In this document: positions 1 to 64,000 of the stretch, one piece after another
Position numbering within the stretch: the first letter of the stretch is position 1
How the letters are laid out: each line of letters begins with the position of its first letter
Assembly: GCF_032362555.1 (NCBI RefSeq)
Contig: NC_083527.1
Span: 3,038,001-3,102,000 of the forward strand
DNA length: 64,000 nucleotides
Reading direction: 5' to 3'
Source: Amyelois transitella
Taxonomy: Eukaryota; Arthropoda; Insecta; Lepidoptera; Pyralidae
Notes under the pieces: model-generated
The model's input: only the letters and a program-made list of their open reading frames with translations
Databases searched by the model: none
Told to the model about the DNA's origin: nothing
Made by a program: the position numbers and the translations under genes

Positions 1-172
1 TTCCGAATGGCACTTAAAATTTTATGACACATAATAATGTCGCCATATTTGTTACAGAACATAATTTACATGTTTAAAAAGCAAGTGACAAAGAAATTCT
101 TAAGATATTTTGAAAATGTGCAATCTACTTATTCTTAAAATACATTATAAATATTAACAAACTTTGGTTGGT

Positions 173-425
173 ATGATTACATACATACACATTATCCGTC
201 TATATCCCTTGCGGGGAGACAGAGCAAACAATCTTGAAAAGATTGGAAGGCCCCTATGGCTTTGTAATGGAACTGCGATTCAAATAGTTACAGGTTAGTA
301 TGCTAGCCCATCGCCTACAAGAAGAATCCCACGTTTATAAGCTTATCCTTTTATCGCCTTTTACGACATCAATGGGAAGATATTAAGTGATCGTTTTCTT
401 AAGTGACGGGTACAACACGGCATTT
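173..425 (+). repeat. Diverged copy of the ATGT-tailed SINE
   Basis: It follows the same order of blocks as the intact copies: a CATA run, the 'tatatcccttgcgggg' block, the 'gcccatcgcctac' block, the 'cgccttttacgacatc' block, and a degraded 'cacacggca' terminus. Many substitutions show it is old. Confidence 0.75.
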
Positions 426-612
426 GGTATGATGAGAATGCCCTTATTCAATACAAGCTGATTATTTTATGATAATTTCGGGATAAAAAGTACTTTTTTG
501 TTATTCCAGATTGAATTATAATAGTTCTGTTGATTTTTTTCAATTGCTTTTTTAATAAAATACAAATCTTTTGTCTAGATCTAGTTACTAGATATTAGAT
601 AGTAAATATTAT

Positions 613-850
613 GGATGGTTATTGATTATGCTCTCACGGTGAGTGGAAACATCGTGAGGATACCTGCACATTCAGGTAACTGGATGTGTAACTATGGTTA
701 ATCCAATACGGGTTAGGTGTACAAATGTTGTAAGCTTAGTGTAAAAACCTGACTCGCCCAATTCAGGATCAATGATCAAAGGCATACCCCGGGCTCATCT
801 CCAGAGTGATGAGGATGCAACCGGGACTAAAGCCAGGAGGTAGAAGAATG
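613..850 (+). repeat. Interspersed repeat, 'catcgtgagga' family
   Basis: This copy contains in order a 'catcgtgagga' block, a 'cctgcacattcagg' block, an 'aatacgggttagg' block, a 'taaaaacctgactc' block and a 'gcaaccgggactaaagcc' block. The same order recurs at 43,455-43,670, and diverged or inverted pieces lie at 31,800-32,090, 41,090-41,165 and 52,530-52,665. The class (SINE, MITE or Helitron fragment) is not clear from these copies. Repeats like this are common in lepidopteran genomes. Confidence 0.65.
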
Positions 851-899
851 GATTTCGCTCTTATCATTCTATATTTTCGATGGCATATTCCTAATTCAT

Positions 900-1205
900 A
901 GATACATACATACACACATACACAGTCACGTCTATGACTCTTGCGGGATAGACAGAGCCAACCTGAAAAGACTGAAAGGCCACTTTCAGCTGGCTCTGGT
1001 ATGATGATATTACTTATTCATACATACACACATATACAGTCACGTCTAAGGCCACGTGCACGTACGACTTGGTGATGGAATTGAGTTTCAAATAGTGACA
1101 GATTGCTAGTCCATCTTAACAACTCCCTTTCCCTTAGTCGTCTTTTAAGACATACTTGGCAAAGATATGGAGTGATTATATTCTAAAGTGCCGGATATAA
1201 ATTAA
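900..1205 (+). repeat. Two diverged, partly overlapping SINE copies
   Basis: Two successive starts of the ATGT-tailed SINE (CATA run followed by 'cagtcacgtct') lie at about 900 and 1,020. The second continues to the 'gtgccgga' end near 1,190. The arrangement suggests one copy inserted into, or recombined with, another. Confidence 0.6.
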
Positions 1206-1239
1206 TAATAGATAATTAATCAGTTATAAAGCTATTCAT

Positions 1240-1316
1240 AGTAACCGAAGATCGAACCCGGGACCTTATGACTCAGAGACAAGCTCATTACTGCACCACC
1301 ATAGAAGGCGGCCGCC
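1240..1316 (-). repeat. tRNA-derived SINE head
   Basis: The minus strand shows an A-box-like segment (tggtgcagtaatgag) and a B-box-like segment (gggttcgatctt) at tRNA spacing. It cannot fold as a proper tRNA acceptor stem, so it is read as the head of a tRNA-derived SINE. Similar heads lie at 25,880-25,952 (-) and 38,569-38,635 (+). Confidence 0.5.
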
Positions 1317-1552
1317 AGTTCTCTGCCACTTGTGAAAATTAACACGTAGCGTTAGATTCAGCTAATTCCTCTTCCATAATAGAATAGACAGATTGGAGCC
1401 TTTTACCAATTAGCGGAAATCCTACATTTTTTAATGTTTTATAGGTTTATTGTTTGTTTTGTGCGGGTTTTGTGAACATAGGGCAGCTCACACTAAAAGC
1501 TTAGCACAAGCTTGACTTTACATACCATTATTTGGTCTATTCAGTATATTTT

Positions 1553-1820
1553 ACATACATACATACATACATATGATCACGTCTATATCCCTTGCGGGGT
1601 AGACAGAGCCAACAGTCTTGAAAAGACTGAATGGCCACGTTCAGCTATTTGGCTTAATGATAGAACCGAGATTCAAATAGTGACAGGTTGCTAGCCCATC
1701 GCCTAAAAGAGGAATCCTAAGTTTATAAGCCTATCCCTTAGTCGCCTTTTACGACATCCATGGGAAAGAGATGGAGTGGTCCTATTCTTTTTTGTAATAG
1801 TGCCGGGAACCACACGGCAC
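1553..1820 (-). mobile_element. ATGT-tailed SINE, intact copy with TSD
   Basis: This is a near-consensus copy. Read on the minus strand it starts gtgccgtgtggttcc and ends in (ATGT)n. It is flanked by a perfect 12 bp direct repeat, tcagtatatttt, at 1,541-1,552 and 1,821-1,832. Such duplications are the expected mark of target-primed retroposition. No coding capacity is present. Confidence 0.85.
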
Positions 1821-2517
1821 TCAGTATATTTTCTGTAACATATTATGTATATTATTTTTGGATTCGAACCTTTTAAAACAAGTGAATACACACATGTTTT
1901 TAATAAAATGCGTTCATGTCAATTTAATTAGTAGAGCACAAAATAAATAAGTAGAATAGTTATTTTTTTTTATTTATGCAAATTTTTTTGTTGATTGTTA
2001 CCTTAAATATAAATTTTCTCTTTCCCGATGGACTATCCAATGAAATGCTAAGAAACCTAGCTTTTCATCAATTCCTTGCGTTTATGGTCTGTTGTTACAT
2101 AGCGGAGCTGAGCTTAGCTCGCGGTGTATCACATACCTCTCATAAAAATATGTCAAGCGCCCAATGACCACATTTTTTGTCATCGCAACTAAAATACGAT
2201 GACCTCTAGATGATGCTTCAAATGTAGCTCTTGAAAGGGCAATGGAAGAATGTATAGTTAATGTTGCTGTGTTTTAAACTGGCCGTGTTCATTTGGCAAA
2301 TGATTGGTAATTCGGGGCATTGCAGCCATAGAAATTTGAATGTTTTTGTCTGCGATTCCGCAAGTTCATTTGTCGTTTAATAAATCCCACGGAAATAGTG
2401 ATCTTGTGATTCTTTGTATTCCATACAACGAGTATGCGAATTCAAGAAGATTTGGACGAAGGTATCTAATTTAGATTCATTGCAAATCTTCTGAAATAAC
2501 TATCTACTTATAACCAA

Positions 2518-2608
2518 ATAGCTAAACGTGGCCATTCAGTCTTTTCAATACTGTTGGCTCTGTCTACCCCGCAAGGGATATAGACGTGACCATATGTATG
2601 TATGTCTT
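2518..2608 (-). repeat. 5'-truncated SINE fragment
   Basis: It contains only the 3' third of the ATGT-tailed SINE: the 'aatagctaaacgtggcc' block, the 'ctaccccgcaaggg' block and an ATGT tail. Confidence 0.8.
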
Positions 2609-3638
2609 CTTAATATGTGTGCAAACAAATCGTACATATTGAGGAGAAATAAATTCAAAACAAAAATCAAAAAAATTTAGAATTAGATTTAACTAAACTC
2701 AACGGAACTTATTAAAAGCAATCAATTGAGTCGTTTCAATCTATAAAAGTATTAGACATAACGTGGTCGCATGCAAAAAGACGCCTGTATTATTCTGTTT
2801 TTAAATTCAAAATGTTGCCAGGTGGTCTATTTTTTCATAAAAAAAAACAGTGCCTATATTATTCTGTTTTTAAAATCAAAATGTTGCCAGCCCTGCGTAT
2901 TAGGTCGATGTAGCGTGGCGCGTGTTCCATGGTCCCTGCAGACACCCGGCCGCCTACGCGTTACCACGATACAACTCACCGTATAGTTTCACAACTATTG
3001 GACCTACTATTAGTTCTCGAATTGTAAAGATGGAATAGATTTTTTCAAAATAGTATACAAAGTTTTGAAACATAAGTAGAATTATATCTTCTACCGCTTC
3101 CAAAGCGCAAGTGTAGCAGAATTGTAAATCGAGTGATTTTGCGATTGAGTTAATACGTCTTTATTTTATAAAAATGAGTAACAGGAAACTGCAAAATTAA
3201 GAATAAAAGTTTCATTAAATACTTTTTACTCTCGAAAAAAACTCATTTTCTCTCGGCGATAAGACAAATGGTACTCGCATCCGTCTCTTAATAGAACATC
3301 GGTCGAATAACAATAATATATGGTCAGTTCGTTTATACAGTGCCATTGTATTTTTTTTACACTGCGATAGATAAAGAATCGTTCGTCTAGTAGCTTTCCA
3401 TTAATTTAGTAGTCATGTACTTATTATACGGATAAATCATATAACACATACTTACTTAGATTTGAGAAAGTCCTCTTAGAAAATACGTCGTGAAAAAACC
3501 TGCACATTCAGGCAACTGAAATTTAAAATGTAATTTCCTTTTTTCACATTTCTGTGGGAATCGCGGGAAATCTTCTCTAAGTAGTTCAATCGCTAAAAAT
3601 ATAGTCAAGTCGAGACAATATGGCTCACATTGTTAGAA

Positions 3639-3840
3639 TAGAATAGAATAGAATAGAATAGATTTATTTTCAAAATTGGATACAAGGTATCACTTATTGA
3701 CGTCACATAACTTAAATCTAATTACAACTACTACCGCTTCCAAAGCGCATGTGTAGAAGAAGCAGCGGAACAAACTACACTGCAGCATTTTCATAGGACG
3801 TCAATTTACAAATATAGATCTCTTAAATCTAAATCGTGGA
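3639..3840 (-). repeat. LINE 3' end with pentanucleotide tail
   Basis: A run of (aatag)n is followed by 'atttattttcaaaatt' and 'ctaccgcttccaaagcgc'. A second copy of the latter motif lies at 3,098-3,115 after similar sequence from 3,040. The shared tail and body suggest 3' ends of one non-LTR retrotransposon family, oriented minus. No RT coding sequence is attached. Confidence 0.45.
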
Positions 3841-4284
3841 CGAATTCACATTGTCTACATTAAAAAACATGTATGAATGTAGAACTGATTATTACTGTTA
3901 AAACTTAGGATCATCAGGAGGTGTACCATGTAGTTAGGAGCTAAGCTTTCAAGTCTTCATGCTATTGTGGTATTATACAGGTGAATTTTTGGTCGTCATA
4001 ACGAACATAGAACTTATTTGGTTTAATGGGTACCTACTAAGGTTAATCAAAATTTAAAAATTTTCTTAACGCATAAAAACTCACCTGTACACGTCCAAAA
4101 ATGGTGCGCTAGAAAGTTAGCTTTTTAGGTCAAGTTAAAAATGTTTTTTAATACAGTTTCCTCCAATATTTTTTTATCGGAAAGAAGAAATAGAAAGGTC
4201 ATTGTCAAATTGTTCAATTATGAAAAACGTAAGTAGGTAAGTAATTACTCGTACTACACACATAGTATTTTTGAATTTGAATCA

Positions 4285-4415
4285 ATCACACTATTTGAAT
4301 CTCAATTCTATGATTATGCCAAACAGCGTAAAGTGGCTTTTCCGTTTTCTCAAGACTATTGTCTCTGTCTTCCCCCCGCAAGGGATAAAGATATTATTAT
4401 ATGTATGTATGTACA
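4285..4415 (-). repeat. Diverged SINE 3' fragment
   Basis: The 'atttgaatctcaattcta' block, a 'ttctcaagactattg' block and a 'ccgcaaggga' block lead into ATGT repeats, matching the 3' half of the ATGT-tailed SINE. Confidence 0.7.
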
Positions 4416-4595
4416 CACATAGTTATAGTGCGCATAAAAGTTAATTCATACAGATTTGTTATCGTTTTTAATAGAAAGAAATATAGGTATACATACATAC
4501 CTTTTGACATGCTCAATTATGTAATTTGTACGTGGATTTCCATATTAATACTATATTTGATAAGTACCTACTAACGTATACCCAAGTTCAAACTG

Positions 4596-4771
4596 GACGT
4601 CCTGGTAAAATCAGGTCAAGAGTACCCGAAACCGCCGAGCTTGCATGAAGAGAGTTATGAATGTGGTTGAAGCATGTAGAAGTATGCAGAGATCGTGGCA
4701 AGTGGAAAGAGGTAGTCTCTGCCTACCCCTCCGGGAAAGAGGCGTGATTTTATGTATGTACCTATGTATGT
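4596..4771 (+). mobile_element. 5'-truncated APE-type LINE copy with TSD
   Basis: These 176 bp match the extreme 3' end (C-terminal coding and tail) of the LINE at 13,605-16,105. The copy is bounded by a perfect 12 bp target-site duplication, aagttcaaactg, at 4,584-4,595 and 4,772-4,783. It ends in ATGT repeats. Confidence 0.85.
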
Positions 4772-5385
4772 AAGTTCAAACTGTGATTGTCAACTGTAGG
4801 TCCCTCATAATTGCGTCAGCAGTTACGTATGTACCTACCGTTTCATGCGTCCAATAACTCATACTTGTTTATACATATAGAAAGTTGCTCCCAAATCATA
4901 CTCCACTTCAGTATTACCCAATACTTGCGATACATACAGACAGACATATGACATTGAAAAGTGTACTCTATTCCTGAAGACGTTAAGTATTTTTTCTCTG
5001 TTGGCAGGTTAAAGATGGAGTTGCGTTTTTTAGGATTTAATTTGAATATAATATGTGACAATCAGGATAAATAATTTGCCATAATGTTGTCACCGTTAAA
5101 TGGTAATTATCGCACATATTCAATTTTAATTTCGCAATGTGTTTTTTTCATTCTCGTTATAAAAATACGCTTGATTAAATTCATCTGTCCATAGATCTTA
5201 AGAATCAAGAAAGATGAAGAATTTTATATGTGTGTACTTATATTTTAGTACATCTAACAGTAGGTACTTAGTCTATTGACACCATTAAAGTTACAATAAT
5301 AAAACATTAATATAAAAGCAAAAAGCTGTCATTGAAAAATTCTGTCAAAGAAAAATTCATAAACTTGGAATTCTTGTTTTGTTTG

Positions 5386-5500
5386 TTTGTTTGTAACATC
5401 TTTATTGTACTCATACGAAAGAACACAAAAATACAGTTTATTTGTAAGACAAAATATACAAAGGCGGACTTATCCCACTTAGGAAGTCTTCCAGTCAACC
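5386..5500 (-). repeat. LINE 3' UTR fragment
   Basis: A (gttt)n run, 'tctttattgta', and 'caaaggcggactta' resemble the 3' end of the two-ORF LINE at 17,838-22,440, which also carries 'aggcggacttaatgc'. A further related tail lies at 17,050-17,145. Confidence 0.4.
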
Positions 5501-7181
5501 ATTTTTAAGTCCGGTTCTCACCAAAGCATAGAGGAGACGAGTTGAGATCTGTTTTGAATAACCGATTAGATGTCGTTATTTCCACATCTCCTCTCCGCTC
5601 CGCTTTGGAAACCGGGACTTAGGCAATGGCTCAGCAACCTGTCGCTTACTCCGAATCTCAATTCCATTAAAGGCCGTCCAGCTAACAGCTATTATGTCTT
5701 GGGTTGGAACTATTGGCTCTGTATACTCTATTAGAGAAAAAGATGTGATATGATCATGCGTGCCTGTAAGTATTTATTTACACCGATGGAGAAATAGTAT
5801 GCCACCAAACTTGAAATTTGCTTTTATCGAGTCATAGTGTTTTATGCAAGGTAAGTAAATTGATATGCGGTTGAATGTTCTATTTGTATATATCTTGTCA
5901 TTTTGATCCCGGTGCATGGAAACGATCATTCTTTCCGTATAGCTGTATCATTCAGTTCTACTAGTAGGTTTAAGCGGAGAAATAAACCCGTATTTCTTTA
6001 CCTAGAATTACGTTAGTACTATTAATAATCATGTTGTACTATTTAGTGAGGTTCTATATGGATTAAAGACGAAATGTAGAAACATGTCTGCTGAACACTT
6101 GACTACAGTCACAGATTAAAAATGCCACAATGGGCGGCCGCGACAGAATCAATCACGCGATTCCGAGAACATAACGGAACTGCACAGATTAAAAATATTA
6201 CAGAAAAATGTTATATATGACGGCTCTAACGATTCCGTTGAAATTTTAAAAAGAGGGTGGGTGGTAAATAATCTATCTGGCTGGATCCCATGGCCGCGAA
6301 AATTAGGATTTCCTATATTTTAAACCAATATCATTTTGATAAATATACAAAAAGTGACTTTTTTTAAATCGCAATTCCTTTCAGGAAGGCATCGAATATT
6401 AATATCTCACTGATAAGAATCTACGCAGTTTTGGACTGCGAATAACATAATTATTTCCAGATAAGATAATAGTCTATTATTTCAATTGTATATGAAAACA
6501 AGTCAGAAGTCATAACCAAATTTTCGAAAATAATTATAAATGTTGAATGATAAATTGGATATTATTGTCTCATGTAAACAGTTAAACACCAAATTGGTGT
6601 CATTATGAAGATCGTGTTGTCCCCTCTGCGGCGCCATTTCTGTACTAACCTTATTTGGACAAAATCGCAGCGGCTTTCTTAATTTTACTTTTATTTTTTT
6701 GCGAAGTTAAAAATTTCATAATTAAGTAACTTTTTGCCGCCAAATGCGCAGGTCATATCCAGACCGGTTGACCTCAGCATGAATGAGATTTAATTCATTT
6801 ATATTTTTTCTATAATAAAGCAACTTACGAGAAATTAAAATACGTACAATCACGTGTCACATAACTCACGTAGGAATTCCATGACAAATGTATTTCATGC
6901 AAAATTTCACAAAAATCATAACAGCAGTTTAGACGAAAAACATACTCACACGCTCGCGTTTACATATAAGTACTAGTATGTAGCATGGCTCGAAAGAATA
7001 GATTTATCAATGCTAAAATGAGGATAAGTAGTAAGTTTATCAAAATTATGCTATTGCTTTGTATTAAAAAACAAAAACTGTGCGTAATAAATTATTTCAT
7101 AAAAATTGTAAAATTAAATGTAAAAACAACGAAAGGAGTCAAAATAATAAAATAAAAATGTAGAAAAATTTCAAAAGAGTT

Positions 7182-7253
7182 CTCTCCGGCGGGGAATCGA
7201 ACCCCGGTCTCCCGCGTGACAGGCGGGGATACTGACCACTATACTACCGAAGA
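7182..7253 (-). tRNA. tRNA-Asp (GTC)
   Basis: The minus strand gives a complete 72 nt cloverleaf. The 7 bp acceptor stem pairs tcttcgg with ccggaga, with one G-T pair. The anticodon loop is cctgtcacg with anticodon GTC, the T loop is ggttcgattcc, and the discriminator base is G, usual for Asp. A TTTT run follows as a Pol III terminator. There is no intron. The sequence is identical to the copy at 12,755-12,826. It decodes GAC/GAU in cytosolic translation. Confidence 0.95.
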
Positions 7254-8726
7254 CTTGTTAGTCTTTGTTGAAATTACGGTAATGATGCGTATTGTATCTA
7301 GACATGACGTCAACACTGTTATTATTACAAAATTGAATAGAAATAAAATAATTCATTTGTAGATAGTATATCGCATGCCGCCAATACGCCGAATTGATTT
7401 TGAGATACTTATTATTGCATGTCTACCTTTTATTCATTTATTTTTATTACTTTATACTTATTTCTTTTTTTATTTGCGTCATTTTCTCTATCACTGTAAA
7501 TTTTGTCTCACTAGTCAAAAGGTCATAGTATACCCAAAAGTACATATAGGTATATTATTTTATTTTATAACTTTTTTATTCAGTTTTTTAATCATAAATT
7601 TAATTTATAAATATACTTCAATCAAACACCTTAAAATGGAAAAAGAAGCATGTAAATAAAATACATACACTATGTAAGTAAATACATTTTAATGATTACA
7701 AAACTAAATTACCCAAATATTCAATAATTCATATTTCCGGATGAAAGACTGGCAGCACGGCACCCCGCCATCTTGCCTTGAGCTATAAACCTATCGACAT
7801 GCGTTCTTTTTTCAAAATCAATGCACGTCACAATGCGTTCTTATTTTTATATTTTATTTTTCTATTCATTTGTTTCTTTGTACTCTATACAAATTGGCCA
7901 GCTCTTTGTTAAATTCCGAATTCTTTACTTTTAGAAAATTAATACATTTTACAGCAATGGATTCCGTGATTGTAGATTTTACATACCACTTCTTAAAAAG
8001 GACGTTTGACTCACGTATTAACGCACAGTCCAATACCACTGGGTGTAGAGATTTGAAATTTAGAATGTAGTTTCCCTATAATATGCGATCTAGGTGTGCA
8101 CTACGTGAGATAAGATTTCCCGAAACCCTCGCGAGAACAAAAATAAACGGTAAGTATTTATTTATTTCATGTAACAATAGTTACTTTCATCATTTTATAT
8201 TTTGTTTTACCATGTAGCATTTAGTCAACCCTTTGTCCATTTTAAAGTGCAATAAGCTGAATACTTAATTTAAATATAAAATTATTTAAAAATTCATTTT
8301 TTTTTCCAATGCCGACGTGGAAAGCTACAAAATTACTTTCTGATAACCATGTTCTAAGTGCGATCCTCATATACCCCGAGGCTTCAGGCTATCAGGACCC
8401 CACGAGGGGAACTCACTAAATTACGGATATTACCGAAAGTGAACGAATTAGCGAATCAATTTCGCGATGTGGGTGTGCCGCCATTTTGGAAAACTAGGAA
8501 AATTGCCGCCCAATGAGTTTAAATATAGAATAGAAGATATTGAATTGACAGAGGTTGAAATATTTATATTTTTTGTAGGACAATTTTTTTAAATAAATTA
8601 TTAGCATATTATTTTTAACATATTTTATGAAAAGGGGTGTTGTAGTGTGTTAGATTCGTCGTATATGTAGGTAATGTTTGTACTTTATATTGTTTATATG
8701 TTCACGCTTTCCTCTAAAACTGCTGC

Positions 8727-8985
8727 ATACATACACAATATATAAAAATGCCTTTATCCCTTGTGGGGTAGACAGAGTCATCAGTTGAAAAAAACCGAAA
8801 GGCCACATTTAGCTGTATGGCTTTATGATGGAATTGAGATTCCAGTAGGTAAAGACAGGTTGCTTAGCCCATCGCCTACAAGAAGAATCCCAAGCTTATT
8901 AGCCTTTCCCTTAGTCGCCTTTTCCTTCTTCCATAAGAAAGATATAGAGGGGTTCTATTCCAAAGTACAGAGAACCACACGGCTA
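8727..8985 (-). repeat. Diverged ATGT-tailed SINE copy
   Basis: All blocks of the intact SINE are present with many changes, including 'tatcccttgtggggtagacag', 'gcccatcgcctacaagaag' and a terminal 'aaccacacggc'. The open frame through it is accidental. Confidence 0.75.
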
Positions 8986-9338
8986 AAACACGATTCGATT
9001 CTACCGGAGCTTTCGATATTCAATTACACATTTTTATGGGAATACTTATATAAATTTATAGTGAATGCTAAATCTTATTAAATGAACATGGACGAACAGT
9101 TACTCTACCGAATTTAACCCCCCTATCTTAAGGCAATTTATTTTATTTTTTCACACCCTATGCCTCTATTATAATATCAAATGAATGCACTACAAAGTAT
9201 AAGTACATAACACTGAACATTGCGTGTAACGAACCGTGTACACCGTAATTGTAAGTGCACTTACAATCGAGTGATCACCAATCGCAATCGACTCCTATAC
9301 CTACTAATTATGATCGAGAGAGGCGGGGCGCGCGTTAC

Positions 9339-9482
9339 TACGAGTTTCAGAACGAAATATGGGTGGAAAATGAGTGGATACTGAGTTTCTTAAATGTCAT
9401 CCTCACGATGTTTTCCCTCACCGTAAGAGGCTCAGTAACCACTCATTTTCCATTAACCACTTATTTCGATCTGAAACTCGTA
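9339..9482. repeat. Inverted-repeat element
   Basis: The arms near 9,339-9,377 and 9,439-9,482 are imperfect inverted repeats. Each contains tacgagtttcag, a 'cgaaata' segment and ggaaaatgagtgg in opposite orientation. The centre carries 'cctcacgatgttttccctcac', the core of the interspersed family seen at 613-850. That core recurs at 9,512-9,545. It looks like a small non-autonomous element or a head-to-head repeat pair. Confidence 0.55.
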
Positions 9483-10443
9483 AGAAAAACTGACTCGAGG
9501 AAAAGAAGTAAATGTCTTCCTCACGATATTTTCCCTCACCGTAATTTTTTTTCCTGAGTTACTTATAGGCAGCATTCATTACGAGATTACAGACTAGAGT
9601 TTCTCCTCAAAGAATGACGATTTGGCCTTAGTAGGAAAATAATTTAATATTATACACCTACAACATATCCATGGCCTTTAAAAATCTGAAACTATGTGTA
9701 TATAAACGGTTTCAGTAGATACATGTTTTTTATCAAAAGCCTATAGATTTGATAATAATCTGTTTAATTAAATAATAAATTAATTGAATGTCCTCGTACA
9801 AGTCTCAGTTTCCGCCCATAAAAAAGTAAAAGTAACAAGTTCTTGATTTATTTCACGTCTCAAATTATCTGTTTATTGCGACATTAGATTTATTTATTGC
9901 AATATTAGATTTATACATAAAATTTTTATCTGATTCTAATTGACCTTAATAATAATTTGATTGCTTATACACTCACTTAATTTTTTGATAATCATTAAGT
10001 AATTATTTACCTACGTGCGTAAATTCAGAATTTTTGATTTGAAAAAAAATCTGCAAAGATACAAAACTTTTAACTACATGATATTTTGCATGGAGAGGAT
10101 TTTTGCAATTCCCACGGGAACGAAAGTTAATGAGATCTTTCTTTTTACGCGGGTGCTAGTGCGGACTTTACTATATAAAGGGAAAACTGACTACTTGATC
10201 TATCAATTTGCAGCCCAAATCGTTATGTTCTAGGCATTTGAAATTTTACATGTTTTTTCCTTATGTGTTTAGTTTGTTAGGCGTTATGTGATGAGATGTT
10301 TCGTTTATTAAAATTGTAAACTATCTTAGTTAAACAACAAACATTAATAGCATCTTTCGTGTCACGCGGGCCGTACCGTGTATGAGATAAAAGTCGTGTG
10401 ACTTATAGAAAAACATCGCATTTCTCACTCAAAACTCGCTGAA

Positions 10444-10556
10444 ACAAATGGTACCACCGATGTCCTAAGGGTCGCCTGTCGAAGGTCGGCCTCGGCACCC
10501 CCAGGGCGGACCGCCGCCCTCCGGCAGTCGGCCGCGAGCGCGCGACGCGAACGATC
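10444..10556 (+). promoter_or_regulatory. GC-rich island, candidate TFAP2 promoter or leader exon
   Basis: About 110 bp of GC- and CpG-rich DNA stand out in very AT-rich surroundings. The island ends in 'cgaacgatc' followed by gtaagc, a good splice donor at 10,557. No useful ORF starts in it: the two ATGs meet a stop within a few codons. By position it could be a first non-coding exon and promoter of the downstream TFAP2 gene. This is inference; no TATA or initiator was convincing. Confidence 0.3.
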
Positions 10557-12559
10557 GTAAGCAATTAGCGATCGATCGATTATCAATTCGAATCGAGTCC
10601 GTCGGCAAACGTAGTGTTAAAGAATAGAACATTTATTTCTAATTTTAAAAAGTGTAACGACGAACTTTTTTTAAAAATTAAATATATGTAAACAAAAGTC
10701 AATGCAAATATTAATTAATCGATTTTATGAATTGAATTAAGATACATAACATATGCAAAAGTTCCAAAAAAGTAATTACATACACATCTTTTAATAATCA
10801 TTTATCCTACTTAATTTTTATGTACAAATAGTTTTATAATGTTTCCAAAAAGGAATAATAATATTTAAAAAAAGCGTAGTAAAAACGCCCTATCGATTTT
10901 TTTTAATACTTCTTAATATAAAAATAATAAAACGCTTTTGTTATGACTACTTTGGCACAATTTGATAAACTGGAATTCAATGCACCAAAACATTTTATTG
11001 CTCACAACGTATATTTTAGTTTTTTTTATGACATAGACTAAAATAAAAAAGACCAGAAAATAGACTTCTATCGTATCGCTAGTATATTTATTTGTCTATT
11101 GTTAAACTAGATAGCTGCAGCTGTTTTATTTTAATGTTTGCTAAAGATAGCATGTTAAGTAAAAAAAGCCTAACAAAGCCAAAACTGATGTGGTTTTTTT
11201 AAAGTTACTTTGTACTTTAGTCATCATCTACTAATGAGACTACGTTCTTATCTACTTTTCCTAAATTCATAAGGTCAAGTGCCTCTTTATAGAATATTTT
11301 GCTATAATTAAGTCCAATAAAGTTAAAATAACTTCACTAGGGCTTAAATTGCTTTCTCAAAAATATTTCTCGCTATCATTTTTAAATTATGCTACCAATA
11401 TTATTCGACAGTAACGAGATATTTTTAATTATTCAATCTAAATAACGGTTTTTAGATCACACATAATGGTTTATAATCGAGATATCATAGCATTCGCGTT
11501 CGCAATAAAACAACTAAGTTACAAAAATCACTTATTATAATAACGAAACAGTTATGTGATAATTTGTTAACTACTAGTTTTAATTTTTAGCTTTCAATAG
11601 CGTGTTGAATTGATTTTATCGACATTTCGGTCTTGATCAATCGTTCCTCCGATTTTTGGCTAATTGGCTTAATAAAGACATGTGTATTTTTGAATTGAAT
11701 GTATTTTGTAGATTAAAAATTCATTTTTTAATCTACAATGATGTAGGATTGGTGAAAAAATGTTGAACTATATTTTCATAAGAATACTTTCAGCTTTAAC
11801 TCTTACCAGCCTTAAAAATGTGAAAAATAATAATAATTTACATACTTTACTACAACTTGTAATTTTATTTTTGGATTAATACTTTAAGCTATTCTTTGGC
11901 TTAGATATATGATTTATACTTCAGCACTTTTTTTTTCTTCCCAAACCATTGTTTTCAACAATGGTTAATGAAAATTCAATAAGAAACCGATTACATTTTT
12001 ATAATTGCTTTAGAATATGCGGTTATTATCAAATTATCAATAAATTCTTCCCGTTATAAATACAAAAGATAAAGATAACACCTTTTTATTATTAGTTTTG
12101 ACAACACGTGCTGAAATATGACCTCTTTTACGAAATAAGCCTCCCACAAAAACAGTAGTCAGCAACAGCAAATCATTAAAAAGTAATCATCTCGGACGAT
12201 GCTCGCTTCGCCCGCCTTTTAAGGGATCGATAATTATCGATATTCGTTATCGAACAGCGATTTACATATTGTTTTTGTAACTTTCACCTCACTAAACTTA
12301 ACTCGATTAATGTTGATTAAATATTTTACACATTGATAGGACTATGCATTCTACCGTTATGCTTCGATAAATAGATAAAAATTTCAATTAAAAAGTAAGA
12401 TCTTAACGAATTTCAGGAAAGATTTTTTAAATAAATAAATATAAGCAAGTAATCTACTTATGAAACGCTTGAATATTTTAATATATTTCTAAAAACATAA
12501 TGTCGTAATCAAATAGAATAACGAAGTGCAATGTGCAAATAAGTGATTTTTATTGTGAA

Positions 12560-12617
12560 GTGATATAAAATCGAGGCCCTGGCGTACGTGGATTTGTCAA
12601 GCGTGATTGAGGTGCAG
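12560..12617 (+). other. Candidate non-coding leader exon
   Basis: A stretch ending 'attgaggtgcag' is followed by gtaaat, a plausible donor at 12,618. The upstream 'tgcgcaaataag'-like AT-rich sequence has in-frame stops and no ATG in the open frame. It may be an alternative 5' leader exon of TFAP2. Support is weak and rests on local composition and the donor only. Confidence 0.2.
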
Positions 12618-12754
12618 GTAAATATTGGGATTCAGCTTCCTTAAAACTGTTTATTGAAATTTTATTGCATCTAAAATATTATTTTTTATATGGTTATCTG
12701 GTCCCTTGAGTACTTATCCTTAAGTATTTAAAAAAAAATACAACAAAAACAGAT

Positions 12755-12826
12755 CTCTCCGGCGGGGAATCGAACCCCGGTCTCCCGCGTGACAGGCGGG
12801 GATACTGACCACTATACTACCGAAGA
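12755..12826 (-). tRNA. tRNA-Asp (GTC), second copy
   Basis: This copy is identical over its 72 nt to the tRNA-Asp gene at 7,182-7,253: same acceptor pairing, GTC anticodon and G discriminator. The 3' flank contains a TTTTT run, a Pol III terminator. Flanking sequences differ beyond a few bases, so it is not part of a recent large duplication. Confidence 0.95.
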
Positions 12827-13592
12827 CTTATGTAGTGTGCCAAAAAATGTATTCAGATAATCTCATTTAACAATTTATCTTTATCGCGAAACCGCGTGGT
12901 ACGCTTTAGGTAGATATGGAAACAATGGTACATAGTATGTAATTTATTGTATCTTATTTCACGTTGTCACGTCTTCTCATGGCTTTAAATTAATTTGTAG
13001 ATGTATTTTTTAAATTTAAAAATTTGTTCAATGTATTATAGTAGGTCGGTTGTCAACCTTTATTTCAATACCCACTAAAGACCAACTATACAAACAGCTG
13101 AACGTAGCCAATCACTCTTTTCAAGACTGTCTGCGTCTGTCTGGCTCTGCCTACCCCGCAAGAGATAGAGGCGTGATTATATGTATGTTTGTATAGGTAT
13201 AACCAACATACATACATCCCAATTCTACCACACAAGAGGCAGACAGCAGGGTAAAGAGATTGAGTTGTCCTATTCTAAAGTGCTGGAAACCACACGGCCG
13301 TCGACAACAAGTATTCCCACAATTCCCACAAAAACAGGATTTTAAACTTATAAAGTTACGGACAAAAGAAAATAGAAGAACATGTTCTTTGAACCAATTA
13401 GTTTATTGTGTACAATAAATTACACGACTGTAAACAACAAGTATAACGGTAGAACCTTTGATTAAATTCGCGTTGTTATGTTGTAAAAATCTAGTTATCA
13501 CGCTTAAATTGATCTTGTGCAGATTGCTTGATTAGATACTGGCTTTGCCCGCGACTTCATCTGTCTTAAATCTTTAAATTTCCGTTTAGAAG
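12827..13592. other. Gene-free stretch with SINE fragments
   Basis: It contains a minus-strand SINE 3' fragment (about 13,085-13,190), a plus-strand diverged piece (13,205-13,305) and a short 'ggctttgcccgcgacttc' RTE-like 3' piece at about 13,541-13,565. Nothing else is recognisable. Confidence 0.5.
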
Positions 13593-13604
13593 TTTTTGCG
13601 TGAA

Positions 13605-16105
13605 CATACATACATACATACATACATAAAATCACGCCTCTTTCCCGGAGGGGTAGGCAGAGACTACCTCTTTCCACTTGCCACGATCTCTGCATACTTC
13701 TTTCGCTTCGTCCACATTCATAACTCTCTTCATACAAGCTCGGCGGTTTCGGGTACTTTTGACCTGACCCTTTACCAGGACGTCCTTAATTTGATCAAGA
13801 TACGTTCGTCTAGGTCTTCCCACTCCGACCTTTCCCTCCACACTCTCCTTGTATATCTGCTTAGTCAACCTGCTTTCATTCATCCTCTCCACATGACCGA
13901 ACCATCTTAACATACCCTTTTCTATTCCTGTAACTACATCTTCTTTCACATCACAACATTCCCTTATCACGCTGTTCCTTATCCTGTCACTCAATTTCAC
14001 ACCCATCATACTCCTTAACGCTCTCATTTCCACTGCATTTATTCTGCTTTCATGCTTCTTTTGCCATACCCAACTTTCACTCCCATACATTAATGTCGGG
14101 ACCAACACGCCCCTGTGCACAGCCAGTCGAGCCTTTTTGGATAGTTTCTGACTGCTCATAAAGGCATGCAAAGCTCCATTCACCATGTTCCCCGCGTTCA
14201 CTCTCCTTTCAATATCACTATCATACTTGCCATCTGATGTAAACTTTGATCCTAGATATACAAACTCTTTCACTTGCTCCACTTTTTCTCCTCCAATCAA
14301 AATATTACATGCTGTCATTTCTTTCTCCATTTCAAAAACCAGTGTTTTAGTTTTACTTACGTTCACTTTCATTCCTTTCTCTTTTAAAGCTTCATGCATA
14401 CAGTTTACCATCTCCTGTAACTCCTCCGCTGATGACGCCAGTATAACCTGATCGTCGGCATAGAGCAGACATTTGACGAGTAACTCATTCATCCTTAATC
14501 CACTTTTAGACTCTTTCAAATCTGTCAAACAGCTATCCATAAATAGGTTGAACAGCCACGGTGACGCAACACATCCTTGCCTAACGCCTTTCTCAATCTT
14601 AAACCACTCAGTGTGCGCTCCGTTTATCCTGACACAAGCACTCGAATCCTCATATAAGGATTTCAGTGCTCGTATTAAGAGACTGCTCACCCCATGCATA
14701 GAAAGTGCTGACCACAATTCATTCCTCTCAACTCTGTCATAGGCCTTTTCCAGATCTACGAATGTGCAATAGACTTTTTGACTCTTGGCCAAAAACTTTT
14801 CGGCTATGCACCGCAAGGAAAAGACCTGATCAGTACATCCCATTCCCTTTCGAAATCCCGCTTGAGCATCCCATATTTTGTCATCAGTTTCATTCCTGAC
14901 TCTATTAATCAATACCTTAGCATACAATTTGCCGACGACGCTAAGCAGGCTTATACCACGATAATTTTTGCAGTCCAGCTGTGACCCTTTTCCTTTGTAA
15001 AGTGGCACGATAACAGCCTTACACCAATCTTTTGGTACTCGGCCGCTTCTCCAACACAAATTGAAAAGGCAGTACAACTGACTAGCTACTACGCCTTTTC
15101 CTGCTTTAAGCATCTCGACCGACACTCTATCACACCCAGCAGCCTTTCCCGCTTTCATACTCTTAAGTGCTTCCACAATTTCGAACATTTCAATTTCGCC
15201 TTCCATCTCATTCTCTTTTTCTTCGCTATAGCAGAAATCTTTCTTATTTCCTTCCTTTTTTTCAAATAAACTTTCAAAATAGTCCTTCCATATCTTTAGT
15301 ACACATTCTTCTCCTTTCACAACGCTACCATCCTGGCATCTGATCCTAGTCAGCTCTCTGGTTATAGTATTTCCTCGGGCTGACCTTACGGATTTCCAGA
15401 ATACTTTCAGATTTGACTGAAAGTCTTCTGATAGCCTTTTATCAAAATCCTCTTTATACTCTTCTTTCTTTCTAATCACAGCTTTCTTAACCAAATCTTT
15501 CATTTTCTTATATTCCTTACGTGCTTCATTCACATCTTCATCTATAACCTCTTGCATTCTTAAGTTAGCTTTTGCTGCTAACAAATCCAGCCATGCTTTC
15601 TTCTTTAATCGCACAAGTTCTTGCACATCTTTACTGATCCACGCATTTTTGTGATTTTTTCCTTTCCTTCTTCTACTTACACCACACACTTCAACAGCTA
15701 CTTTCACAATTCTTTCTTTAAATTCCTTCCATCCATCTTCAATATCGCTCATTTCCTCTAAATCTTCAAATTCATCCTTCAGTCTATTAATATACTTCTT
15801 ACCTACATCCATATCTTGCAAATTTTCTACTTTTACTCTTTCCAAAGCGCTGGTTTGCTCCCTTACCCTGTGCCGCCAGCGATTGAAGATACCCCTTATC
15901 CGGGATATCACCAGTAAATGGTCCGAGTCAATGCCAGCACCGCGATATGCACGGGTATCCAGCACTTTGTTCTTCAATCTTTCATCTACAATCACAAAGT
16001 CTATCATACTTTTTAAAATACCTTCCACTCTTGTGTAGGTGTGGATCTCTTTATGTTGAAACATTGAGTTCGACACAAAAAGATCCAAAAAGATCTTTTT
16101 GGATA
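13605..16105 (-). mobile_element. 5'-truncated APE-type LINE with 12 bp TSD
   Basis: This is a non-LTR retrotransposon insertion bounded by a perfect 12 bp duplication, tttttgcgtgaa, at 13,593-13,604 and 16,106-16,117. The 3' end (low coordinates) is a CATA/ATGT run. The 5' end is cut inside the endonuclease domain and bears a short palindrome around 16,080-16,104. Deleting the insert and one TSD rejoins an older LINE tail on the plus strand. Other copies of the family lie at 4,596-4,771, 26,760-26,940, 46,719-47,211 and 48,626-48,690. Confidence 0.9.
13632..16088 (-). CDS. LINE ORF: partial endonuclease plus reverse transcriptase
   Basis: This 818-residue frame is open from the truncation point to its natural stop. 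Residues about 25-60 are the end of an APE-type endonuclease, with a DSDHL motif. The reverse transcriptase follows at about 300-600: GKAAGCDRV, a KNYRGISLLSV block, DLEKAYDRV, GVRQGCVASP and the catalytic YADD near residue 543. The C terminus has an HxxR-rich tail with RWFGHVERM. The protein would copy its own RNA at a nicked target. The layout resembles the RTE-like group of APE LINEs, but the clade was not tested. The first ATG is only the first Met after truncation, so this copy is dead on arrival. The last codons double as the 3' recognition tail shared with the SINE. Confidence 0.85.
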   Translation of the reverse strand: MDLFVSNSMFQHKEIHTYTRVEGILKSMIDFVIVDERLKNKVLDTRAYRGAGIDSDHLLVISRIRGIFNRWRHRVREQTSALERVKVENLQDMDVGKKYINRLKDEFEDLEEMSDIEDGWKEFKERIVKVAVEVCGVSRRRKGKNHKNAWISKDVQELVRLKKKAWLDLLAAKANLRMQEVIDEDVNEARKEYKKMKDLVKKAVIRKKEEYKEDFDKRLSEDFQSNLKVFWKSVRSARGNTITRELTRIRCQDGSVVKGEECVLKIWKDYFESLFEKKEGNKKDFCYSEEKENEMEGEIEMFEIVEALKSMKAGKAAGCDRVSVEMLKAGKGVVASQLYCLFNLCWRSGRVPKDWCKAVIVPLYKGKGSQLDCKNYRGISLLSVVGKLYAKVLINRVRNETDDKIWDAQAGFRKGMGCTDQVFSLRCIAEKFLAKSQKVYCTFVDLEKAYDRVERNELWSALSMHGVSSLLIRALKSLYEDSSACVRINGAHTEWFKIEKGVRQGCVASPWLFNLFMDSCLTDLKESKSGLRMNELLVKCLLYADDQVILASSAEELQEMVNCMHEALKEKGMKVNVSKTKTLVFEMEKEMTACNILIGGEKVEQVKEFVYLGSKFTSDGKYDSDIERRVNAGNMVNGALHAFMSSQKLSKKARLAVHRGVLVPTLMYGSESWVWQKKHESRINAVEMRALRSMMGVKLSDRIRNSVIRECCDVKEDVVTGIEKGMLRWFGHVERMNESRLTKQIYKESVEGKVGVGRPRRTYLDQIKDVLVKGQVKSTRNRRACMKRVMNVDEAKEVCRDRGKWKEVVSAYPSGKEA

Positions 16106-16117
16106 TTTTTGCGTGAA

Positions 16118-16300
16118 ACGGTTACAATTGTGACTGTGATTTGGAATTCCCTCCCAGCTTCTCTATTCCCCGATACATATGTACAACTCGGAAATCAAGG
16201 CAAGAATGAATAGGCTCTATTTGAGCTTGCGAGCACCACCTTGGGCCACTTCTTGCTTACTACCACCAGGTAATGGGGGACAAACGCACTCAAATATGTC
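16118..16300 (+). repeat. C-terminal remnant of an older LINE
   Basis: After the TSD a plus-strand frame reads WNSLPASLFPDTY, the signature C-terminal end of many arthropod LINE ORFs. Frame-shifted 'TTLGHFLLTTTR'-type sequence and a 'gggggacaaacgcactca' tail follow. The 13,605-16,105 LINE inserted into it. It is decayed and non-coding now. Confidence 0.6.
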
Positions 16301-17830
16301 ATAAAAAAAATTGTTCACATCCTTACACACATAAATACAATCCACCAATCACATTTTTTCCCAGATAAATTGAGAATACAACCATATCTGATGTAAGGGA
16401 ACCATATATTACTCTAAAAATACATAGGTACTTTTAATTAGATGTACGCAGAAAAGTAGTTGTAAAATAACATTCTAACAAGCACTATTTTTACACAATC
16501 AATCAAATAATAAAGCAATACTAGTGCGGGGCTCAATTCCTATGTTAATGAGACACATATATCGATCAATTTTATCGTATTGTAATTGAGATATAGCCCA
16601 GTACGAGCCTAATACGCATTCCAACTTTGATTGATCGAATGTTGTCGTAACAGTAAATTCTATTCGATCTGACATGCAAGCATCGATATCGATTTTTGAT
16701 ACCGATCGCACTATCATGTTTTTTTTTTAATAATTGGCAGATAATTGTGACTTGGTATCGGCTGTTACATAATGATTGGCGAGGGAATATCATTCAGTTT
16801 AAACTTATTAGTTATTGCTATCATTTGCGACCGCAAGGCAAATTTTTACAGAAAATAAATCCTCAATAAGTCTGGCATACTCTCCTCGAATGACCACAAA
16901 AATTGTAGAAATCTGTCTGGTTAATTTATTTATATATCAATACTTCTCAACAATGACTTTGTGCTATTGACTAGGTTAGTAAAGCAAGAGCAAATGTTTA
17001 ACAATTCCTTCGAGAAGCTTAGATAGTTCAAGCAAAAACAAACTTTGTTTTCTATTAAAATTTTATTTAAATTTTATTGTTACAAGCAAAGTAGATACAA
17101 TGGTTGGACTTAATGCTAAATGCATTTGTCTTAACAGTCAACTCAGTCAATTATATTAAAATTGATAACAAAAACATTCTATATTTTTCTTTAGCAAACT
17201 GTCAATTTTATCGATATCACCGTCTATTCTGACCCAGCACTAGCATAATTTATCACTTATAGAACAAACTTGCTAACTCGATAGAGCTTTTGTTACCGAG
17301 AGCTTACGAAATGCGACCTGTTTGACCTCCGCATAGCTTTCTCCGAGGCTCGCAATATTTCAGATCTTTATTGACAAGACATTCATATGTGATGGCGCCG
17401 TAAATTAATTAATTAGTTTTATTTTTTGACTGTTTTGACCTAGAGAGTCAAAGGTTTGACGCAGGGTGTTTCAACTGCTCAGTTTTCCCATGAGATTTCG
17501 ATATAGTAGGATCACTCTTCTCTTACACATCTTGGCATGTTCTTAGTTGCACCTTCTGCTACTAAGCTTCAGGGTCTGAGGTCCGCTTTCTACCTCTATC
17601 TATCCAGTTCTTCCGGTCTACGCCGTCTTTAGTTCCAAGACCATTTGCACGCACATTATATTTCGGATTTAAAGTAGATCCACTCTTTATACTTTATATT
17701 TTTAAAAAGCTTTGTTTATTCGATTGTTAAGTATGTAAGTCATCTTTTCCATTGATATATAGAGAAGAAAAAAAGACGGGATCCAATTTCTACCAGCTAA
17801 TTTAAGTACCCCTTTAAAGTTGTAACTCTT
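16301..17830. other. AT-rich gene-free stretch
   Basis: No exon, RNA gene or well-defined mobile element was recognised. Several ATCGAT-type words occur around 16,560-16,700. A LINE-like tail ('attttattgttacaagca', 'ggttggacttaatgctaaatgc') lies at 17,050-17,145. Confidence 0.5.
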
Positions 17831-18136
17831 TACCATTATTTATTTATTTATTTATTTATTCTTTATTGTAACAATAACAATTTGTAAAGTACAATAGGCG
17901 GACTTAATGCTAATAGCATTATCTAACAGTCTACCATTGGGTTAAGCGGAGAACCTTTGTGTGGGTGATAATAATAATGTACAATAAACATACTTACTTA
18001 CTATATGATATATACTAAAAACCTATACATAATATATACCTATATACTACAGTAAACATAGATATACATAAATACATATATATACATAAATATATATATA
18101 TATATTTGCAGCAGATTACATACAGAGATTACTCTC

Positions 18137-21094
18137 TCATGACTGAGTCAGAAACAACTGGACCACATGCGACTTAAAACTGGCGCGGCTCAGAGAAGCT
18201 TGAACGGAATCGGGAAGTGCATTCCAAAGTCTAACAGCTGTAGCAGCGAAAGAATTTGAATAAAAACCTGTACGGTGAAAAGGTGTTGCAAGGGTCAACC
18301 TGTTAGAGGAACGTAGGATTCTTTCATGAGTGGAACTTAAAAGTTGAAATTCGGATCTAAGATAATCTGGAGCTAGGGGATTATTAAGTATATTATAAAG
18401 TTGGCAAAGAATATGAAGATTCCTACGTTGTCGGATGGGCAGCCACTTAAGCTGAGAACGGAATTCAGAGACATGGTCATACTTACGAAGACAGAAAATA
18501 AATCTGATACAATTATTGAGAAGACGTTCAAGCTTATTAAGTTGTTCTTCAGTTAGATCCAGACAACACACATCAGCATAATCAATAATGGGTATAACAA
18601 GTGCTTGAGCCAACATTACTTTGGTTTTAATGGGAAGAAAATGTTTCAGACGTTGCAGGTAATGTAGAGACCCGTAGACCTTTCGACTGAGCTCAACGAC
18701 ATATGGGTTCCAGCAAAGGTTTGAATCGATGAGAAGACCGAGGTCTTTGACAGTAGGACTAAAAGGTATTGGAGTCCCGTCAAACATCAGAGGCAGCGTA
18801 CTATTGATGTCTATGTTATTTATTTGATAGGTACTTCCAACTACAACCGCCTGACACTTTTTTACATTAACCTGGATCCCAAAGTTTTTAGACCACCCCA
18901 GTATAATGTTTAAATTGTTATTTATTATGGATATTGACTTATCTATGTCGTCTAAACTAGTATGTGTATAAAGCTGCAAGTCGTCTGCATAAAAGTGATA
19001 AGAACATGTAATATGAGACGAGAGAAGATTAATAAAAATAGAAAAAAGGATAGGAGATAAAATGCCGCCTTGCGGTACGCCGGCTTTCAGATCACACCAG
19101 TCGGATGTCTCCGCTCCGTTGCGAACCTGCTGCCGACGACCGCGAAGATAACTCGAGAACCAATCAATCACCGAAGGGGAGACGTTGCAACGGGTTAGAA
19201 TAGTTAGTAAAATATCGATATCGACAGTATTAAACGCGTTACTAAAATCAATTAACACCAATATGGTAACTTTTTGGTTTTCCATGCCCTTTCTTATGTC
19301 ATCAGTAACACGAAGCAGTGCAGTAGTTGTGCTGTGTCCGGGCCTAAAACCAGACTGATATCGATTGAGAAGATTGTTGTCAATCAAGTGTTTTAAAAAC
19401 TGATTAAAGGCAGAGGCTTCGAGGATTTTAGACAGGAAGGAAAGGATGGAAATGGGACGCACATCATTTAAACGGATAGGATCAGGAATCTTGGGGAGAG
19501 GACGAACATAAGCATTAAGCCATGAGGTAGGAAAACGATGATCTATAAAACTGGTATTTATAATGTGCGTGATGACAGGGAGAATAAAACTGAGAATTGG
19601 GATCAGCATCCCGCGACTGATTTCATCCGGCCCGACAGCATTAGAAGTTATGGATTGGATGGTTTTTGAAACGTCGTCCTCGGTGACTGTGGAAAATTCG
19701 AATAAACTACCATCAGGAACAGGCAAATCAAAAATATAAGATATAGTACAGTTTTTAACTGTGTGATCCAAGAGTGGGACAGTTGTAAAATGATTGTTGA
19801 GAGCATTTAAGGAAAAAGGTATTTTTGAAGATTCATTTTTTATTTTGCCTATGCCCTGAGAATTGAGAAATTTCCAGAGATTGGCAGTAGAAACATTTTC
19901 GATGTTGTCAGTGAAATAGCGGCGTTTAGCGTTACGACAAAATTGGTTGCATCGATTCCTTGCAGCTTTATACAATGACCAATTTTCATCACTGCGCTCC
20001 CGTTTAAACCTACGAAAAGCATTGTTCCGTCGTCTCATGGCTATACGAACTGCATTAGTTATCCACGGTGCGGGAGGACGCCTTATTTTGACTGCTCTCA
20101 CTGGAGCATGCGCATCATACAGAGCCAAGATTTTATTGTTAAACAGAGAAATTTTCTCGTCGACTGTATTCGCTGCAGTCACCGGAGACCAGTCAATATT
20201 AGAGGCGTCAGTTATTAAGGCCCTGTGGTCTATTTTTGAGAAGCAGCGCAGTTGGAGGATTGTAGGCTTTATTTTGGGAACTCTGAGCTTGTAAGAGACA
20301 TAGATTAAGTCATGATGGGAAAACCCCGGGGCCGGTATTTGACCATGACTGGCGACAAGCTTTTCTGAAGAAGTGATTATCAAGTCAAGCAAGGTAGGTC
20401 CATGTTCTGTGAAGTGAGTTGGTCCAGATGGGAGAATAGAAAAATTAACCGACTTGACAATATTTAGTAATTTAGAAGTTCTAGAATTTCCCTTCAAAAG
20501 GCACGTGTTAAAATCCCCAAGGATCAGATGATGAGCATAGTCTGAACAAACCGATTCCAGAAGCGACTCAAAGGTAGAAAAATAATCTATTCTTAAAGAA
20601 GGGGAATAAAAGATGCCAAGAATAGATTTACAACCTTTAACTGTGACCTCTAACAAGATATACTCCATTGAAGCTGAATATTCAGAAGGTGACGTGGAGA
20701 TTACGCGGTAAGGAATGTCACTACGCAAATATATAGCAACACCTCCCGACCCCTTATCAACACGATCATTTCGTATCAGTACGAATCCAGGCAGCGAGTA
20801 GCTAGTAGAAGGTAGACTAGGCTTAAACCAGGTTTCTGAGACAAGTACTGCACTCAGTTCATCAGAAGAAAAAGCTTCAACGAGGTCAGAGTAATGAGCG
20901 GGAATGCTCTGTGCTTTGATGTGGCATACATTGAAATTTTGAGGAAAGCGGTGGAAGGCATCCCTGACAAATTCTCCCAGTGTCCCTGAAGAGCCATGAG
21001 AGGCAAAACTGGAGGAACCAGAGTCCTCTGCAGTGCATAAGGAATCATTATTGTTAAATGAAAGTTGCTGTTGCTGCATAATTAATAAACACAA
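18137..21094 (-). CDS. LINE ORF2: endonuclease and reverse transcriptase
   Basis: This 985-residue frame is intact. An APE-type endonuclease occupies about residues 50-270, with VSETWF near 88, LILGDFN near 193 and SHHDL near 260. The reverse transcriptase follows at about 480-760, with VGPDEISRG, the NDVRPISILSFLSK block, QSGFRPGHSTTTALL, LIDFSNAFNTVD, GVPQGGILSPILFS and catalytic YADD near 700. The C terminus has the usual LWNALPDS signature. It would nick DNA and reverse-transcribe the element RNA on site. The length is normal for CR1/Jockey-group ORF2. No frameshift or stop was seen, so recent activity is plausible. Confidence 0.9.
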   Translation of the reverse strand: MCLLIMQQQQLSFNNNDSLCTAEDSGSSSFASHGSSGTLGEFVRDAFHRFPQNFNVCHIKAQSIPAHYSDLVEAFSSDELSAVLVSETWFKPSLPSTSYSLPGFVLIRNDRVDKGSGGVAIYLRSDIPYRVISTSPSEYSASMEYILLEVTVKGCKSILGIFYSPSLRIDYFSTFESLLESVCSDYAHHLILGDFNTCLLKGNSRTSKLLNIVKSVNFSILPSGPTHFTEHGPTLLDLIITSSEKLVASHGQIPAPGFSHHDLIYVSYKLRVPKIKPTILQLRCFSKIDHRALITDASNIDWSPVTAANTVDEKISLFNNKILALYDAHAPVRAVKIRRPPAPWITNAVRIAMRRRNNAFRRFKRERSDENWSLYKAARNRCNQFCRNAKRRYFTDNIENVSTANLWKFLNSQGIGKIKNESSKIPFSLNALNNHFTTVPLLDHTVKNCTISYIFDLPVPDGSLFEFSTVTEDDVSKTIQSITSNAVGPDEISRGMLIPILSFILPVITHIINTSFIDHRFPTSWLNAYVRPLPKIPDPIRLNDVRPISILSFLSKILEASAFNQFLKHLIDNNLLNRYQSGFRPGHSTTTALLRVTDDIRKGMENQKVTILVLIDFSNAFNTVDIDILLTILTRCNVSPSVIDWFSSYLRGRRQQVRNGAETSDWCDLKAGVPQGGILSPILFSIFINLLSSHITCSYHFYADDLQLYTHTSLDDIDKSISIINNNLNIILGWSKNFGIQVNVKKCQAVVVGSTYQINNIDINSTLPLMFDGTPIPFSPTVKDLGLLIDSNLCWNPYVVELSRKVYGSLHYLQRLKHFLPIKTKVMLAQALVIPIIDYADVCCLDLTEEQLNKLERLLNNCIRFIFCLRKYDHVSEFRSQLKWLPIRQRRNLHILCQLYNILNNPLAPDYLRSEFQLLSSTHERILRSSNRLTLATPFHRTGFYSNSFAATAVRLWNALPDSVQASLSRASFKSHVVQLFLTQS

Positions 21095-21577
21095 TAAATA
21101 TATATATGGTTCTTACAAACTAACTATTAATATAAGTGGTGTATTTAGTTTGACGAACTAAAGTAAAAGTTCTCGCCAAACCCGCCAGCCGGACCTTACA
21201 AACAAAGAAAATAAGAAAGTAAAAACAATTTATCACAAACCGAAGCAAGAACACCATGGCTGTATGTAAGAAACAACCAAGCATACAATTAAATGAAGTT
21301 GACAGTTAAGTTGACATCGACATTCACGAAATGAACGGCGAACGACAATAGAAAAGAAAGAAAAACAAAGTTAACAAAGCAAAATAACGCCTGTGAAGTG
21401 CCATTTTAAAAACAAATAACTATAAATTTTAAAACTGTCTACCCGTTAGTAAATAAAATAAAACTATGTATTAAAAAGTTCTGAGTTTGTACGCTAGCTA
21501 CCTACGTTTTACAATAAAAATAGCCTACGGGCGAAAGTACACAAACTAAACAGTACAATAATGAGACGTTACACCTT

Positions 21578-22402
21578 TTACTTGGACTTGCCTGCCTGCA
21601 TCTGACGACGAGTCATGTTTTTAGCAGCAATGGTGGCAGTTTTTTTGGAAGGCTGCGTCTGCAACAAGGAGCTCCGCGGTTGATCGGTTCGCTGCTTGTT
21701 TTCCTCTGGCGACACTCGCTTGTTATCAGCATCTACAGCAGGAAACCTCTTCGTCAAAACAGCCAACTCAGCAGCTGTGGTGAACTTCACGCGGTCACCC
21801 GCCGGAGTCCTGACACAAATTACGCCATCCATAGTCCAACACCGCCTCATACCAAAGTGCAATCGAGTAGCCATGAACACCTCCTGCCTGGCACGAGTGA
21901 GGAACTCTGAGATACTTATTGGAGATCCTTTCAAAGCAGTTTTTTTGTTCCACACAGTTGTTCTGGCATCTGTCGAATTGAAACGGACAAGAACAGGTCT
22001 TGCACGATCCAGTTTAGTAGCTCCTAAGCGGTGACATACTTTGATGTGACTACTAACATCGGTGAAATCAAATTGATCAGTAAGAATGCTGCATATTGTA
22101 TTTGAGATATTTTCATTGGAGTCCTCCTGTATGCCATTAAACAGCAAAACTTTCCTACGAGTCCTCATCTCAATGGAGTCAATTTTGCTGCTCAAATTAT
22201 GGATCTGTTGTTTCAACAGAAGGAAGATTGAGTGCACAATATTCTTAAAGTCTGAGTACTCTTCCCGCAACTGACTAACCTCTGCAGCAGGAGTGATGGT
22301 GAGCCGCTTCTCAAAATTGGCCATGCGATCAGCCAGTGACTTCTCCAGTTGCTTCTGTGTCATCTGTACTTGCTCTAATTCAGAGTGGTTTGATGTCTCC
22401 AT
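21578..22402 (-). CDS. LINE ORF1: RNA-binding protein with coiled coil
   Basis: This 274-residue protein has an N-terminal heptad-like helical segment (about residues 5-80), then an RRM-like fold beginning RRKVLLFNGIQ near residue 83. A C-terminal domain-like region with the 'ARPVLVRF' strand follows at about 130-215. The Lys/Arg-rich tail ends in a basic stretch. This is the L1-ORF1-like architecture of nucleic-acid chaperones that trimerise and coat LINE RNA. It lies directly upstream of ORF2 on the same strand. ATG at 22,402 is the first Met in the frame and lies close to the presumed element start. Confidence 0.8.
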   Translation of the reverse strand: METSNHSELEQVQMTQKQLEKSLADRMANFEKRLTITPAAEVSQLREEYSDFKNIVHSIFLLLKQQIHNLSSKIDSIEMRTRRKVLLFNGIQEDSNENISNTICSILTDQFDFTDVSSHIKVCHRLGATKLDRARPVLVRFNSTDARTTVWNKKTALKGSPISISEFLTRARQEVFMATRLHFGMRRCWTMDGVICVRTPAGDRVKFTTAAELAVLTKRFPAVDADNKRVSPEENKQRTDQPRSSLLQTQPSKKTATIAAKNMTRRQMQAGKSK

Positions 22403-22841
22403 TGCGATAAATTGTGTTGTGATGTGGAAGTCCAGTAAGGCAGGCTAGCGCAGAATTTATTATATGTACATAAACCTAAAGTTATTGTTTATATGTATAT
22501 GACAAAATTATATATTGTTACTATTGTTTATTATTTTTAATCTTTAAAATAAAAGGATCAGCTGATTTTAGGTCTATTATTTGCAACTACCCACAGCGAA
22601 AAAAACAAATTATGACAAAGACATAGAATACTTATTTATAACTACAATAACTTGCGAAAAACATAATATGTAGATAAATAGTACCAAAAATACAGATGGA
22701 TATGGTAAAATCTTTAGTTGATTTTGTTATTTTTCGTATAATAAATGTATCGCGTACTTACACCTTTTACGGCAAGAATTGTAATGGAATTTTTCAATCA
22801 TCTTATCACTTGGTATTAAAGTTACACACATTATAATTAGA

Positions 22842-23095
22842 GTGCCGTGTGGTTTCCGGCACCAATACAAAAAAGAATAGGACCACTCCATCTCTTACCC
22901 ATGGATATCGTAAAAGGCGACTAAGGGAAAGGCTTACAAACTTGGGATTCCTTTTTAGGCGATGGGTTTGCAACCTGTCACTATTTGAATCTCAATTCTA
23001 TCATTAAGCCAAATAGCTGAACGTGGTCATTCGGTCTTTTCAAGACTGTTGGCTCTGTCTACCCCGCAAGGGATATAGACGTGACCATATGTATG
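22842..23095 (-). mobile_element. ATGT-tailed SINE with TSD
   Basis: This is a full-length copy starting gtgccgtgtggtttcc and ending in an ATGT run. A perfect 10 bp duplication, tataattaga, flanks it at 22,832-22,841 and 23,096-23,105. Confidence 0.88.
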
Positions 23096-23105
23096 TATAA
23101 TTAGA

Positions 23106-24980
23106 TTTCAATTTCGACATAACGTTACATAGCTGCGGTGGTACAAAAGTACACACATGTCAACGGTTCCGTATCCGGCAAGACCAGTCGCCACATAATC
23201 GATCAGTTGACCATTGCGACACATAACATCGAAGGTTGAGAATTCAAGCTCTCAATTCTTGATTAAAAATTATAACAAAAAAAATAACAAAAAGTGACTT
23301 ATGATTGAGATTTAGATTGCTAACCCATTACATAAAAGAAGTTTCCAAAGTTAAGTTCCTATGAACTGTAATAAACGAAATTGTAATATATACTAATACA
23401 GCTTAATAAGGGGAGTCATAGGACAATTTTAGAAAAAAATTACACTTCGTTTACCAACATATAAAGAAACAGACCATCTTCTTAATAAAATTACAAATGG
23501 CGATGACTTTAGCTCGTATACGCATAACAGTTTTATAATCATTTTACCCTTTTGCTTGCAAGAAAGCATCTTGAGGCTCCTTTTTTAAATCCCTACTCAG
23601 TAAATAGGATAATGATTACCCTACCAATAAGTGTGTACAATATGACAATGTATAATTCATCGTGAATTTATTATTTTTAAGACGCTTTACCTCTATATTA
23701 CATTGATTGCTTCTCATTTCGGTGATCCACATTTACTAAAATACATCGATTAAAACATGCGGGTGTCGAAATAGGCCCACTAGACCGGTTATTACTTGTT
23801 TGATCCATCTGATTAATTACAGTTACAATTACTACACTGTACGTATTCCAACCTTACATTGTATTGACCTATTGAAATAATGGGGAATTAACAATACAAT
23901 ATAAATGAGCATCAGTAGATATATATACTTATTAAATAGTTAAGCATTAAGCATTAGCAGTCAGTTGTAAATGAATATATTTCTTAATTTTGTCATTATT
24001 ATACTTTTGTAAGTTTATTTTATTGTTAACCATAGATGACGGTCCGTGCTAAGGCCTATTTTTAATTATTTTACTGTTAAGACTTATATTTCCGATTCTT
24101 CGTTTCACGAAATTCACATCGCAACTTCCTTTAGTAGAAACCACTATTTAACTCCGACAGGTTAGCAATCTGGTTTGATTTTTGTTTATTTACATTCTCA
24201 AGAGATTGAATTGAGAGTGTAAGTTTATAAGTACGTACCTACACTAATTACCTGATTTTCCTAGTCGCCGATACTAAGAATTTATTAATATTGAAAGTAA
24301 AAGAAGCACTTTTGACTGATTCATTCTCGTAGCAGAATCGTAGCGCCATCGTAGCACGTTGAAATCTTTTAAACAGTTAACAAAATTTTATAAATAGTTT
24401 TTTTCCAATAAAAATTTCAACTTTCACATTCCAATAAAAATTTGACCTTTCACACGTTTCTGTAAAAAAAAACAATCTTTGACGCATGCTTATCTAAAAC
24501 TGTCTCTGAGCATGGGTACATCCCAAAATTAGGACATATACGTTGATAGATAAATGCGAAAAGTATGAACATTATGTACTTTAAAACATTTTATTTTAAT
24601 AAGTTTCATATGCTGTCGGTAAAAAATTTTGATGGAATGAATACAAATCAGAGTTAAGTGATGATGGTCTAATCTAATTCAAAGTTCGCGTGTCCGTGGC
24701 GTCATATCATTATTATCACATCAGAATTATTTCGAAATATAAATTAAGCAGACCTCTAATGAACAGCCTAGATGTCCAGATATAATTATACAAATGTTAT
24801 GATCATATGCATATGAAACAACACGTCTATACTTAGATCTCGCAGTAAATTTGTTAACTTCAAAACTTAGTTACAAAAGTTTAAAGGCTTAATTGGCGGC
24901 GTGCCATTTAGTTCTTATGTAGGGCTGTCAAATTTTTAATGACAGTATTATTTTTTACAAGTCGTTTTTATTATTTTTAA
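23106..24980. other. AT-rich gene-free stretch upstream of TFAP2 exon
   Basis: Nothing recognisable was found apart from short low-complexity runs. It is probably intronic if the TFAP2 5' exon lies farther upstream. Confidence 0.45.
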
Positions 24981-25203
24981 CTAGAGGCCGCCCGCGACTT
25001 CGTTCGCGTGGAATCAATCCTGCAGGAACTCCGGGATAAAAAGTAGCCTATATGATGTTATGTTAATCTGGGTCTTTAGCTACCTACATACCAAATTTCA
25101 TCGTAATCGGTTCAGTACCTAGTTTCAGCGTGAAAGAGAAACAAACATCCATTCTGACATCCTGACGTACTCATAAACTTTCGCATTTATAATATTAGTA
25201 AGA
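24981..25203 (+). repeat. RTE-like 3' end / SINE
   Basis: It begins 'gaggccgcccgcgacttcgt', passes through 'aaaaagtagcctat', 'caaatttcatcgtaatc' and 'gcgtgaaagag', and ends 'ttataatattagtaagat'. This order is the familiar lepidopteran RTE-type 3' end repeated widely in butterfly and moth introns. No RT is attached. Confidence 0.7.
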
Positions 25204-25261
25204 TAATATCGAATCTGTTTCTGCAGAAGTGTTACATATATTTTTTTTTACTTTATTTTAA

Positions 25262-25440
25262 ACTAGCGACCCGCCCCGTCTTCGCACGGGTGCAAAATTT
25301 TGTTATTATACATAAAAACCTTCCTCTTGAATCACTCTACCTGTTACAAAAAAATCGCATCAAAATCCGTTGCGTAATTTTAAAGATTTAAGCATTCAGA
25401 CAAACAGACTGAAATAGCCGCTTTGTTTTATACTATGTAG
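25262..25440 (+). repeat. Second RTE-like 3' end next to a splice acceptor
   Basis: It begins 'ctagcgacccgccccg', contains 'catcaaaatccgttgcgt' and 'aaagatttaagcat', and ends 'tatactatgtagtgat', a second common lepidopteran RTE-type 3' end. Its last base lies about 23 bp before the acceptor of the first detected TFAP2 coding exon. Confidence 0.7.
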
Positions 25441-25463
25441 TGATTTCTTTTTGTTTTCTGCAG

Positions 25464-28400
25464 GAGCGTCTCGGCGGCGGCGGGCTGGGACTCGGCGGCG
25501 GCGGCTTCAGGAGCGGCGCCCAGCCGTCCCTCGCTGACTTCCAGCCGCCGTACTTCCCGCCGCCGTTCGCGCCTGCCCCTCATCCAGCTAGTCCGCATCA
25601 TCAACAACAGGTACTTATTGTACTTTATAGTCTTGTAGCGGGAGCATAGTTTCGAGCTCGATTGCCAACAAAAGAAATAAATATAAAGGGGACAAATTAC
25701 ACTAAGTGATTTCAAAATATATAAATAAATAGGGGAAAAATTACACAGATTGATTAAGCCTCGAAGTAAATTCGAAACTTGTGTTACGAGATACTAACTC
25801 AACGATATTATATTTTATAATAAATACTTGAAACATCAGAGACCCAGGCTAATCAGTAAAAGTTCTTTTCTCATCATGCTCTGGACGGGATTCGAACCCG
25901 GGACCTCTGGTGTCACAGACAGTGCGTACTACCGCTGCGCCACGGAGGCCGTTAAAAAGTAAAAGAAAGTATTTTGACTGGAAACCCGTGGCTTACCACA
26001 TCACTTTTTGGTGCTGGTCGATCATGAAACTTCGCTGCCTTCGTGACATAAAGGAAACAACCTACGGTAGATTAATGGTGACAGTCTGCTTAGTGGAGGC
26101 TCCGTATCACCCCCAGTCAGTCCAAAATCTGACTTAAATCTGATTATTTCAGACTAATATTACTTCATGTTCTACCTTGTTTACGCTCTTAATTCTCAGT
26201 TACTTTTCTTGATGTTGCTTCTGAACTATTTGACCAGATTCAATCTCCATTCAATTACCTTGGACATTAAGCTCTATTTAACTGTCATTTACAATAACGA
26301 TATCTCTTCCATCGCTAAGATTTCAGAATTATTTCTAGACTATATAAGTACTTACAAAAAAAGTTTCTATCACCAACTTTTCTGCATTCGTTCGCAACCT
26401 CAACACTCTTCGTTTTCAGAGCCATGGCATGGACTACGGGGGCGGCGGTGGTGGGGGCGCGGAGTACGCACAACACTACGCGCCCCAGCAGCTGCTCCCG
26501 CGCCACCACGGGCACCACGAGCCGCACGCGCATCTGCGGCACCACAGGGACCACCACGACGCTATACATGCTCACCATGTAAGTAATACCATATATGGTG
26601 TCCTGTATGACAGGTTCCTTCGGATACCTAGTTCAGGCATCAGTTCTCCACAGCAGACCATTCATGCAACTTATGTATATTAGTTATGGTATAGTTAAGA
26701 CACCAATTGTATTGTTGTGGAGCAAAAAATAAAGTTCATTTTTATTTATTATTTACATACTACATTAAATCACGACTCCTGCCTGAAGAGGTAGGCATAG
26801 ACTCTATCTTTCCACATGCCACGATCAATGAATGCTTCTTTCGCCTCATCAACCTTCATTACTCTTCATGCAACCTCGTCGGTTTAGCTTGACCTGACTT
26901 TTGCCAAGACGTCCCCGATTTGACCAAGGTACATTAAACTATTAAGAGATTGTATACCTAATAGAAAAATAACCTATACAATTAATGCGCTGGGGTTTCT
27001 AACCGATGATTATATTTTGTTTATTTTTCATCAAGATAATAACAAAATGAAACAATAATCTGCCCTTATTACTTACAGAATTATACATTATTGTCTTTCT
27101 TATTCTATACTTGTTTAAACCATGTTTAAACATTAACAAAAGCTACTTAATATCGATTCATAATCACAAGTCTTCAAACTATTTCCCCTCCGCGCTCCCT
27201 CGCGAAAGAATCCCGCCATAGTTGGAACCCTCTGCCAACAAATATGCTAATAAATACTTACCTCCTCAGAAATCAGGGCATTGACGAGTTTCGAATAATT
27301 TCCACTAATTTTACGTTCATGCTTCATGTTTAGATGAAGGTTGAGATTATTGAACCCAGAGACTGCACGTATTTCATTTTAAGGATTTTGATAAATAGAT
27401 AAATCTAAAGTCAAACTATTAGTACGATTTTCCTGTTAAGAATAAAATGTCTGCTTTTTCTAATTTACAAGGAAAGAAAAGAAGCAAACACACAAAACAA
27501 AGAGACATTTTGATAACGACAGTTATAATATAAAGTACTAAGTAGGTACAAACGGCATAATATTACCTACAGAATGAAAATATTTTTTTACTTATTAATT
27601 CAACAAGAAAATCCAATCGAATCGATATACCCATTATCCATCTTGCCATCTTATTTAATTTTATTTGAATTGTGAAAATACGCTTTCCAAATTCGAATTT
27701 TATTCCCTTTAAAACTACCTATATCATAAATATTTTGTGGCCAACAATGAGCATTGGAAGCAAGATTCTCTATGGCCCTACTTTAGCAGATTAGCCGTTG
27801 GTAATGTTCCGGTCTTCGAAACCCGGGTATGATGCACAATAGCGGGCGATTTTTCGCGGGAAACTAGATGTCATTTAGTGATTGAACTTCAATTTATGGA
27901 ACGGCATAATGCAATGCCGATGTACAAAGTTAATAGCGGTGTTATTTTTGTAAAAATTGTTCGAGTCTACTTTAGGTAACTAAGTATTCACTATTATGAT
28001 TTTTTTTTCCCAGAGATATTTTTCATGTTTAATTAATAAAGAAATTCTATGGTGAAGTGAAGGAGGAGGTGAGGAGGATTGGATATACGCTCTCTATTTA
28101 TAATAACCACATTACATCATTTTTCAATTTTAAACTTCAAAAGGTATATATTTGATCGAAGCATTAAAAGTACAAACTAGTTAATGTTTCGATCAAATAT
28201 ATACCTACTACGTCTTTTTTTTTCATTAGGTTTGCACAAAACTCATGACGTAGGTATCTCAAACGTCTGATATTCTGGTCTGAAAATAAAAATAAAAAGA
28301 CAAATAATAAGTGCTTGTCCATATATAACAAGCAAACAGCGTATCTAATAAATAAGATTTAAGTGCCTTGTATCCTCAGATCTTAAATGTACTTTTTTGT

Positions 28401-31400
28401 TCCAGTTATCCCACGGCGGGTTCAGCTACGGCGGCGGCGACCGGCGGGCGGACTACGGTGCGCGGGAGCAACATGAGCTGGCGCTGCACCATGCGTTACA
28501 TTCCACGGAAGAAGCGCCGGTATGTGTTAATGTGTGTTTTATTAAAATTTCCTGCCATTAAAGATCGGCCAACTAATAATTCTTTGGCTATGCGAAGGGT
28601 GATAAAAATAGTGAAATCTTGTTAGCGACTTGACTTGACGGTGAAACAATTTACTTTTACATAACATTTTTTTAAACAATATATTGAATAATGAGACAGT
28701 ATGATTAGGAAAAGAGATAGAGTGAGTATTTTAAAATTCCGAGAACCACACGAAATGAGCATAGATAGAATAAACCCTTTATTGCACATAAATTATAACA
28801 AAACTACTTACCCTTAACCTACATTATATGCATAGAAGCTATAGTTATATAAACCTTATCATTTTAATTTTAAGTAAACATATAATAAAACGTGATAAAA
28901 ATGCCAATTAAGCTTATAAAATATCAATATCCTCTGGAAATATGTGCGACGGTCAATAGGAATTTAATAAACATTACCCCGGCACAAGGAATTCATCTTC
29001 GATATTTTTGAGAAATACTTCGATAAAAATGTTTTAGGAATAGGGGATGCAAGTTAATTAGAGTAGAAAAATATTGCCTAGCGTTATTTAGTATGGACTT
29101 AGGAAGAAGGTATAGGCGACGGTTAACATAGAACTATATTTAACTAGTCTATGCGTATTTAGTTAAGTTTTGTCTTTTACAACCTTTAAAATAAAATTTT
29201 AAATCTTATAATTTATCTTTTAAATCGTTATTCTTTCATGTTGGAAAAAAAGACATACAATCAAAAACTTGTGTATTATTTTGTAAAAAAGTAACTGTTT
29301 TTATTTTTAAAGAATTATATAATTACATTTTGAACGAATTTGAATTGGCAGACATACTTTATTGATTGGAATTCCATATACATTGTCGTTGTCGCTACGA
29401 TTGCACGTCGAATAAAACAAACCACCACTGCTGCTAAACTCATTTACTCGGAACTTTCTTTGACTTTATATTAGATACAATGCAAGAAACCATATCGCGT
29501 TCTAATATTGAACAGAGCCATCTATGTAACCACACATTAACTATAAGAATTAAACTAAAAATAATTATCTAAAATAGATGGACACTTGTATCACATAAAT
29601 GCTCACCAAAACAACGTCTCAATTTCCTACGGGGTGGACAGAGTCCACAGACACATTAAATATAGAAAAAATAGAAATTAGGATTACTAATTTGGACATA
29701 CATAATTAATTTATTGTAATTATTTCAGAACTCAGGCATGGACGACACGAGTGGTTTCATGACGGACCTACCACTATTAAAAAGTGAGTGTACTTACATA
29801 ATGTATAAAACCTTTATATATATGGTGTCATCTACGGTGTTTGATATTGTTAAATAAAAAAAATAAAGTTTACTGATAAAGGTTATTCCAAGTCTCGATC
29901 TATTAATCCATTTAAAGACTTGCCTTTAATAGGGATATTGCATTACCTATTTATTTTAAACTATTGAGGCAATACATAAATCATAGATGGCACACATTTT
30001 TTGTATGACCAAAGTCTTAGAAAATCACCGGTACTTGATCAGCCCAAAGATATTTAAATCGAACGAACATCAGATAAAATAAATACATATTATTAACTTA
30101 TCAAAGATTTTTATTGTTACCTACTCCAACGATGACCCGCTAAAGATAAAACTGTAATTAGACCTCATACCAAACTTATCGGATAGGTGTATCGATTTTT
30201 CTAAGTAGATTGTAAAAAAATCCATCTCATTCAACGGCCGAATGAATCGATACAGATGAAATAAAAGTATCGATCAATCAATCTATATTTGAATAGCGTT
30301 TCGGAAATGAGTCGTTAAGATCCGAGTGCAATTTGAATGTGGTCATTAAGAACTGTAACTACAATCTTTCTGCTTCAATATTATAGGTATTCTGTTTAAT
30401 AATACTTATTATAATATAATTTCTATGCTCTATTACTTGTTCAAAACTTTTTGCCATTCGTGTTTAAACTGTGCCGTTACCATTTTTCAAATAAGTAAAA
30501 AACTCGGACAGAAATACTTGTACTTATTCCTATGGTAATATTCCAATTTCAAAAGTATAGAACATTTTTTGTGTAATTGGCCACTAATACGACAACGCAT
30601 TTCTTTTTTATTATTTGAAAAGGCATGGTGTTAAATAGCCAGTATGGTGCAAAGCTAATGACACACTAATGTTTATTGTATTAGGGTTGCCATATAGAAT
30701 TATTACAATGAGAATAGCGATCACGCTGAGTGCATGTTTGGGGCGTGGCAGTGATTGTTAGAAGTGCTATTGTTAGTATTCCATGTCGGGAATTTGGTAA
30801 TCACCCGTATTTTTTACACATGTGCACGCACATACTTTTGTTATATTTGAAACGTATTTTTTATAACATTAAATCTAGCTCGTCTTAGTCAAATCTTGTT
30901 TAATTAAGTTAATTATATCAAACAACAATGTTAGTGCCGTGTGGTTCCCGGCACCAATGAAAAAAGAATAGGACCACTCCATCTCTTTCCCATGGATGTC
31001 GTAAAAGGCGACTAAGGGATAGGCTTACAAAATTGGGATTCTTTTTTTTTAGGCGATGGGCTAGCAACCTGTCACTATTTGAATCTCAATTCTATCATAA
31101 AGCCAAATAGCTGAACGTGGCCATTCAGTCTTTTCAAGACTGTTGGCTCTGTCTACCCCGCAAGGGATATAGATGTGACAATATGTATGTATGTATATAT
31201 GTAACAATGTTGTCAATATAAATTCAGCAGTCTGACAATAAAAATGTGAAAAGCAAACATAAGAGTTAGGACTGATTCTGCGATATAATCATATATACGT
31301 CGCCAATATACAGACTTAACTTACAGACAAAGAAACTACTGAGAGTAGGAACGAAGTTGAACATCTTCGAATAAGATAAGTGACAGAAAAAGTGATGCCA

Positions 31401-34400
31401 ACCTATCTGTGAATACCCGTGAGTTAACGCTATAGAACATACAATATTTTTGTAATCGCGCGAACGGAGCTGCCATAATCTAGTTATTATTACATTAGTA
31501 AGTAGATTATGGGACACACTTGCGACTTACTTAACAAAAGTTCTTTTTATAAGCTGCCACGTAATAAATCTTATCCCTTGCAGCAATGAAAGGACGAGAC
31601 GGTCTAGGTGGCAGCGGCTCCTGCGCACCGAACGACGTGTTCTGCTCCGTGCCTGGAAGACTGTCGCTGCTTTCCTCAACGAGCAAATACAAGGTCACAG
31701 TCGCAGAAGTTCAGAGAAGATTGTCACCCCCGGAATGTTTGAACGCCTCGTTATTAGGCGGCGTTTTAAGAAGGTGAGGTCTTGGTGAGGTAGTCTTCTT
31801 CTTCGACGCCCTGGCGTAAGTCCCGGTGCATCCTTACCTCTCTTAAGTAGAGCCCAGGTTGGTCCTGGATTGGGTAAGTCCGGTTTTTACACGAAACGAC
31901 TCCCATTGGACCTTCACAACCTTTGCAGGGGAACCTTACCCATATTACATGTTAAAATTTAAGTGATTAAGTCTTCTTCCTCCTGGCCTTAGTCCCAGTC
32001 GCATCCTAACCACTCTGGGAGAGGAGCCCGGTGTATACCTACCCTTTGACCATGGATCCTGAATTGGATGAGTCAGGTTTTTGATTTAATATAACACAAC
32101 TATTGATAGGATATGACATATCCCCAATAACAATATGTAGTTCTGCGGACCCGTACTGTACAGTACAGTCAATGTCTCACACTTGTCCTAATCGTCCAAT
32201 ATTTGACAACGGCGAGATTGCCGTGACTTATTTTAGGGAAACTCGAATGAAGTATTTAACAACCTGAAAGAAGAAATCACAAAAGTAGGTAACTTATTTT
32301 ACTAATTTATTCTCAGCATTCTAGGTTGTTATGAAATTATAAATTCGCCCAGAAATGTCTCTTTACTCAATGAAGATGTCTAATTAAGTACATTTACTTG
32401 TGAATTTTCAAAAACATAGGTACACCTTTTTATAGGAAATTACTACTATATTAACTCTTAAGTCTCGCTTAATAATCAGTAATTTATTCCTTGAAAGGAA
32501 CATCGGACAAGTAAAATATAATAATTGTCGTATAATTCATCTGCATAATTGAATTTAATAATTACCCCATGAATAATACATTTTAATTAAATTACTACGC
32601 ACCGTCCTACAAAGTACCGGACGTTTATTTTATTTTTTGCAATGGCAGCACTGCAATGTTCATGGAATAAGGCGCGACCACTAAAAATACGTTTGACTTT
32701 CTGCGCTCATTTTGGTCGGTCATTAGATTGTTTTTATAGCGTTTGTCTGTGGTTATGTGGCGGGCTCATGTTAGTATAACATGTATCTACTCGGAATTTA
32801 TCATAAATAATTACTGGTTTATAAGTTCTAGTGGTTACGGACGAGTTTCAAGTGTTCCATTGTCGCTTGCCGTTTGTCAGTTTTATTAAGAGGACGTTGC
32901 CACTGCTTTTTCCTAGTAACTTTTAAGTACCTACTTAATGCTTATAAATATCAAATTAAACACTTTAATAAAATTTTAATTAATTACATACGTAACTTTT
33001 TTTTAATTATATTTAACGGATCACCAAATCTTTCATTGAAGTATACTTTTTTAATAAACATTTTTTACACGTTTTCAAATCACACAATCTCAAAGTAGTA
33101 CCTTAGAGAATATTAAGCACAATAAATCCACGTCTGTCTGAACGTTTAATAGAATTTGGAGCAAACGTCGAGGGCCTCTAATAGCCGTCATTAACATTTA
33201 GTTATTTACAAGCACCCATTGTTTAAGTAGTTATAAAATCGATCAAAGATTTCCACCAATATTAAAGTTAATTTTACAATATACATATTTCCTAGCTTTT
33301 TGCCAAATAATTTTAAGATGAATGAAAAGTTTGTCCACAATAAAAAAAAACACGAAAACACAAGTGTTTTGTTTTACCTACAATACCAATAAAACAATAA
33401 TGAGTTTCAGGAAATAAAAAAAAATAAAGAAAGTATATAAAATTTTGGAACGAACACTCCTCCCGACTAAAAGATACTGGCTGTTTAAAAAATAGGATTA
33501 GGTTATTTAATTGTCTTTTCTACAAGGGCAACACAGTAAGCAATAAATTGTAAGCAAAGGCCACAGGTAGCAGCTGATCTTCATTTTCGAATATTTCACA
33601 TACCTTGTCGCCATGTCGTCTTTATGGTAATTATCACTGTATAAAAGTTTATTCGAAACTCTTTAAGCAAAATGCTGGTTGTCATTCGACGGCTATTAAA
33701 CAGCTTGAGAACCCTAATTTTCATGTCCAAGGGAGAAACACCCTTTCAATTGATTACTTATAAAATGTTATAGCCTCTCATAAGACCTTCGCCCGAATTT
33801 GCAGAAGGTGAACACATGTCTCAATAAAACTACGTTTTCAAATAAAACTTAAAGAATTATACATTCTTGCTCTTTATATTTTATTTTTTTAATTGGTCCA
33901 ATAAAATATAAATAAATAAAATAAATAATACATAGGTACGTTACACTGATTGAGTTAGCCTCAAATTAAAAAAAAGGTATCCTCAATTCACAAGTACTAT
34001 CAACACTTGTAATATTACTAAAGATATTTATAAATGTAAGGTTGTCTTTAAAAATCACTGAACAAATAGCTACGTCCTCAATAATCTTGTACATCTATAC
34101 AAAATAAATCACTCGTAAAAATTTCATAAAAAGCAGTATGTCAACATACAAAAGAAACACAACATAACTGTCAAAACACGCGGGCTTTTCTAAATTCAAA
34201 AATATTGATACCCATTATATTTAACAACGTAGCCGCGGTTTAATGTTTTTTTTTTTTATTGAAGCAGTAATTGGACATGAGCTAATCTCGCATTTAAATA
34301 ACGATTTTGAATTGATTGAAGCGATGTGTGAAATGAATAGGTATCTTTTTAATCGAGCACCTATCCCAAAGTAGCATGAACTTTGTTTTTTGTTATAGGA

Positions 34401-37400
34401 ATTTATTGTGAGAATGTATTGTGAAATACCTATTACTTTTATTAATAAATGTCACGAGACAATACAACATGTCATCTTATGTCATTAAAATAACTACCTC
34501 TATAGTAGTTTTTAAGGCCTGTCTGAAAATTTATGCCCTGCCTTTTTGTCTCGATATTCACAGGAATCTTAGTAAAGATTTTTTTTATAAGAACAGTAGT
34601 TCTTATATAAAAATCTACTACTTATAGAGAAAGAAAATTTTTCGTAGTTCGATGGAACCGACCTTATTTGAAAACAATTATTTTTTTAAATAACTAAATT
34701 TCAAAAACTGAAAGATATCTTCCAAATACCACGCGCGAAACTTGAACAAGTAGGTAAGTTAATTTTTAATGCCCTCATGATTCTCCCATTGTCTACATAA
34801 TTTCTTGAGGATAAAAATGACACCCACGGGCGCGGCTACTTCAAAATTAACCTTTCAACTTGCAAAAAACACCGCATAGAATGAACGGTACTGTTTCCAT
34901 ATTTATCGTATTGGAAATCAAGGAGGTGTACTCGATTGATAATCTCTTTAATCGGACTGTCAGCTATCGATACTAACTCGATACCCGTCGCCATTAGTGC
35001 TGTCCAATCTGTCGATTCATCCGATTTAGTTTTCCATTCGATTCTGAATTTCTTTGTTTGGCTCGTTAGCCGATGATTCTTGATTCTATTGTGTATGTCT
35101 AAGCGAACGTGTGAAAATATCATAATCAAAATGTCTTTATATTTTTTGTATATCCTACAAATAGAAAATCAATTACGGTTTCTTTGTGGAAGTTATTTGA
35201 ACGAGTGGCTGCAAGTAACTTTTTAATATACCTATTTGTATAGTTTAAAAACTTAAGAATGTGACTAAACATGGATGGTTTTGGTTTATATTAAAAAAAT
35301 GCACGATGAATTTTGATTACCTTTGTCATTTCATACTGACATAACTGATTTAAAACGGTTGCATTGCATTAAACTATTATCAGTATATATAATACTACAG
35401 GTATTAAACGTACCAATAAAATAAAATAAAATAAAGGTACGTTACGTGCGCTTTTATAACTGTAGTATTTACAAATGTCATACAATATCAAAGCTTAATG
35501 AAAGATTACAATATAATATAATTATCGCTTCAGGTTTCTGACATAACTTTATTCATTAGTAAATTAATTACGTTCGATAGTTGAAGATTGAAAGAAAACT
35601 GAAAGATTTAATTAAGAATGCAAATTATTTGACCTATAATTAATAACACATAATAAGTATTGTTACATATATATGGTCACGTCTATATCCCTTGCGGGGT
35701 AGACAGAGCCAACAGCCTTGAAAAGACTGAATGGCCACATTCAGCTATTTGGCTTAATGATAGAATTGAGATTCAAATAGTGACAGGTTGCTAGCCCATC
35801 GCCTAAAAAAGAATTCCAAGTTTGTAAGCCTATCCCCTAGTCGCCTTTTACGACATCCATGGGAAAGAGATGGAGTGGTCCTATTCTTTTTTGTTTTGGT
35901 GCCGGGAACCACACGGCAAGGTATTTATATTTATATATTTTATACTTACTTTCAATACCTTAACAAGATTTTCTAAAACAAAATCATTTATACATAGGTA
36001 GATACATAATTACATTTTAAAAAATATACCTATTTATAAATACATAATACAGCTATTATTAATACGTACGTAACGCAACATTTTTTTATGTCTAACGTTT
36101 AAATATTTTTTTTTATTTCGAGTTACTCTACCTACTAATATTCCAGTAGTCCGCTAAACTCACCTGTCAATAATGAAAGGCTAATAAAAAAAGAAATTCC
36201 GACACTTTTTCCAATCAATCAATCTCTAACCGGCCAGCAATCCGTTCACGTACTCCGAAATTATCAAAGAAATTTATGGAGAACAATTTCGTTAACGAGC
36301 GTTTATTCTTTTACGCTTAATACTGGTAGCTCGTTTTCATTCAACTATCCGGCATACTGGCAACAACACATTTAAGGTCATATAAAATTGAAAATCGAAC
36401 TAAACAGAACCCTACTGCATCGAGATAAATTGAATAGGAATCCGGAAGCATTCTACGTTGCGTTTGTTTCGAATAACTTTCTTTCTATGCGTCAATCACG
36501 AATTACGCTTTTGACGGTAATCGATAGGTTATCGGTAGTTCGATCTAGCGGCCAGTAGCAACTCTATGACATTACTCGCGCACCCATCATTTGTATCTGA
36601 CAGTTTGTTTTTTTATTTATTTTTCTGGGTTCAATGACTTTGGGCAATGATCAATGATAAATAGATAGCGTGGCCTCTTGAATGTGTGGCCGTATGTAAC
36701 GACTTTTTGATGTTTAAAGATTAATGTCTTTATACCGACCATAGTTTTAATATATCTGAGATATATCTCAATTAAGCAAACCTAATTTCATCTATCATTA
36801 TTAATTTTTCTATTTACTTTAATATATTTCTTTGCGCGAAATACCCAGCAGTTTTATAGTAATATTGCTATATTACTGTATATAACATAAAAATATAAAC
36901 ACTACACTTAATAAACAATACTTATTGATAATTTTTTTTACAGAGCGAAAAGTAAAAATGGCGGCCGTTTACTTCGTGAAAAATTAGAGAAGATCGGTCT
37001 GAACTTGCCCGCAGGCCGGCGGAAAGCAGCCAATGTAACATTGCTCACTTCATTAGTAGAAGGTACGATTCTTCACATTCTATGGTAACAATTACAGTAT
37101 CAATAAATATCATCCTCATTTTCTTGTCTTTTGTCCCTTTTACACTTCCTACTTCTACAGCCCTGAGTAGCTACTTAATTGTGGTACATCCAAGGTAAAC
37201 CATTGACATTTTCGCGTACTCAAAGGAGAAAATGATCTTAGTATAAGACATACATAAATACACTGAGGGAATTTTGCTGATGAATTTGGCTCTTTGGCTA
37301 ACAAAAGAGGTTAAGCTTAAGCTAACAGCTTTGATATAGTCTGTTCGCTAAGATAATTCTCATTTAAACGGCGATGTTAATTTTACATACTGCATGTATA

Positions 37401-38827
37401 TAAATCCTTGTTCACAGCTGAAGCAGTACACTTAGCCCGCGACTTCGGCTACGTGTGTGAGACAGAGTTCCCTGCGCGGGCGCTGGCGGAATACCTCGCG
37501 AGGCAGTACGCCGAACACGACGCCAGGCGGCGCAGGGATTTGCTGCAGGCCACCAAACAGGTATAATGACCACAAAATCTGCGTGGGATTCGCAATAAAT
37601 ATATAAGCGAACGAATGGGTTAGACTAGTTAAGCAACTACAATTTTGGGTCAACGAAGGTTGGCACCACGTTTGCACGAACATTAGTTGGTTCTCAAGTG
37701 TTGGCGTTCGGTAGACAATCCAGAACCAACGAAAGCTTGCAAATCCATTGGTTTCTTAACTTTCATAATACTGATGGTGGTAAAACGGGACATAAATTAT
37801 TGTGACATCACCAAACCATGGCTCTACCAACCTTTCGGTAAAAAGGCAGAACCAAAGCAAGTCAGTACCTAAATCTATTGGTTCCTTAACTTTAATAATA
37901 TTGATGATAGTAGTACGGGATACACTTAAATTTGCCTTCACGAAACCATCGTTCTACTAACCTTTCGGTTATTCGAAAAATTTCATTCATAAAATTTTAT
38001 TAAGAAATCAAAAGCACGAGAATTCTGTGTGCCTTTAGTTTAGTTGGAATGGTATAAGTTATACTTTATTATAAATCCACAGGTGACGAAGGAGCTGATG
38101 GACCTTCTAAATCAAGATCGGTCGCCGCTGTGCAACACACGGCCTCCGCACCTCCTAGAGCCAGCCATCCAGCGACACCTCACGCACTTCTCCCTCATCT
38201 CCCACGGATTCGGGGGTCCCGCTATAGTGGCTGCTCTTACTGCTATACAGGTAGTACTATCATTCTCTGAAACAGGTGGGGTATCTATGTATATCGTTGT
38301 CTATGAGAGACGGGTCTTTACTGTACAACACATGGCCTCTGAATCTATTAGAGCCGGCCATTCAGCGACATTGCACACAATTCTTCCTAACTTTTCACGG
38401 GTTTGACGGTCCGAGTTTCTATCATTTCCACTTTAAACCAGCCTTTTTGCATTAGGCGTCAGTGCTTACTTGGTTTAACGACAGAAATTAATGGAAGGAA
38501 TCCACATTTCTCATTAATAATTGACAAATGAATGGAAATATCTGTGGGTAATACTATGAACAAACTTTGTGGTGCAGAGGTAGTGCGCTTTTCTGTGACA
38601 CAGTCGGTGTCGGGTTCGAATCGAATCCCGGCCATAATGAGAAAATAATCAATCTCAATCTGTGAAATTTGTCCCGTAAAACTAAATTTATTTTTAAAGT
38701 ACTTTTATTTTTTCCACAGAATTTCCTGAACGAATCACTGAAACATTTAGACAAGCTATATCCCCAAAGCGGGATGGTGTCTTCGTCAATGGACAAGACG
38801 AAAATGGACCCAGACATCAAGAAGTAA
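25464..38827 (+). CDS. TFAP2: Transcription factor AP-2, nine exons (5' end missing)
   Basis: AP-2 factors bind GCCNNNGGC-type sites as dimers in the nucleus and control ectoderm and neural development. Exons: 25,464-25,610; 26,420-26,578; 28,406-28,519; 29,729-29,783; 31,584-31,773; 36,944-37,062; 37,418-37,560; 38,083-38,250; 38,720-38,827. All junctions are GT-AG and phases agree, giving 400 residues plus stop. Exon 1 has the activation motif [11 protein letters not shown]. Exons 2-3 are Gly/His-rich. Exon 5 carries [19 protein letters not shown] and [16 protein letters not shown]. Exon 6 has the basic region AKSKNGGR. Exons 7-8 form the helix-span-helix dimerisation part, with [14 protein letters not shown] and [11 protein letters not shown]. 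The first coding exon with the initiator Met was not found. Invertebrates usually carry a single AP-2 gene. Confidence 0.95.
25611..26419 (+). other. TFAP2 intron with tRNA-SINE
   Basis: This intron holds a minus-strand tRNA-derived SINE (about 25,835-25,952) and otherwise nothing recognisable. Frames running through it are accidental. Confidence 0.6.
25880..25952 (-). repeat. tRNA-derived SINE head
   Basis: The minus strand has A box 'tggcgcagcggtagtacg' and B box 'gggttcgaatcc' at tRNA spacing. The ends do not form a clean 7 bp acceptor stem, so a functional tRNA is unlikely. The SINE body continues to about 25,835. Confidence 0.65.
26760..26940 (-). repeat. Old APE-type LINE 3' fragment
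   Basis: It matches the end of the 13,605-16,105 LINE with many changes ('atcacgactcctgcctgaag', 'ccacatgccacgatca', 'aagacgtccccgatttgacc'). It is older than the copies at 4,596 and 46,719. Confidence 0.7.
28143..28205. repeat. Perfect-pairing 25 bp hairpin in TFAP2 intron
   Basis: Arms 28,143-28,167 and 28,181-28,205 are inverted repeats with one G-T position, which is a G-U wobble when the plus strand is transcribed. The loop is 13 nt. The stem therefore pairs along its full length in RNA. It could be a miRNA-like precursor, a young palindrome or a small MITE; no conservation data are available. Confidence 0.6.
28520..31583 (+). other. TFAP2 introns around the 55 bp exon 4
   Basis: These introns hold a diverged SINE piece near 28,700-28,760, a LINE-like tail at about 28,765-28,800, a SINE fragment at 29,605-29,650 and an intact SINE at 30,934-31,202. 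The remainder is AT-rich without recognisable features. Confidence 0.5.
30934..31202 (-). mobile_element. ATGT-tailed SINE with TSD in TFAP2 intron
   Basis: This is a full-length copy starting gtgccgtgtggttcccggc, antisense to the gene body as a retroelement sequence read on plus. The flanking duplication aacaatgtt lies at 30,924-30,932 and 31,203-31,211. Confidence 0.85.
31800..32090 (-). repeat. Two tandem pieces of the 'catcgtgagga' repeat family
   Basis: Both pieces carry 'ggcgtaagtcccggtgcatc'- or 'agtcccagtcgcatcc'-type sequence and a 'aagtccggttttt' or 'gagtcaggttttt' block, the reverse complement of the 3' half of the 613-850 repeat. Confidence 0.5.
35665..35918 (-). mobile_element. 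ATGT-tailed SINE, full length
   Basis: The plus-strand order is ATAT tail, 'ggtcacgtctatatcccttg', and so on to 'gggaaccacacggca', so the element is on the minus strand. A clean TSD was not seen, although 'aagtatt' and 'aggtatt' flank it. Confidence 0.8.
37730..37980 (+). repeat. Two-unit tandem repeat in TFAP2 intron 7
   Basis: Two diverged units of roughly 105-140 bp follow each other. Both contain 'aaatc(c/t)attggtt', 'cttaacttt(c)ataat', 'gatg(g/a)t', 'acggga', 'accat' and 'ctaacctttcggt'-like blocks in the same order. It is non-coding. Confidence 0.65.
38276..38443 (+). pseudogene. Decayed tandem copy of TFAP2 exon 8
   Basis: Twenty-five bases after exon 8 ends, an acceptor (ctgaaacag) is followed by 168 bp that align without gaps to exon 8 in the same codon phase. 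The frame stays open for 59 codons, to a TAG at 38,453. Over the core, 23 of 37 residues match exon 8, including [11 protein letters not shown] and HGF. At the position equivalent to the exon 8 donor the sequence is gcc-ttt, so the canonical GT is gone. It may be the remains of a mutually exclusive dimerisation exon. A still-used exon with another donor (for example a weak GT after CCGA) cannot be excluded. Confidence 0.7.
38569..38690 (+). repeat. tRNA-derived SINE in last TFAP2 intron
   Basis: An A-box segment (tggtgcagaggtagtgcg) and a B-box segment (gggttcgaatcg, with gaatc duplicated) are followed by a short body. It ends close to the last exon's acceptor. Confidence 0.55.
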
Positions 38828-39557
38828 CGAAAAATCAACGTGGAGTCTACAGGATCAACTTGAAGAAGTTTGAAAAGGACGACCACAACCAAATAATACT
38901 TTATCCACGATGGATAACGGTTCTTGATCGGAAGAAGCAACATGTGGGGTCTAGCGGATTGACAAATGAAGAGAAAAATTAGCGGTGACATTTGTAATTG
39001 GCTGGTTGAAAAAAAAAATTACGTGTACCAAAACGGCAGCAAAATAAATTGATCGAAAGAAAAATTTTTTTTTCGCTCGACTTATTTGTTTTGATTGCCA
39101 GTACTGGATGTATCATTTCTTTGGAATTTTAAAAAAAATAAACTTAAAAATATTTTAAAAAATCTAAGTTTTAAATTGAGTTCCGAATTTTGGTGCCAAA
39201 AAACCAACCGCCAATGAAAAACAACGCCCTTAAAACTGCCAATGTGAGATTGCGTATTTATTTTTATGAAAGTCTGCGAGCCCATACAAATAAAGTGCAA
39301 TTATAATACTCAAGATTGTGAGAATATGTACATATAGAATTATAACTAGTATTAATTAAGCATTTATATCGTAATCAGTTTCATTCAAACGCGTATATTT
39401 TTACAGAAAATAGATTTTCATCCACCGCAATAAGGACACATATCACGTTTGTATATAATATAGAACTAAATAATATCGGCGGATTCATTCTGCGTAATAA
39501 ATAATATTATTTGGCTTGTCTAGAGTTGGTAACAAGCGAGGATTTACAGGATAAATT

Positions 39558-40033
39558 GAGGAAAAAAAATAGTACAAAACTTAATCAAATAGTACCTACT
39601 TAATTTTTTTGTTACAAGATTTTTACTTAAATTCTTGTATGTTTGAGTTTTAATTAACCTCTCCAATAAATGTCTTCACAAACAAATCCCTCGCTGTTAG
39701 TAACTGTTGACTTTGCCGATTTCGAACAAACCAGTGAAAATATTTAGTTAATTAGATTTAGTATTGCTAGTGATTCAATGTGAACGTGTGCCAATTAGGT
39801 TGTCATTGGAAATACGGCATTATTTCCAACGAGTAAGTATTTAATATTTATTATTGTGTCATGTACATAAAATTTGCTGTTTCCTTGCCTAAATAGTTTT
39901 AATTAAGCGTTTTAGCCATATTAGGGTCGTCACATCGGGATGGGTGTGGAAAAAACAAAGTAAAGTTTATAGTACAATTATAAAAACAAGAATATCAGCA
40001 AATTAAGCCTGATTGTTGAATGTTTTTAATGAG
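39558..40033 (+). repeat. Duplicated segment, copy 1
   Basis: About 476 bp are nearly identical to 42,291-42,815, in the same orientation, about 2.7 kb apart. The segment has no ORF. This copy lacks one arm of the hairpin found in copy 2 and is not flanked by the 67 bp direct repeats that flank copy 2. Confidence 0.85.
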
Positions 40034-41084
40034 TATGTGGCGGTTCTCTACGCCACAAGTCACAAAAACAAAATCACGCTATCAAAAACAGCGAAAAGGC
40101 TAAGGCTAGAAAGTTTTTTTTTTAAACTCCCCAACAAATCCAACAGCCGGCCCTAACCGCGTCCGATGTGTGCCAACCCTTAGTCCAATTCGGCACTAGA
40201 TCGAATTTTAATCTGTGAAATATTTTAAAGACTAATATTAAAATTTAAAATTGTTTTTAAATAGATACCTAATAATTTGACTTGCTCAAAAGCTAGGCTA
40301 TTATTTATTTCAACGTTAAAATTGAAAATAATTTTTATTAATGAAAATTTACAACTTTTCGAAATTAAAATATTAAAAAAATTACATAAACAAATACATT
40401 TGGTATGCATAGATAAATATAACATTATTATTGTGAAAACCATGAAATGTTCGCCACAAACCTAATACAACTATAACGTTGAAATAAATAAAATTAAAAA
40501 ACTTTTTGTAAAATTATTGTGCCAAACCTATTTCTTGTGAGCGTGTAAAACATTTTTTGTTTTCTTTTTTAAAATTTTTTGTATATATTTTGCCGTTTAT
40601 TGTAATTTAAATAAATAAGTTTTTTAGGGTTACATTTCTATTGTACAATGATCTAATTTATCATCAATTTGTTCTGAATACCTCATCGTATTAAGATATT
40701 TTTTAAAACCTTGTGTTTTAGCCAATGATCTTAAATTCAATAGACCAAATACTTACAAAACCTTAATAGACATTATGTACAAAACTGAGTTTATAAGTTC
40801 AAAAGCTATCAAAAAGTAAGCCTGACACTTATCTCATTTTTCAAATAAAAAAATTGTTGTCAAACAGTCAGCGTAAAATATTCAATCGCAATAATTGTTT
40901 TTTCTTTAAAAATCAACATGACTGAAATTAATCATGCAATTCTTAAATTTTTTATTATTAAAAAAAACATTCCAATTACGAAATTATATTAAGGCCTTAT
41001 CTCTCGCATTCATGAATCCGTAGGGGGCAACACGTGCATTTTGTGTCGTTTGAGTTTGTATGAAACACAACATGTGTACAAATA

Positions 41085-41165
41085 TTAGTTTCCCCTGCAA
41101 GGTTGCGGAGGTCAGATTATGTACTTACTCGAAGCGACTCCCATCTGATCTCCGCAACCTATGCA
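41085..41165. repeat. Palindromic piece of the 'catcgtgagga' family
   Basis: 'cctgcaaggttgcggaggtcagat' faces its imperfect reverse complement ending 'atctccgcaacctatgcaga' within 80 bp. Both arms resemble the 'ctgcaaaggttgcgaagttc' portion of the repeat at 43,540-43,560. Confidence 0.5.
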
Positions 41166-41213
41166 GAGGAACCTAAACTCGTATTGGATCCTATTTACGA
41201 ATCCAGTTGCCTG

Positions 41214-41372
41214 AATGTTCAGCGAGGCTGGCTGGCATTGCACGCGCGACGCCGTTTTCATCACGCGATAAACTATCCCTGTCCCGTTTCACTTCATAAT
41301 AAAAAGCGAAACAGCGATAGTTTATCGCGCGATTAAACGGCGGTTCACGTGCCATGCTGCCGGGGCTGATCA
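41214..41372. mobile_element. MITE-like inverted-repeat element
   Basis: The inner arms 'acgcgataaactatc' and 'gatagtttatcgcgcg' are nearly perfect inverted repeats. Outward, 'cacgcgcgacgccgtttt' and 'aaacggcggttcacgtgcc' also pair imperfectly, giving terminal inverted repeats of roughly 50-60 bp around a short centre. There is no coding capacity. Confidence 0.6.
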
Positions 41373-41849
41373 TCTCCTAACAGACACTAGTCCCTTCCGG
41401 TTTCTGAGTGTGATTGTGATGGTTTGGAAGATTCGGTTATTAAATGAAGTATGTGCCGAATGGCTTTTTTAACGCCAGCTACATTCAAAATACTTATTGG
41501 TTGGTGTTTAAAAAGTCGTTTATATCCATAAAAAAAGTCCTTCGTTGGAACGAATTGTACCTACATTGTGTATTTGGTTTCTTTGTGGAGTAAAAGAATG
41601 ATGTTAAAATTTTGTTTTATTATGAGTATTCCTTGAATGTGGCTTCGCTCGACTTTACCATTGGGCTATTCACGAACTTCGGTAACGCGTATTATATAAT
41701 AAATATGCTATAATAAATTTAGTGAATAGTCCCACTGTATCGTAACTGTGATCATCAGTGGGACATGGGCGAGACCACCAAAAATGGCAACCATAGAAAA
41801 AGTTTATAAATACAAACAAAACTAAAATGGAATCTCTTCTACATCTCAT

Positions 41850-42090
41850 TAAAAATTTAAGTTATCAAAACTTCGAAAAAATTGTTTAGATATCTGTTGG
41901 AGCAAGGTCCGGGGAGTACGGTGGATGTCTTAGACATTCCAATTGAAGCTCGTCTAATTTGGTCGCCGTCTGGCCTGCAGTGCGTGGTCCAGCGTTGTCG
42001 CGAAGCAGTACCTAGTGGCGTGGAGCGATCGGCCAGCCTCGGTTGTTTAGCAGCTAGCTTTTCCAACATGCAATTGCGGACAGAAAATCT
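41850..42090 (-). pseudogene. Mariner-like transposase remnant
   Basis: A minus-strand frame with stops reads fragments such as TSFNWNV and DHALQARRRPN, which line up in order with the mariner 'N-RPH...LNW-V--HPPYSPD...LF' region. Several internal stops and substitutions show it is dead. The identification rests on recalled family patterns only. Confidence 0.4.
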
Positions 42091-42222
42091 AAAAAAAAAA
42101 ACAAATGAATGACGGTTAACGAACACACAAATAAGTACATACATTTATAAATAGCTGTATAATCCCTCGAGTTATCACAGTTTACATAATACAGCCTGGT
42201 GAAAACCGACGGACCGACAGCT

Positions 42223-42880
42223 GAGGCTTAGTTATTGTTTTACTGTTTTTACCTTTTAGGTACGGAACCCTGAAAAGGTTAAACCAAACCGAAGAAAAAA
42301 AATAGTACAAAACTTAATCAAATAGTACTTATTTTTTTTGTTACAATATCTATTTTTACTTAAATTCTCATATGTTTGAGTTTTAATCAACCTCTCCAAT
42401 AAATGTCTTCACAAACAAATCCCTCGCTATTAGTAACTGTTGACTTTGCTGATTTCAACAAACCAGTGAAAATATTTAGTTAGTTTAGTTATTAGATTTA
42501 GTATTGCTAACACAGTATTGGCACACGTTCACATTGAATCACAATGTGAACGTGTGCCAATTAGGTTGTCATTGGAAATACGGCATTATTTCCAACGAGT
42601 AAGTATTTAATATTTATTATTGTGTCATGTACATAAAATTTGCTGTTTCCTTGCCTAAATAGTTTTAATTAAGCGTTTTAGCCATATTAGGGTCGTCACA
42701 TATACATCGTTACATAGGGATGGGTGTGGAAAAACAAAGTAAAGATTACAGTAAGTACAATTATAAAAACAAGAATATCAGCAAATTAAGCTTGATTGTT
42801 GAATGTTTTTAATGAGGCTTAGTTATTGTTTTACTGTTTTTACCTTTTAGGTACGAAACCCTAAAAATGTTAAACCAAAC
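42223..42880 (+). repeat. Duplicated segment copy 2 within 67 bp direct repeats
   Basis: Direct repeats at 42,223-42,289 and 42,814-42,880, each 67 bp and containing 'ttttaggtacg(g/a)aaccct', enclose the second copy (42,291-42,815) of the segment also found at 39,558-40,033. Compared with copy 1, it gains an inverted arm at 42,517-42,536 and a few bases near 42,700. Confidence 0.8.
42517..42561. repeat. 20 bp perfect hairpin
   Basis: Arms 42,517-42,536 and 42,542-42,561 are exact inverted repeats with a 5-base loop. Copy 1 of the surrounding segment (39,558-40,033) has only the right arm, in the form 'gtgattcaatgtgaacgtgt'. Confidence 0.9.
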
Positions 42881-43198
42881 TTTTATTTTCTATCTATATA
42901 AATCTGTTTAACCAAGAAATTGCTTGGCTTCAGCATAAAAGATCCATACAGGAACGAGCTTATTGCGTTTCACAAGAAGTATGCTTGACATCATCATGTG
43001 CCTTTTTGATTAGGTGTAAGTAGGTATTATCATGGTATCATTGACGAAACAGTGTCTACTCTACTTCGCAGTCTGAAGAACTTATTTTAGCTATTGAATG
43101 AACTAAAGTCTTTCTGTGCTGCGTACCATTCGATCGAAAAAAATGTCAGATTGTCATTTTATTATGTCAAATGTCGTCTCAAGAAGCGTTGCCGAACT

Positions 43199-44100
43199 AT
43201 CGATAGGAACAAGTTTTACTATCGATAATCGACCTCGGAAATCATCTGCAATATCAATAAGCCAAACGATACTATGGATAGTACTGATACTATGTAAAGG
43301 CCAAAACTATCGGTAGTATTGTTGATGGAATGGGTAAGGTGCCCGGTTCAGATGCGTGATGCATAAAAAGGTAAATCCATCTCGACAATGTACCAATGAC
43401 TAATTTCAAAGATATGTAGGTACTAATAATTTTAATACTAACCAATACTCTTATAATGAGGGAAAACATCGTGAGGAAACCTGCACATTCAGGCAACTGG
43501 ATATGTTACCATGAATCCAATACGGGTTATGTTTACTTGCAAAGGTTGCGAAGTTCAAATGGGAGTCGCTTCATGTAAAAACCTGACTCTAGAATCCATG
43601 GTCTAAGGGCTCCTGGACTCCCCTCCAGAGAGATGAGGATGCAACCGGGACTAAAGCCAGGAAGAAGAAAGTATTTTGTTGCAATTAGAATTGACTGGTA
43701 CCTGAGCTATCGACAGTCCCATAGATACTATTGCATCTACACAACTATCGATATTCTATCGATGGACTATCGATTACGGATGGCGAATTTCTTTCCGAAA
43801 AATCGGTTTTTAAATTGATCTGAATCGAATTAAATTTTGTAATTTTTTGTGAATCAAATTTAATGTTAATATATTCTCTATGAAAAACAAGACGGATGAC
43901 ATAATAACTGATCTCTTACCAGTAAAATCGGTTTTTTAAGTTCTACGAAAGGGATAATAAAAATCATTTATTACCATATTGAAGTCAAATCAGGTATGAA
44001 AGAAGACAATTTTATTTTTAAAAGGTATTTTTTAAATGAAAAATTTACATTCCTTAGATTTATCGATCTCAGATCATACTATCGATGGTGGTCTATCGAT
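43199..44100 (+). promoter_or_regulatory. Cluster of ATCGAT / DRE-like sites
   Basis: Eight ATCGAT words occur at 43,199, 43,221, 43,747, 43,758, 43,779, 44,062, 44,081 and 44,095. Three of these are full TATCGATA, the DREF/BEAF-type site known from flies. The last three lie within 181 bp of the ATG of the gene at 44,243. A promoter role is inferred from position. Confidence 0.45.
43455..43670 (+). repeat. Interspersed repeat, 'catcgtgagga' family
   Basis: It has the same block order as 613-850: 'gggaaaacatcgtgaggaaa', 'cctgcacattcaggcaactg', 'aatacgggtta', 'aaacctgactc', 'gatgcaaccgggactaaag'. Confidence 0.7.
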
Positions 44101-44242
44101 CGGCAACACTAAATTAGCAATATTTTAAATAATTCAGTCATTGACAAAATTCTTTCATAGTTACCCGCGCTTTGTCGACTTTTCACTTTTTATATAATTT
44201 CTGCAGTTTTTACTTAATTCTCAGGTAATATAAAAGTTAATC

Positions 44243-47200
44243 ATGGATGTCACAGTTGAACCCGAAGTTCTGAAAAATTGTTTCAAGTTTGAACATGTAT
44301 TATACCACAATTTATCGATTGTTTACAATCAGAACACCTCAATGGTAATATTATGGAATAAATTCCAAATATTTGTGCATGAAAATCGTAATTTGCAAAA
44401 TTTAGCTAAATTACTAATTCCTGAGTTTCAAATCCATCAGTTGATACTCACAGAAAACTATATATTATGTTTAGACATGAGTGGCCATATACATACAATA
44501 TCGCTGAAGTTTAAGAAATCTGCTCAGAAGCGTACAAGAAATTGTTTCCAGCCTCGGGAGCGAAATGTCAAGTGTTGTTTTCTCAACCTGCAGAATGCTC
44601 TAATAATCAAATATGTTGGAAATGAAATATTTTTATGTTTACATAAAATTGATGCAGATTTTACTCTAGACAAAAAAATTAAGTTGACATATTCCAGTCA
44701 ATGGCCTTTACCAGAGCCAGTTCTGGGAAAATGTTTACTAGTGTGTCATAATATAAATGAAGAAGAATTTGATCGAATCAAGCAAATATATAAAGCAAGA
44801 ATCATGCCTGAAGATTCGAAAGTAGTTATTATTTCATTTGATAGGCTAACAATGTTCAGCTGTCTGTTTAGTCACCACATGGATGAAGAAGTTGTACCTT
44901 TGATTAAACTGCACACTTGCCCTTCTGAAATATGTAGTATAGATGTTTTAGAGGATTTAACAATCTTAACATCTCTTAAATCGGGAACATTAATACAATT
45001 TGATCTGAAAAACAGTGCCAAGGAACCAAATGTTACGCATTTGACTGTTGCTATAGATAAATGTATAAATATGAAGGATACATTTATTTACTCTGATGGC
45101 TTGACTCTGTGGAAAGCACATAAACACCTCACTGATGATATTACATTCCAACAATTTATTTTTAAGCTAGTCAAAGATTTTGTGGTCTGTGGAGACCAAC
45201 TAATTTGTACTACTTATTCAAACCTAATTTATATTCTACACATAGATGATGAGGCTGCATATGTTAAATCATTATCTACAGATGAATATTGTAAAGCAGA
45301 GACTGTTTTCACTAATACCGAATATTTGTATAAAACTTTAGAAGAAATAGAATTGAATAATGATTTGGTAAAGAAAATTAAAGAAGAAGGAAATTATTTA
45401 ACTGTTTTAGCATTGTCCTATAGAAAAGATATTATGGATACCATTGTACAACAAAAAGTAAAAGTTTATGAGAAATATGAAGATGTTTGTCTAGAGCATA
45501 GAGATTTATTGCTCACCGACCACATGGAAGAATACTTTGATAAAGAAGCATATCTATTTCTAATAAAAATCTCAACAAAAGTTCTACAACAAATGTTCAG
45601 CAATATTATATCAAACTTATTCAGTGATTTGCAACTACATTTTTCTTACTTCTTAGATATGAAATTGATAAAAACAACTAGTCTGAAACTCAATGAAAAC
45701 TTAAAGATGCTTCATTTGCTTACATCATTGAAGGTTAAAAATTGCGATATTTCTGAAATAAATATAGTTATTAGATTGATTTCTAGCTTGCCAGGGTCAC
45801 ACGACCGGAAGCAACTGCTCTGGACCTGTTTATATGAAAAACATATTTCATTGAAATCTGAACATTTTATAAAACCTGATACAACTTCAGCCCAAATTAT
45901 TAATTTAGCTGACACTAAAGATAATTTAGAACAATTGATAGCTAAAGTGGAACATAATCGGCACAAGCATTTGTTCAGATTTGTAGATGCATCTAGTCAC
46001 TACATTGAGGGTACTGATTGGTCCATGTATTTAAAACTACCCACAAATTATAGAGACTTGTTTGTGGAAAGTCAAATAATCAAAGAACATTTAAATCCCA
46101 TAACTGCAAATTTTCTGATAAGACAATACACTTCTCAAGAGTTTTTAGAGTCAACAAGTGAATTTTTCCTCCAAATAGGCAAAGAAAAAGTGAAAGTACA
46201 ACTTAACATGGACTTTTCATTTCCATTATTGCAAGTGTCAAGTCAAAATGTCCTTTTAGCTTTTAATATAAGGAACCTCTTTTCCAAATTAATCTATAAC
46301 GATTTTGGGAACCTTGACTGTACAGCCAAAGAATATGTTAATCATGTTTTATACAGTGTCAACGAGGTATGTATCATGAAAATACTAATAAACATCAGTA
46401 CCTACATAAGCCATTTTATCCCTAGGTATTGTTTCTTTAGACATTATTTTCCAAAAATATTATGTAGGTACATCTATTTCTTTAAAAATGTTTAGTATAA
46501 ATATATTACAATGTAGGCTTATACCGTTAGGGATAAGGACGTGATTATGTGTATTGAGTACATATTTATGTAGGCTGACACTATTATAAAGAACATAATA
46601 ATGCTGCCTACTTGAATTCGAAACTAACTTATTGGCGGGAATTTAAACGTAATTTTTTTTCATAAAAATTTTGCTTTTGGTTTATCTAGTGTTATTTTTT
46701 TTATTTTGTTATGTTGAAGTCAGAAACTATCCAAAAAGGCTCGACTGGCTGTGCACAGGGGTGTGTTGGTCCCGACATTAATGTATGGGAGTGAAAGTTG
46801 GGTATGGCAAAAGAAGCACGAAAGCAGAATAAATGCAGTGGAAATGAGTGTTAAGGAGTATGCTGGGTGTGAAATTGAGTGACCGGATAAGGAACAGCGT
46901 GATAAGGGAATGTTGTGATGTGAAAGAAGATGTAGTTACAGGAATAGAAAAAGGTATGTTAAGATGGTTCGGTCATGTGGAGAGGATGAATGAAAGCAGG
47001 TTGACTAAGCAGATATACAAGGAGAGTGTGGAGGGAAAGGTCGGAGCGGGAAGACCAAGACGAACGTATCTTGATCAAATTAAGGACGTCTTGGTAAAGG
47101 GTCAGGTCAAAAGTACCCGAAACCGCCGAGCTTGCATGAAGAGAGTTATGAATGTGGATAAAGCGCTCTCTGCCTACCCCTCCGGGAGAGGCGTGATTTT

Positions 47201-47362
47201 TATGTATGTATGTTATGTTGAAATATACATATACACCATTTTGTATTTCAGAACATGCAAAGGGATATAAAAGCGTGCATAAAGGAGCGCCGCCCTATAG
47301 AATTATTCAAAGCTGTTGCGGATAATTTTGAGAAAAACGTTATCGGTTCTTTACCTATCTAA
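44243..47362 (+). CDS. Uncharacterised protein, 744 codons, two exons
   Basis: Exon 1 (44,243-46,366) ends at a strong donor (gaG|gtatgt). Exon 2 (47,252-47,362) follows a tatttcag acceptor in phase 0 and encodes 36 residues ending NVIGSLPI. An AATAAA lies at 47,446. I do not recognise the family. Residues 1 to about 330 show repeated hydrophobic strands with turns ('ILCLDMSGHIHTISL', 'ILTSLKSGTLIQFDL'), suggestive of a beta-propeller. Residues about 340-480 are Lys/Glu-rich helices with coiled-coil character, and the rest is mixed. No signal peptide or membrane segment is evident. Propeller-plus-helix architecture occurs in Fanconi core proteins such as FANCB or FAAP100, but that link is speculative. 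The intron carries a LINE insertion. Confidence 0.8.
46719..47211 (+). mobile_element. 5'-truncated APE-type LINE with TSD, in an intron
   Basis: These 493 bp closely match the 3' part of the 13,605-16,105 LINE, with a loss of about 50 bp shortly before the tail. A perfect 11 bp duplication, gttatgttgaa, lies at 46,708-46,718 and 47,212-47,222. The tail is ATGT repeats. The 140-residue frame through it is LINE C-terminal sequence, not host protein. The 3' end lies about 30 bp before the host exon 2 acceptor. Confidence 0.92.
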
Positions 47363-47781
47363 ATATGGAAGTTTTAAGCAAAACATATTTTTATAAAGTC
47401 CCTTTTTTGTTATTTTTATACCTTCGTACTACGAAGTCTGTGATCAATAAATTGTTATTTTTGTATGAAGTTATATTATTTTTTTCTAGTTATTAGTATA
47501 CATGTCTCATTTTGTTTCCAGTTGCCTGAATGTGCAGGCTTCCTCATGGCCAAGGTAGGATTTCGACTGTCTCCATGCGCCTAACTAAGCAAGCGGGGCC
47601 CAGGGTCAGGTTAAAAAAGTAACAGGTGCAAAAACATTCTCTGCCAGGCAACCCTTAGAAAATGGCAACAGAAACAAAAAATGGGCTATCCTACGGGGAA
47701 AAATGGGACGTGATATACTTGTGTACGATTACTTTTACGAATCAAAATAAAACCAAAGCATAGTTGTTAAAATCTATATTA

Positions 47782-50700
47782 TTAGACCATTCTCCTCAAC
47801 AGCTCGTTGATCTTATCTTCGCGGTTTCCGAAGTCTCCGCCGTCGACGTAATGGATGGTCTTTTTGCGCCAGCCCCCGGTCGGGTTGTTCAGTTTGAATG
47901 GCCACAGGAAGTTGCTGGCGTACTGTAGAAAAAAGTAATAGTTGAAAAATTCGCAACACCGAGACGATTTCTCAAAATTGAAACATTACATTACATTACA
48001 CCTTTATCGCGTCATAAATTTATACTTTGCAGGTTCTTTTAACCAATTTTTCCCATAATTTTATTTTAAAAAGCAGCTTTTCCGCGTCTTTTCGCTAACA
48101 ATCTGTTTCATGAAAGCTCCCCTATATTGTTCCCTTAGAGGGATGTACGTAGAAAATGTTGTATACTAGTACAAGGCCAACACTTCCGAAAAAACCTTAT
48201 TCAAATCAAGGGAATAGGTTTGCATTATGCAAGTACAAATATACAGACAGACAGGAGCTCTATAATCACATTTATAAAAAAAAGGTTATAAAATCTGTTA
48301 TACCTTGAACTTATCTCCAACTGTGAAGATCTCATGGATCAGGTCCTCCACGCAGATGATGTCGTTCTTGCCGAGTTTCTCCTCGACGATTGTGTTGGAC
48401 GCGATCGGCATGCGCTGGCCCTTCACCTTGGCGAAACCGCGTTTGTATACCAACTGGAATATTTACAATTTGTTTTAAATAATAAAATAAAAAAGGAAAT
48501 CAAGTGACATGGTGCTTAGCTTAACAAACACATTATCTTATTGGGAAAAACCATATATATGATTTTTTGTTACTATTCTTAGTGATAATGTGGAGTTGTT
48601 TAGTTAAGCGAACCCTATTAGAATAGCAAAATCATGCCTCTATCCCGGAGGTTTAGGCAACGACTACATCTTTCTAAATGTAATAATGCATTGTATACAC
48701 ACCTCCCGCACGCTCTTGAGGTTGGGGTACCCCCAGGTGATGTAGGGCTCCGCGATCCGCAGCATGTTGACGGTCGCTTTGTTGAGGCGCACGAACACAC
48801 CGTTGTTGATCTGTCTCAGCCTGAACAGCTGGAGGACTTTGCGGACCTGGATAAATAGATAATTTCATTATTTTTTATATATAACCAACTCTTACACTAA
48901 AATTTCCCTTCTTCCGGTCCCTATAGAAAAACTAAAAAACTCAATACCCTTTTCCAAGGTCTGTTTGTAACCAATCAAATTCCTGTGGGAAAAAACTCTT
49001 CCTGCGTTTGTCCTGGGGTTGCAATCTATGATGACCTTATGATTCAGAGAGGGTAGGTCGAAAATAACATGAAGCAAATACTGTCTGAACTCGTGACCCT
49101 GTCAGGAATCTTAGAATATCCCAACATTGACATTTGTTTTTCTTTAGAATTTCTGTATTTAACATTATAAGAATATTGCTCGTAACTGGCTGAGATTTTT
49201 TTACAAGAGTTGTTTAAAATAAAATAATTAAAAGGATCTTCTCTTCACTTACCTTTGGTGAAACCTGGTTGATACCACGAATACGGATAACAAACGCAAG
49301 CTTGGCTTCACCGGGAACATAGTAGTTGCCACGGTTGCGTGCCTGTAATAAAAGAAATTTGTTATAATTAAAAAAGAAAAGAGTATTGATTAATGGCATT
49401 TAGATCTATATTCATAGATATAAATTTCTATAAGGTACCAACACAAGGAGCTAAAGAATATTGTTTATGGTAAAATGCTGCAGAATAGAGGATTTTATGA
49501 CAGACAGCCTTGCACTTACTTTGAGGGTAACTCAATCTGTCTTATTGGTCCGGTATACCTATATTGATTTATTATTTTATTTATTATTTTTTTAAAGAAC
49601 ACATAAAACCATGTATATTATATACATACAATGATATTTTTTTGTTTAATAGCTATGCACTATTTCTTGTTACTGTGTAAATTCTGTACAATAAAAATAT
49701 TACAAATAAACATAATATGCAGAAAAAAGAAACCACTTTCAAGCATTGCTGAATACATCCCTTTAGGCTGAAAAGCTAGCCAAAAAGTAGCAGGGATGAA
49801 GTATCCAAGTTTAAATCAATCCTCTAAGTCATCTTACATCATTCATGTAAATGGTGCCGTGTGGTTCCTGGCACCAATACAAAAAAGAATGGGACCACTC
49901 CATCTCTTTCCCATGGATGTCGTAAAAGGCGACTTAGGGATAGGCTTACATATTTGAGATTCTTTTTTAGGCGATGGGCTAGCAACCTGTCACTATTTGA
50001 ATCTCAATTCTACCCTAAAGCCAAATAGCTGAACATGGCCTATCAGTCTTTACAAGACTATTGGCTCTGTCTACCCCGCAAGGGATATAGACGTGATTAT
50101 ATGTATGTATGTAAATGGAAATACCATGGGCTTCATGAAGAATCTCAGAATTGAGACTGAAATTGATCAAGCTCTTTCTACAGCTTATCACACCAAAAAC
50201 TAACCACAATCAAGTTGTATTTGCAGTTTTTTTTTTAATTATAAATGAATTTACTTCTTTAAGGAAGAAATAGATATCAAAGCTTTCCAATTTCTCATAT
50301 TATTTACCTGTCTTGCTAGCCTAATTTCATCACGTTCCCTGATGCGGTACTCCTTAACATACTGTTCTGCTCTCTTGAAGATCTCCTTCTTCTTCTTGAT
50401 GGCAGCTGAACGCCTCTTGAGTGTGACCTGTTGAATTAATACATGTTAGAAAATTCATAGTATAAATAATAAATTAAGCTCTTAAGAGTACAAAATCAGA
50501 TTTGAAAGTTAACAGCATCTTATTCAGATGAACTATGCCTTTGAATTTAGGAATCATCATTCAGGAGACATGAAGATGTACATTTTGTATGAGTAAGTTT
50601 GTATAAAACGCTTGTTATTGGGACTGTCATTGAAAATCACAACCATCAACCACCTAGAGTTTGCCTTCCTCTTAAATGCTCAAACAAACAAAATAGTTAA

Positions 50701-51035
50701 ATCTCATTTAGTAATATTTAATGCATAGACTTTAAGAAGGGCCAAGTACAGGTAATTTGAAAGCTGTACTGGAAGTGTTAAAAACTTCTGAAAAAAAATC
50801 ATGGTATACAACTCTTGATGGTTTCACTAAGCAGAATACACAAGTGTTGAATATGGTTTACAATGCGTTTGTATTTAATATTAATAGAATTTACCTGGAC
50901 ACGGCGAGCCCTGAGAGCTTCCCTCCTCTTGCGGTGCTTGAGCACAGACTCTGGCACCGCCGGCAACTTCTTACTGCCCTCCTTGCCCTTTGGTGCCGGC
51001 TTGTCAGCAGGCTTCTTCTGTGTAACGGCAACCAT
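47782..51035 (-). CDS. RpL7: 60S ribosomal protein L7 (uL30)
   Basis: RpL7 is a structural protein of the large cytosolic ribosomal subunit. Six coding exons (5' to 3'): 51,035-50,895; 50,427-50,308; 49,342-49,253; 48,846-48,703; 48,453-48,304; 47,922-47,782. All are phase 0 with GT-AG ends, giving 261 residues. The N terminus is Lys/Pro/Ala-rich as in animals. The core carries [19 protein letters not shown], the L30 fold segment [12 protein letters not shown] and [14 protein letters not shown], and the C terminus ends [18 protein letters not shown], as in animal L7. A further non-coding leader exon is inferred near 51,788-51,833. Introns hold a full SINE, a LINE fragment and a possible C/D snoRNA. 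Confidence 0.97.
48626..48690 (-). repeat. Short LINE 3' fragment in RpL7 intron
   Basis: 'aatcatgcctctatcccgga' and following bases match the last ~60 bp of the APE-type LINE. The fragment lies about 12 bp from the exon 4 donor of RpL7. Confidence 0.6.
49854..50109 (-). mobile_element. ATGT-tailed SINE with TSD in RpL7 intron
   Basis: A full-length copy with the 8 bp duplication tgtaaatg at 49,846-49,853 and 50,110-50,117. Confidence 0.85.
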
Positions 51036-51310
51036 CGTGCTGAAATGCAAATATTCACTATAAAATTTTTGCACTTTTCACAACTACTTGTGTTACTCCT
51101 ATAATAATTAAATATTAAACAATTGGCACATAAAACAAATTTATTTCTGAGTTATCTAAGTTCTTGTAGCAGTCTGTAGGTGTAAAAGAATGGATCTTAA
51201 CATGACATCAAATTTAATTTTTCATCAAATTTTCAACTTCTGTGCAAATATTCGTGTTATATAGTTTGTTTTTATTCATGATAAATTGAAATGAACCACG
51301 TTAAGTAACT

Positions 51311-51379
51311 GCGTTGTCAGCATCCAGGATGCAAGACTATCATATTAGATACCTAGATACTGACAATCATCAACATTTG
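51311..51379 (-). ncRNA. Candidate C/D box snoRNA in RpL7 leader intron
   Basis: On the host strand there is a C box (TTGATGA, complement of 51,367-51,373), a D'-like CTAA followed by C'-like ATGATAG, and a D box CTGA (complement of 51,317-51,320). The C-to-D distance fits a short C/D snoRNA of about 65 nt. The terminal stem is weak (2-3 bp), and the C box starts with T rather than a purine. Ribosomal protein introns are usual snoRNA hosts. The rRNA target was not checked. Confidence 0.3.
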
Positions 51380-51787
51380 TATCAGTAGGATTTTATGTAT
51401 AGAGTTTAAATCAAACCGCCATGTAGTTTTATTTAATTTTTATATGAAAATTGAAGTAGACCAAAAATAATGCTAGAAAGACTGGCATGTTTTGAGAGGT
51501 TAGGTTGATAAAATATTATTTTTTTTGAAAAGTCAATAAACAGAAATTTTTAGGAAATAATGTATAAATAATTAAGAATTACGCATCATCAATAAAATAT
51601 TAAGTTTCAATCATAAAAGATACAAAAATCAACAGAGGCGGCGTGACCCTATGGTATCAAGATTGACATCACTTTTCACAAATAAATCACATTAATTTGT
51701 TACATACTGACACTAAAGTATAATTACTTGTAATCTTATGAATTAAATAGCACCAATTATTATATAAATTTCAAGATTTTTAACCAC

Positions 51788-51833
51788 CTGCGAGGTAAAA
51801 CTCCACGCGGCACGTGTGTCAAACTCTGAAAAG
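51788..51833 (-). promoter_or_regulatory. RpL7 TOP start site and leader exon
   Basis: The minus strand shows a pyrimidine tract CTTTTC beginning at about 51,833, then a short exon ending GCAG before gtggtt at 51,787. The acceptor lies just 5' of the ATG (TTTCAG at 51,041-51,046). TOP starts are the rule for ribosomal protein mRNAs. Upstream, at about 51,853-51,875, are ACTTCCGG (ETS-like) and GCCGCCATATTG (YY1/Pho-like) words. Confidence 0.6.
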
Positions 51834-52158
51834 AACGTAAGTAAAATTGAACTTCCGGTAGCCGCCATATTGTTTGATTATTGCAACACTTAATTAGCGT
51901 TCAAAAACGTGATAAATATTTTGTTTTGCTCAATAACTACATGTGTATAAATTATGGAACAAAATAATTCATTTCAAATTCAAAATGTAAAAGAACCAAA
52001 TGTACTTATATGTGGCGTTATCTTAGTTTAGATCTTTTAATTTCCCTTGTGAGTGAGTTGATGACCGTGATTGACAGAATAAAAAAATTTACTTGTGTTA
52101 CCACTTATTTCGTTTCCGGTGGCGCGCATTTACAAAATATTGAACAAACTAATTTTTT

Positions 52159-52172
52159 GTTTCCGTAGAAAC
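52159..52172 (+). promoter_or_regulatory. RFX X-box upstream of Zmynd10
   Basis: GTTTCCGTAGAAAC is a perfect inverted-repeat X-box (half sites GTTTCC and its partner AGAAAC around GT), 97 bp before the Zmynd10 ATG. RFX factors bind such sites to switch on motile-cilium genes, and fly Zmynd10 is reported to be controlled by the Rfx/Fd3F pair. Confidence 0.75.
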
Positions 52173-52268
52173 TTCGATCTTCGATCTTTTCTTCACACGT
52201 CTTTGTGACGGATATCGCAAGAATTATCGCAATAAATTTCTTATTTTTTATAATACATTTAGAGAACG

Positions 52269-55200
52269 ATGGCGGATAAAGATCATCAACTCAGCGCTCT
52301 CGAAGTCGGCGAATTAGATATGTTTGTAGATAGCATGGAACCCACACGACTCGAAATGATTGGAAGCCAGGTGTAAGTTTTCATTTATAACACTTTTTAT
52401 TGCCGTGTAGTTCCTGTCACTTACTTAATAGGATCACTTCATCTACATATTTTCCATGGATGTCCCAAAAATGCGACTAAGGGAATAAACACATCCATCC
52501 AGTGAAACTTACCATGTCTTAACACGGGTTAGATTTTCCTGCAAAAGTTGACACACAAAAGAGTATTTTCATGTAAAAACCTAACTTACCAATCCTCGAT
52601 GATAGTCAAAAGGCACACGTCAGGTTCATCTCTACAGAGGTGAGGACGCTAAGAGGATGACTATGACCAAGTAATTATTTTAATTTATACAGATGGCTCT
52701 TCGCATTCTAGGTGGGTAGACTGGCATATAAGGCTGCAAAAACTGAACCAGCAAGCTGTTTTAGAAGCATCCTCTATGCAAGAGGAGCTTACTAAAGAAA
52801 CTCTTATTTCTTGTGGAAAGGTACCTAATTTTTTCTATAGATAAATTTATATAAGGTTCTGCCGTGCGACACAGTATACATAAGATGTGTGGTTAGAGGC
52901 GACTAAGGTATATGAACCATCAACCAAAACCTGGGTCAAGTTCCCCGAGTAACAGGGCCACGGAGTTTAAACGGGGCTTCCGTCTTACTTATTTATAATT
53001 CCAGATAATTTATTTATTTGACTTACCCACCCCTGGCGAGCGCCTCCCTAATGAAGACGCAATCAATGAGGTCAAATTGAAGAGTTCTTTTTCTATTTCA
53101 GCTTCCAGTCCTTGTTTACGAAGCAATATGTATTCAAGTCTGGCGTTTGAAGATCTACCCTCAGATTATGAAGCTGCAGCCATCACCTACTAATACTTTT
53201 GGTATTTACATGGTGGTAAGCAATGCCTACGAACACATACTAGATTTAAATTCATCATCTCAATGTATCAAGCATGCCGTATAATGCCGTTGTTGTGTTT
53301 CTCCCGACACTTTCAAAAACAGTCATTACAACTCGCTTGCTAATTTTAAGAATATGCTAGAATAAAGGGCTTTCAAGACTTACAATGAGTTAGCCATGGC
53401 TCATCTAGAGGGCCCAACCAATATTGTTGGGACCAAACAAATAAAGCTGGCTTATCACGAAACGAGAAATTAAGAGTTGGACCGCGCTCATACACGAGTC
53501 TCACGCCGTGTGAAGGCCGTGGCTCGACGCTTCTTGAACAGTCGGTAACTTCAAAGACGGGCGCAATTTGTAGACTCACACGATAATTTAAGTGCTTTAT
53601 GTGCCAGAAAATTATATCTCAGCAAGAATTGCGAGTTAAGTCACGTTCGTTATAGAACTGATGAAGCAGACTCGCCTGAGGCGCGTACCAGAAATAAGAC
53701 TCGTCGAATCTCGCACCGTGAGAAGCCACCTTAATCTTTCCGAGGCACGTAGGAACTATAACATACATACATACATATGGTCACGTCAATATCCCTTGTG
53801 GGGTAGACAGAGCCAACAGTCTTGAAAAGACTGATAAGCCACGCTCAGCTATTTAGCCTAATGATAGAATTGAGATTCAAATAGTGGCAGGTTGCTAGTC
53901 CATCGCCTAAAAAAAGAATCCCAAGTTTGTAAGCCTATCCCTTAGTCGCCTTTCACGACATCCATATGAAAGAGATGGAGTGGTCCTATTCTTTTTTGTA
54001 CAGGTCCCGGGAACCACACGGCTTTAAACTATAAAATACTTAGAACTAAATGATTTTTCAGCTGTACCACGAAGCAGTAGCCGTGGGGCTCCTGGAGACG
54101 GTGCTGTTCCACGAGGACGGCGCGCAGTGCATCAGCGACGTGGCAGTGGATCTGCTGGACTACGCCGTTGAACAACTCACTGCGTTGCTGGCTTTGCTCA
54201 AGTTGGTCTCGTTCATATTTATAAAGAAATATATTAACGCTAATAGTAAAGTGCAGAATCGTTTTTATTTAGCCTAAAAAAAGGGTGCTTAAATTTTGGC
54301 CGTGTGGTTCTCGGCACTTCAGAAAAACGTTATCTCCCATAGATGTTGTGAAAGGCAACTAAGGGATAGACTAATAAAACTTATTGAAGAACAAAGTTGT
54401 AATTTCCAGTAACGATTACTTGAACAACATCGAGCCGACACTAACAGAGTCCGCCACAGATGAATTGGAGCGGCAGAAGAAGAGTCTTCAGTTTGATATC
54501 AGCATGAGATGCATCTCCATCGTACGGTAAATAGCTCAATAGACTCCTTTTTTATCAGCCTCGTGGCATTTGTAAGTTAGTGAACTTCGTGACATCCATA
54601 AGTCTAAGTACATAAGATCCATCCATCCATTCTAGGTAATTCGCTTAGAAATACGTTACTGTGGATATTTAAACTTAATGGTAAGTGGATTTTAATTATA
54701 GAGAGATCGTTATTATAACCAACAGCGGCCCTAGGAAACTCCCTTGGGGGACGCCCAATGATATTTTATATTTTTTCAGTTATTTATTTTTTATTATCTT
54801 TATTAAGGAAACAAACAGTTACATAGTTGTTAATTATTACTATATTATACTATGATGCATAAATCTAAAGAGTTTCCTTACAAATATAGAGTATTGAAAA
54901 GGCAAGAAAATAATAAGTGAACATAAGTTTGTTCTAGACAAAATTTTATAAAGTTCATGAAAAAAATAGCAAAAACCGAATAATTTATATGTTTAACAAT
55001 TTTTTAATAAATGAAAAAATTATTCTACTTGCAACTATGTATCATACGTGAATTTTTATTTTAAAGCAGTCGTTAAAAAGCAACAGCGGTTCCAATATAA
55101 TCCCTTTGGGTGCCCATGATATTTGCTGCTTTTTATACAGTTTGGTAGGCATTTACCTTTTTTTAATACAATTTTAACTATTCTACTACTATTGTGCCGT

Positions 55201-57749
55201 GTGGTTCCCGGCACGATTAGGACCACTCCATCTCTTTCCCATGGATTCATCGTAAAAGGCGACTAAGGGATAGGCTTACAAACTTGGGATTCTTTTCTAG
55301 GCGATGGACTAGCAACCTGTCTCTATTTTAAGCCAAATAGCTGAACGTGGCCATACAGTCTTTTCAAGACTGTTGGCTCTGTTTTTTTTTACTCGCAAGG
55401 GATATAGACGTGACCTTATGTATGTATGTATGTACTACTACTATTGTTCAGTGCCTAAAACCGTTTGCACTAGCTTCTTATATCCTACAATTTATTTCCG
55501 TTTAGCTATATGGCCGAGCATATGGAAGTAGCCGGCGTGGGCGCATCGCTCGCCACCAACCTGTTCAAGATAAGCGACGTGCCGTCTCTATTGGCTCATC
55601 TGATCGAGTTACAGCCGTGGAAGAGGATGAATGACAAGGGTGATATGGAGGTCTTCAATTGTAAGTATCCTAAACTTAGTACACTCTCATTAGGGGTAGG
55701 GTACCATCATCTGTACTGAACATTTCAGTAGGGCACCGCTAAGTTAAATTTATATACTTGCTACTTAGTAAAACTCATGAACATATTAGCGGAAGTAGTA
55801 CAACTGGAAAACAAGAAAAAGCGTTTATGTGAGAAAAACGTAGTTTTTGAAGTAGGTACTTCATACTATGAAGTACCTACTGGAAAAATATTATAATTTT
55901 TTTTATTAAGAACCTTAGACGTCGGAGCGGAACGTTGCCCTCCCTCGTCATTCTGAACATGTTTTGTGTAAATTCTGAACATGTTATATCAAAAATATGT
56001 ATAAAGCCAATATTCTTCTAATAAAATTAACATGTTTGGAATAAGATTTGTCGCCGTTGTTCTTCTCTATTACAATAAAAAGTAAGAAGGTAAAACATAT
56101 TTTTTGGAATTATTATATTTATACAACGACATGCCTCTCCCCTTCCTTTTTACAATTCTGGCTACGCCATTTGTTCCCGGGTCCTCTAGGGAGCAGCCTG
56201 GGTCCACCGTGACTAGACTATAATCTAGGAGCAGTATTAAACTCATATAGCGAATTTACTACACCCATAAACCTATAAAACACTAATATGTAGGTATTAC
56301 CAAACATAAGGTAATGAGTCGAACTTGCAGTTAATTTGGTGGGCAGGCTGATATAATGTTGACTGCACTACTTCATCGATACGTTTGGGCTTTTTATTCA
56401 TGAAGGTATGTTTATTTCAGACGGTCGCTGGTGCAGGGCCAGCGATGAAGACCTCCAGCAGATGCACCGCAGCGAAGCTCAGCTGTGGCTGTGTCTTCGT
56501 CAATTGTTGTTAGAGCCGCGACTAGCGCATTATTACGTCATCGACGATTGTCGCAGGAGTGCTTTCTGTAGGGTAAGTTAGCAATTTTGTGTAGACGAAT
56601 TATATTTAGGGCTTCACTGGTACACCGCTGGTAAATAAGACCACACCGTTTTGCAACACTTCGGTCACTGTCACTTGTATGTAGTGTGTACAATGTAGGT
56701 ATAAAACTAACGCGCGTTTCTACGCATAAAATTGTGGTGTCCAAATCTGTTTAAACTTGTGTGTTCTGCCTCAAAGATGCCATCTGTCTGTAATTATTCC
56801 AGTTACTTTAAAGTTATCGGTGCTGTAGCAATAATGCTATACTTTGAAGGTATTGTGCAGCCAAAGATGACGTTTAAGGGCTTATGGTTAAGTAAGAACT
56901 TACGATAAAGACGACTCTAGAATTAATTTTTCATCAGATTCAAGGGAAAATAACTGATGAGATACTGGACCAAGTCCCTCCTCTGGGCGACCTGAAGAAC
57001 TTCCTGTGCCGATTGTCCGTGGGAGACTATTCGGGGCTCCACAACCGCACCAACGGGGCCAAGAACCCTGGGTGCGCTCTCATTGAACTGGTGCCTCAGG
57101 TAAGTTTCAGGCAATTATGTAAACAACATTAATATCCAGCAGTAATTCACTCTATGTTTAAAGAAATTTGACATCAATATGTTCTATTCTAGATATATGC
57201 TTTTCTTGACATTCTTCTTCTGAATTGATTTATAGTTCAGGTTCAGTTAGTTCTTTGCTAGCGTGCTCTCTTCATGTCGTATGTGTAAACTTTTGTAATA
57301 CCCAAAGATCACGATTTGTCATTTTTCCTATCTCCACGCGCACAGATAAAAAACGCGTACATGAAGCAAGTCCACAAACGCACCAAAGTCATCGCCAAAG
57401 CTCAACTGAGCTGTTTCGAGATGGACGGCTCCGAAGACTCCAGAATCATGGCGAAGAAGCTTCTAGAGTCTTACACGAGCGACGCGGCCCTCGCCATGGA
57501 CAGCGGCGGCGCCAAGTGCGCGAAATGCGGCGACAAGGCCAGCAAGAAATGTTCCAGATGCAAAAACGAATGGTACTGCGGTAGGTTGGTACACAGTGTT
57601 GCCATATTCGTGTGCGTCGCCTTCTCCTTATTCGGGGGCGGGTTGTGATCAAAATTTTTCACACCAATTTTAATTTCAGGGAGTGTCAGGTGCAACAATG
57701 GCCGAAGCACAAGGACATCTGCGATCAGTTCGCCAGTCTTATGGTTTAA
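52269..57749 (+). CDS. Zmynd10: Zinc finger MYND domain-containing protein 10
   Basis: ZMYND10 is a cytoplasmic co-chaperone adaptor needed to assemble axonemal dynein arms; its loss causes immotile cilia and sperm. Ten exons: 52,269-52,372; 52,712-52,820; 53,102-53,215; 54,062-54,201; 54,410-54,526; 55,506-55,660; 56,421-56,572; 56,938-57,099; 57,346-57,584; 57,680-57,749. Phases agree and give 453 residues, close to the 440 of the human protein. The body is helical with conserved GIYMVLYHEA. The C-terminal MYND finger has CAKCGDKASKKCSRC, then WYCGRECQ and HKDIC, with all zinc ligands. Exon 4 and exon 9 use weak gttggt donors. AATAAA is at 57,960. Introns hold a SINE (53,762) and others. 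Confidence 0.96.
52398..52680 (-). repeat. Diverged SINE and 'catcgtgagga' family remnants
   Basis: In Zmynd10 intron 1, 'gccgtgtagttcctg' and 'ccatggatgtcccaaaaatg' are a decayed SINE start. From about 52,530 'aacacgggttagattttcctg' and 'gtaaaaacctaactt' match the other interspersed family (plus orientation). Confidence 0.55.
53340..53753. repeat. Unclassified GC-richer repeat in Zmynd10 intron
   Basis: About 400 bp of higher-GC DNA contain a repeated motif ('cgagtctcacgccgtgtgaaggcc' and 'cgaatctcgcaccgtgagaagcc', about 180 bp apart). It is unlike the surrounding intron and has no coding domain. It may be part of an unknown transposable element. Confidence 0.35.
53762..54026 (-). mobile_element. 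ATGT-tailed SINE with TSD in Zmynd10 intron
   Basis: A full-length copy; the CATA run is on the left. The 8 bp duplication aactataa lies at 53,754-53,761 and 54,027-54,034. The right end is 35 bp upstream of the exon 4 acceptor boundary. Confidence 0.85.
54298..54400 (-). repeat. Truncated, diverged SINE start
   Basis: 'ggccgtgtggttctcggcac', 'tctcccatagatgttgtg' and 'ggcaactaagggatag' match the first third of the SINE; the rest is missing. Confidence 0.6.
55194..55435 (-). mobile_element. ATGT-tailed SINE with TSD in Zmynd10 intron
   Basis: It runs from gtgccgtgtggttcccggc to an ATGT run, with a few internal deletions. The flanking 10 bp duplication tactactatt lies at 55,184-55,193 and 55,436-55,445. 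Confidence 0.85.
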
Positions 57750-58025
57750 GTTTTTGGTTTCTTGATGCCGACCCGAATAAGGGGATTTAGAGAATATTAA
57801 ATTTTGTTTAGTTTTTGTTGTAGAATGTTTAGAACTTAATTAATTAATTAGTCTGTTTACTTTTGGTTATTAACGAAGGTTGTTAAGGGAAAATAACTTC
57901 CGTTTTGTTTTCAGTTATAGCCTCTTATGTTGTGTTATTTATGATTAGATTATGTTTCAAATAAAAGTACGTCTACTAATTTTTTTGGATTTTTATTGAT
58001 TATTGAACTTAGACATACACCTAGA

Positions 58026-61000
58026 TTAGCTTGAAGACTTCAAGTAGTCTTTTAGCACGTCCAGCGCTGGTGTTTCCTCACCGAAATCCTGAAAATAAAC
58101 ATTTTCTGTTATTTATCTCTGCTGAATTAAATTTAAATTACATACCTATAAATTCCGATAATCCCATTTCTACCATTGAATGAAAGTGAAATCTTTGCTT
58201 GCGCGATTTAGCATACGCGCTGTGATAGGCTTAGTGGCGTGTGATGTTTACTATGTTGCCTTAGGCTCTTCACTGCCATTGTGAGAGCGAGTCGTATTCC
58301 CACTAGGCTGAAGGCTGATGGCGATCTCACTAAATGTAACGCACAACATTTAGTGAGATCGCCATATGTTATGGTGAAGTAAAATTTTTAATAACAAATC
58401 TGGCTTTGTATAAAAACATAGGTTTTCTACTTTGCCAGCGATTCAGCCAAGTAACTATTTAAACTGTTTTTGTCTTTATTCCAAAATTCAAAATTCAAAT
58501 TCAAATTCAAGTTCCCAAGAATACATTAGCACCAGTCTATATTAAAAATGGATCTAGTACATGAGTGAACAATAGTAACTGACCCCAAATATAGGACATT
58601 TCTAATAATCAATTGTATGAATGATAGGAAAGTTGTTCATGCACGGGCATGACTCCATAGGGTCATTCGGTTGTTATAGCGCCCTATATTATCACTGAAG
58701 ATCCATTGGGATCTGCAGTGTTCGTGCTAGCGCAAATCCTTTTCATTCTTGTATCATAAAATTTCCAATTTTTTTTTACAAATTGTCTTAGCCTTGAAGT
58801 AATTTCTCGGGCTACAAGAAAGTAAAAACACAAAAATATTTTATAATAAATAGATAGGTTCCGGTGATAAGACTAAACATGCTGAGAGAAGAAAAATCCG
58901 GGCTGATATAACACTATGAGCACTATGACATTTGTAAGGTTCATAGCTTCATACCTTCTTTAGATACAAAAATAATAAGGGTGAATAACTAATTACCTTA
59001 ATGACAACACAGGAGCAGCCTACAATCTTCCTGGCCTTGCCGTCTTTGTCGATCTTGCACAGACCAGCCCACTCGCCCAGCTTCTTGTTGTTGTCAACCT
59101 ATTGACAAGGAAACACAAACATTATATTTTAAACAGAATAGATGGTTGATTGTCTACCACGTAAGAGTTATGGACGTGATTATATATATGTATGTTAAAC
59201 AAAGTAATTTCTTTAACCCAGATATAAATATAATTATTATAAACGTGCAAGGGTGATTGTGGCCATCTTTCTTGATGAAAAAAATTGAAGAAATGTGAAA
59301 AGTAAAGTAAAAAGTACACTATGCCCTTCATGGGCATATTGTACTTTTCACTAAGGGGTTGTTCTTAACACAAATCAGAAGTAGAAGTTAAATGTTTGAG
59401 TGCTAGGAAAGTTGACCTGGCATATTGCGAGCCACCATAGGGGCACACAGATTTGTCTATGCTCATGATAAAGTCAAATCAGTCATAAAAACTGACTTTA
59501 TTAACTCGTGCAGAGCAAAACACACTAGGCGAAATCTCGTGTCATTCACTATGTTCCAAGTTTATTTCAATGAGAATCTTTGTGCTATAGCTATATGAAA
59601 TAATTAATTATTAACATTTGACCAACATGCAGATGGGCTCAAAAGAGTATGCTCCAATCAATTATTTAACTACTAGATTTACAGAACAGAGCAAAATCAC
59701 GATGAATGAAACGAAAAGTTGAATTTATTCAGATACTACTTATGCAGGATTGTGTGTCTATAAATAGCACGTCAATGGGAGTATGAGATAAAAGAGGTCT
59801 TACCTTTACAAGTGGAATTTGATGTTCGTTGCAAAGGGCCTGCACCAATTTCTTGTACGAGAGCTCATCACAGTTCTCGGCCAACACACACAGGACAGCT
59901 GTCCTCCTGCAAATACATTTGATCATTTAAAACATCAAGAAAACTGTAAGAACTACTTTCTAAAAAAAATTGATTATCTTTTGAAGTATTGATTGTAACA
60001 GCACATTTGTAAATCAGGAATGATCAAAATCATGTGCACAAAAACTACACTGGTTTATTCTATAACTCTTCGCAACCTTGACTACATCACAATGTTGGGT
60101 TATTTAAGTTTTAAATTATTGTATTACCAAGGTTTACGTCACTAAGCCATCTATCTAGCTGGACATGGCATTTCAGTCTTTTCCAAGATGTCCAGCAATT
60201 CTAGTGTGCTGATAATATGTTATCTTTTACAGCTAGATTCAATAGGTACCTACTACACTAAATCCAACTTTAAAATTATACATGAAATGTTCACATTATC
60301 TTGAAGTTGTTGATAGTACAGTAGCATATCAAGTTTAATTCACTATTTCTTGGCCTCTATTACAACAACAAAGAGTAGCACGCAGGGTAACTTGACATGT
60401 GGCTGACCGTACTTGAGTTTTGATCAATAATTTTTTGAGTGTAATTATGAGTATGTGTAAAAAAGCATCAAAGTAGTGATGAAACTTTAAATGTAGCACA
60501 TCTGGGAGGCCACTGCTTTGAGAACCAAACACAGTGGTACTATGCGTGTGCATTCAGTTTAAGCAACGGATAAGATCCACCATGATCCATTCATGATTGA
60601 TATTTCCACATGGCATACACCTAGAACAGGCATATGCCGTATGAATATTGGTTTAGGTATCCGTTGCTGGGTTTTCGGCATATCAACATAATGTCTTTGC
60701 ATTATGTATTGTCAGTTGTTTTAGACACATTTTTGATGCACTAGATAAAAGTGATTGACCTGAATTATTGAATAATATACTACAGGCTTCAAACAAGTTG
60801 CAATTTTTATAAATCTTTTTCAGAAAACATTCTTTCCAAAATTTCAAACAGGAACAAAAGCTGTCCACAATATTTCTAGATTAGCGCATACATACAAACA
60901 GAGAAAATAGGAGGATGTTATTTTATAATTTGTAATGTCTAAGGTTGTAAACAAGAAACATAAGACATGCAACATTAACTTACTTGTCAAGGGCCTTGGC

Positions 61001-61466
61001 AGCTTCATGGAGCCCATGAACGAGACCTCCGTGGATGAGAGCAGTTTTCAGAACCTCCTGGAGGGCTGTGTTCACATCCATAGCACCTCCGCTCAACACG
61101 GGGTTGACTGGGACTTCACTAAAAATAAACAGGTTATAAAGAATAAAATACCAAGATAAAGGTGTTATATTGATTTCACAGATGTATATATGTTATGAAG
61201 TCATTCTTTGGACGTAGATTGGTGAACAAAGACCAAATACTTAAATAACTCAAAATCACGGCCTATCAACAAAATGTAAAAATTTTTACAAATTATCTTT
61301 GAGGTTATGTTGATAATAATAAACACATGAATTAATTACATTTATCGTGCACTCAGGACAAATACAGATAATATTGAAGCAATTTCTAGCATTTTCATCA
61401 CTAACAAAGCACAGGTAAATTCAGAATTGAAGTAAACAAATACACTTACACTTCGACATCAGCCAT
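58026..61466 (-). CDS. RpS12: 40S ribosomal protein S12 (eS12)
   Basis: RpS12 is a protein of the small cytosolic ribosomal subunit; in flies it also mediates competition between cells differing in Rp gene dose. Coding exons (5' to 3'): 61,466-61,450; 61,118-60,984; 59,906-59,804; 59,098-58,997; 58,088-58,026. Phases agree and give 139 residues. Conserved segments are [65 protein letters not shown] and [16 protein letters not shown]. The L7Ae/eS12 fold covers most of the chain. A poly(A) signal (AATAAA on the minus strand, 57,992-57,997) lies close to that of convergent Zmynd10. Confidence 0.97.
58318..58365. repeat. 20 bp perfect hairpin in RpS12 intron
   Basis: Arms 58,318-58,337 and 58,346-58,365 are exact inverted repeats with an 8-base loop. 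Either strand's RNA would fold into a tight stem-loop. No TIR element boundary or TSD was recognised. Confidence 0.85.
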
Positions 61467-61624
61467 GGTTTTCTATTATTTTTAGCAGACCTGAAATACG
61501 GATTGAAACACATTGAGTAATGAATCACTAACATAATTTATTTAGCACAACAGCAAAACCAGAAGAGATTGTATTAAAAACTTTAGATTGCGAAAAAATT
61601 ACCAGACACAGTTTGACACTTTAC

Positions 61625-61703
61625 CTTGCGCACCGGAAAAGAACTTAACTGGATTAGTGCATTCAACAACTTTTCTAAAAAGTTGTCATCGATTAATCGA
61701 TGA
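61625..61703 (-). promoter_or_regulatory. RpS12 TOP start, leader exon and ATCGAT palindrome
   Basis: The minus strand starts with the pyrimidine tract CTTTTCC at about 61,641 and runs to a donor (AAG|gtaaag) at 61,625. The acceptor lies at 61,491. Forty-five bases upstream of the start is an exact 18 bp palindrome, tcatcgattaatcgatga (61,686-61,703), with two ATCGAT words, the core of the fly DRE site. Confidence 0.6.
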
Positions 61704-62509
61704 TTGCTCTTTGCCGTTTGCTCTTCTCTATTTTGTCGTTCGTAATTTTTGCCTGACCTGAAATTAACGGATTTGTTTATTGAGATTTTTGTAGGTTTTG
61801 GTACTTATGTACATCTTCTCTCCTCTTCTCTAGGTAGCCCATGACCAGCATGAATATGTATAATAATAAACACAAAAATGTGTACCTATAAAAGAAGTTA
61901 GCCATAAAACAAGAAATAGATAAACAGAGGTATACCAATGAATTTTTTTTGTATGTGTGTTCGAAACGCAATAACTCTCGAGCTGTTAGATTTTGATGAA
62001 ATTTTAAAGTGTGTAATCAGTGGAGTATCACAATAGGTTAAGCAGTTTTTGAAATACTCATAATTTTGTAAAATTTAAACTCTTCGCGAGTTCTGTATAA
62101 TTTGCTGCAAACGGCCAAAAACGTTATTGCGATATGTTTAATTTTAAAAAATGTTCTTTTGAAATGAAATTCTGCAGCCTACAATCGATATCGACATTGC
62201 CACTCAGTATCGAAGCATCACTATCACTTCATTTTTTTTTTAGTTTTATCCCATCCTGCGCAAGGGAATATAAATATGATTTTTCAAATACTGGCTATAG
62301 AGCTACACACGTAGACATGTTGCAATAAAAACAAAAATGAAATTAATGACTGTGTCGTTTTTACGCCGTTCTTTCATATACTTTTATTTATCAGATTTTT
62401 AGAAGTCGTTTTTGTAATAAAATCGTTGTGTTCAAACTGCTATAATTATTTTTATTAGTTATTTTTATTAGTGAGTAAATATGTACTATCAAATAAGTTC
62501 TATGCAATC
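61704..62509. other. RpS12-Cdc14 divergent spacer
   Basis: No gene was found. The spacer is AT-rich, with an ATCGAT word near 62,184. It probably carries the Cdc14 promoter and 5' UTR. Confidence 0.5.
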
Positions 62510-63911
62510 ATGACTCGAAACCCAGACATTCTGTTTATGGCAGAGTATATTAAGAATGTGCTTTATTTTGCAACAGTGAGACAAGGAAAAGCACTCAAAA
62601 GCACTTCGGATACGCATTATTTTTCTATTGACGACGAATTAGTATACGAAAATTATTATTCTGATTTCGGACCGCTAAATCTCGGTTGTGTATTTAGATA
62701 CTGCTTAATATTAAATGATAAATTAAAGCAATACCTCAATAAACAAACTATTGTACATTATACATCAATAGATCCCAAAAAGAAAGCAAACGCAGCATTT
62801 GTTTTGGGATGTTACGGTGTTTTGTATTTGAGTTTATCACCAAGAGATGCCCTCAAGCCTCTTCTGGTTCACGGCCAAAGCTACAGGTAACTAAGACAAA
62901 TTTTTTTTTTGAACAATTATGTAATCATCAACATTTACAAACCTTGTAATAAGTTTACTTTTCAATTGCGCTAGTGTATCTTACACTACCATATACTTAG
63001 TACAATCATGTGGTATGGTGCTAAAGGAAATTTATTTTATTTCAACATTAAATGTCAAAATATATTATTCCAAAAATTCATGTTGTATCAATGCCTTTAA
63101 GAAAAATAAAACTAAATGAAACTAAAAAATGAAAATTTTCTGATCCAAATTTTTCTTTTTTATCTTTATTGTGTTTATTTTCTCAGGCCATTTCAAGACG
63201 CCACACAGGGTGATTCAATGTATACTATTAATCTGATTGATTGCTTACAAGCTATTAAAAAGGCTCACGATTTGGGTTTTTTTAATTTTCAAGATTTTAA
63301 TTATGAAGAATATGACAGACTGAATAAAATACAAGGAGGTGACTTAAATTGGATTGTACCGGGTGAATAAATTCATAAGTCAATTTTATCCTTATTGTTT
63401 AAGACGTGAAAACTTCGATAAACATAATAAAATGAAATTAATCTATTTATAGGCAAGTTTTTGGCTTTCATTGGTCCAGTAGACTACAGTGTGTCATTGT
63501 ATCACCCGCCAGAGATGTACTTAGATTATTTTAAGGAAAATCATGTAAAAATTGTCATAAGGCTGAATAAGAGGTTGTATGATGGAAATACGTAAGTATT
63601 TGCAGTGATTTATATAAAAGATAATAGTAACGCTCCGCTTTTTTTAAATTAGTAGACTATAATCAGTTCTGAATGTCATTTTCTATACAGGTAAACATAT
63701 TTTCAAGTAACAGAGCCAAACAAATATTTTACTTATGTATTGATATGATATGATATATTGTTGTACTTGCTTAAATTACAGGTTCAGTAACGTCGGCATC
63801 ACACACTATGACTTATTTTTCCCGGATGGTTCCGTTCCTCCACGACATATTCTCTTCAAATTTATGCAAATCAGTGAAGACGCCGAAGGTGCTATAGCTG
63901 TCCATTGCAAG
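62510..63911 (+). CDS. Cdc14: CDC14 dual-specificity phosphatase, 5' part
   Basis: CDC14 phosphatases remove phosphate from Ser-Pro sites of CDK substrates at mitotic exit and in cilia or DNA repair. Exons: 62,510-62,886; 63,187-63,362; 63,453-63,591; 63,782-63,911, giving 274 codons in agreed phases. The N-terminal domain shows THYFSIDDELVYENYY, FGPLNLGCVFRYC and KKANAAFVLGCYGVLYL. The catalytic domain begins DLNWIVPGKFLAFIGP, then HYDLFFPDGSVPP and AIAVHCK. The last exon stops after the catalytic Cys; the rest of the P-loop (family HCKAGLGRTG) must lie past the window. The donor there (gttata) is weak. I chose the ATG at 62,510; a GTG-led extension upstream is unlikely to start translation. 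Confidence 0.96.
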
Positions 63912-64000
63912 GTTATATAAATTATAATACCTTGTATGATACAAGCACGAGGCAAGGCGATCTCCAGTTACTTTTCTTGCATAATTTTGGCTTAATTCTT
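63912..64000 (+). other. Start of next Cdc14 intron
   Basis: Sequence after the donor at 63,912 is AT-rich and non-coding up to the window end. Confidence 0.6.

Follow-up and report, generated by a model that had tools for sequence, protein, structure and literature searches.

A probable dead partial duplicate of exon 8 in the following intron of an AP-2 gene

The 64-kb stretch of DNA analysed here (hereafter the window) contains the 3′ portion of an AP-2 gene on its + strand. The features that concern us are the following.

37418..37560, + strand: AP-2 exon 7, preceded by AG and followed by GT, with an in-frame junction with exon 8
37707..37969, + strand: independent decayed tandem duplicate in intron 7, in which 37707-37839 matches 37834-37969 (75.2%, E 5e-17)
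38083..38250, + strand: AP-2 exon 8, the source of the copy; 168 nt, 56 codons, phase 0-0
38251..38275, + strand: spacer from exon 8 to an acceptor-like AG; 25 nt, with weak in-register similarity to the tail of intron 7
38276..38308, + strand: 5′ part of the copy as initially annotated; in-register alignment to exon 8 fails beyond GTG, 10 of 33 positions identical
38309..38416, + strand: homologous core of the duplicate, paired with 38116-38223 of exon 8 at an offset of 193
38417..38443, + strand: 3′ part of the copy as initially annotated; in-register alignment to exon 8 fails, 5 of 27 positions identical, no donor at its end
38720..38827, + strand: final AP-2 coding exon; 35 codons plus a stop, AG upstream, translation in frame

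When exons 7, 8 and the last coding exon are joined, the reading frame is continuous to the stop. Exon 8 matches positions 137-191 of the 197 in the Pfam profile PF03299 (E 9.1e-12), and it also matches human AP-2 alpha and beta, both with solved structures, at E about 2e-18. By these matches, exon 8 encodes part of the conserved AP-2 domain, and the source exon belongs to an AP-2 transcription factor gene. The duplicate in intron 7 lies just upstream of exon 8 and has a unit of about 127 nt (75% identical). Intron 8 holds a tRNA-like stretch at 38569-38648, which matches 25863-25943 on the opposite strand at 75% and is possibly an old SINE; it contains the motif ggttcgaatc, which we take to be tRNA-like. 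Downstream of the AP-2 gene, at 42222-42880, a 68-nt direct repeat (95.6%) flanks a segment 86% identical to 39558-40033; an internal palindrome (42517-42561) is present and the whole resembles a mobile element insertion. Elsewhere the window contains two − strand genes for tRNA-Asp (gtc) (7182-7253 and 12755-12826, Rfam score 60.3 each) and two families of + strand dispersed repeats about 260 nt long. One family is found at 22841-23098, 30933-31199, 49851-50116 and 55191-55434, the other at 1557-1827, 35664-35918 and 53761-54022; members of both are 77-94% alike.

The core of the duplicate aligns without gaps to codons 12-47 of exon 8, with 75 of 108 nucleotides and 23 of 36 codons (residues) identical. 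This block was selected post hoc as an ungapped one, and its freedom from indels should be read in that light. An unguided BLASTN search of the window against itself paired 38128-38219 with 38321-38412 (92 nt, 73.9%, E = 7e-9). The local alignment score is 64, the highest of 1000 Markov shuffles being 28. The same-strand homology of the copy to the neighbouring exon is thus significant by both shuffles and BLASTN. At the level of sequence comparison, the presence of a duplicate of exon 8 in the following intron is real homology. The codon phase of the core agrees with that of exon 8, and the frame that begins at 38276 is open for 59 codons to a stop ending at 38455, both as first described. 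A Pfam search with the copy alone gave no match at E 1. Membership of a repeat was considered and rejected, since within the 64-kb window the copy region matches exon 8 only, besides a 23-nt match at E 0.4. The initial annotation had described a decayed duplicate of the full 168 nt in which 23 of 37 core residues match. The 23 identities stand, over 36 codons, and so does the duplicate itself for about 108 gap-free nucleotides (75/108); the full 168 nt do not.

In register, both annotated ends are identical to exon 8 at chance level only and fall far under the expectation from 69% identity (P 6e-6 for the 5′ end, 9e-8 for the 3′ end). Gapped extension anchored on the core was significant on the left in one of eight scoring settings (4 of 150 shuffles being equally good) and on the right in none of eight. 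With both ends at chance in register and 15 of the 16 anchored extensions non-significant, a full-length exon copy was rejected. The exact length once attributed to the copy is not a property of it, because both ends are at chance and the end at 38443 was chosen; no sequence mark is found there. As the 3′ end does not align, the length of the copy is undefined.

Similarities outside the core are also observed. The 7-mer ACAGGTG at 38272 (ACAG/GTG, acceptor-like) is in register with exon 8 (shuffle P 0.025), the 8-mer CTATCATT at 38419 occurs also at 38257, that is, beyond both 3′ ends (P 0.037), and the 25-nt spacer is identical to the tail of intron 7 at 12 of 25 positions (P 0.02 against chance). 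All three were examined post hoc and we count them as weak. Homology of the acceptor-like ACAG/GTG to the acceptor of exon 8 is weakly supported by the first of these words. CAG lies immediately upstream of 38276 and the distance from AG to core is the same as in exon 8; the acceptor AG said to be kept is in its place. The ends bear on how a decayed duplicate would have originated. The copying may have involved just an internal piece, about 108 nt long, for example by templated insertion in repair, such that there was never a whole exon. Sharp breaks in homology within the exon on both sides and the failure of nearly all anchored extensions are consistent with such an origin; against it, ACAGGTG in register and CTATCATT common to the sequence beyond both exon ends hint at flanks that were included in the copy and were then scrambled by indels. 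We regard the internal piece, which concerns origin only and is a sub-case of the decayed duplicate, as a serious if tentative possibility.

Donors were scored against the familiar nine-position consensus. The claimed end of the copy (after 38443) agrees at one of nine positions, and the six GTs in 38381-38480 agree at 3 to 5, none of them donor-like; genuine donors, those of exons 6, 7 and 8, agree at 7, 6 and 6. The reported loss of the donor is therefore borne out, the best nearby GT scoring 5 of 9 against 6 to 7 in real donors. The AG before 38276 is preceded by 10 pyrimidines in 17 positions, a count equal to that of the exon 8 acceptor (10/17). One splice site, the donor, has thus been lost from the copy, and the AG and the open frame are retained. 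Because it has no donor, the copy is unable to act as an internal exon. Use of either exon of the pair in place of the other needs an acceptor and a donor in both, and the donor of the copy is absent. The 25-nt spacer upstream of this AG would be too short for an intron. Neither AATAAA nor ATTAAA is found at 38251-38720.

Exon 8 and the copy differ in the core at 7, 9 and 17 of the 36 first, second and third codon positions, respectively. At 24 of these 33 differences, G or C in the exon is replaced by A or T in the copy, the reverse holding at 5. The GC content of the core is 0.66 in exon 8 and 0.48 in the copy, the flanking introns being at 0.35 to 0.36; the G/C to A/T bias is as expected for drift towards intron composition. 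The copy has changed 8 of the 23 invariant residues, those on which exon 8, human AP-2 alpha and human AP-2 beta agree, compared with 5 of the 13 others, numbers that are small and in which invariance is judged from only two human references. The changes do not appear to avoid conserved residues, and constraint on the copy is not visible in this comparison. At 10 of the 13 differing residues exon 8 carries an amino acid also present in a human protein; the copy does so at none of the 13, and most residue changes therefore probably occurred on the branch of the copy. Four methods put the pairwise dN/dS between exon 8 and the copy at 0.17, 0.35, 0.17 and 0.19; in three of them dS is close to saturated. 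For two equal branches, one free and one constrained, simple reasoning gives an expected dN/dS of about 0.5. The pairwise ratio mixes both branches; it does not demonstrate constraint on the copy, yet it lies under the simple prediction for a copy dead on arrival. Of the check proposed with the initial annotation, the codon alignment gave similarity above chance in the core, and the dN/dS of 0.17 to 0.35 carries the saturation just described.

Simulated histories were ranked by the share of runs that came near the observed counts without a stop. Constant coding at omega 0.05 gave near-matches in ≤0.0013 of runs, and continuous strong constraint on the copy was rejected on this basis. Dead-on-arrival histories did so in 0.076 to 0.093 of runs, weakly constrained coding (omega 0.3) in 0.145 to 0.18 and functional-then-dead histories, which have one extra parameter, in 0.148 to 0.192. 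In its best setting, dead on arrival yields a mean of about 19.5 differences at positions 1 and 2 and 15 at position 3, compared with the 16 and 17 observed; simulated dead copies have on average 17 residue changes and the copy has 13. The data fit some constraint, past or present, slightly better, by about twofold, and the remaining histories are not separated. The open frame was set aside as a sign of function. It says little because the core stays open in 0.58-0.69 and 0.43-0.47 of neutral copies in two simulations, that is, in 43-69% of simulated neutral decays.

In our view the copy is most likely dead and functionless, an ordinary partial duplicate of AP-2 exon 8 that has decayed. Local duplication would have placed a second copy 193 nt downstream, inside the next intron. 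The segment duplicated in tandem would have comprised no less than the central 108 nt of exon 8, perhaps the entire exon and its acceptor. The copy would then drift as intron sequence and be spliced out together with intron 8, and it is presumably absent from the mature mRNA. It is not a usable internal exon: the donor is missing, the ends are unlike exon 8 and residues are altered regardless of their conservation in AP-2. Local duplication followed by decay is ordinary here, because the 64-kb window has 12 direct repeat pairs ≤1 kb apart at E 1e-3 (the exon 8/copy pair included) and because of the duplicate in intron 7. The latter represents the same type of event, nearby and with similar identity, differing in that it involves no coding exon.

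The initial annotation had proposed that AP-2 once made, or still makes, a variant dimerisation domain from the copy. It seems unlikely to us that the copy served in the past, or serves today in rare transcripts, as an alternative exon encoding a second version of the AP-2 dimerisation region and is now being lost. The missing donor, the changes at 8 of 23 invariant compared with 5 of 13 variable residues, and the misfit of continuous strong constraint all go against the proposal. Its historical form, in which the copy worked as a mutually exclusive exon before it died, is improbable. Both exons would have had splice sites, the unspliceable gap of 25 nt would have allowed one exon per message, and the donor would have been lost afterwards. 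Such a past agrees with the higher near-match share of functional-then-dead histories (0.15-0.19 compared with 0.08-0.09), with the excess of differences at codon position 3 (17/36), with the acceptor-like AG in register and with the 0-0 phase of exon 8, by which the frame is kept on substitution. A too-short intervening intron is, moreover, a known cause of mutual exclusivity, as described in PMC6071210. It nevertheless spends an extra free parameter on the same data; the donor is absent, conserved residues were not preferentially kept and no full exon length can be demonstrated for the copy.

Present use as an alternative 3′ end is very improbable. Exon 7 would be spliced to 38276 and read through into intron 8, with a predicted product consisting of AP-2 with 59 altered C-terminal residues. 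The pyrimidine count before the AG, the 59-codon open frame and the compatibility of weak constraint (omega 0.3) with simulation would all suit this reading. However, no poly(A) signal lies ahead of the last exon, such that the message must retain intron 8, and 8 of the 23 invariant residues are gone. Chance similarity has a practically negligible probability, being refuted by the shuffle scores (64 compared with a maximum of 28, n=1000) and the BLASTN match of the window to itself, with nothing found in its favour.

As a decayed partial exon duplicate the copy is of minor importance, one more example of the failed exon copies that arise from local duplication. An intact copy in related genomes would turn it into a rare record of how AP-2 gained and lost an alternative exon for dimerisation.

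Kondrashov and Koonin 2001 and Letunic et al. 2002 reportedly deal with tandem exon duplication and mutually exclusive exons. According to the initial annotation, the duplication of an exon in tandem normally gives rise to mutually exclusive exons. A study of the human set of tandem duplicated exons does not bear this out: it describes duplication as common and mutually exclusive splicing of the duplicates as not (PMC9741552). Compared with tandem-duplicated exclusive exons as portrayed in PMC9741552 and PMC6071210, the AP-2 copy is likewise a same-strand copy of an internal, phase-symmetric coding exon beside its source, and the 25-nt spacer is likely too short as an intron. It differs in having no donor, no visible constraint and ends that cannot be aligned. 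Relatives were also sought more widely. A single locus, L001, came up in a scan of viral contigs (E 3e-6; 49% over residues 12-45). It was rejected as a relative: its reading frames are unlike those of an AP-2 gene and the match was taken for chance. A scan of prokaryote genome contigs gave 579 pattern matches and no relative. In the open-access literature searched, no title on a duplicated AP-2 exon was found. The nearest positive precedent we met is COE/EBF, where a duplicated exon adds a helix to the HLH motif and is included in vertebrate transcripts (PMC2394523). Both cases involve a tandemly duplicated exon that encodes a dimerisation-type motif in a transcription factor, and they differ in that the COE/EBF duplicate is part of vertebrate transcripts whereas the AP-2 copy looks dead.
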